Source: Nitrospirota bacterium
GTDB lineage: Bacteria; Nitrospirota; Thermodesulfovibrionia; Thermodesulfovibrionales; UBA1546
Length of the DNA stretch: 47,036 nucleotides
Direction: 5' to 3'
Assembly: GCA_016208915.1 (NCBI GenBank)
Contig: JACQXE010000021.1
Coordinates: forward strand, 1-47,036
Below, piece by piece: positions 1 through 47,036 of the stretch. The notes beneath the pieces are model-generated. The model was given only the letters and a program-made list of their open reading frames with translations. It was not told the DNA's origin and searched no databases. A program made the translations under genes and the position numbers. Each line of letters starts with the position of its first letter. Within the stretch, counting starts at the first letter, position 1.

Positions 1-105
1 ACTGAGATACGGGTTGGATTAAGCAAATCGAAAATAGAGGCCTTTATGAAAACCGATTTCATCAAAGAGTTGCTTCAAAATCAAAAAGGGGAGAGTATAA
101 GTTAA
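1..105 (+). CDS. C-terminal end of an unidentified protein (cut by window edge)
   Basis: The first reading frame is open from base 1 to a TAA at 103-105, giving 34 residues rich in Lys and Glu that look like a helical C-terminus (ending in QNQKGESIS). There is no start in view, so it would be the tail of a gene beginning outside the window. I do not recognise the family. Chance open frame of this length is quite possible in AT-rich DNA, so confidence is low. Confidence 0.35.
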   Translation, partial: TEIRVGLSKSKIEAFMKTDFIKELLQNQKGESIS

Positions 106-169
106 AATATAAAAACCGGACATTTCTAAATCGCCATAACAAAGCAGATCTTTGCTTGATGCTTTGCAT

Positions 170-175
170 TATAAT
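170..175 (+). promoter_or_regulatory. Possible -10 box for the 243-890 gene
   Basis: A perfect TATAAT lies about 68 bases before the ATG at 243. No good -35 hexamer is seen 16-18 bases upstream, so this is only a candidate. The gene itself has a clear ribosome site (AAGGAGAG) 7-8 bases before its ATG. Confidence 0.25.
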
Positions 176-242
176 GTGATATAGTGCCCCAAAGAGATGA
201 AAAATATATTTTTGATCAGAGCAATCAATAAGGAGAGATGAC

Positions 243-890
243 ATGGGAAAAGAAGAATCATTAAAAGAAAAACTAATCCAATCAATCATTATTTATATAC
301 GAGAGAATTATCCAGACGCCATAGACAAGGCATATGCGTATTTCTGGGATGAGAAAGACACCGATGAGTTCCTGAGCGGCACTGCGCTCGCTCTCGGATT
401 TATAAACTTCGAGGACTGGCTTGTATTTGATTACAAGACCAATGACAAAAAAGAAACATTTATTGATATCTATATCAAGGAAAAAAAATTAAAAGGCGAA
501 AAAAATGAACTTTTAAACAAAATAAAAACCTCAAATCTCAGTCTCTATGAGGTGGTATCTGTTTCGAGGGATAAAAGAATTTTGATTAAGGACCTTATTT
601 TAGCAGGAGAATTTTCCCTGAGGGACAAAAAATTAACAAGAGGTTTAAAAAAAGGCGAGATGTTTGGAACAAGGTTGTTGCATCTTGATGAAGGGTACAT
701 TATGAGCGGATGCGTCTATCCATTCAGGAGTAGCGACAAGAAGAAGGTTCTCGGATATATTGACAGGATGTTTGGGAGGTATAAGAGGAATGAAAATCCA
801 GAAGGAACTATGAAGGACTTTCTAAAAGATTATGGCGACATCATAAATATTGCATGGATGAATATAATATTGAATCAAATATCATGTTAG
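243..890 (+). CDS. Hypothetical protein, 215 aa
   Basis: The start is supported by AAGGAG a few bases upstream. The protein is soluble and charged, with no signal peptide or membrane segment. The N-terminal half is helical, with a motif around residues 44-62 (SGTALALGFINFEDW) reminiscent of the alpha-helical part of proteins that often end in SEC-C zinc motifs, but no such cysteine cluster is present here. Residues about 105-175 look beta-rich (SVSRDKRILIKDLI, then GTRLLHLDEGYIMSG), possibly a small barrel. It ends 13 bases before nnrDE and probably is co-transcribed with it. I do not recognise a function. Confidence 0.8.
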   Translation: MGKEESLKEKLIQSIIIYIRENYPDAIDKAYAYFWDEKDTDEFLSGTALALGFINFEDWLVFDYKTNDKKETFIDIYIKEKKLKGEKNELLNKIKTSNLSLYEVVSVSRDKRILIKDLILAGEFSLRDKKLTRGLKKGEMFGTRLLHLDEGYIMSGCVYPFRSSDKKKVLGYIDRMFGRYKRNENPEGTMKDFLKDYGDIINIAWMNIILNQISC

Positions 891-903
891 AAAAACATTT
901 TTT

Positions 904-2490
904 ATGAAAGTTGTTACTTCAGAAGAGATGAGAGAGATCGACAGAAAGACCATAAGAGATTATGGAATATCCGGAAATGTACTTATGGAGATGGCAGGCC
1001 ATGCAGTTGCGGCAAGGATAAAAGAACTCTTTAAGACAGGAAAGGTTATCGTACTTTCAGGAGCAGGAAACAACGGAGGTGATGGGATTGTTGCAGCTCG
1101 AAACCTTCATAACTGGGGATGGGATGTAAAAGTTATACTCCTCGCAAAGCAAAGCAAGCTCAGTCCTGACTGTCTTTCACAGTACAGGATAGCAAAAAAG
1201 ATTGGGATTGCATTTGATTTTAGAAAAAAAATAAGTAAAAAAGACTTGCACGGCGCAATTGTAATAGATGCAATCTTTGGCACAGGATTGAGCAAACCAG
1301 TATCAGGCCCCATAGAAAAGGTTATCTCTTTTGTAAACAAATCAGAATCACCTGTTATATCGGTTGACATACCTTCAGGCATTTCATCCGATACAGGCCA
1401 GATTCTGGGCGAGGCTGTTATGGCAGATTGCACTGTGACGTTTGGTCTTCCCAAAAGAGGTCATATGCTTTATCCTGGTTTCGAATTTACAGGGAGGCTT
1501 TTTATAGAAGATATAGGATTTCCATCTGGCCTGCTTACATCAGGCCGGTTAAAGGTTGAACTCATAGAAAAAAAAGACGCCTCTTTATTAATGCCTGAAA
1601 GGCCTAAATACTCAAATAAGACAGATTACGGACATGTGTTGATTATTGCCGGCTCTAAAGGAAAGACCGGCGCTGCGCTCATGTGCTCAAGGTCATGCTT
1701 AAGAACCGGCGCAGGTCTTGTGACGGTTGGTGTTCCTGAGTCATTGATGAATATATTTCAGAAAAGGGCAACCGAAGAGATGACTATGCCGTTACCTGAT
1801 GACGGTAAGGGCATATTATCAGCAAAAGCAATAGATAATATTCTCGAATTTTCGAAAAAGGTGGATGTTATTACTGTCGGGCCTGGAATTGGTATCTCAG
1901 ACGACACAAAAAAACTGGCGAGAGAGCTCATTCTGAATTCATCTGTGCCTTTAGTGATTGATGCAGACGGAATTAATTCCATAAAAGACAACATAGGCAT
2001 TTTGAAAAAAGCAAGGTCACCCGTGATTATTACTCCACATACAGGCGAGATGGCAAGGCTCCTTCAAAAAACAGTTCAAAGTTTAAAGTTTAAAGTTAAA
2101 AGTTCAGAAAAACTCCAAACTCTGAACTCTGAACTCCAAACTTTAATAGAAAAAGATCGCATCAATATTGCAATTAATTTTGCAAAGAAGACAAAGACAT
2201 ATCTCGTTCTTAAAGGAGCGCCAACGATTATTGCTGAACCTGAGGGAAGCGCATTCATTAATACAACAGGAAATCCGGGAATGGCAAGCGCTGGGGTAGG
2301 GGATGTATTAACAGGAATTATTGCAGGACTGCTCGGTCAGGGATTAAATCCACTTGAGGCATCAATTTTAGGAGTCTTCATGCACGGACTTGCAGGAGAC
2401 ATATCAGCAGGCAAAAAGGGTGAGCATTCAATGATCGCATCAGATATTATTAAAGAAATACCATCAGCCTTTAAGGCATTAAGGTCTTAG
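904..2490 (+). CDS. nnrDE: Bifunctional NAD(P)H-hydrate epimerase / ADP-dependent NAD(P)HX dehydratase
   Basis: Repairs hydrated NAD(P)H: the N-terminal YjeF_N (epimerase) domain interconverts R and S forms, and the C-terminal ribokinase-like YjeF_C domain dehydrates S-NAD(P)HX using ADP or ATP. Visible are the epimerase start (MKVVTSEEMREIDRKTI), the phosphate loop SGAGNNGGDGIVAARNL near residue 52, the dehydratase start GHVLIIAGSKGKTGAAL near residue 245, and the catalytic NTTGNPGMASAGVGDVLTG near residue 455. Length of 528 aa is slightly above the usual 490-510. The excess is a Lys/Ser/Leu-rich stretch near residues 391-414 encoded by a dispersed repeat. It ends in the typical GEHSMIASDII tail. 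A short relic of another copy of this tail lies at 7961-8044. Confidence 0.96.
   Translation: MKVVTSEEMREIDRKTIRDYGISGNVLMEMAGHAVAARIKELFKTGKVIVLSGAGNNGGDGIVAARNLHNWGWDVKVILLAKQSKLSPDCLSQYRIAKKIGIAFDFRKKISKKDLHGAIVIDAIFGTGLSKPVSGPIEKVISFVNKSESPVISVDIPSGISSDTGQILGEAVMADCTVTFGLPKRGHMLYPGFEFTGRLFIEDIGFPSGLLTSGRLKVELIEKKDASLLMPERPKYSNKTDYGHVLIIAGSKGKTGAALMCSRSCLRTGAGLVTVGVPESLMNIFQKRATEEMTMPLPDDGKGILSAKAIDNILEFSKKVDVITVGPGIGISDDTKKLARELILNSSVPLVIDADGINSIKDNIGILKKARSPVIITPHTGEMARLLQKTVQSLKFKVKSSEKLQTLNSELQTLIEKDRINIAINFAKKTKTYLVLKGAPTIIAEPEGSAFINTTGNPGMASAGVGDVLTGIIAGLLGQGLNPLEASILGVFMHGLAGDISAGKKGEHSMIASDIIKEIPSAFKALRS
2074..2144 (+). repeat. Dispersed imperfect inverted repeat inserted in frame in nnrDE
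   Basis: A low-complexity stretch of GTTTAAAGTTTAAAGTT-type units is followed by CTCTGAACTCTGAACTCC-type units that pair imperfectly with it. It adds about 24 codons between the HTGEMARLL motif and the IEKDR helix of the dehydratase domain. Related GTTCAGAGTTT and CTTGAAACTTGG words occur in the UDG gene repeat (35.53-35.71 kb), pointing to a genome-wide repeat family. Confidence 0.7.
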
Positions 2491-2707
2491 TAATCTGTCG
2501 GAAAACTTTACACTTTTTAGTTCTATCAAAAACCTGGTTTGAAAAATATTTTAAAATCAATAAGTTAAAAATAGGCATGAAAGTTGCTTTTGATATTAAT
2601 GGATAAGAATGTCTTTTGTTTTATCCTTGACAGTTTTCATCTGAATGTGTTGTTATTTATCAGTTTTTGGGGGAAGCAGGAGAGGCAAAATAGTGCATAT
2701 TGCTTAT

Positions 2708-3097
2708 CTACCAGACAGTTTTTACAGAGAAAAGATTCTGGATTAATTCATCCTTTGTTATTACAGGGAGATTAAGATATTTTGCCGTTGAAACAATTAT
2801 CTTATCATGGAGTTCAGAGATATCTTTTAAGTCAACCATTTTCTGGAGGATTGGATAGTCAAGTGCAATGATTACGAAATTTTCACTATCATTGATTTTT
2901 CTGAATAGGTTTTTGAAGTCAAAGGCGATGCGTTTTTTATCAAAAATACTCAATGCCTCTGCTATAACGATTGAAGGGACAAAGATGACATTTTCTCCTT
3001 TTTCGCATTTTTCAAATATCTCAGATGCCTTTGAGCTTATTTTAGGACTGTCTGTAAACCACCAGAGGAGAGGGTGTGTATCTGTAACGAAATTCAT
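2708..3097 (-). CDS. PIN-domain toxin, VapC-like
   Basis: A 129-aa PIN-domain protein, expected to be a Mg-dependent RNase toxin of a type II toxin-antitoxin pair. The opening TDTHPLLWWFTD carries the first acidic residue, IVIAEALSIF the conserved Glu region, and ELHDKIIVSTAKYLNLPVIT the C-terminal Asp and the typical A-x-x-L-x-x-P-(V/L)-I-T-x-D pattern. It starts 6 bases after its antitoxin partner ends. The pair lies between nnrDE and the protease and points against both, as expected of an acquired module. Confidence 0.88.
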   Translation of the reverse strand: MNFVTDTHPLLWWFTDSPKISSKASEIFEKCEKGENVIFVPSIVIAEALSIFDKKRIAFDFKNLFRKINDSENFVIIALDYPILQKMVDLKDISELHDKIIVSTAKYLNLPVITKDELIQNLFSVKTVW

Positions 3098-3103
3098 GGA
3101 GAG

Positions 3104-3313
3104 CTATATCCCTACCTTGCTGTATAGAGACTGTTTTGCAGATGTGATGTCCTTGTCAGTAACATCTACACCTTTGAGAATGCCCTTAAGAGACACTATC
3201 TTTTTGCCTGTTGGAGAGAGCTTTTTAAGGACAGATAATTTTAAACCCATAACTTCTTTTTCAATGGTTTCTATCTTGTGGAGAATATCAATGTTTTTTA
3301 CAGCTTGTTTCAT
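3104..3313 (-). CDS. Antitoxin partner of the PIN toxin
   Basis: A 69-aa protein immediately upstream of the PIN toxin on the same strand. The N-terminal half (residues 5-30) is a Lys/Glu-rich helix; the C-terminal KGILKGVDVTDKDITSAKQSL is the toxin-clamping style tail common in VapB-type partners of PIN toxins. A good ribosome site (TAGGAG) precedes the ATG. Antitoxin identity rests on position and the tail pattern; the DNA-binding fold is not clear from sequence. Confidence 0.8.
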   Translation of the reverse strand: MKQAVKNIDILHKIETIEKEVMGLKLSVLKKLSPTGKKIVSLKGILKGVDVTDKDITSAKQSLYSKVGI

Positions 3314-3593
3314 TTCTGTTATCTCCTATTCTAATAAATTTTTGTCTCTGTATTCAAAGAATAACATATGGGGGATGAGGGAAGCAATATTGACAAATGA
3401 GACCTAATCAGGCAGTGGCAGTTTCAACATTTTCAACAGCAAAAATTTATAATTCCTCAGCGCAAAAGAGCCTTGATCGGTTAACACATGAATTCTCATT
3501 CCTTTTCTTCCGGAAGCTGTGCTATCTTAAAACGTAATGCTATTCCTAAAAAATAGAAAAAGAGCGGTCTTTCTGTTTTAAAGGAGGTTTGTT

Positions 3594-4112
3594 ATGGGCC
3601 TTTGTCGTTTTAAGCTGGCAGTGTGTTTCATTGCTCTTATCATCTTCGCAGTCCCGGCGTTAGCCACTTCACCAGTGACGCATTCATCGGATGGAATGGT
3701 TACTCACAATAATATTAATCCGGAGAGCTCTCCTTTGTCGCCATACCGACATGTGCCGGACGAAATTCTGGTCAAGTTTCGAGAATCCACCCCCAGCTTC
3801 TCCCGGGCCTCCATTCACTCTAGAGCTGGCACAAGTGTGGTCAACGAGTTTAAGACTATCAAAGGTCTTCAGCGTGTGAAACTGCCGTACGGCATGACAG
3901 TGAGTCAGGCGCTGAGAACATTCAGCAAAGCCCCTGAGGTCCTCTATGCAGAACCAAACTATATCGTGAATGCGTTCATGATGCCGAACGACTCTCGGTT
4001 CTCTGAACTCTGGGGGCTGCACAACACCGGTCAGACTGGCGGTACTAACGATGCCGACATTGTGACGCGCCAGAAGCTTGGGACCTCACAACCGGAAGCA
4101 CCAGTGCGGTAA
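3594..4112 (+). CDS. Fragment 1: signal peptide and I9 propeptide of the protease
   Basis: Starts after a strong AAAGGAGG site. Residues 1-24 form a Sec signal peptide ([14 protein letters not shown], likely cut after ALA). Residues about 54-125 match an inhibitor_I9 propeptide ([18 protein letters not shown]), followed by the S8 lead-in [12 protein letters not shown]. After NDADI the frame leaves the family sequence and stops at 4110-4112. The continuation [15 protein letters not shown], including the catalytic Asp in [13 protein letters not shown], is in another frame from 4064 to about 4192. As it stands the product would be a propeptide without enzyme. Confidence 0.7.
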
Positions 4113-4227
4113 TAGCTGTTATTGATACCGGTGTAGACTACACGCATCCAGACCTCGCATCTAATATGTTCCGCAATATTACTGACTGCACAATACCAAC
4201 GGAATCGATGATGACGGCAATGGTTAT

Positions 4228-4947
4228 GTGGATGACTGCTATGGTATAAATGTCATATCTGGCGGTTCTGATCCTATGGATGATAACAGTCATGGCACAC
4301 ACGTGGCCGGCACAATCGGCGCTGTCGGAAACAACTCTGTCGGTGTTGTCGGCGTCAACTGGATAGCGAATATCCTCGCCTGTAAGTTCCTAAACGCGAG
4401 CGGTTCCGGTGACACAACAGGAGCGATTGACTGTCTCGATTACATTGCGACTATGAAGGATCGCGGCGTGAACATTGTTGCGAGTAATAACAGTTGGGGA
4501 GGAGGTGCGTATTCAAATGCCTTACGCGATGCGATTGAGGCTCAGCGACAGCGCGGAATCCTGTTTGTTGCAGCAGCAGGAAACGATGGTGGAGACAACG
4601 AAATACTCCTAACATATCCTTGCTCGTATTATCTGCCGAACATTTTGTGTGTCGCGTTAACGAACAACGACGATTACACATATGCGAACTATGGCAAGCG
4701 TATAGTGCATCTCGGAGCTCCGGGCATAAGTATTCTCAGTACAGTACCGTCCGGCAGCTACGGATATAACAGCGGAACATCAATGGCTACGCCCCATGTG
4801 ACCGGAGTTGTCGGCCTGGTTCACGCGCTCTATCCCGGCTCTGACTGGCGTGCTGTTAAGAACCGCATACTCGCCGGCGGCGATGTAAATAGTACACTGA
4901 CTGCTAAAACGGTTACCAGTAGGCGACTCAACGCATACCTGTGCTGA
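4228..4947 (+). CDS. Fragment 2: catalytic-domain core of the protease
   Basis: This frame holds most of the S8 catalytic domain: the His motif [12 protein letters not shown], the oxyanion Asn region [19 protein letters not shown], and the Ser motif [15 protein letters not shown]. Family sequence in this frame actually begins upstream near 4196 ([13 protein letters not shown]), so the ATG at 4228 is an internal codon and not a true start. It terminates at 4947 just after LNAY, where the family sequence passes into the frame of fragment 3. Confidence 0.65.
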
Positions 4948-4954
4948 CTCCACT

Positions 4955-7846
4955 GTGTTAAGCAGGCTGCGTCCTCTTGGCTCAACATTATCAGTTGGTC
5001 CAGGCGCTCTGATAGAACTTGCTGCATTACACATCAATTGCGCTAACCCCAATGGTAACATTACCGTTACTGTCTCACCGACAGGCGAAACAGTGACATT
5101 GCTCGACAATGGTCTGAACAATGATCTAATTGCAGGTGATGGTATTTATTCAGGTTCATGGACGCCATCATTTGGCGGAACTTTTACTCTCGGTTTCCCA
5201 TGTGGAGACAACGTAACAGTCAACGTTGATCCAGATTTGCAAGCTGGTTTCCCGGTCAAAGTCTGGCACGGTCCAGGTGGTTACAGCGGTTCAATTCATA
5301 CACTCGTAACTGACGTTGATGATAATCCCGGTCTCGAAATTATTGCAACCGGGCTTGCAACCGGTCCATTGCATGCATGGAATGCTGCTGGAATACCAGT
5401 AAATGGTTGGCCGATCTACACACCAGGTGCCGCATATGCTACAACTGGGAAACTTTCCTCTGTGAGTACGGGCGATAATGTGTTCTCGACAAATGTCGAA
5501 CAGCCGGGGTTGTGTGCCTATAACGGTTCGGGCGAGACGCTTTCCGGATGGCCGCGTAGCAGTGCAAATTACGCTGGTTTTCCTGCCGCTCTATCCGATG
5601 TTGACGATGATGGATTGGACGAAATTTTTGTCGATGAGGCAGACTGGCAATTCCATGCCTACAAAACAGACGGAACGATTTTCTCCGGATGGCCGATCGT
5701 GGGAGTGATCTCGCAGAAATACTACACGCCAGCGATTGCCGACCTTGATAGGGATGGGGATCTCGAGATTGTCGCAGTCGCCAGATCAGAGGGTTCTCGC
5801 GGGGCTCTCTATGTCTATCATCACACTGGAACTATCGCGCTGGGATTTCCGGTATTGTCAGACGGCTTCATGGCTGCATATCCTGTTATAGGTGATGTTG
5901 ATGGTGACGGCCAACTTGAGATAGTAACACTGAGTGAAATCAGCGACGGTACACAGTGGTTGGCAGATGTATTAATATATAATGTCAACGGTGTTCTTAA
6001 ACGCTCGATACCAGTATCCGGAACCCACTTATTTCCTTTTAAACCCGCCCTTGCAGATCTGAATAGCGATGGTATTCCGGAAATTATTGTGCAAACAGAT
6101 TCAGCGCTAAATGTCATGCGTGGGGATGGCACGAATTTTCCATGTTGGCCGATTGTGTGGGGCAACGGTTACTGGCTTGGATTCTCTGGACCTGTCGTAG
6201 GTGATGTGGATGGCGACGGTTTTCCGGACATTGTCGTAACAACTGAGGTGGTAGCCTCCGGTGAGACAGGCGTTGTCCGCGTCTATGGCCGCAATGGCGC
6301 ATCACATTCACACTTCCCCAAGACTTTACCGATTGGATCTGGTGCAGTTCCGGCAATTGCAGATATTGACGGAGACGGCAGAAACGAAATAATAATCACA
6401 GGTAGTTATTGGAGCGGACAATCTGGATATTACGATAAGGTCTGGGTTTATGATCTTGGCGGCGCAACGCATGGACCTGTGCTCTGGGGCCAATTCATGG
6501 GCAACGCGAAGCATACTGGTACCGCTGTGCCACCTTCTCCTTCACCAATCAAGTATTACTCACTAAATATAACCATCACTGGTAATGGCAGTGTGATGTC
6601 AAATCCAGCAGGAATCAACTGTGGCAGCGATTGCGAGGAGAAATACGAAAGTGGTACGGATGTAATGCTTACAGCGACTCCTTCCTCTGGTTCATACTTT
6701 GCCGGTTGGACTGGCGATTCCGACTGTTTAGATGGCGTGGTGACGATGAATAATAGTAAAGCCTGCATTGCCACGTTCAATGCATTTGTAAATTCTGACC
6801 TCATCATCTCTGCCCTGACTGCGCCAACAAAGGGTATCCCAGGTTCGACAATAACAATAACCGACACAACAAAAAATCAGGGCACAGTCGCAGTAGCTGC
6901 ATCAATCACAAGATTTTATTGGTCAACGGACAGCGCGTACAGTGCCGATGATATATATCTTGGAGAAAGGGCTGTGCCAGTACTTGCTCCGGGAGCAGCT
7001 AACACTGGAAACACAACAATGACGGTACCATTAAGTGCATGCTCAAGAACCTACTTCATCATAGCACGTGCTGATGCCGGCAACTCAGTTCCCGAAGCCA
7101 ATGAGACAAACAATACTAAGTTCAAATCAATAAAGACAGGACCTGATCTTATAGTCTCAGCAATAGAACTACCATCGATGTCAGGAGAAGGAAATCCCAT
7201 CCCTGGAAGTGACACAATAAAAAACCAGGGCGGATGTCCAGCAGGTGCATCGACAATAAGATTCTATCTTTCGCTGGATTTAAGGTGGGATACAAGTGAT
7301 ACTCCTGTTGGAGAAAGAGCCGTCGAATTTCTTGCACCAGGTGCGATTATCACAAGGAGTAACATTGTGACTATACCAGATGGGACTGCAACCGGGATAT
7401 GGTACATCATAGCAAGAGCGGATGCAGACGAAGTAGTTTCCGAAACGAGCGAGACAAATAATAACAAGGCCGATTCTATTAAGATAGGACCTGATCTGAT
7501 AGCATCAAGGATCACAGTGCCCACAAGTGCAACAAGAGGGATGACTATCACAGTAAAAGATATAACTAAGAACAATGGAGGCGGTGATGCTGGTGCATCA
7601 ACAACAAGATACTATCTATCAACAAATACTACTTATGAATCTGGTGTAGATACAGAGCTTGGGACAGGAAGACCAGTGCCAGCCCTTTTAGCAGGAGCTA
7701 TAAACTCAGGAAGCCAGTCAGTAACCATTCCATCTGGGATAGCTACTGGCGCCTACTACATCATAGCTGTATCAGATGCAAATAAGATAGTTACAGAGAC
7801 AAGCGAGACGAACAATAACAAATATAAGACGATAACGATAAACTAA
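4955..7846 (+). CDS. Fragment 3: beta-propeller, InlB-like and triple CARDB region of the protease
   Basis: A 963-residue open frame. Residues about 15-90 form a sandwich with NGLNNDLIAGDGIYSG, typical of calcium-binding adhesive domains. Residues about 95-515 carry FG-GAP/VCBS-like blades with DxDxDG calcium loops (DVDGDGQLEIV, DLDRDGDLEIV, DVDGDGFPDIV, DIDGDGRNEII). Residues about 530-605 resemble a divergent InlB B-repeat (GNGSVMSNPAGINC, FAGWTGDSDC). Three CARDB domains follow (each starting DLI.S). No sorting signal is visible at the C-terminus. The GTG at 4955 is only the first start codon after the frameshift; no ribosome site supports independent translation. Confidence 0.75.
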   Translation: MLSRLRPLGSTLSVGPGALIELAALHINCANPNGNITVTVSPTGETVTLLDNGLNNDLIAGDGIYSGSWTPSFGGTFTLGFPCGDNVTVNVDPDLQAGFPVKVWHGPGGYSGSIHTLVTDVDDNPGLEIIATGLATGPLHAWNAAGIPVNGWPIYTPGAAYATTGKLSSVSTGDNVFSTNVEQPGLCAYNGSGETLSGWPRSSANYAGFPAALSDVDDDGLDEIFVDEADWQFHAYKTDGTIFSGWPIVGVISQKYYTPAIADLDRDGDLEIVAVARSEGSRGALYVYHHTGTIALGFPVLSDGFMAAYPVIGDVDGDGQLEIVTLSEISDGTQWLADVLIYNVNGVLKRSIPVSGTHLFPFKPALADLNSDGIPEIIVQTDSALNVMRGDGTNFPCWPIVWGNGYWLGFSGPVVGDVDGDGFPDIVVTTEVVASGETGVVRVYGRNGASHSHFPKTLPIGSGAVPAIADIDGDGRNEIIITGSYWSGQSGYYDKVWVYDLGGATHGPVLWGQFMGNAKHTGTAVPPSPSPIKYYSLNITITGNGSVMSNPAGINCGSDCEEKYESGTDVMLTATPSSGSYFAGWTGDSDCLDGVVTMNNSKACIATFNAFVNSDLIISALTAPTKGIPGSTITITDTTKNQGTVAVAASITRFYWSTDSAYSADDIYLGERAVPVLAPGAANTGNTTMTVPLSACSRTYFIIARADAGNSVPEANETNNTKFKSIKTGPDLIVSAIELPSMSGEGNPIPGSDTIKNQGGCPAGASTIRFYLSLDLRWDTSDTPVGERAVEFLAPGAIITRSNIVTIPDGTATGIWYIIARADADEVVSETSETNNNKADSIKIGPDLIASRITVPTSATRGMTITVKDITKNNGGGDAGASTTRYYLSTNTTYESGVDTELGTGRPVPALLAGAINSGSQSVTIPSGIATGAYYIIAVSDANKIVTETSETNNNKYKTITIN
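6797..7843 (+). repeat. Three tandem CARDB-domain repeats
   Basis: Three consecutive units begin at 6797, 7145 and 7493, each 348-351 bases. Shared landmarks are the DLI opening, the Thr-Lys-Asn turn, YYLS or FYLS near the middle, a YFIIARADA / YIIARADAD / YIIAVSDAN strand, and an ending in ETNN. They encode all-beta CARDB adhesion modules. The near-equal unit length suggests tandem duplication, though the copies have diverged. Confidence 0.85.
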
Positions 7847-7908
7847 CAACTGACAGGAGAAAGTTGAAAAGTTGAAAGGTTAAAGGTTAAGAGTGTGTCA
7901 CGATGCTT

Positions 7909-7946
7909 AACGCCTATGGGTCGCAAGACTAATAGGCGTTTTTATT
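7909..7946 (+). terminator. Intrinsic terminator after the protease gene
   Basis: AACGCCTAT (7909-7917) pairs perfectly with ATAGGCGTT (7932-7940) around a 14-base loop, and is followed by TTTATT. It lies 63 bases after the protease stop codon. Confidence 0.75.
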
Positions 7947-7960
7947 GTCTCTTGTCCTAA

Positions 7961-8044
7961 GGCAAACACTCATTGATAGCATCTGACATCATAAGGGAAC
8001 TTCCTTCAGCTTTTAGAATCCTGAACACTTCAAGAAAAGAGTAA
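7961..8044 (+). pseudogene. Relic of a second nnrD C-terminus
   Basis: A short frame reads GKHSLIASDIIRELPSAF and then RILNTSRKE before TAA at 8042-8044. It aligns with the last residues of the intact nnrDE in this window (GEHSMIASDIIKEIPSAFKALRS, shown here in two parts of the same tail: GEHSMIASDII and KEIPSAFKALRS), but the DNA differs at many positions, so it is a diverged copy and not a recent duplicate. It is cut directly by an in-frame stop just upstream and sits 67 bases before nadE. It is too short to be functional and marks a rearrangement breakpoint. Confidence 0.75.
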
Positions 8045-8111
8045 AAACCAGCTCTTTTGTCTGCTGTTGTTCCTGCTTTACAAATAGGACTGCTTTAATT
8101 ATTATTAACTA

Positions 8112-9743
8112 ATGAAACATGTAAAAATCGCCTTTGCACAGATTAATACTACAGTCGGTGATATTGATGGTAATGTATCTAAAATCTGTGATTATATAAA
8201 AAAAGCAAAAGAAAGCAGAGTTAAAATAATACTATTTCCTGAACTCGCAGTAACAGGTTATCCTCCCGAGGATCTTCTTTTAAAGCCCCATTTCATAACA
8301 GACAACATAGATTGCCTAACAAAAATTCAGGCAGAGACAAAGGATATTACAGCAATAGTAGGTTTTGTTGACAGACAAGACAGCAACATCTATAATGCCG
8401 TTGCAATATTCCACAAGGCCCAATTTATAGGTGTATATCACAAGATCTACCTCCCAAATTATGGGGTCTTCGATGAATACAGATATTTCAAGCCTGGCCG
8501 TAAAGCCTCGGTTTACAAAAGTGATGGGCTGAGTTTTGGGGTTAATATATGCGAGGACGTCTGGTATCCTGAAGGCCCTGCAAGATCACAGGCGCTCGAA
8601 GGCGCTGAAATTATCTTCAATATAAATGCCTCGCCATATCACATGGGAAAGGCATATATGAGAGAGGAAATGGTCGCTAAACGCGCATCTGACAATAATG
8701 TGGCAATTGCATATCTGAATGCAGTAGGCGGTCAGGATGAGCTTGTTTTTGACGGAGGGAGCTTTGTTGCAGATAGGACAGGTGAGATTATTGTCAGGGC
8801 AAAGCAATTTAAAGAAGAGATGATTATCTCTGAGATAGTCCTTGACGGCTATAATCTCCCCATTCCCCCTTTAACAAAGGGGGGCGAGGGGGGATTGGAA
8901 GAAGAAGTTTATGAAGCGCTTGTTCTGGGCACGAGAGATTATATAAATAAAAATGGCTTCAAGCAGGTTGTCATTGGTTTGAGCGGAGGAGTTGATTCCT
9001 CCCTTGTGGCTACAATTGCAGTAGATGCCATAGGAAGGGAAAATGTTAAAGGTGTTTTTATGCCATCTCCTTATACATCCCGAGAGAGCAAAGAAGACGC
9101 CAATGAGCTTGCAGAAAACCTAAGTATTAAAATAATCGAAGTCCCTATTAATAGAATATTTGATGCATATATTGATACTTTGAAGAAAGAATTTAAAGGG
9201 CTTCAGGAAGATATAACAGAAGAGAATCTGCAGGCACGAATCCGGGGTAATATCCTTATGGCTTTTTCTAATAAATTCGGATGGCTGGTCCTGACAACAG
9301 GCAATAAATCAGAGATGAGCGTTGGATATGCTACGCTCTACGGAGATATGGCTGGCGGCTTTGCTGTAATAAAGGATGTGCCGAAAACCCTTGTATACGA
9401 ACTATGTAAATGGAAAAATTCTAAAGAGGGAAGGGCGCTGATACCTCAAAGGGTTTTATGGAAAGATCCTTCTGCAGAACTAAGGCCTGATCAGAAAGAC
9501 ACTGACGCGCTCCCTCCGTATCCCTTGCTTGACCCCATACTTAAGGCATACATAGAGGAAAATAAGAGTTTTGAGGAGATATTGTCTTTAGGTTGTGACA
9601 GAGCATGCGCTGAGGGAGTTATTAGAATGATTGATAACAGCGAATACAAAAGGCGGCAGTCTCCTCCCGGCATTAAGATAACGCCGCGGGCCTTTGGCAA
9701 GGACAGGAGGTTCCCAATAACGAACAGATACAGGAGCTATTAG
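8112..9743 (+). CDS. nadE: Glutamine-dependent NAD+ synthetase
   Basis: Makes NAD+ from deamido-NAD+, ATP and glutamine. The N-terminal nitrilase-like glutaminase domain shows the catalytic triad Glu44 (LFPELAVTGYPPEDLL), Lys111 (YHKIYLPNYGVFDE) and Cys147 (NICEDVWYP). The C-terminal synthetase has the PP-loop SGGVDSS (residues 291-297), TTGNKSEMSVGY and the KDTDALPPY region. At 543 aa the length is normal. The linker between domains (residues about 248-263) is a translated dispersed repeat giving PIPPLTKGGEGG. No strong ribosome site is visible before the ATG. Confidence 0.97.
   Translation: MKHVKIAFAQINTTVGDIDGNVSKICDYIKKAKESRVKIILFPELAVTGYPPEDLLLKPHFITDNIDCLTKIQAETKDITAIVGFVDRQDSNIYNAVAIFHKAQFIGVYHKIYLPNYGVFDEYRYFKPGRKASVYKSDGLSFGVNICEDVWYPEGPARSQALEGAEIIFNINASPYHMGKAYMREEMVAKRASDNNVAIAYLNAVGGQDELVFDGGSFVADRTGEIIVRAKQFKEEMIISEIVLDGYNLPIPPLTKGGEGGLEEEVYEALVLGTRDYINKNGFKQVVIGLSGGVDSSLVATIAVDAIGRENVKGVFMPSPYTSRESKEDANELAENLSIKIIEVPINRIFDAYIDTLKKEFKGLQEDITEENLQARIRGNILMAFSNKFGWLVLTTGNKSEMSVGYATLYGDMAGGFAVIKDVPKTLVYELCKWKNSKEGRALIPQRVLWKDPSAELRPDQKDTDALPPYPLLDPILKAYIEENKSFEEILSLGCDRACAEGVIRMIDNSEYKRRQSPPGIKITPRAFGKDRRFPITNRYRSY
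8857..8897 (+). repeat. C-rich/G-rich inverted repeat in frame within nadE
   Basis: CCCC-ATT-CCCCCTTTAACAAAGGGGG-CGAGGGGGGATT forms a long hairpin. In many bacterial genomes such CCCCCTTT/AAAGGGGG elements are dispersed between genes; here it is translated into the variable linker between the glutaminase and synthetase domains without breaking the frame. Confidence 0.75.
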
Positions 9744-9771
9744 GCTTTACAATGAGATAAAAGGGGGGAAA

Positions 9772-10887
9772 ATGGCTAAGGTCTTTTTTTCATCAGCACG
9801 GATTAAGAAATGGAAATACACAGACAGTATGCCCGGCAAACTTGAGCTACTACTCAAACAAATAAATCTGAATAATTATTTTGAAAAAGACGAATGGGTC
9901 GCTGTAAAAACACATTTAGGTTCAGAAGGCGCTCACAGAATTATACGGCCTATTTTTTTAAGAAAAGTTGTTAATGTATTAAAAGAGGTCGGTGCAAAAC
10001 CATTCATTACAGATACTGTTCGTATAAAGGGGCTTGACTACCTTGAAGTTGCTAATAACAATGGCATAAACCACCTTTCTGCAGGAGTGCCTGTTGTGCT
10101 TGCTGACGGACTCTATGGAAATGACAATATAATGGTGCCGTCAGGAGAGATATTGGGTGAGATAGCAGTTGCGAGCGTTATATATGATGTTCCGGCAATG
10201 GTAGTTTGTTCACACATAAAAGGTCATATACAGGCAGGTTATGGCGGTGCTATAAAGAATGTTGCAATGGGCGGCATTAGTTCCAGCCACAGGCACTGCG
10301 GATGGAAATGCGGCAGAGGCGCCATGCATACTATAGGTGAAGGCACGTTAATCTGGGATGGCGAAAAATGCGAACTCTGTCTTCAATGCCAGGAAATATG
10401 CCCACTCGAGACGATTAAGTTCGAGAACGAGCTTTTTTCTTATAATAGTGATGACTGCTGGAGATGCGGCAGGTGCACGAGGGTATGCCCTTCAGGCGCT
10501 CTTACAATACCAGGAGACGATGAGAGATTTGTTCGATCACTTGCCGAGGCTGCAAAGGCTGTTCTAAGCACATTTAAGCCTAATAAGGTTCTATACATAA
10601 ATTTTCTGACAGAGATACAGCCTGAATGCGACTGTATGCCATGCGCAGACGTGCCTGTTATTCAGGATCAGGGTATTCTTATTTCTGATGATATAGTAGC
10701 TATTGAGCAGGCAACAGTAGATATGCTGCTCAAAACTCGGCCATTACCTCAGTCAGCAGCAGAAGAATTGCAACTCGAAGCATATGACATCCTTTTCAGC
10801 CTGACAAAAAAGCCATATAAACTTCAGATAGAAGAAGCGGAAAGGCTTGGACTCGGAAGCAGACAATATGAATTGATAGAAATTTAA
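9772..10887 (+). CDS. DUF362 protein with two 4Fe-4S ferredoxin motifs
   Basis: A 371-aa protein with an N-terminal DUF362 domain (VAVKTHLGSEGAHRIIRP, ADGLYGND, CSHIKGHIQAGYGGAIKNVAMG) and a ferredoxin insertion around residues 200-245 with two Cys clusters, CELCLQCQEICP and CWRCGRCTRVCP. Further cysteines occur in CGWKCG and CDCMPCADVP. DUF362 proteins are of unknown biochemical function and are common in anaerobes; electron transfer is inferred from the clusters. The ribosome site AAGGGGGG precedes the ATG, and the gene follows nadE by 28 bases. Confidence 0.92.
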   Translation: MAKVFFSSARIKKWKYTDSMPGKLELLLKQINLNNYFEKDEWVAVKTHLGSEGAHRIIRPIFLRKVVNVLKEVGAKPFITDTVRIKGLDYLEVANNNGINHLSAGVPVVLADGLYGNDNIMVPSGEILGEIAVASVIYDVPAMVVCSHIKGHIQAGYGGAIKNVAMGGISSSHRHCGWKCGRGAMHTIGEGTLIWDGEKCELCLQCQEICPLETIKFENELFSYNSDDCWRCGRCTRVCPSGALTIPGDDERFVRSLAEAAKAVLSTFKPNKVLYINFLTEIQPECDCMPCADVPVIQDQGILISDDIVAIEQATVDMLLKTRPLPQSAAEELQLEAYDILFSLTKKPYKLQIEEAERLGLGSRQYELIEI

Positions 10888-10960
10888 AAAAAAAGCGTTG
10901 CTACCCGTGGGATGTGGGCAGCAACGCAGGGGAGGTAATGAGTCGCTTTACTAATTTCTG
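10886..10960 (-). ncRNA. Candidate small RNA with anti-Shine-Dalgarno seed and intrinsic terminator
   Basis: On the minus strand a consensus promoter (10966-10994) would start a roughly 75-nt transcript. It ends in a hairpin of 8 bp plus 3 bp (arms 10895-10902 and 10920-10927) followed by nine T residues, a textbook intrinsic terminator. The 5' single-stranded part contains CTCATTACCTCCCC, complementary to a ribosome site plus AUG (GGGGAGGTAATGAG); the hairpin loop is also C-rich (CCCACATCCCAC). No coding frame is present. It lies convergent to the DUF362 gene, its T-run overlapping that gene's stop region. I do not recognise an Rfam family. Confidence 0.6.
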
Positions 10961-10965
10961 CTTAT

Positions 10966-10994
10966 AATATAAATAGACCCTTCAAACTTGTCAA
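10966..10994 (-). promoter_or_regulatory. Sigma-70 type promoter of the candidate small RNA
   Basis: On the minus strand TTGACA (10989-10994) is separated by exactly 17 bases from TATATT (10966-10971). The predicted start is near 10959. This is one of the two best -35/-10 matches seen in the window. Confidence 0.65.
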
Positions 10995-11398
10995 GCAAAA
11001 AATTAGATGATATATAAATTATAATTTTATAGTTTGCGCTTGCTTCTTTTCATGATGTCTTTGTCTTGGGGGGATTTCTAGAAATTTTTGTAGACTTAAA
11101 AAGGCTTTTAATTCAAAGAGTTAGAATTTTTTCACATATGCTTGCAAGCGAAACACTCAATCTAAGAGGGTAGGTGGTCTATAGTGCAATGGGGGATACA
11201 TATAAGGACGAAACGTATGAGATTGTCTACACAAAAGAGACGAATCTTGCTAAAAAGGCTTCTGGGCTGAATGCTTTCTGTTGCAAATTTGCTACAATTA
11301 CCAAATGAAAAGATTAAGTTATGATCGTAATCTGATAATCGTATTTTGTTTTTCCTGATACTGTGTTTTGATTTTATTTTTCCTTATATCGATCAGGA
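10995..11398. other. Gene-poor spacer with one doubtful 39-codon ORF
   Basis: AT-rich spacer between the small RNA promoter and the methyltransferase promoter. The only open frame worth noting is at 11189-11308 (plus): 39 codons beginning MGDTYKDETYEIVYTKE and ending in ATITK, with a loose purine-rich stretch 12 bases upstream. It matches nothing I recognise and may be a remnant. I see no other gene, hairpin or repeat here. Confidence 0.3.
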
Positions 11399-11427
11399 TT
11401 GACTAATATTGTCCAGTGTTGTATAGT
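11399..11427 (+). promoter_or_regulatory. Promoter of the methyltransferase gene
   Basis: TTGACT (11399-11404), 17-base spacer, TATAGT (11422-11427). The expected start point near 11434 lies downstream of the GTG at 11416, so that codon cannot be the translation start. It also leaves only a 5-6 base leader for the ATG at 11440, favouring the ATG at 11464. Confidence 0.6.
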
Positions 11428-11463
11428 TTAATTACACAGATGGTTAAGAAAGAAAAGATAGGC

Positions 11464-13050
11464 ATGATTAATACTAAACAGGCAGCGATGCTTTTAGGCG
11501 TTAGTCCTAAAACTATTTATCGTATGGAACAAAAGGGATTTGTCCGTTCAATCAGGACACCGGGTGGACAACGTAGGTTCAATAAAGAAGATATAGAAAA
11601 CTATCTAGATGCAAGTAAATCATTTATTGCACCCCAAAATCCCAGTAGATACAAAAAAAATATTACAGCGACTCCTTCTTTTATAAGCGAACAGATTGCA
11701 GAATATTCTTTATTCTCGCCTCCTGAAATTGAACCAATTACAAACATATCAAAGTTGCAGCAGCAAATATCAATTAGGAATATAAGGAGTCATAAACAGC
11801 ACTATGATTCAGATATTGACATGTTTAGATGGATAGATGAATGGGATTTTAAGTACTATCAAACTAAAACATATACCCACGGGTTTCATACATATCCGGC
11901 AATGTTTATCCCACAGATCGCTCGAAAATTAATACAGGTTTTTTCGTCTGGGGGTGATACTGTATGTGATATCTTTTGTGGATCAGGTACTACTCTTGTT
12001 GAAAGTAGTCTTTTGAATAGAAATTCCATTGGTATTGAACTCAATCCTCTATCCGTCTTAATAGCAAAGGTTAAGACAACACCTATAGATCCCAAAACCC
12101 TCACTAATAATCTAAAATTGCTTTTGGAAGATTACAAACACATGAGAAATATTCCACCGCCGAAATTCGCTAATATTAATTTCTGGTTTTCAGAAACAGT
12201 CACCAGAGATCTAACAAGACTTAGACAGGCTATATGGAATATTTCAGAAGAAAATATCAGGAATTTCTTTTCGGTGTGTTTCAGTGAAGTTGTACGCATT
12301 GTTTCATATACACGGCATAAAGAGTTTAAATTGTTCAGAGATAAAAGCAAATTAGAAAAAACTTTTCATCCTGATGTGATAGGTGAATTTGTAAAAATGT
12401 GCGAAAATAATATACTCGGCATGAAGGAATATGTCTTTGATGTTGTTCCTAATGTTAATGTGAAAATCATATTAGGGGATTCAACTAAGGATAATGGGAT
12501 ACAAGAAAGTTCTGTAGATTTTATTATAACTTCGCCACCTTATGGCGATAGTAGGACTACTGTTGCATATGGGCAATTTTCAAGGTTGCCTGCACAATGG
12601 TTAGATTTACTACCATCTCATATAAAAGACATTGATAAGGAACTGCTTGGCGGCAAAAATAACATAAATTTAAACGATCCAATTCTTGACTTATCTGAAA
12701 CCTTGGAACTGAGTATCAAAGTGATTTCAGGGAAAGATAAAGAGAGAGCTAAAGACGTGTTGAGTTTTTATATCGATTTATACAAAACCCTTCTACAGGC
12801 ACATAAGATTTTACGTTCACAGAAATATTTCTGTCTTATTATTGGGAATAGAACCGTAAAAGAATTAGTTTTAAAAACCGATGCGATAATCTGTGAGTTT
12901 GCTGAAAAGATCGGCTTTATCTCTCAAGGAATACTCTATAGAAATATTCCAAATAAAAGAATGCCTCTAAAGAATAGCCCAACAAATGAACCCGGTAAAA
13001 CTGGTTTTACAATGCAGAAAGAGAGTATAGTTTTACTTAAAAAAATATAA
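11464..13050 (+). CDS. DNA methyltransferase with N-terminal MerR/excisionase-type HTH (type II R-M)
   Basis: The N-terminus carries a DNA-binding helix-turn-helix of the MerR/excisionase type (TKQAAMLLGVSPKTIYRMEQ, then RTPGGQRRF). The catalytic part shows the AdoMet motif DIFCGSGTTLVES (about 11967-12006) with IGIELNPLS, and the catalytic TSPPYGDS (about 12528-12551), as in N4-cytosine or N6-adenine methylases. It converges with the endonuclease gene, 3 bases apart. The ATG at 11464 is chosen because it starts right before the HTH and leaves a 30-base leader after the promoter; ATG 11440 is the alternative. The fused HTH suggests the methylase represses its own or partner promoters. Confidence 0.88.
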   Translation: MINTKQAAMLLGVSPKTIYRMEQKGFVRSIRTPGGQRRFNKEDIENYLDASKSFIAPQNPSRYKKNITATPSFISEQIAEYSLFSPPEIEPITNISKLQQQISIRNIRSHKQHYDSDIDMFRWIDEWDFKYYQTKTYTHGFHTYPAMFIPQIARKLIQVFSSGGDTVCDIFCGSGTTLVESSLLNRNSIGIELNPLSVLIAKVKTTPIDPKTLTNNLKLLLEDYKHMRNIPPPKFANINFWFSETVTRDLTRLRQAIWNISEENIRNFFSVCFSEVVRIVSYTRHKEFKLFRDKSKLEKTFHPDVIGEFVKMCENNILGMKEYVFDVVPNVNVKIILGDSTKDNGIQESSVDFIITSPPYGDSRTTVAYGQFSRLPAQWLDLLPSHIKDIDKELLGGKNNINLNDPILDLSETLELSIKVISGKDKERAKDVLSFYIDLYKTLLQAHKILRSQKYFCLIIGNRTVKELVLKTDAIICEFAEKIGFISQGILYRNIPNKRMPLKNSPTNEPGKTGFTMQKESIVLLKKI

Positions 13051-13053
13051 CAA

Positions 13054-13764
13054 TTATATCAACTGCTCGTAATTGTTATATAGAGTAAGGAAGTCCTTCT
13101 TGTTCATTCGGAAACCAGTCCCATGGTCGTGATACTTACCTTTATTCTTACCGCTTCGATACACTCCGATACGAATATCCACTTTAAGGTAATCTTCGGC
13201 TATTGCAGCATGAAACTTATCAGCATTTAAGTTGTGTAATAAGTATGCCTCTATATAATGAAATTGTTCATTAGGACTTCTTTTTTCTCCTTGTGTTTTT
13301 GCAAGAGCGAAAAAGATAGTATTTGACTTTGAAACTAATACGTCTTTGAATATATTTTCATCCCAATATGCCATTATATTATGTGGTGTATTTTCTAAGA
13401 ATAACTTGCCTTTCCTGAATGTCATTTTAAATCCTTGGGGATTAAATCTTGAACCATAAACAGTTGAGTGCACGTTATAATAGCCGTCACTGTCTCTGTA
13501 CTTATAGTGCTCAAAAATAATTCGATTTGCTCCACGCGGTTGAGGAGCCTTAGTTGCTATAGTGAGCATGCTACTTGAATCGAGTCGATGTGCTTTTACT
13601 TCAACTTCGCCCACGTCGGGAATTCGGAAATTGTTTTCTTTTAACCCTAATAAATCTTCTAATGTTCTGCCTACTCCAGGATCATGCGGTAAGTGTGTTT
13701 TGATGAATCCTAAAGATTTGATTTCTTGCAGTTGTTTTTTAAGATATTGTACCGTCAATAGCAT
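13054..13764 (-). CDS. MvaI/BcnI-like type II restriction endonuclease
   Basis: A 236-aa protein with the family signature GRTLEDLLGLKENN followed by PDVGEVEVKAHR, the PD-(D/E)xK-type metal site in which the Asp, Glu and Lys are seen. MvaI and BcnI are monomeric enzymes cutting CCWGG and CCSGG; the target of this one cannot be told from sequence. The ATG overlaps the stop of the upstream controller gene (TAATG), implying translational coupling. The C-terminal part is rich in basic and aromatic residues (YRSGKNKGKYHDHGTGFRM), plausible for DNA contact. Confidence 0.85.
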   Translation of the reverse strand: MLLTVQYLKKQLQEIKSLGFIKTHLPHDPGVGRTLEDLLGLKENNFRIPDVGEVEVKAHRLDSSSMLTIATKAPQPRGANRIIFEHYKYRDSDGYYNVHSTVYGSRFNPQGFKMTFRKGKLFLENTPHNIMAYWDENIFKDVLVSKSNTIFFALAKTQGEKRSPNEQFHYIEAYLLHNLNADKFHAAIAEDYLKVDIRIGVYRSGKNKGKYHDHGTGFRMNKKDFLTLYNNYEQLI

Positions 13765-13988
13765 TATTCGTTCACAAAAAAAGAAAGAGGTTTTTTATAA
13801 AGTTTTGCAAGTTGAATTAATTCGATAACATCCAACCTTCTTTCGCTAGATTCACATTTTGAGATATAGGACTGGGGTTTCCCAATTCTTTTGGCAACCT
13901 CCGCTTGAGTCATACCTGCTTCAATACGAGCACGTTTAAGTTGACGCAAAACAAAATCATATTCTGTTGAATATATGCTTTTACCCAC
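13764..13988 (-). CDS. XRE-family controller (C-protein-like) of the R-M system
   Basis: 74 aa, nearly all a Cro/C1-type HTH: RQLKRARIEAGMTQAEVAKR, then KPQSYISKCESSERRLDVIEL. Size and position directly upstream of the endonuclease fit C proteins that delay endonuclease expression when an R-M system enters a new host. The GTG start at 13988 has no clear ribosome site, and a palindromic operator lies 13-44 bases upstream, so the mRNA may be leaderless or nearly so, as for several C genes. Confidence 0.85.
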   Translation of the reverse strand: MGKSIYSTEYDFVLRQLKRARIEAGMTQAEVAKRIGKPQSYISKCESSERRLDVIELIQLAKLYKKPLSFFVNE

Positions 13989-14000
13989 GGCTTAATAATA

Positions 14001-14032
14001 TATCCTAAATCGGAATATCCCAAATTAGGATA
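14001..14032. promoter_or_regulatory. Palindromic operator upstream of the controller gene
   Basis: TATCCTAA (14001-14008) and TTAGGATA (14025-14032) form a perfect 8-bp inverted repeat with an inner TCGGAATATCCC segment. It lies just upstream of the XRE gene's start, where a C-box is expected. AT-rich TATATT follows on the minus strand as a possible -10. Binding by the XRE protein is inferred. Confidence 0.6.
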
Positions 14033-14145
14033 CCGTGAAGCAAAAGAACTAAAGCATAGTTTCCGCTAAAACAAGCCCTGTAAATGTCGTAACTGTTAAA
14101 TTCCTTGTTTTCCATAACATCTCTCTTTGTGCTATATTGTTTCAA

Positions 14146-14189
14146 ATTGCCGGAAAAATGGAACTTTCGTATATTATATGTTCGGCAAT
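14146..14189. repeat. Small inverted repeat before the first cassette gene
   Basis: ATTGCCGGAA (14146-14155) and TTCGGCAAT (14181-14189) pair with one bulged base across an AT-rich 25-base centre. It could be an operator or hairpin leader for the 14218 gene. It does not have the internal structure of an attC site. Confidence 0.35.
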
Positions 14190-14217
14190 CGTTTACTCAC
14201 GTGTGGAGGAATAGCTC

Positions 14218-14529
14218 ATGGCATACTTCATAATGTTCTGGATTCTCTGTGCTATCGCAGGCGGGGCGATGCTGAGCCGGTACAACAAGGCGGGCAGTGG
14301 TTTTCTTCTAGGTGGGCTGTTGGGTCCGATCGGCCTCATCATCGCTTGGACAATGAGGGACAACGCGAAGATTGATGAGGTCGCCACCACCAGTCAGCAG
14401 CGCTTATCCCCTGAAGCCAGAGATGAGCGCGAATGCCCGTACTGCGCGGAGCGGATATTGCGAAAGGCCCGTGTTTGCAAACACTGCAACCGTGAGGTTC
14501 AACCGATAGTGTGGGTTCAAAGGAAATAA
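14218..14529 (+). CDS. Small membrane protein with C-terminal zinc ribbon (integron cassette gene)
   Basis: 103 aa with start ATG after GTGGAGGAA. Residues 1-45 hold two hydrophobic segments (FIMFWILCAIAGGAML; GFLLGGLLGPIGLIIAWTM). Residues 73-92 form a zinc ribbon CPYCAERILRKARVCKHC. Proteins of this layout (superinfection-immunity-like or generic TM plus zinc-ribbon) are common but uncharacterised. The GC content is clearly higher than in flanking genes. It is followed 3 bases after the stop by an attC site in the correct orientation, so it is best read as a captured gene cassette. Confidence 0.85.
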   Translation: MAYFIMFWILCAIAGGAMLSRYNKAGSGFLLGGLLGPIGLIIAWTMRDNAKIDEVATTSQQRLSPEARDERECPYCAERILRKARVCKHCNREVQPIVWVQRK

Positions 14530-14532
14530 GGA

Positions 14533-14635
14533 GCCGAACAATTCGCTGTAGCTAACCACGAGCAGCGGGAAGTGTCAGGGGTGAAGGCGAAGCCCAGTGG
14601 CCGCTGCTCGTGGTAGCTCAGCTCCGGCGTTAAGC
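14533..14635 (+). mobile_element. Integron attC recombination site
   Basis: R'' box GCCGAAC (14533-14539), spacer AATTC, then GCTG-t-AGCT-a-ACC that pairs with GGTAGCTCAGC on the other side. The stem continues through CACGAGCAGCGG and CCGCTGCTCGTG, giving about 22 bp in all with two extrahelical bases on one strand. Spacer TCCGGC precedes the R' box GTTAAGC (14629-14635), which fits GTTRRRY. Extrahelical bases and unpaired spacers are the hallmarks that integron integrase recognises in folded attC. The 103-base length is in the usual range. No integrase gene is in the window. Confidence 0.85.
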
Positions 14636-14650
14636 AAATAATAGAAAGCG

Positions 14651-14968
14651 ATGAATCATCAAATAGAAAATCAACTTAGACTAGAGTTTCTGGGTGCTGT
14701 TGGCGTTTGTATAAATCAATATGGATATCGTCCTACACGATTTTTGCAAATGTTAGAAAATCAAGGCCCTGTAAATACAGCAATCCAATTGGTCATGGAA
14801 CCAACCCATCACGAAGGATTCACGAAATTATGGGAGTTGAATAGGCTCGATCTAACCGTTGAAGCCATAATACGGCATCATCCATATAATCAATTGTTTC
14901 CTCAAGAAGTGATAGACAAAGCACGACAAAAATTAGAAGAACTTGGATATAATGACAATATAGATTAA
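14651..14968 (+). CDS. Hypothetical protein, second cassette gene
   Basis: 105 aa, soluble and helical, no cysteine cluster beyond one Cys and no signal peptide. Notable stretch YRPTRFLQMLENQGPVNTA and a C-terminal helix KARQKLEELGY. I do not know its function. Its ATG lies 15 bases after the attC R' box, the compact spacing typical of cassette genes, and its stop codon falls inside a possible degenerate second attC. Confidence 0.8.
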   Translation: MNHQIENQLRLEFLGAVGVCINQYGYRPTRFLQMLENQGPVNTAIQLVMEPTHHEGFTKLWELNRLDLTVEAIIRHHPYNQLFPQEVIDKARQKLEELGYNDNID

Positions 14969-15022
14969 CGAAGCACTTCAGCGAATGGCGTGAAACATCG
15001 CCGTTGATTTAGGTCGTTACAC
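14963..15022 (+). mobile_element. Possible degenerate second attC
   Basis: GATTAAC (14963-14969) and GTTACAC (15016-15022) occupy the places of R'' and R', 60 bases end to end, close to the smallest known attC length, with a central GGCG/CGCC hairpin. Each box deviates from consensus by one or more bases and the stem is interrupted, so this is tentative. Position directly over the stop codon of the second cassette gene is what a cassette end would show. Confidence 0.35.
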
Positions 15023-15187
15023 ACCTACAAAAACAAACTTCAAGTCATAAAGGTATCAGTCAAGCAGTAAACCAAGGATTAATCGCTACATTTTTTCATG
15101 CCTTTACGTGCTATCATCTCCGTTTTAGATCTCCTGTTTATTAAGTGTTTCATTTGCACACTATATACATTAAAACCCCAGGGTAGG

Positions 15188-15235
15188 GGGCAACTTGTGA
15201 GCTTCCCTGAGCGAGCGGTCAGCTCACCGTTGCCC
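15188..15235 (-). terminator. Strong hairpin at the 3' end of the 15219-15644 gene
   Basis: GGGCAAC-TTGTGAGC pairs with GCTCAC-CGTTGCCC through about 14 bp. Read on the minus strand it overlaps the stop codon of the 15219-15644 gene and is followed by CCTACCCTGGGGTTTTAATG. That is compatible with a terminator with a delayed, short T stretch, or with a repeat element. Confidence 0.45.
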
Positions 15236-15644
15236 TTGTACTAACAGAGAGGGGAAGAGAAGGATTTTGTTCTTGTTCTATCTCAGAGCTCAGAGGAGGA
15301 GAAACAAGGTAACCCCGCGAGTTAAGGTATTCGATTATGTCAGAGTCAGAAAGAGGTAATGGTAAAAAGACCTTGAAGCCTCTGTCTTTCAGGTAGTCAA
15401 TTAAGGTTGCAAGGTGATAATCGGAAGGATGAGGGAGAGAAAGAGATTTCTCATATGAGCAAGGAAAGCGCTTGTGAAGAAGTCTAAGGATAGAGCCGCA
15501 GAGGTTAGAGGAGAAGCCGGCATCGAGGAGAACAGGGCGGAGGGTTTTATAGGTAAATTCAAAACAGTGGCCTTCTGGACACATTAAACCATATGTTGCT
15601 ATGCGGTTATCTAAATCCGTCAGTTTTAGAAGCTGATACAGCAT
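15219..15644 (-). CDS. Hypothetical protein with a duplicated C-terminal motif
   Basis: 141 aa, no recognised domain. Residues about 1-60 include a CPEGHCFEF element with two cysteines. Residues 80-119 contain two similar units, LIDYLKDRGFKVFLPLP and IIEYLNSRGYLVSPPL, 22 residues apart, each reading as a helix-turn-strand that could bind nucleic acid or another protein. No clear ribosome site. The last residues run into the inverted repeat at 15188-15235. Coding status is moderately likely from the internal protein repeat. Confidence 0.55.
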   Translation of the reverse strand: MLYQLLKLTDLDNRIATYGLMCPEGHCFEFTYKTLRPVLLDAGFSSNLCGSILRLLHKRFPCSYEKSLSLPHPSDYHLATLIDYLKDRGFKVFLPLPLSDSDIIEYLNSRGYLVSPPLSSEIEQEQNPSLPLSVSTRATVS

Positions 15645-15813
15645 ACAGAATATAATAATTTAACATAATATATATTATCAGACATAAGATACAAATACAA
15701 ATTGTTAAGAACCTGTTATTATTTGTCCTGAAATTGTAGCTTGAGGCATATCTGTACTGTATTCTTACAGTTCTGAACACGTTTTAGGCAGGCTAAAAAA
15801 TCTTTAAAATCAA

Positions 15814-17067
15814 TTAATTACCATGAAAAAATGGAGTGCCGACAAGTTTGCCGTCTTTTAGCCCTTCCACTCTCACATAAATAAGGGATCCGCGAATACA
15901 ATCAGTTGCAGGCATGTATATTTTGAGATAATTACTGGCTCTTCCGCAGTATGTACCATCACCACCGTCTTCTTCGATAATAACATCAAGGGTTTCATTG
16001 ATCTGGCTATTCATATACTCTGTTTTTTTCCTTATATTTAAGGCTTCCAGTAGATGAACGCGTTCTTTCTTAGTCGCAGAAGACGTATTGTCAGGCATCT
16101 CTGCAGCAGCAGTTCCTGGCCTGGGAGAAAACGTAAAGATATGCATATACGATAAAGGCAAGCTTTCAAGCAAGCTATAGGTATTCCTAAACTCTGCTTC
16201 GCCTTCGCCCGGAAAACCTACGATAACATCTGTGCCAATAGCAACCCCATGTATTTGTTTTAAAATTTTATTGATTGTTGAATAATAGAATCTGGAACTA
16301 TAACCTCTGTTCATCAATCTTAACACCTTGTCATCTCCGCTTTGTAAAGGAATATGCAGATGATTGCATATTCTTTTATCTATAAATAGATCTAAAAGCT
16401 CATTATCGACCTCTTTAACCTCCAGAGAGCTCAACCTAATTCGTCTAATTGTTGTTTTTTTCAGGATAGTTTTAATCAAATCTGAAAGCTTTACTTTATG
16501 TTTCAAGTCAATGCCGTAACATCCCAAATGGATACCGGTTAGCACTACCTCGTTAAAGCCATTAGAAACAGCATCGTTTATCTGACTAATGACAACTGCC
16601 GGCTCAATGCTTATTGACCTGCCTCTTGCCCGCGGGATTGCGCAATAACTGCACGAATAATTACATCCATCCTGTATTTTGATAAAAAATCTGCTTCTTT
16701 TCTGATAACATATATTCAGATATAAAGCGTTATCAGTAGTTGTGCCTATTAACTTCTTAATAATATTCAATTTATCGCTATTGCTTATTATGGATTGTAC
16801 CCCTTCCATTGATTCTGTCTTCATTTTGTTCAGTTCCGAATAACATCCTGTGACAATTATCCGAGAACCTGCTCTATGCGCTTTTCTTATTAATTGCCTT
16901 GACTGGTAGTCACTTTTTGAAGTCACTGTACATGTATTTATAATGCAGATATCAGGCCTTTCAGATATATCAACTAAACTATGGCCTGCATTTCTAAACG
17001 CATTCTCTATGAAAGCGCTTTCAGCCTGATTTACCTTACAACCGAGCGTTAAGACAGAGAACTTCAT
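15814..17067 (-). CDS. mtaB: tRNA t6A37 methylthiotransferase
   Basis: Converts t6A to ms2t6A at position 37 of ANN-decoding tRNAs. The N-terminal UPF0004 domain shows LTLGCKVNQAES and INTCTVTSKSD. The radical SAM cluster is CNYSCSYCAIPRARGRS, and LSSLEVKEVD and LHIPLQSGDD are typical. A C-terminal TRAM region is short (GRASNYLKIYM, LIYVRVEGL). The frame is open to a TTG at 17091, but the ATG at 17067 directly precedes KFSVLTLGCK and lies 4 bases after miaB ends, so it is preferred. The pairing with miaB in one operon puts two tRNA methylthiolation enzymes under one control. Confidence 0.93.
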   Translation of the reverse strand: MKFSVLTLGCKVNQAESAFIENAFRNAGHSLVDISERPDICIINTCTVTSKSDYQSRQLIRKAHRAGSRIIVTGCYSELNKMKTESMEGVQSIISNSDKLNIIKKLIGTTTDNALYLNICYQKRSRFFIKIQDGCNYSCSYCAIPRARGRSISIEPAVVISQINDAVSNGFNEVVLTGIHLGCYGIDLKHKVKLSDLIKTILKKTTIRRIRLSSLEVKEVDNELLDLFIDKRICNHLHIPLQSGDDKVLRLMNRGYSSRFYYSTINKILKQIHGVAIGTDVIVGFPGEGEAEFRNTYSLLESLPLSYMHIFTFSPRPGTAAAEMPDNTSSATKKERVHLLEALNIRKKTEYMNSQINETLDVIIEEDGGDGTYCGRASNYLKIYMPATDCIRGSLIYVRVEGLKDGKLVGTPFFHGN

Positions 17068-17071
17068 TATT

Positions 17072-18364
17072 CTAAACCAGTTCTCCTTCAAGCGAGTGCT
17101 TCTGTGCCTTAATTATTTTGACGTTGACCAAACGACCCGTATTACTATTATTGCAGACGAAATTTGTGATTTTGTTTGTTCTTGTCCTGCCTGTCATCTT
17201 ACCAGGTAAATCTGCCTTAATATCCCCTTCTGAAAGCACTTCCTGAATAGTTCCTTCAAGGGCCTTGTTTTTCTTAAGAGTTATCTTATCCTGCAGGGCA
17301 AGTATTTCAGATAGTCTTTCAAGTTTTATATCCTCGGTAACCATACCATCCATCTCTGCCGCCTTTGTACCAGGCCTCGGTGAGAACTTAAACGCAAATA
17401 TACCATCAAATTCAATCTCTCTAAGCGCATTTATTGTCAGCAGATGATCTTTATCCGTTTCCTTAGGGAAACCTGCAATAATATCAGAAGTTATTGCTAT
17501 ACAAGGGATTTCTCTCTTTAATTGGCCTACTTTTTTAATATAGTCCTCGTAGGTATATTTCCTGTTCATCAATCTTAGTATTTTGGTAGAACCTGACTGG
17601 AGAGGAAGGTGTATATGTTCACAGACCTTTTCGAAACCTCTAATCGCATGAATAAGTTCTTCTGAAAGGTCTTTCGGATTGGATGTCACGAATCTGACTC
17701 TTTCAATCCCATCTATTTCATTAACAGCCTTCAGCAGTCCTGGGAAGTCTGTATTGCTTTTATATGAATTTACATTCTGTCCGAGAAGTGTCACTTCCTT
17801 ATAGCCTGTTTCTGCAAGCTTACGTATCTCGCTTATGATGCTATCACTCGCCCTGCTCTTCTCCCGCCCTCTTGTGTATGGAACCACACAATAGCTGCAA
17901 AAATTATTGCAGCCGTACATTATGTTCACCCATGCCTTTACGTTATCCGTTCTTTCGACAGGCAGTTCAATGTCTGCCAGAAGCGGGTTATCTTCGAGAG
18001 CGATCTGTACCGAGCTACTTTTGATTATATTTTTTAATAAATTTATATTTTGGGGGCCTATCACATAATCAACATGTGGTGCTCTTTTAAGTATCCTGCT
18101 TCCTTCCTGCTGGGCAATGCATCCTGTAACTGCTATTTTGAGGGATGGATTTCTCTTTTTGAGGGGCTTTATTCTCCCAAGTTCACTGAAAAACTTCTGT
18201 TCAGCCTTCTGTCTTATGCAGCAGGTATTAAATATTATGAGCGAGGCATTTTGTGGAGATTCTGTCTCAACATAACCTTCAGCCTTCAGAATGCCGGCTA
18301 TCTTCTCTGAATCGTGCACATTCATCTGGCAGCCAAATGTATGGATATATACTTTGTCAGGCAT
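17072..18364 (-). CDS. miaB: tRNA-2-methylthio-N6-dimethylallyladenosine synthase
   Basis: 430 aa radical SAM methylthiotransferase acting on i6A37. Three domains in order: UPF0004 (YIHTFGCQMNVHDSEKI, FNTCCIRQKAEQK, TGCIAQQ), radical SAM (YGCNNFCSYCVVPYTRGREKSR in overlapping parts, with CNNFCSYC as the cluster ligand motif) and a TRAM domain near the C-terminus (MTGRTRTNKITNF, GRLVNVKIIKA). The usual cysteines for two 4Fe-4S clusters are all present. It follows dtxR after a 153-base gap and is followed by mtaB. Confidence 0.96.
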   Translation of the reverse strand: MPDKVYIHTFGCQMNVHDSEKIAGILKAEGYVETESPQNASLIIFNTCCIRQKAEQKFFSELGRIKPLKKRNPSLKIAVTGCIAQQEGSRILKRAPHVDYVIGPQNINLLKNIIKSSSVQIALEDNPLLADIELPVERTDNVKAWVNIMYGCNNFCSYCVVPYTRGREKSRASDSIISEIRKLAETGYKEVTLLGQNVNSYKSNTDFPGLLKAVNEIDGIERVRFVTSNPKDLSEELIHAIRGFEKVCEHIHLPLQSGSTKILRLMNRKYTYEDYIKKVGQLKREIPCIAITSDIIAGFPKETDKDHLLTINALREIEFDGIFAFKFSPRPGTKAAEMDGMVTEDIKLERLSEILALQDKITLKKNKALEGTIQEVLSEGDIKADLPGKMTGRTRTNKITNFVCNNSNTGRLVNVKIIKAQKHSLEGELV

Positions 18365-18517
18365 CTTAAAAATTTAACATGCAATTCATATTCATGGCAA
18401 GTTCGCCCCCTTACTTCATAATCAATGTATCTTACTATATTAGTATTAGTGGAATAACAAAAAAAGAGAGGGGCTTTATTGAAGATTAGAGGTAAATTGG
18501 TATTAATCCGTGCAGTT
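18365..18517. other. Spacer between dtxR-like gene and miaB
   Basis: A 153-base AT-rich spacer. On the minus strand there is a CCCCTCTCTTTTTTTG run that could help terminate transcription after the dtxR-like gene, but no convincing hairpin accompanies it. No promoter for miaB is clear. Confidence 0.3.
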
Positions 18518-19168
18518 TCAAACTGTTCTTTTGACGAATATCTCTTTTGCGATCTCAGGGTCTATGGCTATCGAGGTTTCTTCAACCTGAATTACAAAAG
18601 AGGGTCGCTTCTGTAATAACTTTATGATGCTGCCCGCAGTTATGCCCATAGAACTGAACTTGTTTAATCTAAGCGCTTCAGATGAAACGATGAATACTAT
18701 CCTCCCTCTTGAGCCTACCTCGAAATCTGTTAACCTGACAACCAGCGGCTCTATATCAACCTTGTATTTCTTGCAGCATTCGCCTCGCGGTATTGGTTTT
18801 CCGTGGGGGCATTTCGGAGGGTGTCCGAGAAAGGTACAGACACGCTCCGTAAGTTCCTCGCTCAGTATATGTTCCATTTTGCACGCATCGGCCTGAACCG
18901 AATCCTCTCTGAGTTGAAATACCTCTGTAAAAAGCTGTTCTGCAAGACGCTGCCTTCTTATAAGTCCCTTCGCAAGCCCGCGGCCTTTGTCTGTCAGCAG
19001 GATATCATCCCCTTTTATCAATACCATGTCCTGTTTCTTCAGTTCGTCAACCAATTCGCCAACATCTATGTCATCAGAGTTTGCCTTAAAACGATTAAAT
19101 GCAAGATATCCATCTTCTTCGAGTGTCCATAAGAGTTCTAATGCTTCATCTATTCTCTCCTGTTCCAT
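18518..19168 (-). CDS. DtxR/MntR-family metal-dependent regulator with FeoA-like domain
   Basis: 216 aa. The central dimerisation/metal part has RQRLAEQLFTEVF and DACKMEHILSEELTERVCTFLGHP, the characteristic DtxR signature including Cys, Glu and His metal ligands. An additional CPHGKPIPRGECC loop adds Cys residues. The C-terminal 70 residues are FeoA/SH3-like (GSRGRIVFIVSS, LNKFSSMGITAGSIIKLL). The N-terminal winged helix is divergent (LLWTLEEDGYLAFNRF), so DNA specificity may be unusual. It starts 12 bases after rnhB, inside a translation/RNA-modification gene run, instead of beside metal transporters. Confidence 0.88.
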   Translation of the reverse strand: MEQERIDEALELLWTLEEDGYLAFNRFKANSDDIDVGELVDELKKQDMVLIKGDDILLTDKGRGLAKGLIRRQRLAEQLFTEVFQLREDSVQADACKMEHILSEELTERVCTFLGHPPKCPHGKPIPRGECCKKYKVDIEPLVVRLTDFEVGSRGRIVFIVSSEALRLNKFSSMGITAGSIIKLLQKRPSFVIQVEETSIAIDPEIAKEIFVKRTV

Positions 19169-19180
19169 AAAATGCCTTTC

Positions 19181-19801
19181 CTATGATATGTTCAATGACA
19201 GTGCCAAAGACATAACCTTCTCAAAGCTTTTTCTGTGAATAGGGCATGGACCGTAATGCCGGAGTTTTTCGATATGTTCTTTTGTACCATACCCCTTATG
19301 CTTCTCAAATCCGTACAGAGGATAAATATTGTGATATTGATACATAAGCCTGTCTCTCACAACCTTAGCAATAATAGAAGCAGCGGCTATGGATGCGCTC
19401 ACAGATTCACCTTTAATATGAGAAATTTGCTCGATAGACACAGAGGACAAATGAACGGCATCTATAACAAGAATATCAGGTTCTGTTGAAAGGTCATTTA
19501 CTGCCTTTTCCATTGCCCGTTTTGTTGCCCTTAGAATATTGATCCTGTCTATCTCGTCAGCATCTATCATACCTACACCGACATCAACACAGCTGCCCAA
19601 TATCTCAAAGAAGAGGAACTCCCTTTCCTTTTCAGGAACTTTTTTAGAGTCTCTGAGTCTTTCGATCTTCTGGCCCCGCGGCAACACCACTGCGGCAGCT
19701 ACAACAGGGCCTGCCAAAGGCCCTCTTCCTGCCTCATCTATTCCGGCAATTCTCTTAAATCCTTTTTCCAGCACAGATTCGTCATACCGGTAGATATCCA
19801 T
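19181..19801 (-). CDS. rnhB: Ribonuclease HII
   Basis: Removes ribonucleotides and RNA primers from DNA. 206 aa with the catalytic AGIDEAGRGPLAGPV (first Asp-Glu), DSKKVPEKER, VGVGMIDADEIDRINIL, LVIDAVHL (third acid) and ASIIAKVVRDRLM. Usual length. Located 8 bases after rplS in the conserved trmD-rplS-rnhB order. Confidence 0.97.
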   Translation of the reverse strand: MDIYRYDESVLEKGFKRIAGIDEAGRGPLAGPVVAAAVVLPRGQKIERLRDSKKVPEKEREFLFFEILGSCVDVGVGMIDADEIDRINILRATKRAMEKAVNDLSTEPDILVIDAVHLSSVSIEQISHIKGESVSASIAAASIIAKVVRDRLMYQYHNIYPLYGFEKHKGYGTKEHIEKLRHYGPCPIHRKSFEKVMSLALSLNIS

Positions 19802-19809
19802 CCTTATTC

Positions 19810-20163
19810 TTATTTTATAAGTTCTCTTCCTCTTTCTTTTATCTTTGTTGCCTTGCCCTTCTTGCCCCTAAGATAGTAAAGTTTTGCCCTTCTGACAGAA
19901 CCATGTTTTATGACCTCTATTTTTTCTATGCTAGGTGAATAGAGCGGAAATATCCTCTCAACCCCAACACCAAAGGAAATTTTTCTTACCATGAAGGTCT
20001 CCCGCGTTCCGCTTCCACGTCTTGCGATAACAACTCCTTCAAAGGGCTGAAGCCTTTCCTTGTCTCCTTCAACAACTTTTACAGATACCTTAACAGTATC
20101 GCCTACATTGAATGCGGACATCTCTTTCATATAGCCCTGCTCAACCGCGTTAATCAGGTTCAT
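19810..20163 (-). CDS. rplS: 50S ribosomal protein L19
   Basis: 117 aa, typical L19: [67 protein letters not shown]. The start overlaps the trmD 3' end by 14 bases, suggesting translational coupling. Confidence 0.98.
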
Positions 20164-20899
20164 TTTTTTCTTCCTCCTTTATTTCCGATAACAATTTATA
20201 GTCTTCACCGCTAAGGTCAGTCTTCTCAAAGAGATCAGGTCTTCTGAGCATTGTACGCCTTAGCGCCTCTTTTCTTCTCCATAAAGATATTTCCTTATGG
20301 TTCCCTGAGAGCAATACATCTGGAACTCTCGTTCCTCTGAACTCAGGAGGCCTTGTATAATGGGGATAATCGAGTATGCCCCACATGAATGACTCCTCCT
20401 GCATGGAATGTTCATCGCCCAGTACGCCTGGTATCAGTCTTACAATGCTGTCTATTATAACCAAAGTTGGCAGTTCTCCGCCAGTCAAGACATAATCACC
20501 GATAGATATCTCTTCATCAACCAGTTCTTCTCTCACCCTTTCATCAATAGCCTCGTACCTGCCGCATATAAAGAGCAGATTATGAATACTCTTTGCCATG
20601 GAACTTGCCATAACCTGATCAAACACCTTGCCCTGAGGACTTAACATCACAGTACGCCTCGGGATGCCGTCAGACTTTATGGATTCGATTGAGGCAAAGA
20701 AAGGCTCGGGCTTCATTACCATCCCGGGTCCGCCGCCATACGGATAATCATCAACTGTCCTATGCTTGTCTCTCGTAAAGTCTCTCAGATTATGAATCTT
20801 TACCTCTATAGTTTTTTTTTCGATTGCCCTTTTAAGGATGCTTTCATTGAGATAGGCATTGAAGATTTCAGGGAAGATTGTAATGACGTCAAATCTCAC
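20150..20899 (-). CDS. trmD: tRNA (guanine-N1)-methyltransferase
   Basis: Methylates G37 of tRNAs, preventing frameshifts. The SPOUT trefoil knot is seen in [17 protein letters not shown] and the N-terminal [14 protein letters not shown] and [14 protein letters not shown]. Length of 249 aa is normal. The commonly adjacent rimM is absent; upstream is a TPR lipoprotein instead. Confidence 0.97.
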
Positions 20900-20921
20900 T
20901 TAAGTATCCTTTGACTCAGCG

Positions 20922-21833
20922 TTATTTCTTAGTCTCATGGTCTTTTAATATCTCTTCCGCTTTTTTATCATGCCCTGATTTCTTGTATGCATCTGATATG
21001 AACTCAGCAGCTTGGGATGTGCCGGCGGTATCATCAGCGCTTCTGCTCACATTATACGCCCTTATATAGAAATCTATCGCATTATCATAATCTCCATTCC
21101 TGAAATATAACTCTCCGAGCCCGATGAGGGTTATTGCAATCTTTCTGCTGTCTCCGAGTTCTTTGTCTATATCCAACGCCTTAATATAAAAACCTTTGGA
21201 TTCCTCAAATCTTCCCTTTTTCGCATTTATCTCTGCTAAGAGCCTCAGTGAATTTGCCTCCTCTGTCCTCTGATTGTTTTCCCTGTTCAGTCTGAGCGCT
21301 GCGGATACAGCATTGAAAGCTTCCTCGTATCTGCCCTCCGTGATAAATGCCTTAGCAAGCAGATTCCACCTGCTTCCTTCCCTTAAACCCTTATTCAGCA
21401 ACAATGACCTGTTGGCCCATTCTTCAGCCTTTGCGATCTCTTTATCTTTCAGGCATAGCCTTGCCTTCTCATATAATGCCTCTGATTTGACACTATCGCT
21501 GATGTCAGGAACAGAAAGGGCGCTGTCAACAAGGTCATGTGCCTTACTGGTATCACCTATTTTTTCATAGAGTACTGACAGATTGATAAGACCTATGGCG
21601 ATACCCTCAACATTTTCGATTGACTGGTTTACCTTCAATGCCTTTGCGTAATAATCCAATGCTTTCTCGTAATCTCCTTTTTCTGCCGCCTTCATCCCTT
21701 TATGGTTATACTCAATAGATTTTGCGTGAACTTGTGATAAAGTTGATGTTCTGGAACCGCTACAGCCCGGAATCAGCGCGCAATAAAAGATGATTATTAT
21801 AAAACAGGCTAAGAAATTCTGTTTGTTATTCAT
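20922..21833 (-). CDS. TPR-repeat lipoprotein
   Basis: The chosen ATG at 21833 overlaps the mlaD stop by 8 bases and has GGAG 6 bases upstream; a longer open frame to 21872 is less likely. Residues 4-22 form a lipoprotein signal (FLACFIIIIFYCALIPGCS) with the lipobox Cys in IPGC. Six or seven TPR units follow (for example EKALDYYAKALKVNQ, SKAHDLVDSALSV, EESKGFYIKALDIDKELGD, DNAIDFYIRAYNVSRSADD). Position as last gene of the Mla run suggests a periplasmic scaffold or partner for lipid transport, which is inference. Confidence 0.85.
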   Translation of the reverse strand: MNNKQNFLACFIIIIFYCALIPGCSGSRTSTLSQVHAKSIEYNHKGMKAAEKGDYEKALDYYAKALKVNQSIENVEGIAIGLINLSVLYEKIGDTSKAHDLVDSALSVPDISDSVKSEALYEKARLCLKDKEIAKAEEWANRSLLLNKGLREGSRWNLLAKAFITEGRYEEAFNAVSAALRLNRENNQRTEEANSLRLLAEINAKKGRFEESKGFYIKALDIDKELGDSRKIAITLIGLGELYFRNGDYDNAIDFYIRAYNVSRSADDTAGTSQAAEFISDAYKKSGHDKKAEEILKDHETKK

Positions 21834-22761
21834 AGCTGTCTCCATGCAGAATTGCATCTTTTGGCTTTTCAATAAAGATACGTATGGGCCACGTCTGTTT
21901 CAGGGACGTTATCACATCCCCTGCATCGTCAAAAATATCTTCACCCTTATTCAACAGCACAGGTATTTTGGGAGCGGTCTTTTCCACTGCATCTTTGAGT
22001 CCTGCTGTCGCTTTTTCTGCATTATCCATGGTTCGGTCAAGCTTATCCATAACAGGCATTATCTTCCTGTCCATGTCAGAAATGGTCTTATTTACATTTT
22101 CCACCAATGCATCAACATTCTGAATGCTCTGTATAGTTTTGGATGACACATTAGAGATATTCGTATCAGTATTATTTAAGAGTCTGTCAAGGTTTTCTTT
22201 TGTTGTATGCAGCCCAGAAGACAGCGTTCTCAGGTTACTGAGGGCCTGCCTTATATCTCCTTCCGGGTCATTTATATAACGTATTATATTCCTAACTTCG
22301 GCAATAACAGGCTTTATTTCCTCAGCAATATTCTCGAGCCCTTTAGTCTTTTCGTACTGTATCTCAGAATTTTCCTTTAAGACAGCAGTATCCGGAGCGC
22401 CTGCTGTAATATCTACGACGCTCTCTCCTATCAGACCTTCTCGGGCAAGCATCGCCCTTGAATCCTTTCTTATCCATTTCTGATATTTTTTGTTTATAAG
22501 AAGGCCGACCCTTACCCTTGCATTCTCATCAAGATAGAGGGATTTAATCTTTCCGATCTTGAATCCTGAAAGCTTTACAGGCATGCCTTCATAAAAACCT
22601 GTGCCTTTATCCGCTGTAAAATAAACATGGTATTTCGGGGTAAGGATATCCCGCTCTATTCCGATAAAGGCAAGAGTCGCAATAATCCCAGCCAATGCGA
22701 AAACAAAAAACAAACCAACTTTCTTCCTTAAATTAATAAATCTCGGATCAGTCTCTCTCAT
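21826..22761 (-). CDS. mlaD: MlaD-like MCE-domain lipid-transport protein
   Basis: Periplasmic, membrane-anchored substrate-binding component of an Mla-type phospholipid transporter. One N-terminal membrane helix (VGLFFVFALAGIIATLAFIG) is followed by an MCE domain (YHVYFTADKGTGFYEGMPVKL in overlapping parts; GLIGESVVDITAG). A long amphipathic region (about residues 120-290) follows, rich in Asn/Asp/Lys heptads, probably a coiled-coil shaft. The ATG at 22761 has GGGAG five bases upstream and is preferred over ATG 22773. No MlaB or MlaC homologue is in the cluster. Confidence 0.88.
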   Translation of the reverse strand: MRETDPRFINLRKKVGLFFVFALAGIIATLAFIGIERDILTPKYHVYFTADKGTGFYEGMPVKLSGFKIGKIKSLYLDENARVRVGLLINKKYQKWIRKDSRAMLAREGLIGESVVDITAGAPDTAVLKENSEIQYEKTKGLENIAEEIKPVIAEVRNIIRYINDPEGDIRQALSNLRTLSSGLHTTKENLDRLLNNTDTNISNVSSKTIQSIQNVDALVENVNKTISDMDRKIMPVMDKLDRTMDNAEKATAGLKDAVEKTAPKIPVLLNKGEDIFDDAGDVITSLKQTWPIRIFIEKPKDAILHGDSYE

Positions 22762-23413
22762 TAAATCTCCCATATTTCAGCATGTAAATGCTATCAGCTT
22801 TTATGTCATTAAGCAAGCGTTCATCCGAGGAAATGAATAACGAAACCCTGCCTTTTTTTTCCGTATGAAAAGTATTGATTATCTTGATAACCTTTTCTTT
22901 AATATCAGAACCAAGGCCTTCAAGAACCGAATTATATATTATAATATCAGGCTCCATAAGCATTGCCCTCACAAGTCCCGCAAGCCTTTTCTTGTAAATC
23001 GGCAAATGTCCGGGCAGCCTGGTAATCTCGTCGTCATAGTCTAATTTGTTCATTATATTTTTCATCTTCTCTTCAACATCATGGATAGCCTGCTGTGATA
23101 AATTCCTGTGATACATCAGAGGCAGCATAATATTCTCCCAGACCTTAAGATTGCTCACAAGCCCTCCATCAGCAGGAACTATACCAATCTTCTGCCTCAG
23201 CTGATTCAGTTCGGTATGCGAGACAGATGATATATCTTTATTGAAAAAAGAAATCCTGCCGGAATCAGGCATGAGAAGTCCTGTAAAGACCTTAAGAAGA
23301 CTGATTTTTTCAGGCTCTGATGCTGTCAGAATTACACATGAACTACCCTCAGAAATAGAAAAAGACGCACATTCGAGGATATCCTTAATATATACACATT
23401 CAAAAGTTATCAT
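22748..23413 (-). CDS. MlaF-like ABC protein with degenerate ATPase motifs
   Basis: Position between mlaE and mlaD and overall fold point to the ABC subunit, but the ATPase motifs are largely lost. The Walker A site reads TASEPEKISLLKVF where GxxGxGKSTLLK is expected: only the Lys and the following LLK remain. The LSGG signature is LPGHLPIYKKRL. The Walker B Asp-Glu is replaced (IIIYNSVLEGLG). The switch His is missing (LFISSDE). 221 aa is slightly short. The frame is intact and overlaps both neighbours by a few bases (ATGA with mlaE), so it is expressed with them. Probably a non-hydrolysing structural subunit or one needing another ATPase. Confidence 0.85.
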   Translation of the reverse strand: MITFECVYIKDILECASFSISEGSSCVILTASEPEKISLLKVFTGLLMPDSGRISFFNKDISSVSHTELNQLRQKIGIVPADGGLVSNLKVWENIMLPLMYHRNLSQQAIHDVEEKMKNIMNKLDYDDEITRLPGHLPIYKKRLAGLVRAMLMEPDIIIYNSVLEGLGSDIKEKVIKIINTFHTEKKGRVSLFISSDERLLNDIKADSIYMLKYGRFNERD

Positions 23414-24174
23414 ATAAAAAACACAACCGTAATTATCACATCTAAGATGAATATGATAAGAAGACTATGTATCGTTGCCCTTGTGATCGCCTGAGGTATC
23501 TGTGTTATGCTTTCGCTTACCGCAAGTCCGTTTACACAACTTACTGAAGCAATCCCAAATCCGAACAAAATACTCTTCACAAGCGATGCAATAAGTTCAG
23601 TGATTGTGAGTGAAGATAACATGCCGGTTGTATATTGCTCGAAGGGGATATCCCAGAAGACTGACGTGGCAGTTATCCCGCCGAATAGCGCAGCAAATTC
23701 AAAGTAAAAGGTAAGCATGACTGCTGATAGCGAAAGAGCAAATACCCTCGGCATTATGAGATATTTTTCAGCGTCTATGCCCATCATCTCAATGTTTTCT
23801 ATTTCCCTGTTCACATTCATTGCGCTGAGTTCCGCGGATATTGCTGTGCCGCTCCTTGCGATTATAATTATTGCCGCAAATAACGGTCCCAATTCCCTGA
23901 CGATAACCCATATAAGGATTTTACCTGTAAGCACCCCGCTGCCCAGGCCTGTGAGGTTTGTAATCTGTGTTATTATCACAATGCCTGCGAACAGCCCTAT
24001 AAAAACCATCTTACCGAATGTCTCGATACCGCAAAAGTAAACCTGTCTGAGAAAGACAGTTCGTACAGGTTTTATTTTGAAGGAGGGAATGTTTTTGAAC
24101 GCATTATAAAGCAAATAGACAAGCTCAGAAGGATAGACAATAATCCTCTTTCTGACAATTTCTTTTCCGGACAA
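23410..24174 (-). CDS. mlaE: MlaE-like ABC transporter permease
   Basis: 254 aa with five or six membrane segments (VFIGLFAGIVIITQI, LGPLFAAIIIIARSGTAISAEL, VFALSLSAVMLTFYFEFAALFGG, LVKSILFGFGIASVSCVNG, LLIIFILDVIITVVFFI). The family hallmark RELGPL...ARSGTAI.AEL..M.V..EI..... is clearly present. First gene of the Mla operon, followed with ATGA overlap by the degenerate ABC gene. Confidence 0.93.
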   Translation of the reverse strand: MSGKEIVRKRIIVYPSELVYLLYNAFKNIPSFKIKPVRTVFLRQVYFCGIETFGKMVFIGLFAGIVIITQITNLTGLGSGVLTGKILIWVIVRELGPLFAAIIIIARSGTAISAELSAMNVNREIENIEMMGIDAEKYLIMPRVFALSLSAVMLTFYFEFAALFGGITATSVFWDIPFEQYTTGMLSSLTITELIASLVKSILFGFGIASVSCVNGLAVSESITQIPQAITRATIHSLLIIFILDVIITVVFFI

Positions 24175-24201
24175 GTGATATCCTAATATTTTATTCTTAG
24201 G

Positions 24202-24978
24202 TTAAAACTCAAATCCTGCCTCAACAAAAGGGCCTTTAAATTTTATATTTGCTTTTACATTACTTTCATCAATCTTTATGTCTTCCAGCCTGTAACCGCC
24301 GGCTAAAAATACAGGGCCAAAAGGTTTGACCTTTAACCTGCCGATCAGGTCATAATAGTGATTGGATCCATATGCTATACCTCTGGCCTCAGCCTCAACT
24401 GATAAAAGGCTCACAGGTTTAATCTGCACTCCTACATACAGCATAGGCACAGGAAGTGTAAGGCTCTTTGATTCTTTTATTTGCAGTCCTGTTGCAGCGT
24501 CCTGACCGCTTATCTCTGCTTTGAAGTCAATAATTCTGGCATTCAGCCCGATGTCTATATTCAGTTTTTTTGCTGTTGCAGTCTTAATAAATGGAAGCCC
24601 ATAATACAACGCAACATCATAATGGTCCAGATTAATCTTTGATGAAAATGGCGCTGTATAATTAAATGTTTTATCACCAAATGTAAAATTAGATGTCTTG
24701 CTTCCGTCAGCCTCGAATTTCATTGGTGTTGCCATCAGGTATATATTGGGCAGTATCAAGGGCATATCAATCTTAACCCTTCCAAATACCTTTGTCTTGG
24801 AATTATACTTAAGCTCATTATCAATATCCAAGGCCTGTCCTTTGTAGCTGATATCACCTGAAGGATCCTGTTTCCATCCTCCAACAGCAGCCTCAAACCC
24901 AATCGCAGATGCTGCATACGGAGCCATGCATATAAAAGCTGGAACCAACATGCTTACTAAAAACTGCATTCTCTTCAT
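24202..24978 (-). CDS. TIGR04219-type outer-membrane beta-barrel protein
   Basis: 258 aa. Start ATG at 24978 is set by AGGAGG five bases upstream; the open frame extends further without support. Signal peptide LVSMLVPAFICMAPYAASA. The mature part is made of alternating amphipathic strands, beginning IGFEAAVGGWKQDPSGDI and ending with an aromatic Phe (FVEAGFEF), the standard C-terminal barrel-assembly signature. Family members are Gram-negative outer-membrane proteins of unknown cargo. It is transcribed just before mlaE on the same strand (27-base gap), hinting at a link to envelope lipid balance. Confidence 0.88.
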   Translation of the reverse strand: MKRMQFLVSMLVPAFICMAPYAASAIGFEAAVGGWKQDPSGDISYKGQALDIDNELKYNSKTKVFGRVKIDMPLILPNIYLMATPMKFEADGSKTSNFTFGDKTFNYTAPFSSKINLDHYDVALYYGLPFIKTATAKKLNIDIGLNARIIDFKAEISGQDAATGLQIKESKSLTLPVPMLYVGVQIKPVSLLSVEAEARGIAYGSNHYYDLIGRLKVKPFGPVFLAGGYRLEDIKIDESNVKANIKFKGPFVEAGFEF

Positions 24979-25085
24979 AAATCCTCCTCTTTTATTTTTT
25001 TGAGCAAAAACTATCCATACTGCACTGTATAGCAATTAAAGAAATAACAAAAGGGATTATTAATGTCAAGTTTTTTCTTTTTATG

Positions 25086-26288
25086 TCAGCGTAACATCTT
25101 ATCGGTATCTTTTAATCTGTTCGCAAGTTCTTTTAAGAACAAGATTGCTATCTTGGGCTCCTCCCTGAGTATGCCCTCAAAATTATCAGGTGTTATCGAG
25201 ATAACGATAGTGTTATTCTCTTCTGCATTTGCGCTTGCTGTGCGCGGGGTTCCGATTAGCAGAGCCATCTCGCCGAAATATTCGCCCTTGCGCATAAGCT
25301 TTATTATCTGCCCTTTTCTAATCAATCTTACGCTGCCTGCTATAACATAAAACATTTCACTGCCTTTTTCTCCTTCTTCAAATATAACTTCTCCTGCCCC
25401 GTATTCCTTTCCGAACATCCTTTTAAGTTTTGTTGTTTTTTTATCGGTATATGTTTCATAGAAGAGTCCCCTGAGCAAAAGGATATCCTTTCTCCGCAAG
25501 TTTGCAATCATCTCTGTACCAAAAAGAAGGACGCTGAATGAATAATAAATCCATAGGATGATTATGAAAAGCGCTTTCAACGAACCGAAAGCTATGCCAT
25601 AGTGCGGATTATAGGAAAGGAAAAGGCCGAACACAGGCCTGATTATCCCCCATAAGAGCGTTGTAACAATTGAACCTGTAAAGATATAGCAAAAGGAGAC
25701 CGTTACAGGTGTAAAGACCAAATAAAATATTGCCATTATGATAGCTGTAACAAAGTAAGAGGCGATATTATAGAGAGCATTGGTGCCTTCCAGTATAAGA
25801 AATTTTTTAAATATAACTCCCGAGAAACTGACACCAACAAGAAGAGAAAGTATGAGAAGTATTACGCTGATATCAAGAAGTTTGATCTTCAAAAATGACG
25901 GGCGTTCCTCTACTTTAAATATGTCAAAAAATGCAGTTCGCAGATTGCTCATCAAAGGGGTCAGCGCCCATAACAATGCTGCCATGCTCAGAACTCCCCA
26001 GATTCCCTTATGCCTTGCAAGCGCATAGACCTCCTTAAGTATTGCGTCACTGTGATAGGGAATAAACTGAGACATGAGCATAGTAATCCTCTGGATAATA
26101 ACCTTGGATGAGGTTAGAAAAAGGCTTAAAGAAAAGAATAAAAGAAGCAATAATGGAATCATTGCAAAGAGTGAATAATAAGCAAGCGATGCAGCAACAG
26201 AAAAGTTGTTATTCCTGAAGAATGACTTTACAGATTGCCATAATAAGGTGAAACTTTCGGTTATTTTATCTTTTATAGCAGAAGTCAT
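25086..26288 (-). CDS. YihY/UPF0761 membrane protein fused to a cyclic-nucleotide-binding domain
   Basis: 400 aa. Residues about 1-265 are a YihY (formerly RNase BN) integral membrane domain with six hydrophobic segments and the marks AASLAYYSLFAMIPLLLLL and LFGSLKALFIIILWIYYS-like strings. Residues about 285-400 are a cNMP domain (YGAGEVIFEEGEKGSEMFYVI in overlapping parts; GEYFGEMALLIGTPRTASANA, which is the phosphate-binding cassette GE.AL.....R.A). The start overlaps the mocA stop (ATGA). Together this looks like a membrane protein gated or tuned by a cyclic nucleotide; the transported substrate is unknown. Confidence 0.92.
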   Translation of the reverse strand: MTSAIKDKITESFTLLWQSVKSFFRNNNFSVAASLAYYSLFAMIPLLLLLFFSLSLFLTSSKVIIQRITMLMSQFIPYHSDAILKEVYALARHKGIWGVLSMAALLWALTPLMSNLRTAFFDIFKVEERPSFLKIKLLDISVILLILSLLVGVSFSGVIFKKFLILEGTNALYNIASYFVTAIIMAIFYLVFTPVTVSFCYIFTGSIVTTLLWGIIRPVFGLFLSYNPHYGIAFGSLKALFIIILWIYYSFSVLLFGTEMIANLRRKDILLLRGLFYETYTDKKTTKLKRMFGKEYGAGEVIFEEGEKGSEMFYVIAGSVRLIRKGQIIKLMRKGEYFGEMALLIGTPRTASANAEENNTIVISITPDNFEGILREEPKIAILFLKELANRLKDTDKMLR

Positions 26289-26872
26289 CTCTTCTTTTTA
26301 AGAATTGCCTTATAATCGTTTATTGTATCTACATCACAAAGAATACCTTCATCAGTAACATTTAAAAACGAAATTTTTTCAGAATTTCTTTCGATTATCT
26401 CTCTTAGATTAAATCCTAAAAATATTTCCTTCAGGATGTTTGTTGGAAACAGTGACGGATGTCCCCTTCTTTCATTGTACACTGGTATGATTATATTGTC
26501 TGGACATTCATTATGTTTTTTTATTATTTTTTTTATTGTCTGCACTGATATAAGCGGATGATCCGAAAGGCAGATTAAAGACGCCTTTGAGGAATTATTG
26601 ACTGCTTTGAGGCCAATCCTTATTGAATCCGCCATCTCGCTTTCCGCATTTGTGTTAAACACGATATTCAGAGAGAGGTCCCTTATTCCTTTTATAATAC
26701 TCCCGCTATCAGATCCCAGCACAACAACCACATCTTTAACCCCTGATCCGATAATACTTTCAAGACAATGCCTTATTATCGGTTTATTGCCGAGGGGGAG
26801 AAGCTGTTTCAGCTGCCCCATTCTTCTCGATGAGCCTGCTGCAAGAAGAATCGCTGATACTTGTGGTGTCAT
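26285..26872 (-). CDS. mocA: Molybdenum cofactor cytidylyltransferase-like protein
   Basis: 195 aa MobA-like nucleotidyltransferase: AILLAAGSSRRMGQLKQLLPL (nucleotide-binding signature, given in overlapping parts), LICLSDHPLI (metal Asp), and GHPSLFP. MocA links CMP to molybdopterin to make the dinucleotide cofactor used by xanthine-dehydrogenase-type enzymes, which fits the adjacent iorAB-like genes. A strong AAGGAGGGG precedes the ATG, although this lies 89 bases inside the upstream xdhC frame. Confidence 0.9.
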   Translation of the reverse strand: MTPQVSAILLAAGSSRRMGQLKQLLPLGNKPIIRHCLESIIGSGVKDVVVVLGSDSGSIIKGIRDLSLNIVFNTNAESEMADSIRIGLKAVNNSSKASLICLSDHPLISVQTIKKIIKKHNECPDNIIIPVYNERRGHPSLFPTNILKEIFLGFNLREIIERNSEKISFLNVTDEGILCDVDTINDYKAILKKKR

Positions 26873-27629
26873 TACCCCTCCTTAACTGTATAATCTGTGC
26901 CATTATGCTTACTGCAATCTCTTCAGGGGTTACAGAGTTTATTGATAAACCAACAGGGGTAATGATCCTGCTTATATCATAATCTGTAAAACCTTCGTCC
27001 CGTAGTGTTCTAAACAGTACCGCCCTCTTTCTTTTGCTCCCGAGAAGACCTATATAAGATGCTTCTGTCCTTAACGAAGTCCTAAGGGCATCAAGGTCAT
27101 GATTATGCCCCCGTGTTGCAATAACAATATAGGAGTCTCTTGTTACTTTGGCGCCTGAAAAAATATCAGCAAAGGCATTCACAAAAATTCTGTCTGCATC
27201 AGGAAGATTTGCTGTGTTTGCATATTCTTCCCTGTCATCTATGACCGTTACCCTGAATCCTGAAAATCCTGCGCATTTTGAGAGCGCTCTTCCTACATGG
27301 CCTGCGCCGAGTATAAAAATCTCAGGCTCAGGAATCATAGGCTCAATATAAACAAACACTCGTCCGCCGCATACCAGTCCTCCAGACCTTTCGTTGAGAT
27401 CAAAAGAGACGGTATGCGGAGAGCCTACTTTGATTGTCATTAAGGAAACCTGTATAATTTCCGCATCAAGGCAGCCGCCTCCAAGCGTCCCTATAACAGA
27501 ACCATCGTCTTTAACGAGCATCTTTGCTCCTGCCTTCTGAGGTGAGGACCCGAAACCTTGCACTATTGTTGCAAGGGCGCAGGCTTTGCCTTCATTGTTA
27601 AGTCTTAATATCTCTTCGTAAATTTGCAT
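26784..27629 (-). CDS. xdhC: XdhC/CoxI-family molybdenum-enzyme maturation factor
   Basis: 281 aa. N-terminal XdhC_CoxI domain (ALATIVQGFGSSPQKAGAKM, GTLGGGCLDAEI) and C-terminal Rossmann domain (IFILGAGHVGRALSKCAGFSG, VIATRGHNHDLDAL, YIGLLGSKRKR). Such factors bind and deliver sulfurated Mo cofactor to xanthine-dehydrogenase-type enzymes. The last about 30 codons (after IIQLRRGNDTT) lie over the start of mocA in another frame and are not typical of the family, so the tail is a read-through extension. Confidence 0.93.
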   Translation of the reverse strand: MQIYEEILRLNNEGKACALATIVQGFGSSPQKAGAKMLVKDDGSVIGTLGGGCLDAEIIQVSLMTIKVGSPHTVSFDLNERSGGLVCGGRVFVYIEPMIPEPEIFILGAGHVGRALSKCAGFSGFRVTVIDDREEYANTANLPDADRIFVNAFADIFSGAKVTRDSYIVIATRGHNHDLDALRTSLRTEASYIGLLGSKRKRAVLFRTLRDEGFTDYDISRIITPVGLSINSVTPEEIAVSIMAQIIQLRRGNDTTSISDSSCSRLIEKNGAAETASPPRQ

Positions 27630-27680
27630 AGAAATTTATTTTACATAATCCTGCGCTTGTTCATAAATAATTTTGGTCGA

Positions 27681-29813
27681 TCAGAGAGTCATCGGTAGAT
27701 TTCTTAATCTTGCCCCTGTGGCCTTGAACACTGCATTTGCAACCGCAGGCGCTATTGGAGGAAGCCCGGGTTCTCCGATTCCACCAGACTTTTCATTGCT
27801 CTTTAGGATATGGACCTCTATGTCAGGTACTTCGCTAATCCTCATGAGATCATAATCATGGAAGTTAGATGTCTGAACTCCTCCTTTAGAAAAGGCTACG
27901 CTCTCTTTTAAGGCAGCGCTTAACCCCATTATTATGCCGCTTTCCATCTGTGCGGTTATTATTGCAGGATTTATTATTCTGCCGCAGTCAACAGCACATA
28001 TAACCCTGCTTACCTTTATGGACTTGTCTTTGTTTACAGATACCTCTGCAACCTGTGCCACATAACTGTCAAAGGATAAATGCTGGGCAATGCCCCTGCC
28101 CTCGCCTTTAGACAGTGGTTTGCTCCATCCTGCCTTTTCAGCGGCGACTTCCAGCACTTTTTTTGCCCTTTGATTCTTATTAAGAAGACTAAGCCGAAAC
28201 TCTAAGGGATCTCTCTGTGCCAGATCTGCCAGCTCATCAATAAAGCTTTCAACAGTAAATGCATTATGAGAGCTTCCAACAGACCTCCAGAATCCCACAG
28301 GAACAGGAGTGTCAACCCTTACATATTCAACAAATATATTAGGTATCTCATACTCCATATTTTTCAAGCCTTCAACTGCTGCAGGGTCAATCCCGTCTTT
28401 TACCATGCCCGGAAATATGCGTGCAAAGATGGATGGACATACGATCTTGTGAGACCATGCAGTCAGATTGCCGGCTTTATCAATCCCTCCTGAAATTCTT
28501 GAACAGTTTGCAGGCCTGTAAAAATCATTCTGCATGTCCTCTTCCCTTGTCCATATAAGCTTTACAGGTCTGCCGACCACTTTTGATATCTTTACTGCTT
28601 CCTCAACAACATCAGTCTCAAAACGCCTTCCGAATCCTCCGCCTAAATATGTTGTATTAATTTTTATCTTATCAGGTCTTAATCCTGTTTCTTTTTTAAC
28701 AACCTGTAGCGCTCCAGTTTGATTTTGTGTTGGAACCCATATTTCACATCTGTCCTTGCGCACATGTGCTGTGCAATTCATTGGTTCCATTGTAGCATGT
28801 GAAAGATAAGGAAGCAGATATGTAGATTCAATTTTTTTCCATGCATGACTGAGAGCTGTACTTACCTCACCCTCCTCTCTTGCCTTTATGCCATGATTGT
28901 CAAGAGACTTCAGAAACTGTTTTTCCAGTAACCCATTGTCAAGATTAGGGCTTGTCCCATTACTCCATTTAACCCTCAGTACAGCCTTCCCTTTCCACGC
29001 TAAATCAGGCTTATCAGCACATACTGCTATCTTGTCATTAAAATTGATAACATGGGTTACTCCCTCTATATGCAAGGCAGCCTGCTCGTCAAAGGAAGTA
29101 ATCTTTGAACCGTATGCATAAGGACGCGCCATTACAGCATAAAGCATATCAGGAATAAAAACATCCATTCCAAAGACTGCTGCTCCCTGTACCTTATCAG
29201 GTATATCAATGCGGGGCAGAGATGTGCCTATTAGTTTAAATGTCTCTTCTCTTTTCAGGGAAGGATTTTGCGGAACTGCCAGCAAAGAGGCCTTTTGAAC
29301 AAGCCCGCTGTATTTAATGCGTTTGCTGCTTTTTGTATGCACCACTTCTCCCATGTGAGTTTCACATTCTGATTGAGGAACACCCAATATCTCTGATGCA
29401 GCCTTAATGAGCATTTCACGGGCTGCTGCTCCGGCCTTACGCAAAGGCTCTGTCATGTGTCTGATGCTTGTGCTCCCGCCAGTAGCCTGTGAACCCCAGA
29501 CAGGGTCTTTATATTCATCGGATGCAGGGGCAACCTTTAGGCGAATCTGTTTCCAGTCTGCATCAAGCTCTTCAGCTATTATCATGGGGAGCGACGTATA
29601 AACACCCTGCCCCATCTCAGACTTGTTCACAAAAATATTTATTTCATCAGAAGTCATTATCTGCAACCATATATTAGGCACAAAGGCTTCGGATGTTTTC
29701 TTTTCCATCTCCTTTGCGGAAAGTAATTTATATCCTGATGGTGTTATTAAAACTGCTATTGTTAAACCAGCAATCTTCAAAAACTTCCTGCGTGTCATCA
29801 ACCTGCTAGTCAT
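27681..29813 (-). CDS. Molybdenum hydroxylase large subunit (isoquinoline 1-oxidoreductase beta / xanthine dehydrogenase family)
   Basis: 710 aa Mo-cofactor subunit, probably exported by Tat: MTRRKFLKIAGLTIAVLITP has the twin Arg motif. Cofactor-binding stretches include ADWKQIRLKVAPA, GSQATGGSTSIRHMTEP, LPYLSHATMEPMNC, TYLGGGFGRRFETD, PVGFWRSVGSSHNAF and GGIGEPGLPPIAPAVANA (with the conserved catalytic Glu). It pairs with the 2Fe-2S subunit just upstream (ATGA overlap). Substrate is likely an aromatic N-heterocycle or aldehyde but cannot be named from sequence. Confidence 0.92.
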   Translation of the reverse strand: MTSRLMTRRKFLKIAGLTIAVLITPSGYKLLSAKEMEKKTSEAFVPNIWLQIMTSDEINIFVNKSEMGQGVYTSLPMIIAEELDADWKQIRLKVAPASDEYKDPVWGSQATGGSTSIRHMTEPLRKAGAAAREMLIKAASEILGVPQSECETHMGEVVHTKSSKRIKYSGLVQKASLLAVPQNPSLKREETFKLIGTSLPRIDIPDKVQGAAVFGMDVFIPDMLYAVMARPYAYGSKITSFDEQAALHIEGVTHVINFNDKIAVCADKPDLAWKGKAVLRVKWSNGTSPNLDNGLLEKQFLKSLDNHGIKAREEGEVSTALSHAWKKIESTYLLPYLSHATMEPMNCTAHVRKDRCEIWVPTQNQTGALQVVKKETGLRPDKIKINTTYLGGGFGRRFETDVVEEAVKISKVVGRPVKLIWTREEDMQNDFYRPANCSRISGGIDKAGNLTAWSHKIVCPSIFARIFPGMVKDGIDPAAVEGLKNMEYEIPNIFVEYVRVDTPVPVGFWRSVGSSHNAFTVESFIDELADLAQRDPLEFRLSLLNKNQRAKKVLEVAAEKAGWSKPLSKGEGRGIAQHLSFDSYVAQVAEVSVNKDKSIKVSRVICAVDCGRIINPAIITAQMESGIIMGLSAALKESVAFSKGGVQTSNFHDYDLMRISEVPDIEVHILKSNEKSGGIGEPGLPPIAPAVANAVFKATGARLRNLPMTL

Positions 29814-30262
29814 TTTTTACCACCCTGTGCTGCAAGTTTTATTGCGCGTTTGATATGAGGATATGTCCCGCAGCGGCAGAGATTCCCTTCCATAGTCTTC
29901 ATAATTTTTTCATCGCTGGGATTTCTATGTTCTGCAAGAAGCTCTGCTGCCTGCATAATCTGTCCGGGCTGGCAATAACCGCACTGAGGAACCTGTTCTT
30001 CTACCCATGCCTTTTTCAGTGGATGGCTTGCAGACAGGCCTTCTATTGTTGTAATTTTCTTTCCTTTTGCCTGGCCAACAGTAATCTGGCACGATCTTTT
30101 TGCCTTTCCGTTAATATGAATAGTGCAACAACCACACATGCCGATACCACAGCCATACTTTGTGCCTGCCAGTTTTAAATGTTCCCTGATGACCCAGAGT
30201 AACGGCACATCAGGGGTTATATCCAGTTTATAACGCTTGCCGTTAACTAAAAGAGAGATCAT
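29810..30262 (-). CDS. 2Fe-2S subunit of the molybdenum hydroxylase (isoquinoline 1-oxidoreductase alpha-like)
   Basis: 150 aa. Start ATG at 30262 follows GGAGGGAATTT; a 14-codon longer TTG-started frame is not preferred. Plant-type cluster CGIGMCGCCTIHINGKAKRSC and second cluster CGYCQPGQIM with NLCRCGTYPHIKRAI, as in all xanthine-oxidase-type small subunits. It passes electrons from the Mo centre; being cytoplasmically folded it may be exported with the Tat-bearing large subunit. Confidence 0.93.
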   Translation of the reverse strand: MISLLVNGKRYKLDITPDVPLLWVIREHLKLAGTKYGCGIGMCGCCTIHINGKAKRSCQITVGQAKGKKITTIEGLSASHPLKKAWVEEQVPQCGYCQPGQIMQAAELLAEHRNPSDEKIMKTMEGNLCRCGTYPHIKRAIKLAAQGGKK

Positions 30263-30402
30263 AAATTCCCTCCGCGATAATTTCTCAGTCTCAGCTAATA
30301 ACAAAAAGCTGGCTAACTAAACAAAGGCTACTAAAATAGATACACTCTGTCAAATACTATTTTTGAATTTATTAAGGAATAATCTGGAATAGATAAATAA
30401 CC

Positions 30403-31389
30403 TTACTGAATACTCAACATCCTGTCGAGCGCTTTCTTGGCAGGTATCCGAATATGCTCAGGCACTTTGATAATATAAGTATTTTCCTTTAATGCTCTCA
30501 GAATGCTTCTTAGGGTTGTTTTTTTCATATTCGGGCATATCATATCTTTTCTAAGGGGATAGAAGATCTTTTCGGGGTTCTCTTTGCGAAGCCTGTAAAG
30601 CAGCCCAATCTCTGTGCCTATAATGAATTCCTGCTCAGATGATGAACTTGCAAACCTTAACATGCCTGACGTGCTCGTAACATGGTCTGCCATCTCAAGA
30701 ACATCTATCCTGCATTCAGGGTGAGCCAGCAATACAGCCTTCGGATGTTCTTCCCTTGCCTTTCTGACATCATCAGGGGTAACCCTTTCATGCACATGAC
30801 AGAAGCCGTCCCATGCGATAACCTGCTTCTTTGTATTTCTTGCTGCCCACATTGAAAGATTCTTGTCGGGTATGCAAATTACTTTTTCAGCAGAAAGCGA
30901 TTCTATTACTTTTACAACATTTGCAGATGTGCAACATATGTAGCTTTCAGCCTTAACATCAGCAGTTGTATTTACATATGTCACAACAGGCACTCCTGGA
31001 TTCTGGGCCTTGATGTCACGAAGTGTAAATTCAGAAGGATAAATATATTGCGGAGGATTATCAAAACCCGGAAAACTTTTTCTTACAGGTCTGGGTGAAT
31101 CAACCCTTATCATGTCTGCCATAGGACAACAAGCCTCGAGTTCTGTGAGCAAGACAGTTTTTTCAGGAGAAAGGATTGAAGCACTCTCAGCCATAAAATT
31201 AACTCCGGCAAATACTATTATTTCACATTTGATAGTCGCTGCAGTCCGCGAAAGCTCCAGAGAGTCTCCTACGAAATCAGCTATATCCTGAACTTCGTCT
31301 CTCTGGTAGTTGTGGGAAAGAATTATTGCGCGTTTTTTTTCTTTTAACTTCAGAATCTCTTCTTGAAGACCAGAATTTTCTGAGGACAT
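30403..31389 (-). CDS. nadA: Quinolinate synthase A
   Basis: Condenses iminoaspartate with DHAP to quinolinate, feeding de novo NAD synthesis. 328 aa with KKRAIILSHNYQRDEVQDIAD, VFAGVNFMAESASIL, LEACCPMADM, YVNTTADVKAES, CTSANVVKV, HPECRIDVLEMAD, TEIGLLYRLRKENP and ICPNMKKTTL. The three cluster cysteines (in ACCPM, PECR-region triad and ICPNM context) are present. It begins right after the stop of the lytic transglycosylase gene. nadB and nadC are not in the window. Confidence 0.97.
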   Translation of the reverse strand: MSSENSGLQEEILKLKEKKRAIILSHNYQRDEVQDIADFVGDSLELSRTAATIKCEIIVFAGVNFMAESASILSPEKTVLLTELEACCPMADMIRVDSPRPVRKSFPGFDNPPQYIYPSEFTLRDIKAQNPGVPVVTYVNTTADVKAESYICCTSANVVKVIESLSAEKVICIPDKNLSMWAARNTKKQVIAWDGFCHVHERVTPDDVRKAREEHPKAVLLAHPECRIDVLEMADHVTSTSGMLRFASSSSEQEFIIGTEIGLLYRLRKENPEKIFYPLRKDMICPNMKKTTLRSILRALKENTYIIKVPEHIRIPAKKALDRMLSIQ

Positions 31390-32130
31390 TTAGAACCTGA
31401 CGGAGTTTGTTTTATGAAGGGGAAAATTAGTAAAGAGGATAGTGCCATCCTCCATTATTATTTTGTAGATAGGCTCGGATTTTGGTGTCTTCTGGGAAAC
31501 AGGCGCAGGGTTTTCAGTTTTGCCATTATAAAGCGAGAGCACTCTTTTTACATATTGTTTTGTCTCTATTATCGGCGGCACAGCACCATATTTTTCAACT
31601 GTTTTAGGGCCTGCATTATATGCAGCGAGCGCAAGCGTAAGATCTCCGTTAAACTTTTCCAAAAGATATCTCAAGTATCTTGTACCACCGTCTATATTCT
31701 CTTCCGGATCAAAAGGGTTTTTAACCTGAAGATCCATTGCTGTCATCGGCATCAATTGCATAAGTCCCATAGCGCCTTTTCTTGACACAGCATGGGGGTT
31801 CCCGTTTGATTCAGCCTTTATAACAGCAGAAACAAGAGAGGGATCCATTGCATATTCTTGAGCCTTTTTGCTTACTATAGGGTGGTAAACACTCTTATTT
31901 TTTTCTGAGTATGTTTTGATTTCATGTTGTTTGTTTGATTCGGATTCTTTTTTGTTCTTGGCTATAATCTTTTCGTTTTGTTTTCCCAAAGGCGCATCTG
32001 TATAAATGACAACCCCGTCGTCACCAGTATATTTATATATATCCGCGTCAGCAGACATATAGGCCGGCAGAAATAATAACGCTATGAATAACAATCCTAA
32101 AAATACTCTTAAAATATACATCTTAGACAA
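31390..32130 (-). CDS. Lytic transglycosylase with DUF4124 domain
   Basis: 246 aa secreted murein hydrolase. Signal peptide FLGLLFIALLFLPAYMSADA. N-terminal DUF4124 (IYKYTGDDGVVIYTDAPLG), a Lys/Ser-rich linker, then an SLT domain with the catalytic Glu in VIKAESNGNPHAVSRKGAMG and GLMQLMPMTA, NIDGGTRYLRYLL and ALAAYNAGPKTVEKYG. A C-terminal partial copy of the DUF4124-like strand (IYKIIMEDGTILFTNFP) closes the protein. Sits between glgB and nadA on one transcript. Confidence 0.93.
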   Translation of the reverse strand: MSKMYILRVFLGLLFIALLFLPAYMSADADIYKYTGDDGVVIYTDAPLGKQNEKIIAKNKKESESNKQHEIKTYSEKNKSVYHPIVSKKAQEYAMDPSLVSAVIKAESNGNPHAVSRKGAMGLMQLMPMTAMDLQVKNPFDPEENIDGGTRYLRYLLEKFNGDLTLALAAYNAGPKTVEKYGAVPPIIETKQYVKRVLSLYNGKTENPAPVSQKTPKSEPIYKIIMEDGTILFTNFPLHKTNSVRF

Positions 32131-32155
32131 ATACTATCACTTAAATCAGTATCTG

Positions 32156-34357
32156 TCAATTGCTCTTAGGCTTAAAAACTACCACTGCCAACGGGGGCAA
32201 AGTGATATTTATTGAATAAGGGTTACCGTGAGACGGGATATCTTCCGCTGAAACACCGCCTGAATTGCCTATATTACTTCCCAAGTAAACAGCAGCATCG
32301 CTGTTTAATATCTCCTTATAAAAGCCTGATTGAGGCACACCTATTCTGTAATCGTACCTCGGCACAGGGGTAAAATTATATACAAAAATAAGGATATCTT
32401 CTGAATTTTTTGCCCTTCTTAAAAATGATATTGTGCTTTGTTCTGAATCATGAAAATCTATCCATTCAAATCCCAAGTAATTAAAATCAATTTCATACAA
32501 AGACGGTTCTGACAAGTAAAGCCGGTTTATGTCTTTCATATATTTTTGCAGTTTTTGATGAGGTTCGTATTGCAGCAGATGCCAGTCAATGCTGTATTCA
32601 TGATCCCACTCATCCCATTGTCCAAATTCTCCGCCCATAAACAAAAGTTTTTTTCCGGGATGTCCGAACATAAAACCGTATAAAAGTTTCAGGTTTGCAA
32701 ATTTTTGCCATATATCACCAGGCATTTTACTTAATAAAGAACTTTTACCGTGCACTACTTCATCATGTGATAGTACGAGCATGAAATTTTCTGTAAAGGC
32801 ATACAAAAGACCGAATGTAAGATTATTGTGATGGTATCTTCTATGAACAGGTTCCTTTGAAAAATATTCAAGCATATCGTGCATCCATCCCATATTCCAT
32901 TTAAGACTGAAGCCTAAGCCTCCGAGATAGGTTGGTCTTGATACACCAGTCCATGCGGTTGACTCCTCTGCAATAGTAAGAATCCCCGGATGATACTGGT
33001 GAACAATCTCATTAAACTTTTTAAGAAAATCTATTGCCTCCAGATTTTCCCTTCCGCCGAAGATATTAGGCACCCATTCACCATCTTCTCTTGAATAATC
33101 AAGATAGATCATAGAGGCAACAGCATCTACCCTTAGACCGTCGATGTGATATTTTGCCAGCCAGAATAGAGCATTGGAGATTAAAAAGTTTTTAACCTCA
33201 TTTCTTCCATAATTAAAGATAAGAGTTCCCCAGTCTTTCTGTTCTCCTTTTCTCGGGTCAGCATGTTCATAAAGAAACGTACCGTCAAAATTGCCAAGTC
33301 CGTGCGCATCTCTCGGAAAATGCGCAGGCACCCAGTCCAGTATGACACCGATATTATTCTGATGGCATTTATCAATAAAATACATAAAGTCATGTGGCAT
33401 TCCAAACCTGCTTGTGGGAGCAAAATATCCTATTGTCTGATATCCCCATGACGCATCCAGAGGGTGTTCTGTTACGGGCAAGAGTTCTATATGTGTATAG
33501 CCCATTTCTTTTACATGAGAGAGCAGCCTGTCAGAAAACTCTCTGTATGTTAAGGAACGGTTGTCCTCTTCTGGTATACGCATCCATGAACCTAAGTGCA
33601 CTTCATAGACAGAAATCGGCGATTCAAGCCAGTTTTTCTCTGATCTCATTTTCAGCCATGCATTGTCGCTCCATTTATATCTGTTGATGTCATATACAAT
33701 TGACGCGCTCTTTGGCCTTACCTCAAAATAAAATGCATAAGGGTCTGCCTTCAAAAAAACATGGTTGCCTCTTGATTTTATCTCAAACTTGTAAATCTCT
33801 CCCTCATTAATACCAGGAATAAATATTTCCCATACTCCTGATGATCCTAAAACACGCATCTGATGCCTCCTGCCGTCCCAGCTGTTGAAATCACCGACAA
33901 CGCTGACTCTCTTTGCATCAGGTGCCCAGACAGCAAAATGTATACCCCTAATCCCGTTTATCTCCATTATATGTGCGCCGAGTTTTTCGTATTTCTTGTA
34001 ATGACTCCCCTCGCCTATAAGATACAGGTCAAAGTCGGAAAGAACGGGCCAGAATGAATAAGGGTCATAAAATTCTTGGGTTTGGTTATCAAATCTCTTT
34101 ATTCTGAGTTTATACTTGAAAAAATTCTTCCTGCTGATAAATTCTTTCTCAAAAAAACCTGCCTTATTTATTTTTTCCATTTTATGAGCGCTCTTCTTAT
34201 GCTCATCGACAACCCATGCCTCGTCAGCCTCAGGCATAAATACCCTTACAGTAATATGTTTCTTGCCTTCAGATTCTTTTTCATGCATGCCCAGCACGAT
34301 AAAAGGATCCCAGTGTTCAGACTTGATAATAAGTTTGATATGGTCTTTCATTGTCAT
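32156..34357 (-). CDS. glgB: 1,4-alpha-glucan branching enzyme
   Basis: 733 aa GH13 enzyme that makes alpha-1,6 branches in glycogen. Two N-terminal beta domains ([21 protein letters not shown] in overlapping parts; [21 protein letters not shown]), then the barrel with [29 protein letters not shown] (nucleophile Asp), [12 protein letters not shown] (acid/base Glu) and [12 protein letters not shown] (stabilising Asp). Length normal. Five bases downstream of ubiX. Confidence 0.97.
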
Positions 34358-34362
34358 TTTGG

Positions 34363-34974
34363 TTAGCCTTTCCAGCGTTTAAAGAGTTTGTGTTCAATCC
34401 CTATTGAATCAAGAATCTTGCCTGCAATAAAATCTACGATATCTTCGATTTTTTCAGGTTTATGATAAAAACCAGGCACAGGAGGCACAATCTTCACTCC
34501 GAGCCTCGCGAGTTTGAGCATGTTTTCGAGATGAATTGCGCTAAAAGGTGTCTCTCTTGGTGAAAGCAGTAATAGCCTGCCTTCTTTAATTGTAACATCC
34601 GCAGCCCTTTCAATAAGATTATTAGCATAACCACGTGTGATACCTGAAAGTGTTTTCATCGAACATGGTACAACAAGCATCCCATCCACTCTGAACGAAC
34701 CGCTTGCTACCGGAGCATCCATCTGTGAATCTTCGTAAAAGAAAAGTCTATTTGTTCTAAAATATTTCCTGATTTTATCTTCTGTTAACTTTGCCCTTTG
34801 CCCCTTGCCCCTTGCACTTATGGCCCAGTCTATGCCTGTCTCTTCATATATAATTGGGAATGACTGTGTTGATATTATGAGATGAACCTCAGACTTCTTT
34901 AGCAACTCTCTTAGAACCCTGATTCCAATAATAGGCCCTGTCGCACCGCTTATAGCAAATATATATATTTTCAT
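34363..34974 (-). CDS. ubiX: Flavin prenyltransferase UbiX
   Basis: 203 aa. Makes prenylated FMN for UbiD decarboxylases. [59 protein letters not shown] and PVPGFYHKP are family motifs (FMN binding, catalytic Ser and Glu). No ubiD is in the window. Confidence 0.95.
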
Positions 34975-34976
34975 TT

Positions 34977-35792
34977 CTATCTCTTCAATCTCTCAAGAAC
35001 CTTTTGTACATCTTCCCATACGAGCCATTTATCCTTGGGATTTCTCAAAAGATATGCAGGGTGAAATGTTGGCATCAGCGGAATATCACAATACTCATAA
35101 AATCTGCCCCTGAGCTTGCTTATAGGAACATTAGAGCCGGTCAGCGTCTGTGAAGCTATACGCCCGAGTGATACTATGACCGTCGGAGAGATTATCTCTA
35201 TCTGTCGTTGAACAAATTGCCTGCATGCATTCATCTCGTCTTCTTCCGGGTCACGGTTGAAAGGAGGCCTGCACTTCACTATATTAGCTATATAAACATC
35301 TTCTCTTTTGAATCCCATCTTCTCTATAAGCCGTGTAAGAAGCTGGCCGGCATCACCGACAAATGGCCTTCCCTGTATGTCTTCTTCCCTGCCCGGGCCT
35401 TCTCCGATAAACATTATCTCTGTGTTTAAATTGCCTTCTCCAAAAACAATATTAGCTCTTCCTTTTGAAAGCTTGCATCTTTGACAGTCGCCTATTTCTT
35501 CACGCAATGCCTTTAAGTCAGACATTTTCTGTTCTGAGTTTGGTCTCCTCATCAACCCGCCTGCGGCGAGAGATTGGAGTTCAGAGTTTTGTTTTTTGCT
35601 TGAAACTTGGGACTTGTCTCCTCGGCGACTCGTTCTCCTCGGCGTCTCTTCGGCGACCCGTCCGAGGCGGGAATCCGCCTGAGTGCGGACCTGAGGCGAG
35701 AAACTTGAAACTGTTTTTATCGGCAGTCTCTCAATCCCCATCGCCTGATAAAACTCAAGCACGCTTTTAATATCTCCTACAAAATCTTTCAT
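34977..35792 (-). CDS. udg: Type 4 uracil-DNA glycosylase (FeS)
   Basis: 271 aa. Removes uracil from DNA; 4Fe-4S family 4. Catalytic domain starts near residue 90: REEIGDCQRCKLSKGRANIVF, GEGPGREEDIQGRPFVGDAG, IVKCRPPFNRDPEEDEMNAC, and FHPAYLLRNPKDKW. The extra N-terminal region (residues about 30-88, Arg/Ser/Gln-rich) is encoded by dispersed repeats and is not part of the fold. It begins the udg-ubiX-glgB run; the 123-bp cloverleaf repeat lies just upstream. Confidence 0.93.
   Translation of the reverse strand: MKDFVGDIKSVLEFYQAMGIERLPIKTVSSFSPQVRTQADSRLGRVAEETPRRTSRRGDKSQVSSKKQNSELQSLAAGGLMRRPNSEQKMSDLKALREEIGDCQRCKLSKGRANIVFGEGNLNTEIMFIGEGPGREEDIQGRPFVGDAGQLLTRLIEKMGFKREDVYIANIVKCRPPFNRDPEEDEMNACRQFVQRQIEIISPTVIVSLGRIASQTLTGSNVPISKLRGRFYEYCDIPLMPTFHPAYLLRNPKDKWLVWEDVQKVLERLKR
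35530..35712 (-). repeat. Composite dispersed repeat in frame within udg
   Basis: Contains GGAGTTCAGAGTTTTG and CTTGAAACTTGGGACTTG words plus several CTCCTCGGCGACTCG- and TCCGAGGCGG-like short palindromes. The same words appear in the nnrDE repeat and in the intergenic repeat at 46352-46484. All of it is translated as a roughly 60-residue linker (for example RVAEETPRRTSRRGDKSQ) without a stop. Confidence 0.65.
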
Positions 35793-35803
35793 TTTTAATA
35801 TTT

Positions 35804-35926
35804 AACAGGCTGGATATGATATTTAAGCGGATTTATTTTGCCGTATAATCCGCCGAAGCGGATAGGCAAAATACCTCGGAAGCCGCAAGGCCGAGAATGA
35901 TGCGAAAATATCATATCCAGCCTGTT
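35804..35926. repeat. Cloverleaf-like inverted repeat element
   Basis: Perfect 21-nt terminal inverted repeats (35804-35824 and 35906-35926; core GGCTGGATATGATAT) enclose two smaller hairpins: ATTTTGCC...GGCAAAAT with an inner TCCGC/GCGGA, and CTCGG...CCGAG. The right arm touches the nadK stop codon. Form and size fit a MITE or a structured repeat; no ORF inside. It separates nadK from udg on the same strand. Confidence 0.8.
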
Positions 35927-36777
35927 TATCTTTCTCCCCATTTTAGCTTTGTCCTCAGCACATGAAAATAGTCCCTTTCAGACGGAACAAGAAGCCGGGT
36001 TTTGAAAGGCGACTTTTGAATCTCGACAATATCATCCTTTTTCAGAGAAAATCCAACCTGACCATCAAGCGTAAGAAAAACATCTTCGCCCTGAGATTTG
36101 AGAACAACCTCAACAATAACATCATCCGGCAGAACAATAGGCCTGTTTGTTAGAATATGCGGGCATATAGGAGTAAGTATTAAATTATTAAGCGTAGGAT
36201 AAAGAATAGGTCCGCCTGCAGATAATGAGTATCCTGTTGAACCTGTCGGCGTTGAAACAATAATGCCGTCTGCCTTGAATATAGTTACATAGGCTTTGTT
36301 TATATATGTCTCAAAATCTATAATCCTTGCAAGGGCTCCTTTATTTACAACAACATCATTGAGCACAGTATATTCTGCAACCTTCTGAGTCTTTCTGAAT
36401 ACGCTTGCTGTCAGCATTATCCTCTCTTCAACAGATGATTTTCCTGATATAACTTTCTCCATTGCATCAAAAAGCACGTCTTTATGAACCTCTGTTATAA
36501 ACCCTAGACCGCCGAGATTTATGCCGAGTATCGGGATTCCACTCTCGCATACAAGCCGCGCAACATTGAGCATTGTCCCGTCTCCGCCTAAAACAATTAT
36601 TATATCAGCAAGGGAAGGTATTTCTTCTCGTTTATAGCCTTTTATGTTCAGCAGCGATGCTGTTGCGTCGTCTAAAAAGACGTCAATCCCTTTATCCTTA
36701 AGCCAGGGCAGAAGATCTTTCAGCATATCAAGCGGCTCAGGCCTTCCAGCCTTACATATAATTCCAGCTTTTTTCAT
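35926..36777 (-). CDS. nadK: NAD kinase
   Basis: 283 aa. Phosphorylates NAD to NADP. IVLGGDGTMLNVARL (GGDG motif), GINLGGLGFITEV, LNDVVVNKGALARI (NDVV) and STPTGSTGYSLSAGGPIL are all present. The start overlaps the tsaE end by 26 bases; the stop codon abuts the cloverleaf repeat. Confidence 0.97.
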   Translation of the reverse strand: MKKAGIICKAGRPEPLDMLKDLLPWLKDKGIDVFLDDATASLLNIKGYKREEIPSLADIIIVLGGDGTMLNVARLVCESGIPILGINLGGLGFITEVHKDVLFDAMEKVISGKSSVEERIMLTASVFRKTQKVAEYTVLNDVVVNKGALARIIDFETYINKAYVTIFKADGIIVSTPTGSTGYSLSAGGPILYPTLNNLILTPICPHILTNRPIVLPDDVIVEVVLKSQGEDVFLTLDGQVGFSLKKDDIVEIQKSPFKTRLLVPSERDYFHVLRTKLKWGER

Positions 36778-37198
36778 CCATCCCCTCTATGGTTATATCT
36801 CTTGTATATTCATCTATAATATCAAATTTCACCCTTATAAAATCATCAGGAATCTTATTGAGCCGCTCTGCCCATTCAATCACGGTTATGCCCTCGCCAT
36901 AAATATAGTCCCATATGCCTATCTCGTCAATATCAGCATCCCTGTCGATCCTGTAGAGGTCAATGTGATACAATGGCACATCAATATTGTATTCTACTAC
37001 TATTGTAAAACTTGCACTTGCCACATCTTCCTCAGGAATATCCATTGCCTGCGCAATGCCCTTAACAAATGTTGTCTTTCCTGCGCCCATCTCTCCATAC
37101 AAGCATACAACATTTCCGGATCTCAGGAGCTTTCCAAGATTAAAGCCTATTATCTTAGTCTCATCAACACTTCTGCTCAAAAATTTGAACTGCTTCAT
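36752..37198 (-). CDS. tsaE: tRNA t6A biosynthesis ATPase TsaE
   Basis: 148 aa from the ATG at 37198 (KQFKFLSRSVDETK); the frame is open nine codons further upstream. P-loop LYGEMGAGKTTFVKGIAQAM, SASFTIVVEY, and LYHIDLYRIDRDADIDEIG with the Walker B-like IEWAERL. Needed for threonylcarbamoyladenosine synthesis, the modification that mtaB in this window further methylthiolates. Upstream neighbour is pgeF. Confidence 0.93.
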   Translation of the reverse strand: MKQFKFLSRSVDETKIIGFNLGKLLRSGNVVCLYGEMGAGKTTFVKGIAQAMDIPEEDVASASFTIVVEYNIDVPLYHIDLYRIDRDADIDEIGIWDYIYGEGITVIEWAERLNKIPDDFIRVKFDIIDEYTRDITIEGMDEKSWNYM

Positions 37199-37291
37199 TG
37201 CACTGTCGAACCCATGAGGGAACAATCTTTTCGCTCATTCTCGGTCGTTCCGCCCTCCGAGGTATTTTGTCTCTCGATCATTTTAATTTCT

Positions 37292-38065
37292 CTACTGTCG
37301 GAATACCTGCCTGCCGGCAGGCAGGTCGGCAAAATGATGCCGCTCAAAGACAATTCCCTCATGTGTCTGAAAAATTCCAATAAATCCTCCCTGTCTTCCG
37401 GTTGGCCCTTTTGTATATCTGTATGAATAAAACCTGTCAGGATTGCAGTGAGTGCACTCCTGTGAAATCCACAGATTTTCTTCAGGTATGCCCATAGAGA
37501 TGGCCTGATATTTATTTGCAGTTGCAAGATCAATATAAAAAATGTCATTTTTCTTTTTATAATAATCTCCAGAGCCTGTTGACTTCATGACCATTGCAAG
37601 CACTTCATATCCAACATTATAACAACACCATCTGATGCTCGGCCCAAAGGCAACCATAATGTCCTCCGGCACAGAATGAAACCTGTCGCATATCAATTTG
37701 ATAGTATTCTTTAGAATCCCTTCAGCTGTTCCGCGCCAGCCTGCATGAACAGCGCCTGCTACACCCTGCTGTTTATCATATAAAAGCATTGGGACACAAT
37801 CTGCAACCTGAATGCCTATTAAAATATTTTTTCTCTTTGTTATGACAGCGTCTGCAATCACCGGACTTAAATCATTTTCCAGCATCATAACCTTGCCGGT
37901 GTGTTTCTGAATTGGCAGATAGATATTGTTTTCTGAAATACCAATGTTTTTGAAAAGTTCAGTTGGATTACCGTTCAGCGGTTTAGTGGTGAAAAAAGCC
38001 TTTATGCTAAAGGCTTTAAGATTAAAGGGACTGATAATCATTTCCATAACAATGGAAATTAACAT
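37292..38065 (-). CDS. pgeF: PgeF/YfiH-family peptidoglycan editing factor / purine nucleoside phosphorylase-like protein
   Basis: 257 aa multicopper-oxidase-related (laccase domain) protein. YLPIQKHTGKVMML, IGIQVADCVPMLLYD, AGAVHAGWRGTAEGIL and FYSYRYTKGPTGRQGGFIG carry the family's metal-binding His and Cys. Family members normally end soon after GRQGGFIGI; here about 25 more residues follow, encoded by a palindromic repeat (HFADLPAGRQVFRQ). No clear ribosome site. Confidence 0.9.
   Translation of the reverse strand: MLISIVMEMIISPFNLKAFSIKAFFTTKPLNGNPTELFKNIGISENNIYLPIQKHTGKVMMLENDLSPVIADAVITKRKNILIGIQVADCVPMLLYDKQQGVAGAVHAGWRGTAEGILKNTIKLICDRFHSVPEDIMVAFGPSIRWCCYNVGYEVLAMVMKSTGSGDYYKKKNDIFYIDLATANKYQAISMGIPEENLWISQECTHCNPDRFYSYRYTKGPTGRQGGFIGIFQTHEGIVFERHHFADLPAGRQVFRQ
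37306..37327. repeat. CCTGCCTGCCGGCAGGCAGG palindrome at the pgeF 3' end
   Basis: A perfect 20-base palindrome embedded in ATTTTGCCG-like flanks that resemble the core of the cloverleaf element at 35.8 kb. It encodes the PAGRQ residues of the last pgeF codons and provides the sequence just before the stop. Confidence 0.7.
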
Positions 38066-38104
38066 ATTTCGTATCAGAAAAAAAAGCCTTAGAAGAATAA
38101 AAAA

Positions 38105-38719
38105 CTATATTTGTTTTGCATATTTTAAGCTTTTTTTCCACCTCTTTAGCGCTGCAAAGTCATCTATGTCATACCATCTCGGCAGCAACGAATATCTTAT
38201 TCCCTCCCTATCCGCAATAGAAACAGTCTCATCCAATACACTGTCGCTTCCCCATGTTATATTTTCAAAAATTGTATTGACCGGCTTCTTCATGCCTATC
38301 AAATAGTAACCACCGTCTTCTGACGGTCCTATTGTAAGGTCGGAAAAATCAAGCTGCTTAAACGCTTCTCTCAAAAAATCAAGAGGCAGATCAGGAATAT
38401 CGCTGCCTGTTATTACAGTCTTTTTATATCCTTTTCGAAAAAGCCATTCAAACGCATTCAGCATGCGGTCACCCAGGTTACTGCCTTTTTGCGGCAAACA
38501 GGTCAATATTTTCAAAAAATCAGGTTTAGGAATCGTGCCTTCATAAAAGCCATAAAAATCTATATTGTTTAGTTTAAAAAAACCATAAACAGTGGAGCAA
38601 AGCATAAGTTTATACTCATTTAATGCAGCATGTTTACCTATTTCTTTAGCAAGTCTTGTCTTGACCTTACCATATTCGGGGATTCTGAAAAAGATTCCTA
38701 ATGCAGATCTGTTATTCAT
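38105..38719 (-). CDS. TIGR04282-family glycosyltransferase
   Basis: 204 aa nucleotide-diphospho-sugar transferase of the family found in arsenosugar gene sets. ALGIFFRIPEYGKVKTRLAKEIG corresponds to the family N-terminus, VITGSDIPDLPLDFL to the metal-binding motif, and LTIGPSEDGGYYLIGM to the acceptor region. Its start overlaps the end of the FeS/VTT gene by 8 bases, so it is the last gene of that run. No arsenic methylase gene is seen nearby. Confidence 0.88.
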   Translation of the reverse strand: MNNRSALGIFFRIPEYGKVKTRLAKEIGKHAALNEYKLMLCSTVYGFFKLNNIDFYGFYEGTIPKPDFLKILTCLPQKGSNLGDRMLNAFEWLFRKGYKKTVITGSDIPDLPLDFLREAFKQLDFSDLTIGPSEDGGYYLIGMKKPVNTIFENITWGSDSVLDETVSIADREGIRYSLLPRWYDIDDFAALKRWKKSLKYAKQI

Positions 38720-40433
38720 CTCTTGCAGGAAAAAGCCTCTTTATCATAGGCTTAAAGGCAATAGGCAAAACCAATGCAGCAGAAGCTATCAAAATACCAA
38801 GGATAATCCCTTTCATGTTGCCTTTTAGTATCAACTCTCCCATTGAACTTCCAAATGCAACATAGGCTATACATGCAGGCAGCATAAAAATAAAGGTGCT
38901 CCAGAGGTAACAAAAAAATGTTATAGGGGTTATCCCAAAAAGGTAATTAAGAACAGGAAATGGAAAGATGGGAACTATTCTTGTAAATGCCACTGCCTTC
39001 CAGCCATGTTTTTCTACTCTTTCTTCAAGCCACTGCCATTGGGAATAATTAAAACGTTCTTTTATTGTATCACCCATTATATAGCGTGATAGCAAGAATG
39101 CAATAGATGCGCCTATGGTTGCGCCTGTTATAGAAAATAGGACTCCCCAAAAGGGTCCCCATAAAAAGCCTGCGCCGAGGGTTAAGGGAAGGCTCGGAAT
39201 AAAAAGGCTTGGACCAATGGAATAAAGAAGGATAAACAGTAAAGGCGCTGAAAATCTGTATTGCTGTATAAATCCCAGTATGGATTCCGCAGAAAAATAT
39301 CCGTGCCTTCTTAAATATGTAGAAATGATGATTAAAAAAACTACAGCGATACTTAAAAGCAATTTCTTGTTTAATCTCCGGCTCATAGAAAGTGAAAACC
39401 TGTTTATCCATTTTTTACCGGAAGAAACAGGTTTTTCCAACGGCTTTATTCCAGAAATAAATTCAAGTAAATGATATGCCTTTTTGCCGTTCTCCAAAAA
39501 TCTGTTTTTACATCCCATGCAATAGGTGACGATAGGAATAGCTGAATTGGCGAATGAGTTAATCGGTGAGTGATCTGATTTTCGAACAGCCTTATCAGTA
39601 AATTCTTCAGACAATTTTTTTGATATAGCGTTTATACCTCCGCCCAATCCGCAGCATGATGGAATGGCTGATTCTTTTATTTCAGAGGCATAAACTCTTA
39701 GCTGCTCTTTTGCCTTATTCCTTATCTCCTCAAATCTGTATGCAGGACATGGATGGTGAAGGAAGACAGGCGAATCAGTAAATCGGTTAATTTGTAAATC
39801 TGAGACGGGCAGGATCTCGAGGATATGTTCAACCTTTATTTCAGGCATAAAGAGTGAAAAGATCTTTTGACAATTAGCACAGCCTGTGATAATGTGATTT
39901 ATCTTATGTTTTTTTAGCCTTTCTCTTATCCTTTCTGATGCAGCCTTTACACTGTTGATATCTCCTATTTGATATAGAGGATCAAAACAGCAATCGAGGG
40001 CTATTCCGAGCTTTTTGTTTAAATGCCGGGTAAGGAGATTAACTATCCTTTTTACGATTTGAGGGCTCATGCCGGCCAGGGCACATCCAGGCCAGAAGAC
40101 AGTATCTGATACAGAATAATAAGAGAATGGGAATCTATGACCTTTGTCAGCAAATTTACGGGCTGAATTTACTTTATCTTTCACGCCGTCAGAGATTAGG
40201 CCGCTCTTTATTAATTGATATTTTTTCTCTAAAAACGCCTCTGACGGAGAAAGTTTTTGTGGACATATATGTGTACAGGCATTGCAGTTTGTGCAGTAAA
40301 AGACATTTTCCTGTGCTTCAAAAATAATCTTGTCAGGCGCGCCATATTTACTTAAAAACGGGCATGCTGTCTTACATATATCACAAGAAATGCATCCTTC
40401 TGTAAATGTATCAATTACTGATGCTCTGCTCAT
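38712..40433 (-). CDS. Fusion of a CCG/4Fe-4S domain protein and a VTT (DedA-like) membrane domain
   Basis: Start ATG at 40433 overlaps the preceding gene's end by 23 bases. Residues about 10-60 carry two 4Fe-4S motifs (CISCDICKTACP and CTNCNACTHICP); residues 100-330 have CCG-type cysteines (GCANCQKIF, HHPCPAYR, IPSCCGLGGG, YCMGCKNRF), as in heterodisulfide-reductase-D-like subunits. After about residue 345 come six membrane segments with VTT/TVP38 marks (FIPSLPLTLGAGFLWGPFWG, GATIGASIAFLLSRY, VAFTRIVPIFPFPVLNYLFG). I know these as separate proteins; the join suggests redox control of a membrane lipid or ion process. Confidence 0.9.
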   Translation of the reverse strand: MSRASVIDTFTEGCISCDICKTACPFLSKYGAPDKIIFEAQENVFYCTNCNACTHICPQKLSPSEAFLEKKYQLIKSGLISDGVKDKVNSARKFADKGHRFPFSYYSVSDTVFWPGCALAGMSPQIVKRIVNLLTRHLNKKLGIALDCCFDPLYQIGDINSVKAASERIRERLKKHKINHIITGCANCQKIFSLFMPEIKVEHILEILPVSDLQINRFTDSPVFLHHPCPAYRFEEIRNKAKEQLRVYASEIKESAIPSCCGLGGGINAISKKLSEEFTDKAVRKSDHSPINSFANSAIPIVTYCMGCKNRFLENGKKAYHLLEFISGIKPLEKPVSSGKKWINRFSLSMSRRLNKKLLLSIAVVFLIIISTYLRRHGYFSAESILGFIQQYRFSAPLLFILLYSIGPSLFIPSLPLTLGAGFLWGPFWGVLFSITGATIGASIAFLLSRYIMGDTIKERFNYSQWQWLEERVEKHGWKAVAFTRIVPIFPFPVLNYLFGITPITFFCYLWSTFIFMLPACIAYVAFGSSMGELILKGNMKGIILGILIASAALVLPIAFKPMIKRLFPARDE

Positions 40434-41457
40434 AATCAAAATCCATTGGCATATGTTGACCTCGCTTGTTGCCGTAGAATCTCGAGGGACCAGAAAGAAC
40501 ATCCCATTCTGCTTCTTTAAAAATCTGTCTGCATTGTTCTACGGTCAAGCCCCGTTTCTGTTGCGTTTCTTTTTCTGTATCACGGGGATTTGCTCCTGTC
40601 TCTGCCCAGATGATATTAGCGCCGGAAGACACACCAACAACATTTGGCTCATGTGTACAATTGCCTGGTATGCTGTAACCGGTTGCAAGCCTGACAACAG
40701 CAAGAATATGCGCCATTCTTGACTGAGAAACCTGTCCATATTTTGCCAATCCTGTCCCTGAAATAGGAGTTCTGCGCATTGCTCCGCTAAACACAGGTTT
40801 TATATCTCGAGTAATAACTGTTTTTTCAACAAGTTCATCTGTTGAATGTTCAGAGCCTACAGGCTCAACGCATGTGCCTATAAGCAGGCCTGCCTCCATT
40901 GCGTTTTTGAAGGTTTGCAATCTTTTTTTAGGAGAAATCGTCGTGTCCCTCCCCTCTCCCATCCTTATTGCATGATAAATTCCTGTAAAACCCACATCCT
41001 TTAATCTCTTTGCCTCATTTTCAGAAAAATCATCTATATTTGCTATAAGGACCGTATCAGGTTTTAATGACATTCTTACTTCCTGAGATTTCTCAATAAA
41101 TCTGTTAAATGGATATCCGGCTGTTGTCATAAGATATATGGCATTTGCTCCATCGGATTCAAATCCTTTTGCCCGTGCTACAACATCCTCGATTAGTAAT
41201 TCTTCAGTCCCAGAAAACACACTATTGCATACGGCAAATGAACAAAACCTACAATTACGAGGACATGGAGATATATTCAGCCCAATCTGTGCATGAATTT
41301 CAGCGAGACTGCCGCACGCTTTATCACAGACCTGCCTTGCTGTAGACTGTATTAAAGACGAATCATAAGAAAACAAGGGGACATCAAATAACATAGCTAT
41401 CTCATCTGGTTTGAGCAATTTACCCGATAACGCATTCTCAACGATTTTTCTGACCAT
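40411..41457 (-). CDS. BioB-like radical SAM enzyme
   Basis: 348 aa. Radical SAM cluster CPRNCRFCSFAVCN near residue 63. The order of motifs (IYLMTTAGYPFNR, GIYHAIRMGEGRDTTISP, GTCVEPVGSEHST) resembles biotin-synthase-like proteins with a C-terminal BATS-type region, but it is not close to true BioB and there is no biotin gene here. Substrate unknown. In the yedF-to-glycosyltransferase run it is the likely chemistry-performing step. Confidence 0.87.
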   Translation of the reverse strand: MVRKIVENALSGKLLKPDEIAMLFDVPLFSYDSSLIQSTARQVCDKACGSLAEIHAQIGLNISPCPRNCRFCSFAVCNSVFSGTEELLIEDVVARAKGFESDGANAIYLMTTAGYPFNRFIEKSQEVRMSLKPDTVLIANIDDFSENEAKRLKDVGFTGIYHAIRMGEGRDTTISPKKRLQTFKNAMEAGLLIGTCVEPVGSEHSTDELVEKTVITRDIKPVFSGAMRRTPISGTGLAKYGQVSQSRMAHILAVVRLATGYSIPGNCTHEPNVVGVSSGANIIWAETGANPRDTEKETQQKRGLTVEQCRQIFKEAEWDVLSGPSRFYGNKRGQHMPMDFDYEQSISN

Positions 41458-41477
41458 GTTTTATCTATCCTCTTATT

Positions 41478-42230
41478 TTATTTATATAATTTTATAAGCC
41501 TGAAAGGACTGACGCCCAAAAGAAAAAGAATGGCTAACAGGACATTTCTTAAGCTCACAACTATTGGTGAAAAATAAAATCCTTTTTTAATGCGTCTTGA
41601 GGATGCTGTTACACTATATGGTAGATACTTTAGCCTGCCTAATCTTCTGAGCCTGACTGCCATATCAATATCTTCAAGAAATGGATATTCTCTAAAGCCG
41701 CCAATTGCCTCAAAAATATCTTTCTTTATGAATATAGCCTGATCTCCATAAGGCAGCAAAAACAGCTTTGCTCTCAGATTTGCAAAGGCTTCTACAAATC
41801 TCGTTGAGATAGAATCATCATCAAACTTCAGCCTGAAAAAACCACCAATATAATTCTTTTTGTCATTCCTGCCCCGTATCGGGGTACTGGGTAAACTCCA
41901 GCAGGAATCCAGCATTTCTGTAAAAATTGCTTTTGGATTCCCGTTTGCACGGGAATGACAATTAAATATTGAGTCAGCATGTAGAAATAATAATATATCT
42001 CCCTTTGATATAGAGGCGCCCCTGTTCATCTGGATGCCTCTTCCCTTTGGAGAATTTATGACAACTGCTCCTGCATTTAAGGCAATTTCCCTTGTCCTGT
42101 CAATACTTCCTCCGTCAACAACAATAATCTCAAGGGGGTCAAGTCTTTTAGCAGATTCTATGCAGGACCTTATATTTTCTTCTTCATTAATCGCAGGTAC
42201 TATAACCGATAAAGATATTTTGTTCTTCAA
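41478..42230 (-). CDS. TIGR04283-family glycosyltransferase with repeat insertion
   Basis: 250 aa GT-A family 2 enzyme: LSVIVPAINEEENIRSCIES, EIIVVDGGSIDRTREIA, GRGIQMNRGASISKGDILLF, LHADSIF and IGGFFRLKFDDDS. Terminal hydrophobic segment VLLAILFLLGVSPFRLIKLY. About 36 residues between HADSIF and IGGFF (NCHSRANGNPKAIF... RGRNDKK) come from a dispersed repeat. TIGR04283 enzymes usually pair with TIGR04282 ones, as here. Confidence 0.9.
   Translation of the reverse strand: MKNKISLSVIVPAINEEENIRSCIESAKRLDPLEIIVVDGGSIDRTREIALNAGAVVINSPKGRGIQMNRGASISKGDILLFLHADSIFNCHSRANGNPKAIFTEMLDSCWSLPSTPIRGRNDKKNYIGGFFRLKFDDDSISTRFVEAFANLRAKLFLLPYGDQAIFIKKDIFEAIGGFREYPFLEDIDMAVRLRRLGRLKYLPYSVTASSRRIKKGFYFSPIVVSLRNVLLAILFLLGVSPFRLIKLYK
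41861..41959. repeat. 99-base dispersed inverted repeat in frame within a glycosyltransferase
   Basis: Ends GTCATTCCTGCCCC and CGGGAATGAC pair, the classic GTCATTCC...GGAATGAC element; a related copy is intergenic at 46352-46484. The length, 99 bases, is exactly 33 codons, and no stop occurs in the frame used. Confidence 0.8.
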
Positions 42231-42234
42231 ACCC

Positions 42235-42651
42235 TTATCTGCCTTTTTCGAGCATTTCCTTATAAGGCCAGCCTGCTATTCCAGCTTCTAAAATGTATAG
42301 CCTATTTTCAGATATCCCTTTTGATTTCAGATAATCATAAGTATTGCCGGCGCCCTTTTTACCCCTTGGGCAGACAATTACAACATTGTCTTTTGAGCCT
42401 TTTACCTTTAGGATTACTGCATCAAGCCTTTTTTTCTCTTCTTCTGCCATTGCAGGGAATGCATTTGTTTCAATAGAGCCTTTAAAATAATGTTTCTCAA
42501 ATTCTGACGCAGGCTGAATGTCAACAATGATAACAGGCTTTTTGTCTTCAAGCCATTGTTTGAAGACCTCAGGCTTTACATAATTTTCAGCAAAGGCTGA
42601 AGTTGTCAATACAAAGACAAATGCCATTATCATCAGAACACACTTTTTCAT
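42235..42651 (-). CDS. Exported rhodanese-like sulfurtransferase
   Basis: 138 aa. The ATG at 42651 has GGAGG six bases upstream. Signal peptide VLMIMAFVFVLTTSAFA. Single rhodanese domain with VIIVDIQPASEFEKHYFKGS and the active-site Cys in IVCPRGKKGAGNTYDYL. Probably acts in the periplasm on thiols or sulfur/selenium compounds. Lies 4 bases before the TIGR04283 gene. Confidence 0.9.
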   Translation of the reverse strand: MKKCVLMIMAFVFVLTTSAFAENYVKPEVFKQWLEDKKPVIIVDIQPASEFEKHYFKGSIETNAFPAMAEEEKKRLDAVILKVKGSKDNVVIVCPRGKKGAGNTYDYLKSKGISENRLYILEAGIAGWPYKEMLEKGR

Positions 42652-42674
42652 AAACAACCTCCGATATTAATTTC

Positions 42675-43292
42675 TTAACCGATCCAAACCGTTTTCTTGA
42701 AATCTTTCATCCCCTCTATAAGAATGAACATACCACCTGCCTGCCCTATTTTCAGTTTATCTTCTATTCCGTAATATTTAAGGCACGTGCTGCATGAATA
42801 CATAGAAACACCCATCTGTTCTATCTCTTTAAGCAAGACTGCAATAGTCTCATCAACTGATGTAAGTTTAACCCCGGCATTTAGGAAAAATATTGTATCA
42901 GGCAGTTCCTTTGTCACCTTCATTGTCTCAAAGAATCCCTTCATTAAAATCTTTCCCAACTCTTCATCTTTTCCTATAACGTCTGAGCTTACTACAAAGA
43001 ATATGCCCTTTTTTGATTCTTCCTGCACTTCACTGCTAACCGCTGACTGCTGATTGCTGACTGTTTCAGATACTTCACAGGGATACCCTTTAACTATCTT
43101 CACACGCCAGTACCCATCTTCTTTTAAGGTCTCTGAATAAAAGGCATTTTTTGAGGCAAACCTGCCAAGGTTGCTTACTGATGCCTCATTGTCAACGAGG
43201 ACTTCTACAATGCCTTCATTTACTTTGGATAATTCCTCATCTGCCATAATCACAGGTTTTGGACATCCCAACCCTCTTGCATCAAGACGCAT
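42675..43292 (-). CDS. yedF: YedF-like sulfurtransferase/selenium-metabolism protein
   Basis: 205 aa. N-terminal TusA-like domain (LDARGLGCPKPVIMADEEL with the conserved Cys-Pro) and a C-terminal DsrE-like domain (FFVVSSDVIGKDEELG, IFFLNAGVKL, YSCSTCLKYYG). Ribosome site AGAGGGA precedes the ATG. The linker (SETVSNQQSAVSSEV) is a translated dispersed repeat. It is the first gene of the yedF-rhodanese-GT-radical SAM-FeS/VTT-GT run. No selD/selA is in the window, so selenium use is unproven. Confidence 0.9.
   Translation of the reverse strand: MRLDARGLGCPKPVIMADEELSKVNEGIVEVLVDNEASVSNLGRFASKNAFYSETLKEDGYWRVKIVKGYPCEVSETVSNQQSAVSSEVQEESKKGIFFVVSSDVIGKDEELGKILMKGFFETMKVTKELPDTIFFLNAGVKLTSVDETIAVLLKEIEQMGVSMYSCSTCLKYYGIEDKLKIGQAGGMFILIEGMKDFKKTVWIG
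43031..43064. repeat. CTGACTGCTGATTGCTGACTG-type repeat in frame within yedF
   Basis: Plus strand carries the units GCTAACCGCTGACTGC and TGATTGCTGACTG. Such CTGACTGCTGA words form short dispersed repeats in many genomes. Here they encode the QQSAVS linker between the TusA-like and DsrE-like domains. Confidence 0.6.
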
Positions 43293-43467
43293 AAAATTCC
43301 CTCTCTAACTCTTTTTCTATAATCAAGCATAACTATTAAAGTGGGATTACTTCCAATAGTTAATTCCAATGTATAAACAGATACTTATAGTTATTGTCTA
43401 TAAGACCGTATGCGGCGGCAAAACAATAGCAGTCTAAATGTAAATGAAGCGAAGGAAAAAATATTGG

Positions 43468-44073
43468 TTAGGCAGAAATCATTTGCAGCGACTCATATGC
43501 TGCGGTTAAATAATTCCCGTGTTGAAGTTCTCTGATAAAATCATCGCTATTATAGATGTCTTTTTCAAAGACTGTGGCTATTTTACCTACTTCTTCGATT
43601 GTATGGGCATCGCTGCCGCCAACTTCTTTTATACGATTTTGCTGTTTGCTGATCCAATTCCTGCAACTCTCATTCTCTGACGAATGATTTCTCCCGTTTA
43701 ACATTTCTATTATCTCCGAATACTGAAGAATGTTTAACGTTACCGGCCTGCTACTCCGAAATGGATGCGCGGGGATAATCACTCCACCCTCTTTTTTTAC
43801 CCATCTGTAAAGTTCCTCGGCTCTCATATCTCGAGGAATGTAATCAACAGGTCCGAATACTAAAAAGTCACCATCTGACGTTGTATATTCCAGACCTACA
43901 ATTACACAGATTTCTGACTTATTAGCAATATCCTCGACCACAGGCTTTGAGGCTATGGTATCGTGATCAGTTATGCAAATACCATCAAGTCCTATTTCAC
44001 GCGCCCTGCATAGAAGTTTCGGGATTTTGATTATGCTGCAAGGAGAGAAGTGAGTATGTATATGTATATCCAT
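43468..44073 (-). CDS. PHP-domain metal-dependent phosphoesterase
   Basis: About 201 aa. DIHIHTHFSPCS (first metal motif HxH), ICITDHDTIASKP, VVGLEYTTSDGDF-like string with Glu, IIPAHPFRSSRP and GGSDAHTIEEVGK are the four PHP metal motifs. Start ATG at 44073 directly precedes the first motif; a longer frame to 44154 lacks ribosome-site support. Divergent from the ApgM-like gene. Likely a small-molecule phosphoesterase; substrate unknown. Confidence 0.88.
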   Translation of the reverse strand: MDIHIHTHFSPCSIIKIPKLLCRAREIGLDGICITDHDTIASKPVVEDIANKSEICVIVGLEYTTSDGDFLVFGPVDYIPRDMRAEELYRWVKKEGGVIIPAHPFRSSRPVTLNILQYSEIIEMLNGRNHSSENESCRNWISKQQNRIKEVGGSDAHTIEEVGKIATVFEKDIYNSDDFIRELQHGNYLTAAYESLQMISA

Positions 44074-44201
44074 TATCATAGTTACATGATATGCCTTTGC
44101 TCTATTTGTTGTCAAATAGTTATCGCCGATGGAAAAGATTTTATACATAGGCATTATCTATTAGCAGAATCGACTTTGACTATGTTATAAAATATCCCAT
44201 T

Positions 44202-45500
44202 ATGAGATGCATTCTTATAATCCTCGACGGCCTCGGAGACAGAGGGCATGATTGTTTTGACGGCGCAACACCCCTTCAGGCGGCATATACGCCAAACCTC
44301 GATTATCTCTCATCTTTGGGAATGAACGGTTTATTTCATGCAACGATGCAGGGCATTCCGATGTCGAGCGAGACAGCGCACTTCATAATCTTCGGTTATG
44401 ATGCCGGAGATTTTCCCGGGCGCGGGCCGATTGAAGCTATAGGTAAAGGTATAGATATCGGATATGACGATGTTGCTGTTTTGTGTCACATGTGCTATGT
44501 CGAGCAACGCCAAAACAACCTTATCCTCAAATGGGGACGGCCTGTTATCTCCGGCGATGAGTCCCGTATGCTTATGCATGAGATACAATCCTTTGAAACA
44601 AATGGGGTCTCGATCAACCTTATCCCTTCAAGCAAGATTGACGGATTCCTTGTTCTAAATGGCAATGCGTCTGAAAAAATCACTGATTCTGATCCTATCT
44701 ATGAGGGAAAGCCATTGATGGAGATTGTTCCTATCTCTCAAAAAAAAACATCGCCTGCTTCAAAAAAGACCGCACATGCATTAAACAAATACCTTATCTG
44801 GTGTCACAAGATCCTCTCTGATCATCAGATAAACAAGAACCGCATAACAAGGGGGCTTCCGCCGGTCAACGCGATAGTTACGCAGAGAGCAGGGAAAAGG
44901 AAGAAATTGCCTGCCTTTAGGGAAATGTGGGGAATGCGCGGGTTATCCATATCCTCAGGCGCTATTTACTGGGGGCTTTGCAGCGAACTGGGGATTGATA
45001 CAATCAAGGTTAAAGACACTGGCAATGTTGAGGAGGATTTAAAATATCGCCTGCGCCTTGCCAAAGATGCCGGAGATTACGATTTTATCCATGTGCATAC
45101 AAAGATGCCTGACGAGGCAGGGCATACCAAAAACCCATCGTACAAAAAAGAGGTGATAGAAGCTATTGACCGCGCAATGTCTGTTGCAGTCAATGAGATT
45201 ATACCAGACAGAGAAACCCTGCTTGTTGTTACTGCTGACCATTCAACAGCAAGTTCAGGCGCAATGATACACACAGGTGAAACAGTGCCATTAATGATGA
45301 TTGGGAAACATGTGAGAAAAGATAAGGTTGGCAAATTCAACGAGGTCACTTGTCCGAGAGGGGCGCTCGGAATTATAAGAGGGAGAGAACTAAGGTATCT
45401 TATCCTTAATTTTCTTGACAGGGCAAAATTGCAGGGGCTCATGGATACGCCTGCTGACCAACCTTATTATCCAGGAAATTACAGGCCTTTGACACTTTAA
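44202..45500 (+). CDS. apgM: ApgM-like 2,3-bisphosphoglycerate-independent phosphoglycerate mutase or related metalloenzyme
   Basis: 432 aa alkaline-phosphatase-superfamily enzyme. LIILDGLGDRG (metal Asp), the nucleophile region GIPMSSETAHFIIFG, GRGPIEAIGKGI, then IHVHTKMPDEAGHTKNP and VVTADHSTASSGAMIHTGE supply the usual metal Asp and His residues. Archaeal-type ApgM is found in many anaerobes, and also includes enzymes that act on other phosphomonoesters. The next gene starts one base after this stop. Confidence 0.88.
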   Translation: MRCILIILDGLGDRGHDCFDGATPLQAAYTPNLDYLSSLGMNGLFHATMQGIPMSSETAHFIIFGYDAGDFPGRGPIEAIGKGIDIGYDDVAVLCHMCYVEQRQNNLILKWGRPVISGDESRMLMHEIQSFETNGVSINLIPSSKIDGFLVLNGNASEKITDSDPIYEGKPLMEIVPISQKKTSPASKKTAHALNKYLIWCHKILSDHQINKNRITRGLPPVNAIVTQRAGKRKKLPAFREMWGMRGLSISSGAIYWGLCSELGIDTIKVKDTGNVEEDLKYRLRLAKDAGDYDFIHVHTKMPDEAGHTKNPSYKKEVIEAIDRAMSVAVNEIIPDRETLLVVTADHSTASSGAMIHTGETVPLMMIGKHVRKDKVGKFNEVTCPRGALGIIRGRELRYLILNFLDRAKLQGLMDTPADQPYYPGNYRPLTL

Positions 45501-45501
45501 A

Positions 45502-46347
45502 ATGGACAAAAAACTTCTTGAAATTCTTGTTGATAAGCCTAATCTCGTGGCTGACCTTCCTGAATGGATGCTTCCCGGATCAGCGATTAATAAAATCAGA
45601 AACACTGAAAACACTGCTATAGCGGAGATAGCCGGAAGGGACAGTATTGCCGCTGTTATACGGGCATGCGAGACAAATGCTATAAAGGCAATTATTCCGA
45701 CAATAGCTTATACAGGCACAGAATTCGGCAATTGGGATGTTACTTTTGAAAAGATAGTGTTGTTAAAGCGCCTCTTAAAAAACAGGAATGTCATTGTATT
45801 CAATCCTATTGTCCTTGGTTCTCCCAAATTCTGGTGGAAGCTGTGTGGAAGATATGCAATGCATATGTTTAAATCTTTCGGCTTTTATTCCCATTGCATA
45901 GGCTGTCACCTGTATCTGCATGCCATAAGGATACCCATCGCCAAAAAGTTAGGCTGTCATACAGTAATCGGCGGTGAAAGGGAGCTTCACGACGGAAAAA
46001 TCAAAGTCAACCAGACAGGCGTTGCTCTGGATGCTTATATATCTTTTTTAGAAAAATTCGGCATAAAACTCCTGCTTCCTCTCAGACATGAAAAGTCAGG
46101 AGAAAAGATTGAGGAGATTATAGGTGAAACATGGGATGAGGGAAGAGGACAGCTTGAATGTGTGTTGAGCAAAAATTATCAGGAGCCTGACGGGAAAGTC
46201 CAGCTTTATGAAGATGCTATAAAGAGATTCTTGGATGAATTTGCAGTAAGAATTGCTGAAGATGCGGTTATAGGATATCTTGAAAAAATAGGGTCTTTCG
46301 TAAAAAAGTTGAAAGACACTACTAAGGAGAAAAAAACTGAACTATAA
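45502..46347 (+). CDS. PP-loop ATPase-like protein coupled to apgM
   Basis: 281 aa. EIAGRDSIAAV (residues 42-52) is a degenerate version of the SGGxDS pyrophosphatase loop of N-type ATP-PPases; a CIGCH pair at residues 132-136 could bind metal. Later motifs GGERELHDGKIKVNQTG and LLPLRHEKSGEKIEEIIGE look conserved. I do not recognise a named family. One-base spacing to apgM implies translational coupling and a shared pathway. Confidence 0.8.
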   Translation: MDKKLLEILVDKPNLVADLPEWMLPGSAINKIRNTENTAIAEIAGRDSIAAVIRACETNAIKAIIPTIAYTGTEFGNWDVTFEKIVLLKRLLKNRNVIVFNPIVLGSPKFWWKLCGRYAMHMFKSFGFYSHCIGCHLYLHAIRIPIAKKLGCHTVIGGERELHDGKIKVNQTGVALDAYISFLEKFGIKLLLPLRHEKSGEKIEEIIGETWDEGRGQLECVLSKNYQEPDGKVQLYEDAIKRFLDEFAVRIAEDAVIGYLEKIGSFVKKLKDTTKEKKTEL

Positions 46348-46351
46348 TGTT

Positions 46352-46484
46352 GTCATACCCGCGAAGCCTGTCCCCGAGGACAGTAGTCGGGGAGCGGGTA
46401 TCCAGCGAGCAAGCAACTACTTGTCCGCCTCAGCGGATCCGACGAGTCGGAAAAAGACTGGATTCCCGTTTTCACGGGAATGAC
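46352..46484. repeat. Dispersed GTCATACCC...GGGAATGAC inverted repeat
   Basis: A 133-base intergenic element directly after the PP-loop-like gene. Ends pair as GTCATACCCGCG and CGGGAATGAC, with inner CCCCGAGGAC/GTCGGGG and TCCGCCTCAGCGGA palindromes. Same family as the in-frame copy in the glycosyltransferase at 41.9 kb; inner words also occur in udg. No coding content. Confidence 0.85.
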
Positions 46485-46512
46485 GCATTTTGCTTACTCA
46501 ATAGCAGTATTT

Positions 46513-46531
46513 GGACTTTATAAGTCCTTTT
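46513..46531 (+). terminator. Weak intrinsic terminator
   Basis: GGACTT (46513-46518), loop TAT, AAGTCC (46522-46527), then TTTT. Plausible end for the apgM/PP-loop transcript. Confidence 0.45.
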
Positions 46532-46615
46532 CAACTAAAATACGAAAGAACGAAAAAATAAAAAGCTAATTCCATAAACCTCAAAGAAGTTCGAAACAAA
46601 ATAACCACTTAACTT

Positions 46616-46636
46616 AGCTAAATAATTAGCTTTTTT
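46616..46636 (+). terminator. AT-rich hairpin with T-run
   Basis: AGCTAA (46616-46621) pairs with TTAGCT (46626-46631), followed by five T. An alternative longer pairing uses AAAAGCTAATT at 46561. It lies just before the riboswitch promoter and would insulate it from upstream transcription. Confidence 0.45.
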
Positions 46637-46641
46637 ATATC

Positions 46642-46669
46642 TTGACAAAAAGTATTTTTATGGTAAGAT
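46642..46669 (+). promoter_or_regulatory. Promoter of the riboswitch leader
   Basis: TTGACA (46642-46647), 16-base spacer, TAAGAT (46664-46669). Predicted start near 46676, about 45 bases before the aptamer. Confidence 0.6.
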
Positions 46670-46721
46670 TTGAATATAGAATTAATAAACTATTTAATAC
46701 TTGCAATTTTGAGCTAATAAC

Positions 46722-46807
46722 TATTCCGACAAAGCCAAATCCTTTGCGAAAAGGAGGCGGAAAGCGGCGGGTCTTCTTTTAGGAGACAGGAAGATGGCCG
46801 AGCTGCC
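46722..46807 (+). promoter_or_regulatory. Cyclic-di-GMP-I (GEMM) type riboswitch aptamer
   Basis: Core elements in order: CCGACAAAGCCAAATCC, a 5-bp stem CCTTT/AAAGG capped by a GCGA tetraloop, AGGCGGAAAGCGGCGGGTCT, a variable loop, GAGACAGG, and ATGGCCGAGCTGCC. This follows the GEMM-I layout (AAAGxCAAAxC, GNRA-capped P-stem, GCxxAAGC, GGGTCT, GACAGG, GCCGxGxTGCC). Class I binds c-di-GMP; some members prefer cGAMP, and specificity cannot be judged here. The 3' part doubles as the left arm of a terminator. Confidence 0.75.
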
Positions 46808-46834
46808 TTTTTCTTCGGCAGCTCGGCCTTTTTT
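46796..46834 (+). terminator. Riboswitch expression-platform terminator
   Basis: GGCCGAGCTGCC (46796-46807) pairs perfectly over 12 bp with GGCAGCTCGGCC (46817-46828), followed by TTTTTTATTTT. The left arm overlaps the aptamer 3' end, so ligand binding and termination are mutually exclusive, suggesting an ON switch (inference). Confidence 0.85.
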
Positions 46835-46968
46835 ATTTTCAATGAAACTCCCCGCCGCAGAGACAGCGAGGTATCCAAAATCTCCCCGCCCTTGACAGGT
46901 TGTCCGACAATTTGGCAATCATTAAGTGGTAGAATAGATGTCAAAACATTCAAAAGGAGTGCAACAGA
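46835..46968 (+). other. Riboswitch-to-transposase spacer, probable IS left end
   Basis: Contains TTGACAGGTTGTCCGACAA, whose TTGTC/GACAA symmetry suggests an IS terminal region or promoter, then TAGAAT as a possible -10 and AAAGGAG before the ATG at 46969. The exact IS boundary cannot be set because the right end lies outside the window. Confidence 0.4.
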
Positions 46969-47036
46969 TGGCATATATGCAGTCATACAAAGACCAAACA
47001 TGGTTGCTTCCACCAAGCATAGAGGATCTTATACCG
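46969..47036 (+). mobile_element. IS transposase N-terminus, probably IS1182-like (cut by window edge)
   Basis: ATG after AAAGGAG. The 22 visible residues read MAYMQSYKDQTWLLPPS followed by IEDLIP, the typical opening of IS1182/IS5-type transposases, in which a QxxLLPPSL.DLIP(E/D)DH motif precedes the DDE domain. The rest lies outside the window, so the family is provisional. Confidence 0.65.

What the first reader, a model, noticed from the sequence alone, without database searches (positions are those of the whole stretch)
10886..10994. Compact minus-strand small RNA gene with an anti-ribosome-site seed
A near-consensus promoter (TTGACA, 17 bp, TATATT) is followed after about 75 nt by an intrinsic terminator with nine T. 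The 5' unpaired part contains CTCATTACCTCCCC, complementary to a ribosome site and start codon together (GGGGAGGTAATGAG), and the hairpin loop is also C-rich. Promoter, seed and terminator fit with no spare sequence, which is unlikely by chance. sRNAs with C-rich seeds that block ribosome sites are known in other phyla; I do not recognise this one.
Basis: partly seen in the sequence, partly recalled or inferred. Interest (0 to 1): 0.72.

Follow-up and report, generated by a model that had tools for sequence, protein, structure and literature searches.

The report
Conserved anti-ribosome-site small RNA gene
A tiny regulatory RNA gene, missing from the public RNA-family library, is conserved across a whole class of mostly uncultured sulfur-cycling bacteria (Nitrospirota, Thermodesulfovibrionia) and appears built to block translation, most clearly of the sulfide-oxidising enzyme gene sqr in many of these relatives.

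Summary
At 10994-10886 (minus) lies a free-standing sRNA gene: TTGACA-17-TATATT promoter, unpaired 5' seed GCGACUCAUUACCUCCCC, a 12-bp hairpin, nine T. It is single-copy in its genome, and about 123 of 176 genomes of its order carry it. An exact scan of 84,980 species for the consensus seed returned 57 loci, all Nitrospirota bar one unassigned record. TTGACA, seed and terminator are kept while the stem varies by compensatory changes (10/10 pairs). No Rfam family matches; I found no paper on it. It usually lies tail-to-tail with a DUF362-ferredoxin gene, but not always, so it is an independent gene.

Best mechanism: the 5' seed pairs with ribosome-binding sites and blocks translation. The best-supported target is sqr (sulfide:quinone oxidoreductase): its RBS AGGGGAGGUAACG-AUGGC matches the seed far better than control genes, neighbouring genes or shuffled seeds, and the seed core decays mainly in lineages lacking sqr. 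This is inference from sequence; no transcript has been seen. In the window's own genome both seed and sqr site have diverged and pairing is at background, so its own targets are unknown. A new sRNA family working by a known principle.

The parts
10989..10994 (-). -35 element TTGACA (CTTGACA)
   Evidence: exact TTGACA in 96 of 97 distinct homologous promoters, preceded by C in 96% and a T tract
10966..10971 (-). -10 element TATATT, 17-nt spacer
   Evidence: 17-nt spacing in 79/97 homologues
10886..10959 (-). predicted sRNA transcript, about 74 nt (5' end inferred from the promoter)
   Evidence: Inference from promoter and terminator; covariance-model hit 10950-10887, 76.6 bits
10928..10946 (-). 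5' unpaired seed GCGACTCATTACCTCCCCT (consensus in relatives GCGCCTCGTTACCTCCCCT), complementary to ribosome-binding sites
   Evidence: Unpaired in fold; nearly invariant block of the alignment; 57 exact consensus copies among 84,980 species, all Nitrospirota bar one unassigned record
10895..10927 (-). terminator hairpin: 12-bp stem, 9-nt loop ACATCCCAC
   Evidence: 99.7% of cells paired, 10/10 pairs with double-sided changes over 80 distinct sequences
10886..10894 (-). nine-T tract of the intrinsic terminator; overlaps the stop codon of the convergent DUF362 gene by two bases
   Evidence: T run in 86/90 homologues
9772..10887 (+). convergent DUF362 / 4Fe-4S ferredoxin-domain protein gene (371 aa); conserved neighbour, not a predicted target
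   Evidence: Pfam PF04015 E 6.8e-41; synteny in 62 of 81 loci; RBS not seed-complementary

Best explanation
A free-standing, trans-acting small RNA, conserved through most of the order and found in at least one further genome of the class. RNA polymerase starts at the TTGACA promoter, and the transcript ends at the hairpin-T terminator. The RNA is an unpaired C-rich 5' seed followed by one stabilising terminator hairpin. The seed (consensus GCGCCUCGUUACCUCCCCU) pairs with the Shine-Dalgarno sequence and the bases up to the start codon of target mRNAs and blocks ribosome loading. In many relatives the main conserved target is sqr (sulfide:quinone oxidoreductase), whose RBS reads AGGGGAGGUAACG-AUGGC in the best cases (14 bp, a bulge, then GGC; -34 kcal/mol). 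Shown by computation: the gene's anatomy, its conservation, the stem covariation, and seed-specific complementarity at the sqr RBS. Inferred: transcription, pairing in the cell, repression rather than activation, and the physiological signal. In the window's own genome the seed has two changes and sqr pairing is at background, so the target there is unknown.
For: Single-copy gene. Homologues in about 123 of 176 genomes of the order at E <= 2e-7, 98 of 126 good-quality genomes at E <= 0.1, one further genome in the class (G296), none convincing elsewhere in the phylum. Exact 19-nt seed: 57 loci in 84,980 species, about 2 expected by chance, all Nitrospirota bar one unassigned record. TTGACA 96/97; stem covariation. 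Independent gene: 62 of 81 loci beside DUF362, most of the rest elsewhere with promoter, seed and terminator intact. Target: in an RBS search of 50 genomes sqr recurred in different families. Its RBS duplex with the seed averages -22.5 kcal/mol (n=67; 33% <= -25) against -13.3 in 249 control genes (0.4% <= -25); 0/150 seeds with a shuffled 5' part do as well; neighbouring tusB/tusC/dsrE are not seed-specific. It holds without the discovery genomes and with one value per genus. sqr pairing is weaker in sRNA-lacking genomes, p 0.012, n=8. Seed core intact in 40/43 sqr+ genomes but 22/47 sqr- genomes; the three sqr+ genomes with altered seed pair at background. SQR identity: Aquifex SQR, E 6e-104.
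Against: No expression data. No genome-wide excess of long seed-complementary sites, so few targets or short pairings. Many sRNA+ genomes lack sqr, so sqr cannot be the only reason for conservation; in f12 and in the window's own genome the sqr site is weak. P values are not corrected for shared ancestry; start codons were chosen by rule. The invariant 19-nt block is longer than most sRNA seeds, which could mean many targets or a bound protein. No RNA chaperone (Hfq) was searched for.
Confidence: 0.72

Rival explanations
1. The RNA is a broad, low-specificity anti-Shine-Dalgarno RNA (or a decoy that imitates the 16S 3' tail ACCUCC): it lowers translation of many mRNAs with strong GGGGAGG ribosome sites, and sqr is only one of them.
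For: The seed contains ACCUCC as does the 16S anti-SD; genes with GGGGAGGTAA-N-ATG starts are varied; the CMD-like gene pairs strongly but without dependence on the 5' half of the seed.
Against: The 5' half of the seed (GCGCCUCGUU) is nearly as conserved as the CCUCCCC part although it is no anti-SD, and sqr pairing depends on it (0/150 shuffled seeds as good). About 1.4 such RBS per genome is few for a global regulator.
Confidence: 0.15
2. The conserved 5' block is mainly a protein-binding site (for example for an RNA chaperone or a translational repressor), i.e. the RNA titrates a protein as CsrB/C or 6S RNA do.
For: A 19-nt block nearly invariant over many families is long for a seed; it stays recognisable, though changed, in lineages without sqr.
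Against: No GGA motifs in the seed and no 6S-like fold; the altered seeds in f2 and f10 change the core yet the gene persists; complementarity to the sqr RBS would be unexplained.
Confidence: 0.08
3. The element acts in cis on the convergent DUF362 gene (antisense or convergent terminator), and its sequence is kept for that reason.
For: Tail-to-tail synteny in 62 of 81 loci; the T tract reaches the DUF362 stop codon.
Against: In other contigs the same promoter, seed and terminator lie next to other genes; on the + strand no T tract follows the hairpin; the conserved 5' seed is not explained.
Confidence: 0.04

Closest known systems
alpha-r14 / 'cuckoo' sRNAs (NfeR1, CcsR) of alphaproteobacteria
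   Same: Short RNAs whose unpaired parts carry an ultraconserved anti-Shine-Dalgarno motif (CCUCCUCCC; PMC10746234) while the stems vary.
   Different: Those have three hairpins each with the motif; here there is one hairpin and a single 5'-terminal seed (GCGCCUCGUUACCUCCCCU), in another phylum. No homology claimed.
Yfr1 of cyanobacteria
   Same: A 54-57-nt RNA in nearly all members of a phylum with an ultraconserved unpaired motif (ACUCCUCACAC) and variable stems (PMC2190773).
   Different: Motif sits between two hairpins and differs in sequence; different phylum and, as far as known to me, different targets.
Rfam RF01733 atoC RNA (below-threshold match only)
   Same: Weak match in the window only: 28 bits, gathering score 50; both end in a C-rich terminator-like hairpin.
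   Different: Not matched at all by two homologues from relatives under permissive search; treated as chance.

Membership tests
Trans-acting base-pairing sRNA (general class) | Own promoter and intrinsic terminator, no open reading frame | tested here: met
   the RNA overlaps no listed ORF on its own strand
Trans-acting base-pairing sRNA (general class) | Conserved unpaired seed with conserved complementarity to target RBS | tested here: met
   sqr RBS in relatives; not in the window's own genome
Trans-acting base-pairing sRNA (general class) | Expressed transcript that changes target protein level | not testable with these tools
   No RNA-seq or genetics available
Trans-acting base-pairing sRNA (general class) | Hfq or other chaperone dependence (not universal) | not tested
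alpha-r14 / cuckoo RNA | Three hairpins with CCUCCUCCC in the unpaired regions | tested here: not met
   One hairpin, seed UUACCUCCCC; no family match in Rfam
Yfr1 | Two stem-loops separated by ACUCCUCACAC | tested here: not met
   One stem-loop, different motif
atoC RNA (RF01733) | Score above the curated gathering threshold (50 bits) | tested here: not met
   28 bits in the window, no match in relatives

The most novel reading that the evidence does not exclude
An old, nearly class-wide sRNA of Thermodesulfovibrionia controls sulfide oxidation by blocking translation of sqr. The sRNA seed and the sqr ribosome site are maintained together, the seed core degenerates when sqr is lost (f2, f10, single genera), and the seed-plus-terminator module has been taken up into the 3' ends of other mRNAs (a heavy-metal-resistance-type periplasmic protein and a small membrane protein). 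My literature searches turned up no sRNA regulator of sqr.
Probability: 0.45. Interest if true: 0.72.

Novelty: new member of a known kind. Interest (0 to 1): 0.58.

Why it matters
A 2022 survey of Rfam counted only 3 sRNA families in all Nitrospirae (PMC9029176). This adds one present in most genomes of a large, mostly uncultured order found in subsurface and sediment habitats, with a covariance model, a promoter, a seed and a testable target. If the sqr link holds, it gives a post-transcriptional switch for sulfide oxidation in these organisms and an example of seed-target co-evolution followed through gain and loss of the target.

Tried and rejected
Rfam membership: none at gathering score; atoC match rejected. 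Long target sites: 13-nt complement with <=1 mismatch is at control level in 24 genomes; its best gene-start matches were mixed. CMD/AhpD-like gene as target: strong RBS pairing but not seed-specific. Two-CW protein as target: inconsistent over paralogues. tusB, tusC, dsrE and DUF362 as targets: not seed-specific. Own genome: the C18:39038 match is not at a plausible gene start. 3'-UTR modules as the origin of the sRNA: homologous heavy-metal-resistance genes in other families lack the motif. CpxQ (3'-UTR sRNA of cpxP) was recalled but not verified in the library.

Full report
1. The observation. The described elements are at the stated place: minus-strand TTGACA (10994-10989), 17 nt, TATATT (10971-10966), predicted start about 10959, unpaired 5' segment with CTCATTACCTCCCC, hairpin 10927-10895 and nine T (10894-10886). 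The hairpin folds at -22.9 kcal/mol (z -4.5) and leaves the 5' part open. Promoter-like sites as such are no more frequent than in shuffles of the region, so the anatomy alone was suggestive only.

2. Conservation settles that it is a gene. In its own genome it is single-copy. A blastn search of 60 relatives gave clear homologues in many families of the order, as promoter, seed, hairpin and T tract. A scan of 84,980 species for the exact consensus GCGCCTCGTTACCTCCCCT found 57 loci where about two are expected by chance; all record titles are Nitrospirota except one 'uncultured bacterium'. A covariance model found it in 128 of 176 genomes of the order at E <= 0.1, of which 123 have E <= 2e-7, in one genome of the class outside the order (G296), and nowhere else convincingly in 296 genomes drawn from the phylum. 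It is missing from genus g2 of the window's own family and not convincingly found in genus g14.

3. What is conserved. TTGACA is exact in 96 of 97 distinct promoters, 17-nt spacing in 79; a T tract and a C precede it; the -10 is followed by 11-16 nt to CTCG in most, so the RNA usually begins at or just before AAGCGCC. The window's RNA has a somewhat longer leader. The stem is 99.7% paired over 80 distinct sequences, with double-sided changes in all ten pairs (alignment fitted to the model; 100% and five of ten in the MAFFT alignment). The loop and linker vary. The seed is the most conserved part, yet with clade-specific changes: f2 CTCGTT-CCTCCCC, f10 CTCGTTATCTCCCC, and single genera.

4. Context. 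In 62 of 81 loci it lies tail-to-tail with a DUF362/ferredoxin gene, its T tract often running to that gene's stop. In most of the others, with enough sequence to tell, the same gene lies elsewhere; two genomes carry two copies. It is therefore an independent gene and not part of DUF362.

5. Targets. Exact or near-exact 13-nt complements are not in excess. Searching for GGGGAGGTAA-N(0-5)-ATG in 50 carriers gave 71 hits against about 23 for the reversed pattern, as expected for ribosome sites. Among the genes, an SQR-like flavoprotein and a CMD-like gene recurred in different families. Orthologues were then fetched. The SQR protein matches Aquifex SQR (E 6e-104) and sits in a cluster with an ArsR/BigR-like regulator, DsrE, TusC and TusB. 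Its RBS reads AGGGGAGGTAACG-ATGGC in the best cases.

6. Statistics. SQR RBS against the consensus seed: mean -22.5 kcal/mol, 33% at or below -25; 249 control genes from carriers: -13.3, 0.4%. Shuffling the nine 5' seed bases never gives as good a mean (0/150; 2/298 in the earlier run), while for TusB, TusC, DsrE, DUF362 and CMD the real seed is not special. Leaving out the genomes in which SQR was first seen, and using one value per genus, does not change this. In eight sRNA-lacking genomes SQR pairs less well (p 0.012). The core GTTACCTCCCC is intact in 40 of 43 SQR+ genomes and 22 of 47 SQR- genomes (Fisher p 2e-6); the single f10 genome with SQR (G126) has the consensus seed while the other ten have an altered one; the three SQR+ genomes with altered seeds pair at background with their own seeds. 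None of these tests is corrected for phylogeny.

7. The window's own genome. The seed has C-to-A and G-to-A changes, its SQR RBS has also changed, and the duplex is -13.6 kcal/mol, near background. Whole-genome pattern searches gave no long site; among GGGGAGGT starts a fabG-like gene (-27.1) and pgi (-24.1) are the best, unsupported by comparison.

8. The module elsewhere. Weaker model hits are the same seed-plus-terminator in 3' UTRs without the promoter: behind a small membrane protein (several copies in G163, G165, G166; also G152) and behind a Metal_resist (PF13801, marginal) periplasmic protein in G088, G098 and G099. This suggests that the seed may be used in trans from more than one source, but it was not pursued.

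9. Placement. It works like the anti-SD sRNAs (alpha-r14/cuckoo, PMC10746234) and in conservation pattern like Yfr1 (PMC2190773), but meets the definition of neither. It is a new family of a known kind. I found no paper on an sRNA in this class or on sRNA control of sqr; the library is limited to open-licence papers.

Noticed in passing
window 46724-46810 (+): c-di-GMP-I riboswitch aptamer, 55.9 bits, the only Rfam gathering-level hit in the window.
   Followed up: no
window 11416-13988: A restriction-modification cassette directly upstream of the sRNA: MerR/HTH-fused N6/N4 DNA methylase, MvaI/BcnI-type endonuclease and a small HTH controller.
   Followed up: no
L126-L134 (genomes G165, G166, G163, G152): GTTACCTCCCC (or TACCTCCCC) plus terminator in the 3' UTR of a small membrane protein gene; several copies per genome, most near contig ends, as if on a repeated element.
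   Followed up: partly
L135, L136, L141 (genomes G088, G098, G099): CTC[GC]TTACCTCC plus terminator in the 3' UTR of a Metal_resist (ZraP/CpxP-like) periplasmic protein gene, reminiscent of CpxQ from cpxP in enterics (CpxQ from memory); absent behind homologues in other families.
   Followed up: partly
order-wide (e.g. G101 14 copies, G156 and G171 12, G019 10): A roughly 105-aa cysteine/tryptophan protein (LNCWEF.RCGR...) in up to 14 copies per genome, without a Pfam match.
   Followed up: no
L010:2892-3064: 6S RNA about 1.3 kb from the sRNA in genome G037.
   Followed up: no
window 8368-8396 (+): A perfect TTGACA-17-TATAAT match inside the NAD synthase gene, probably chance.
   Followed up: no
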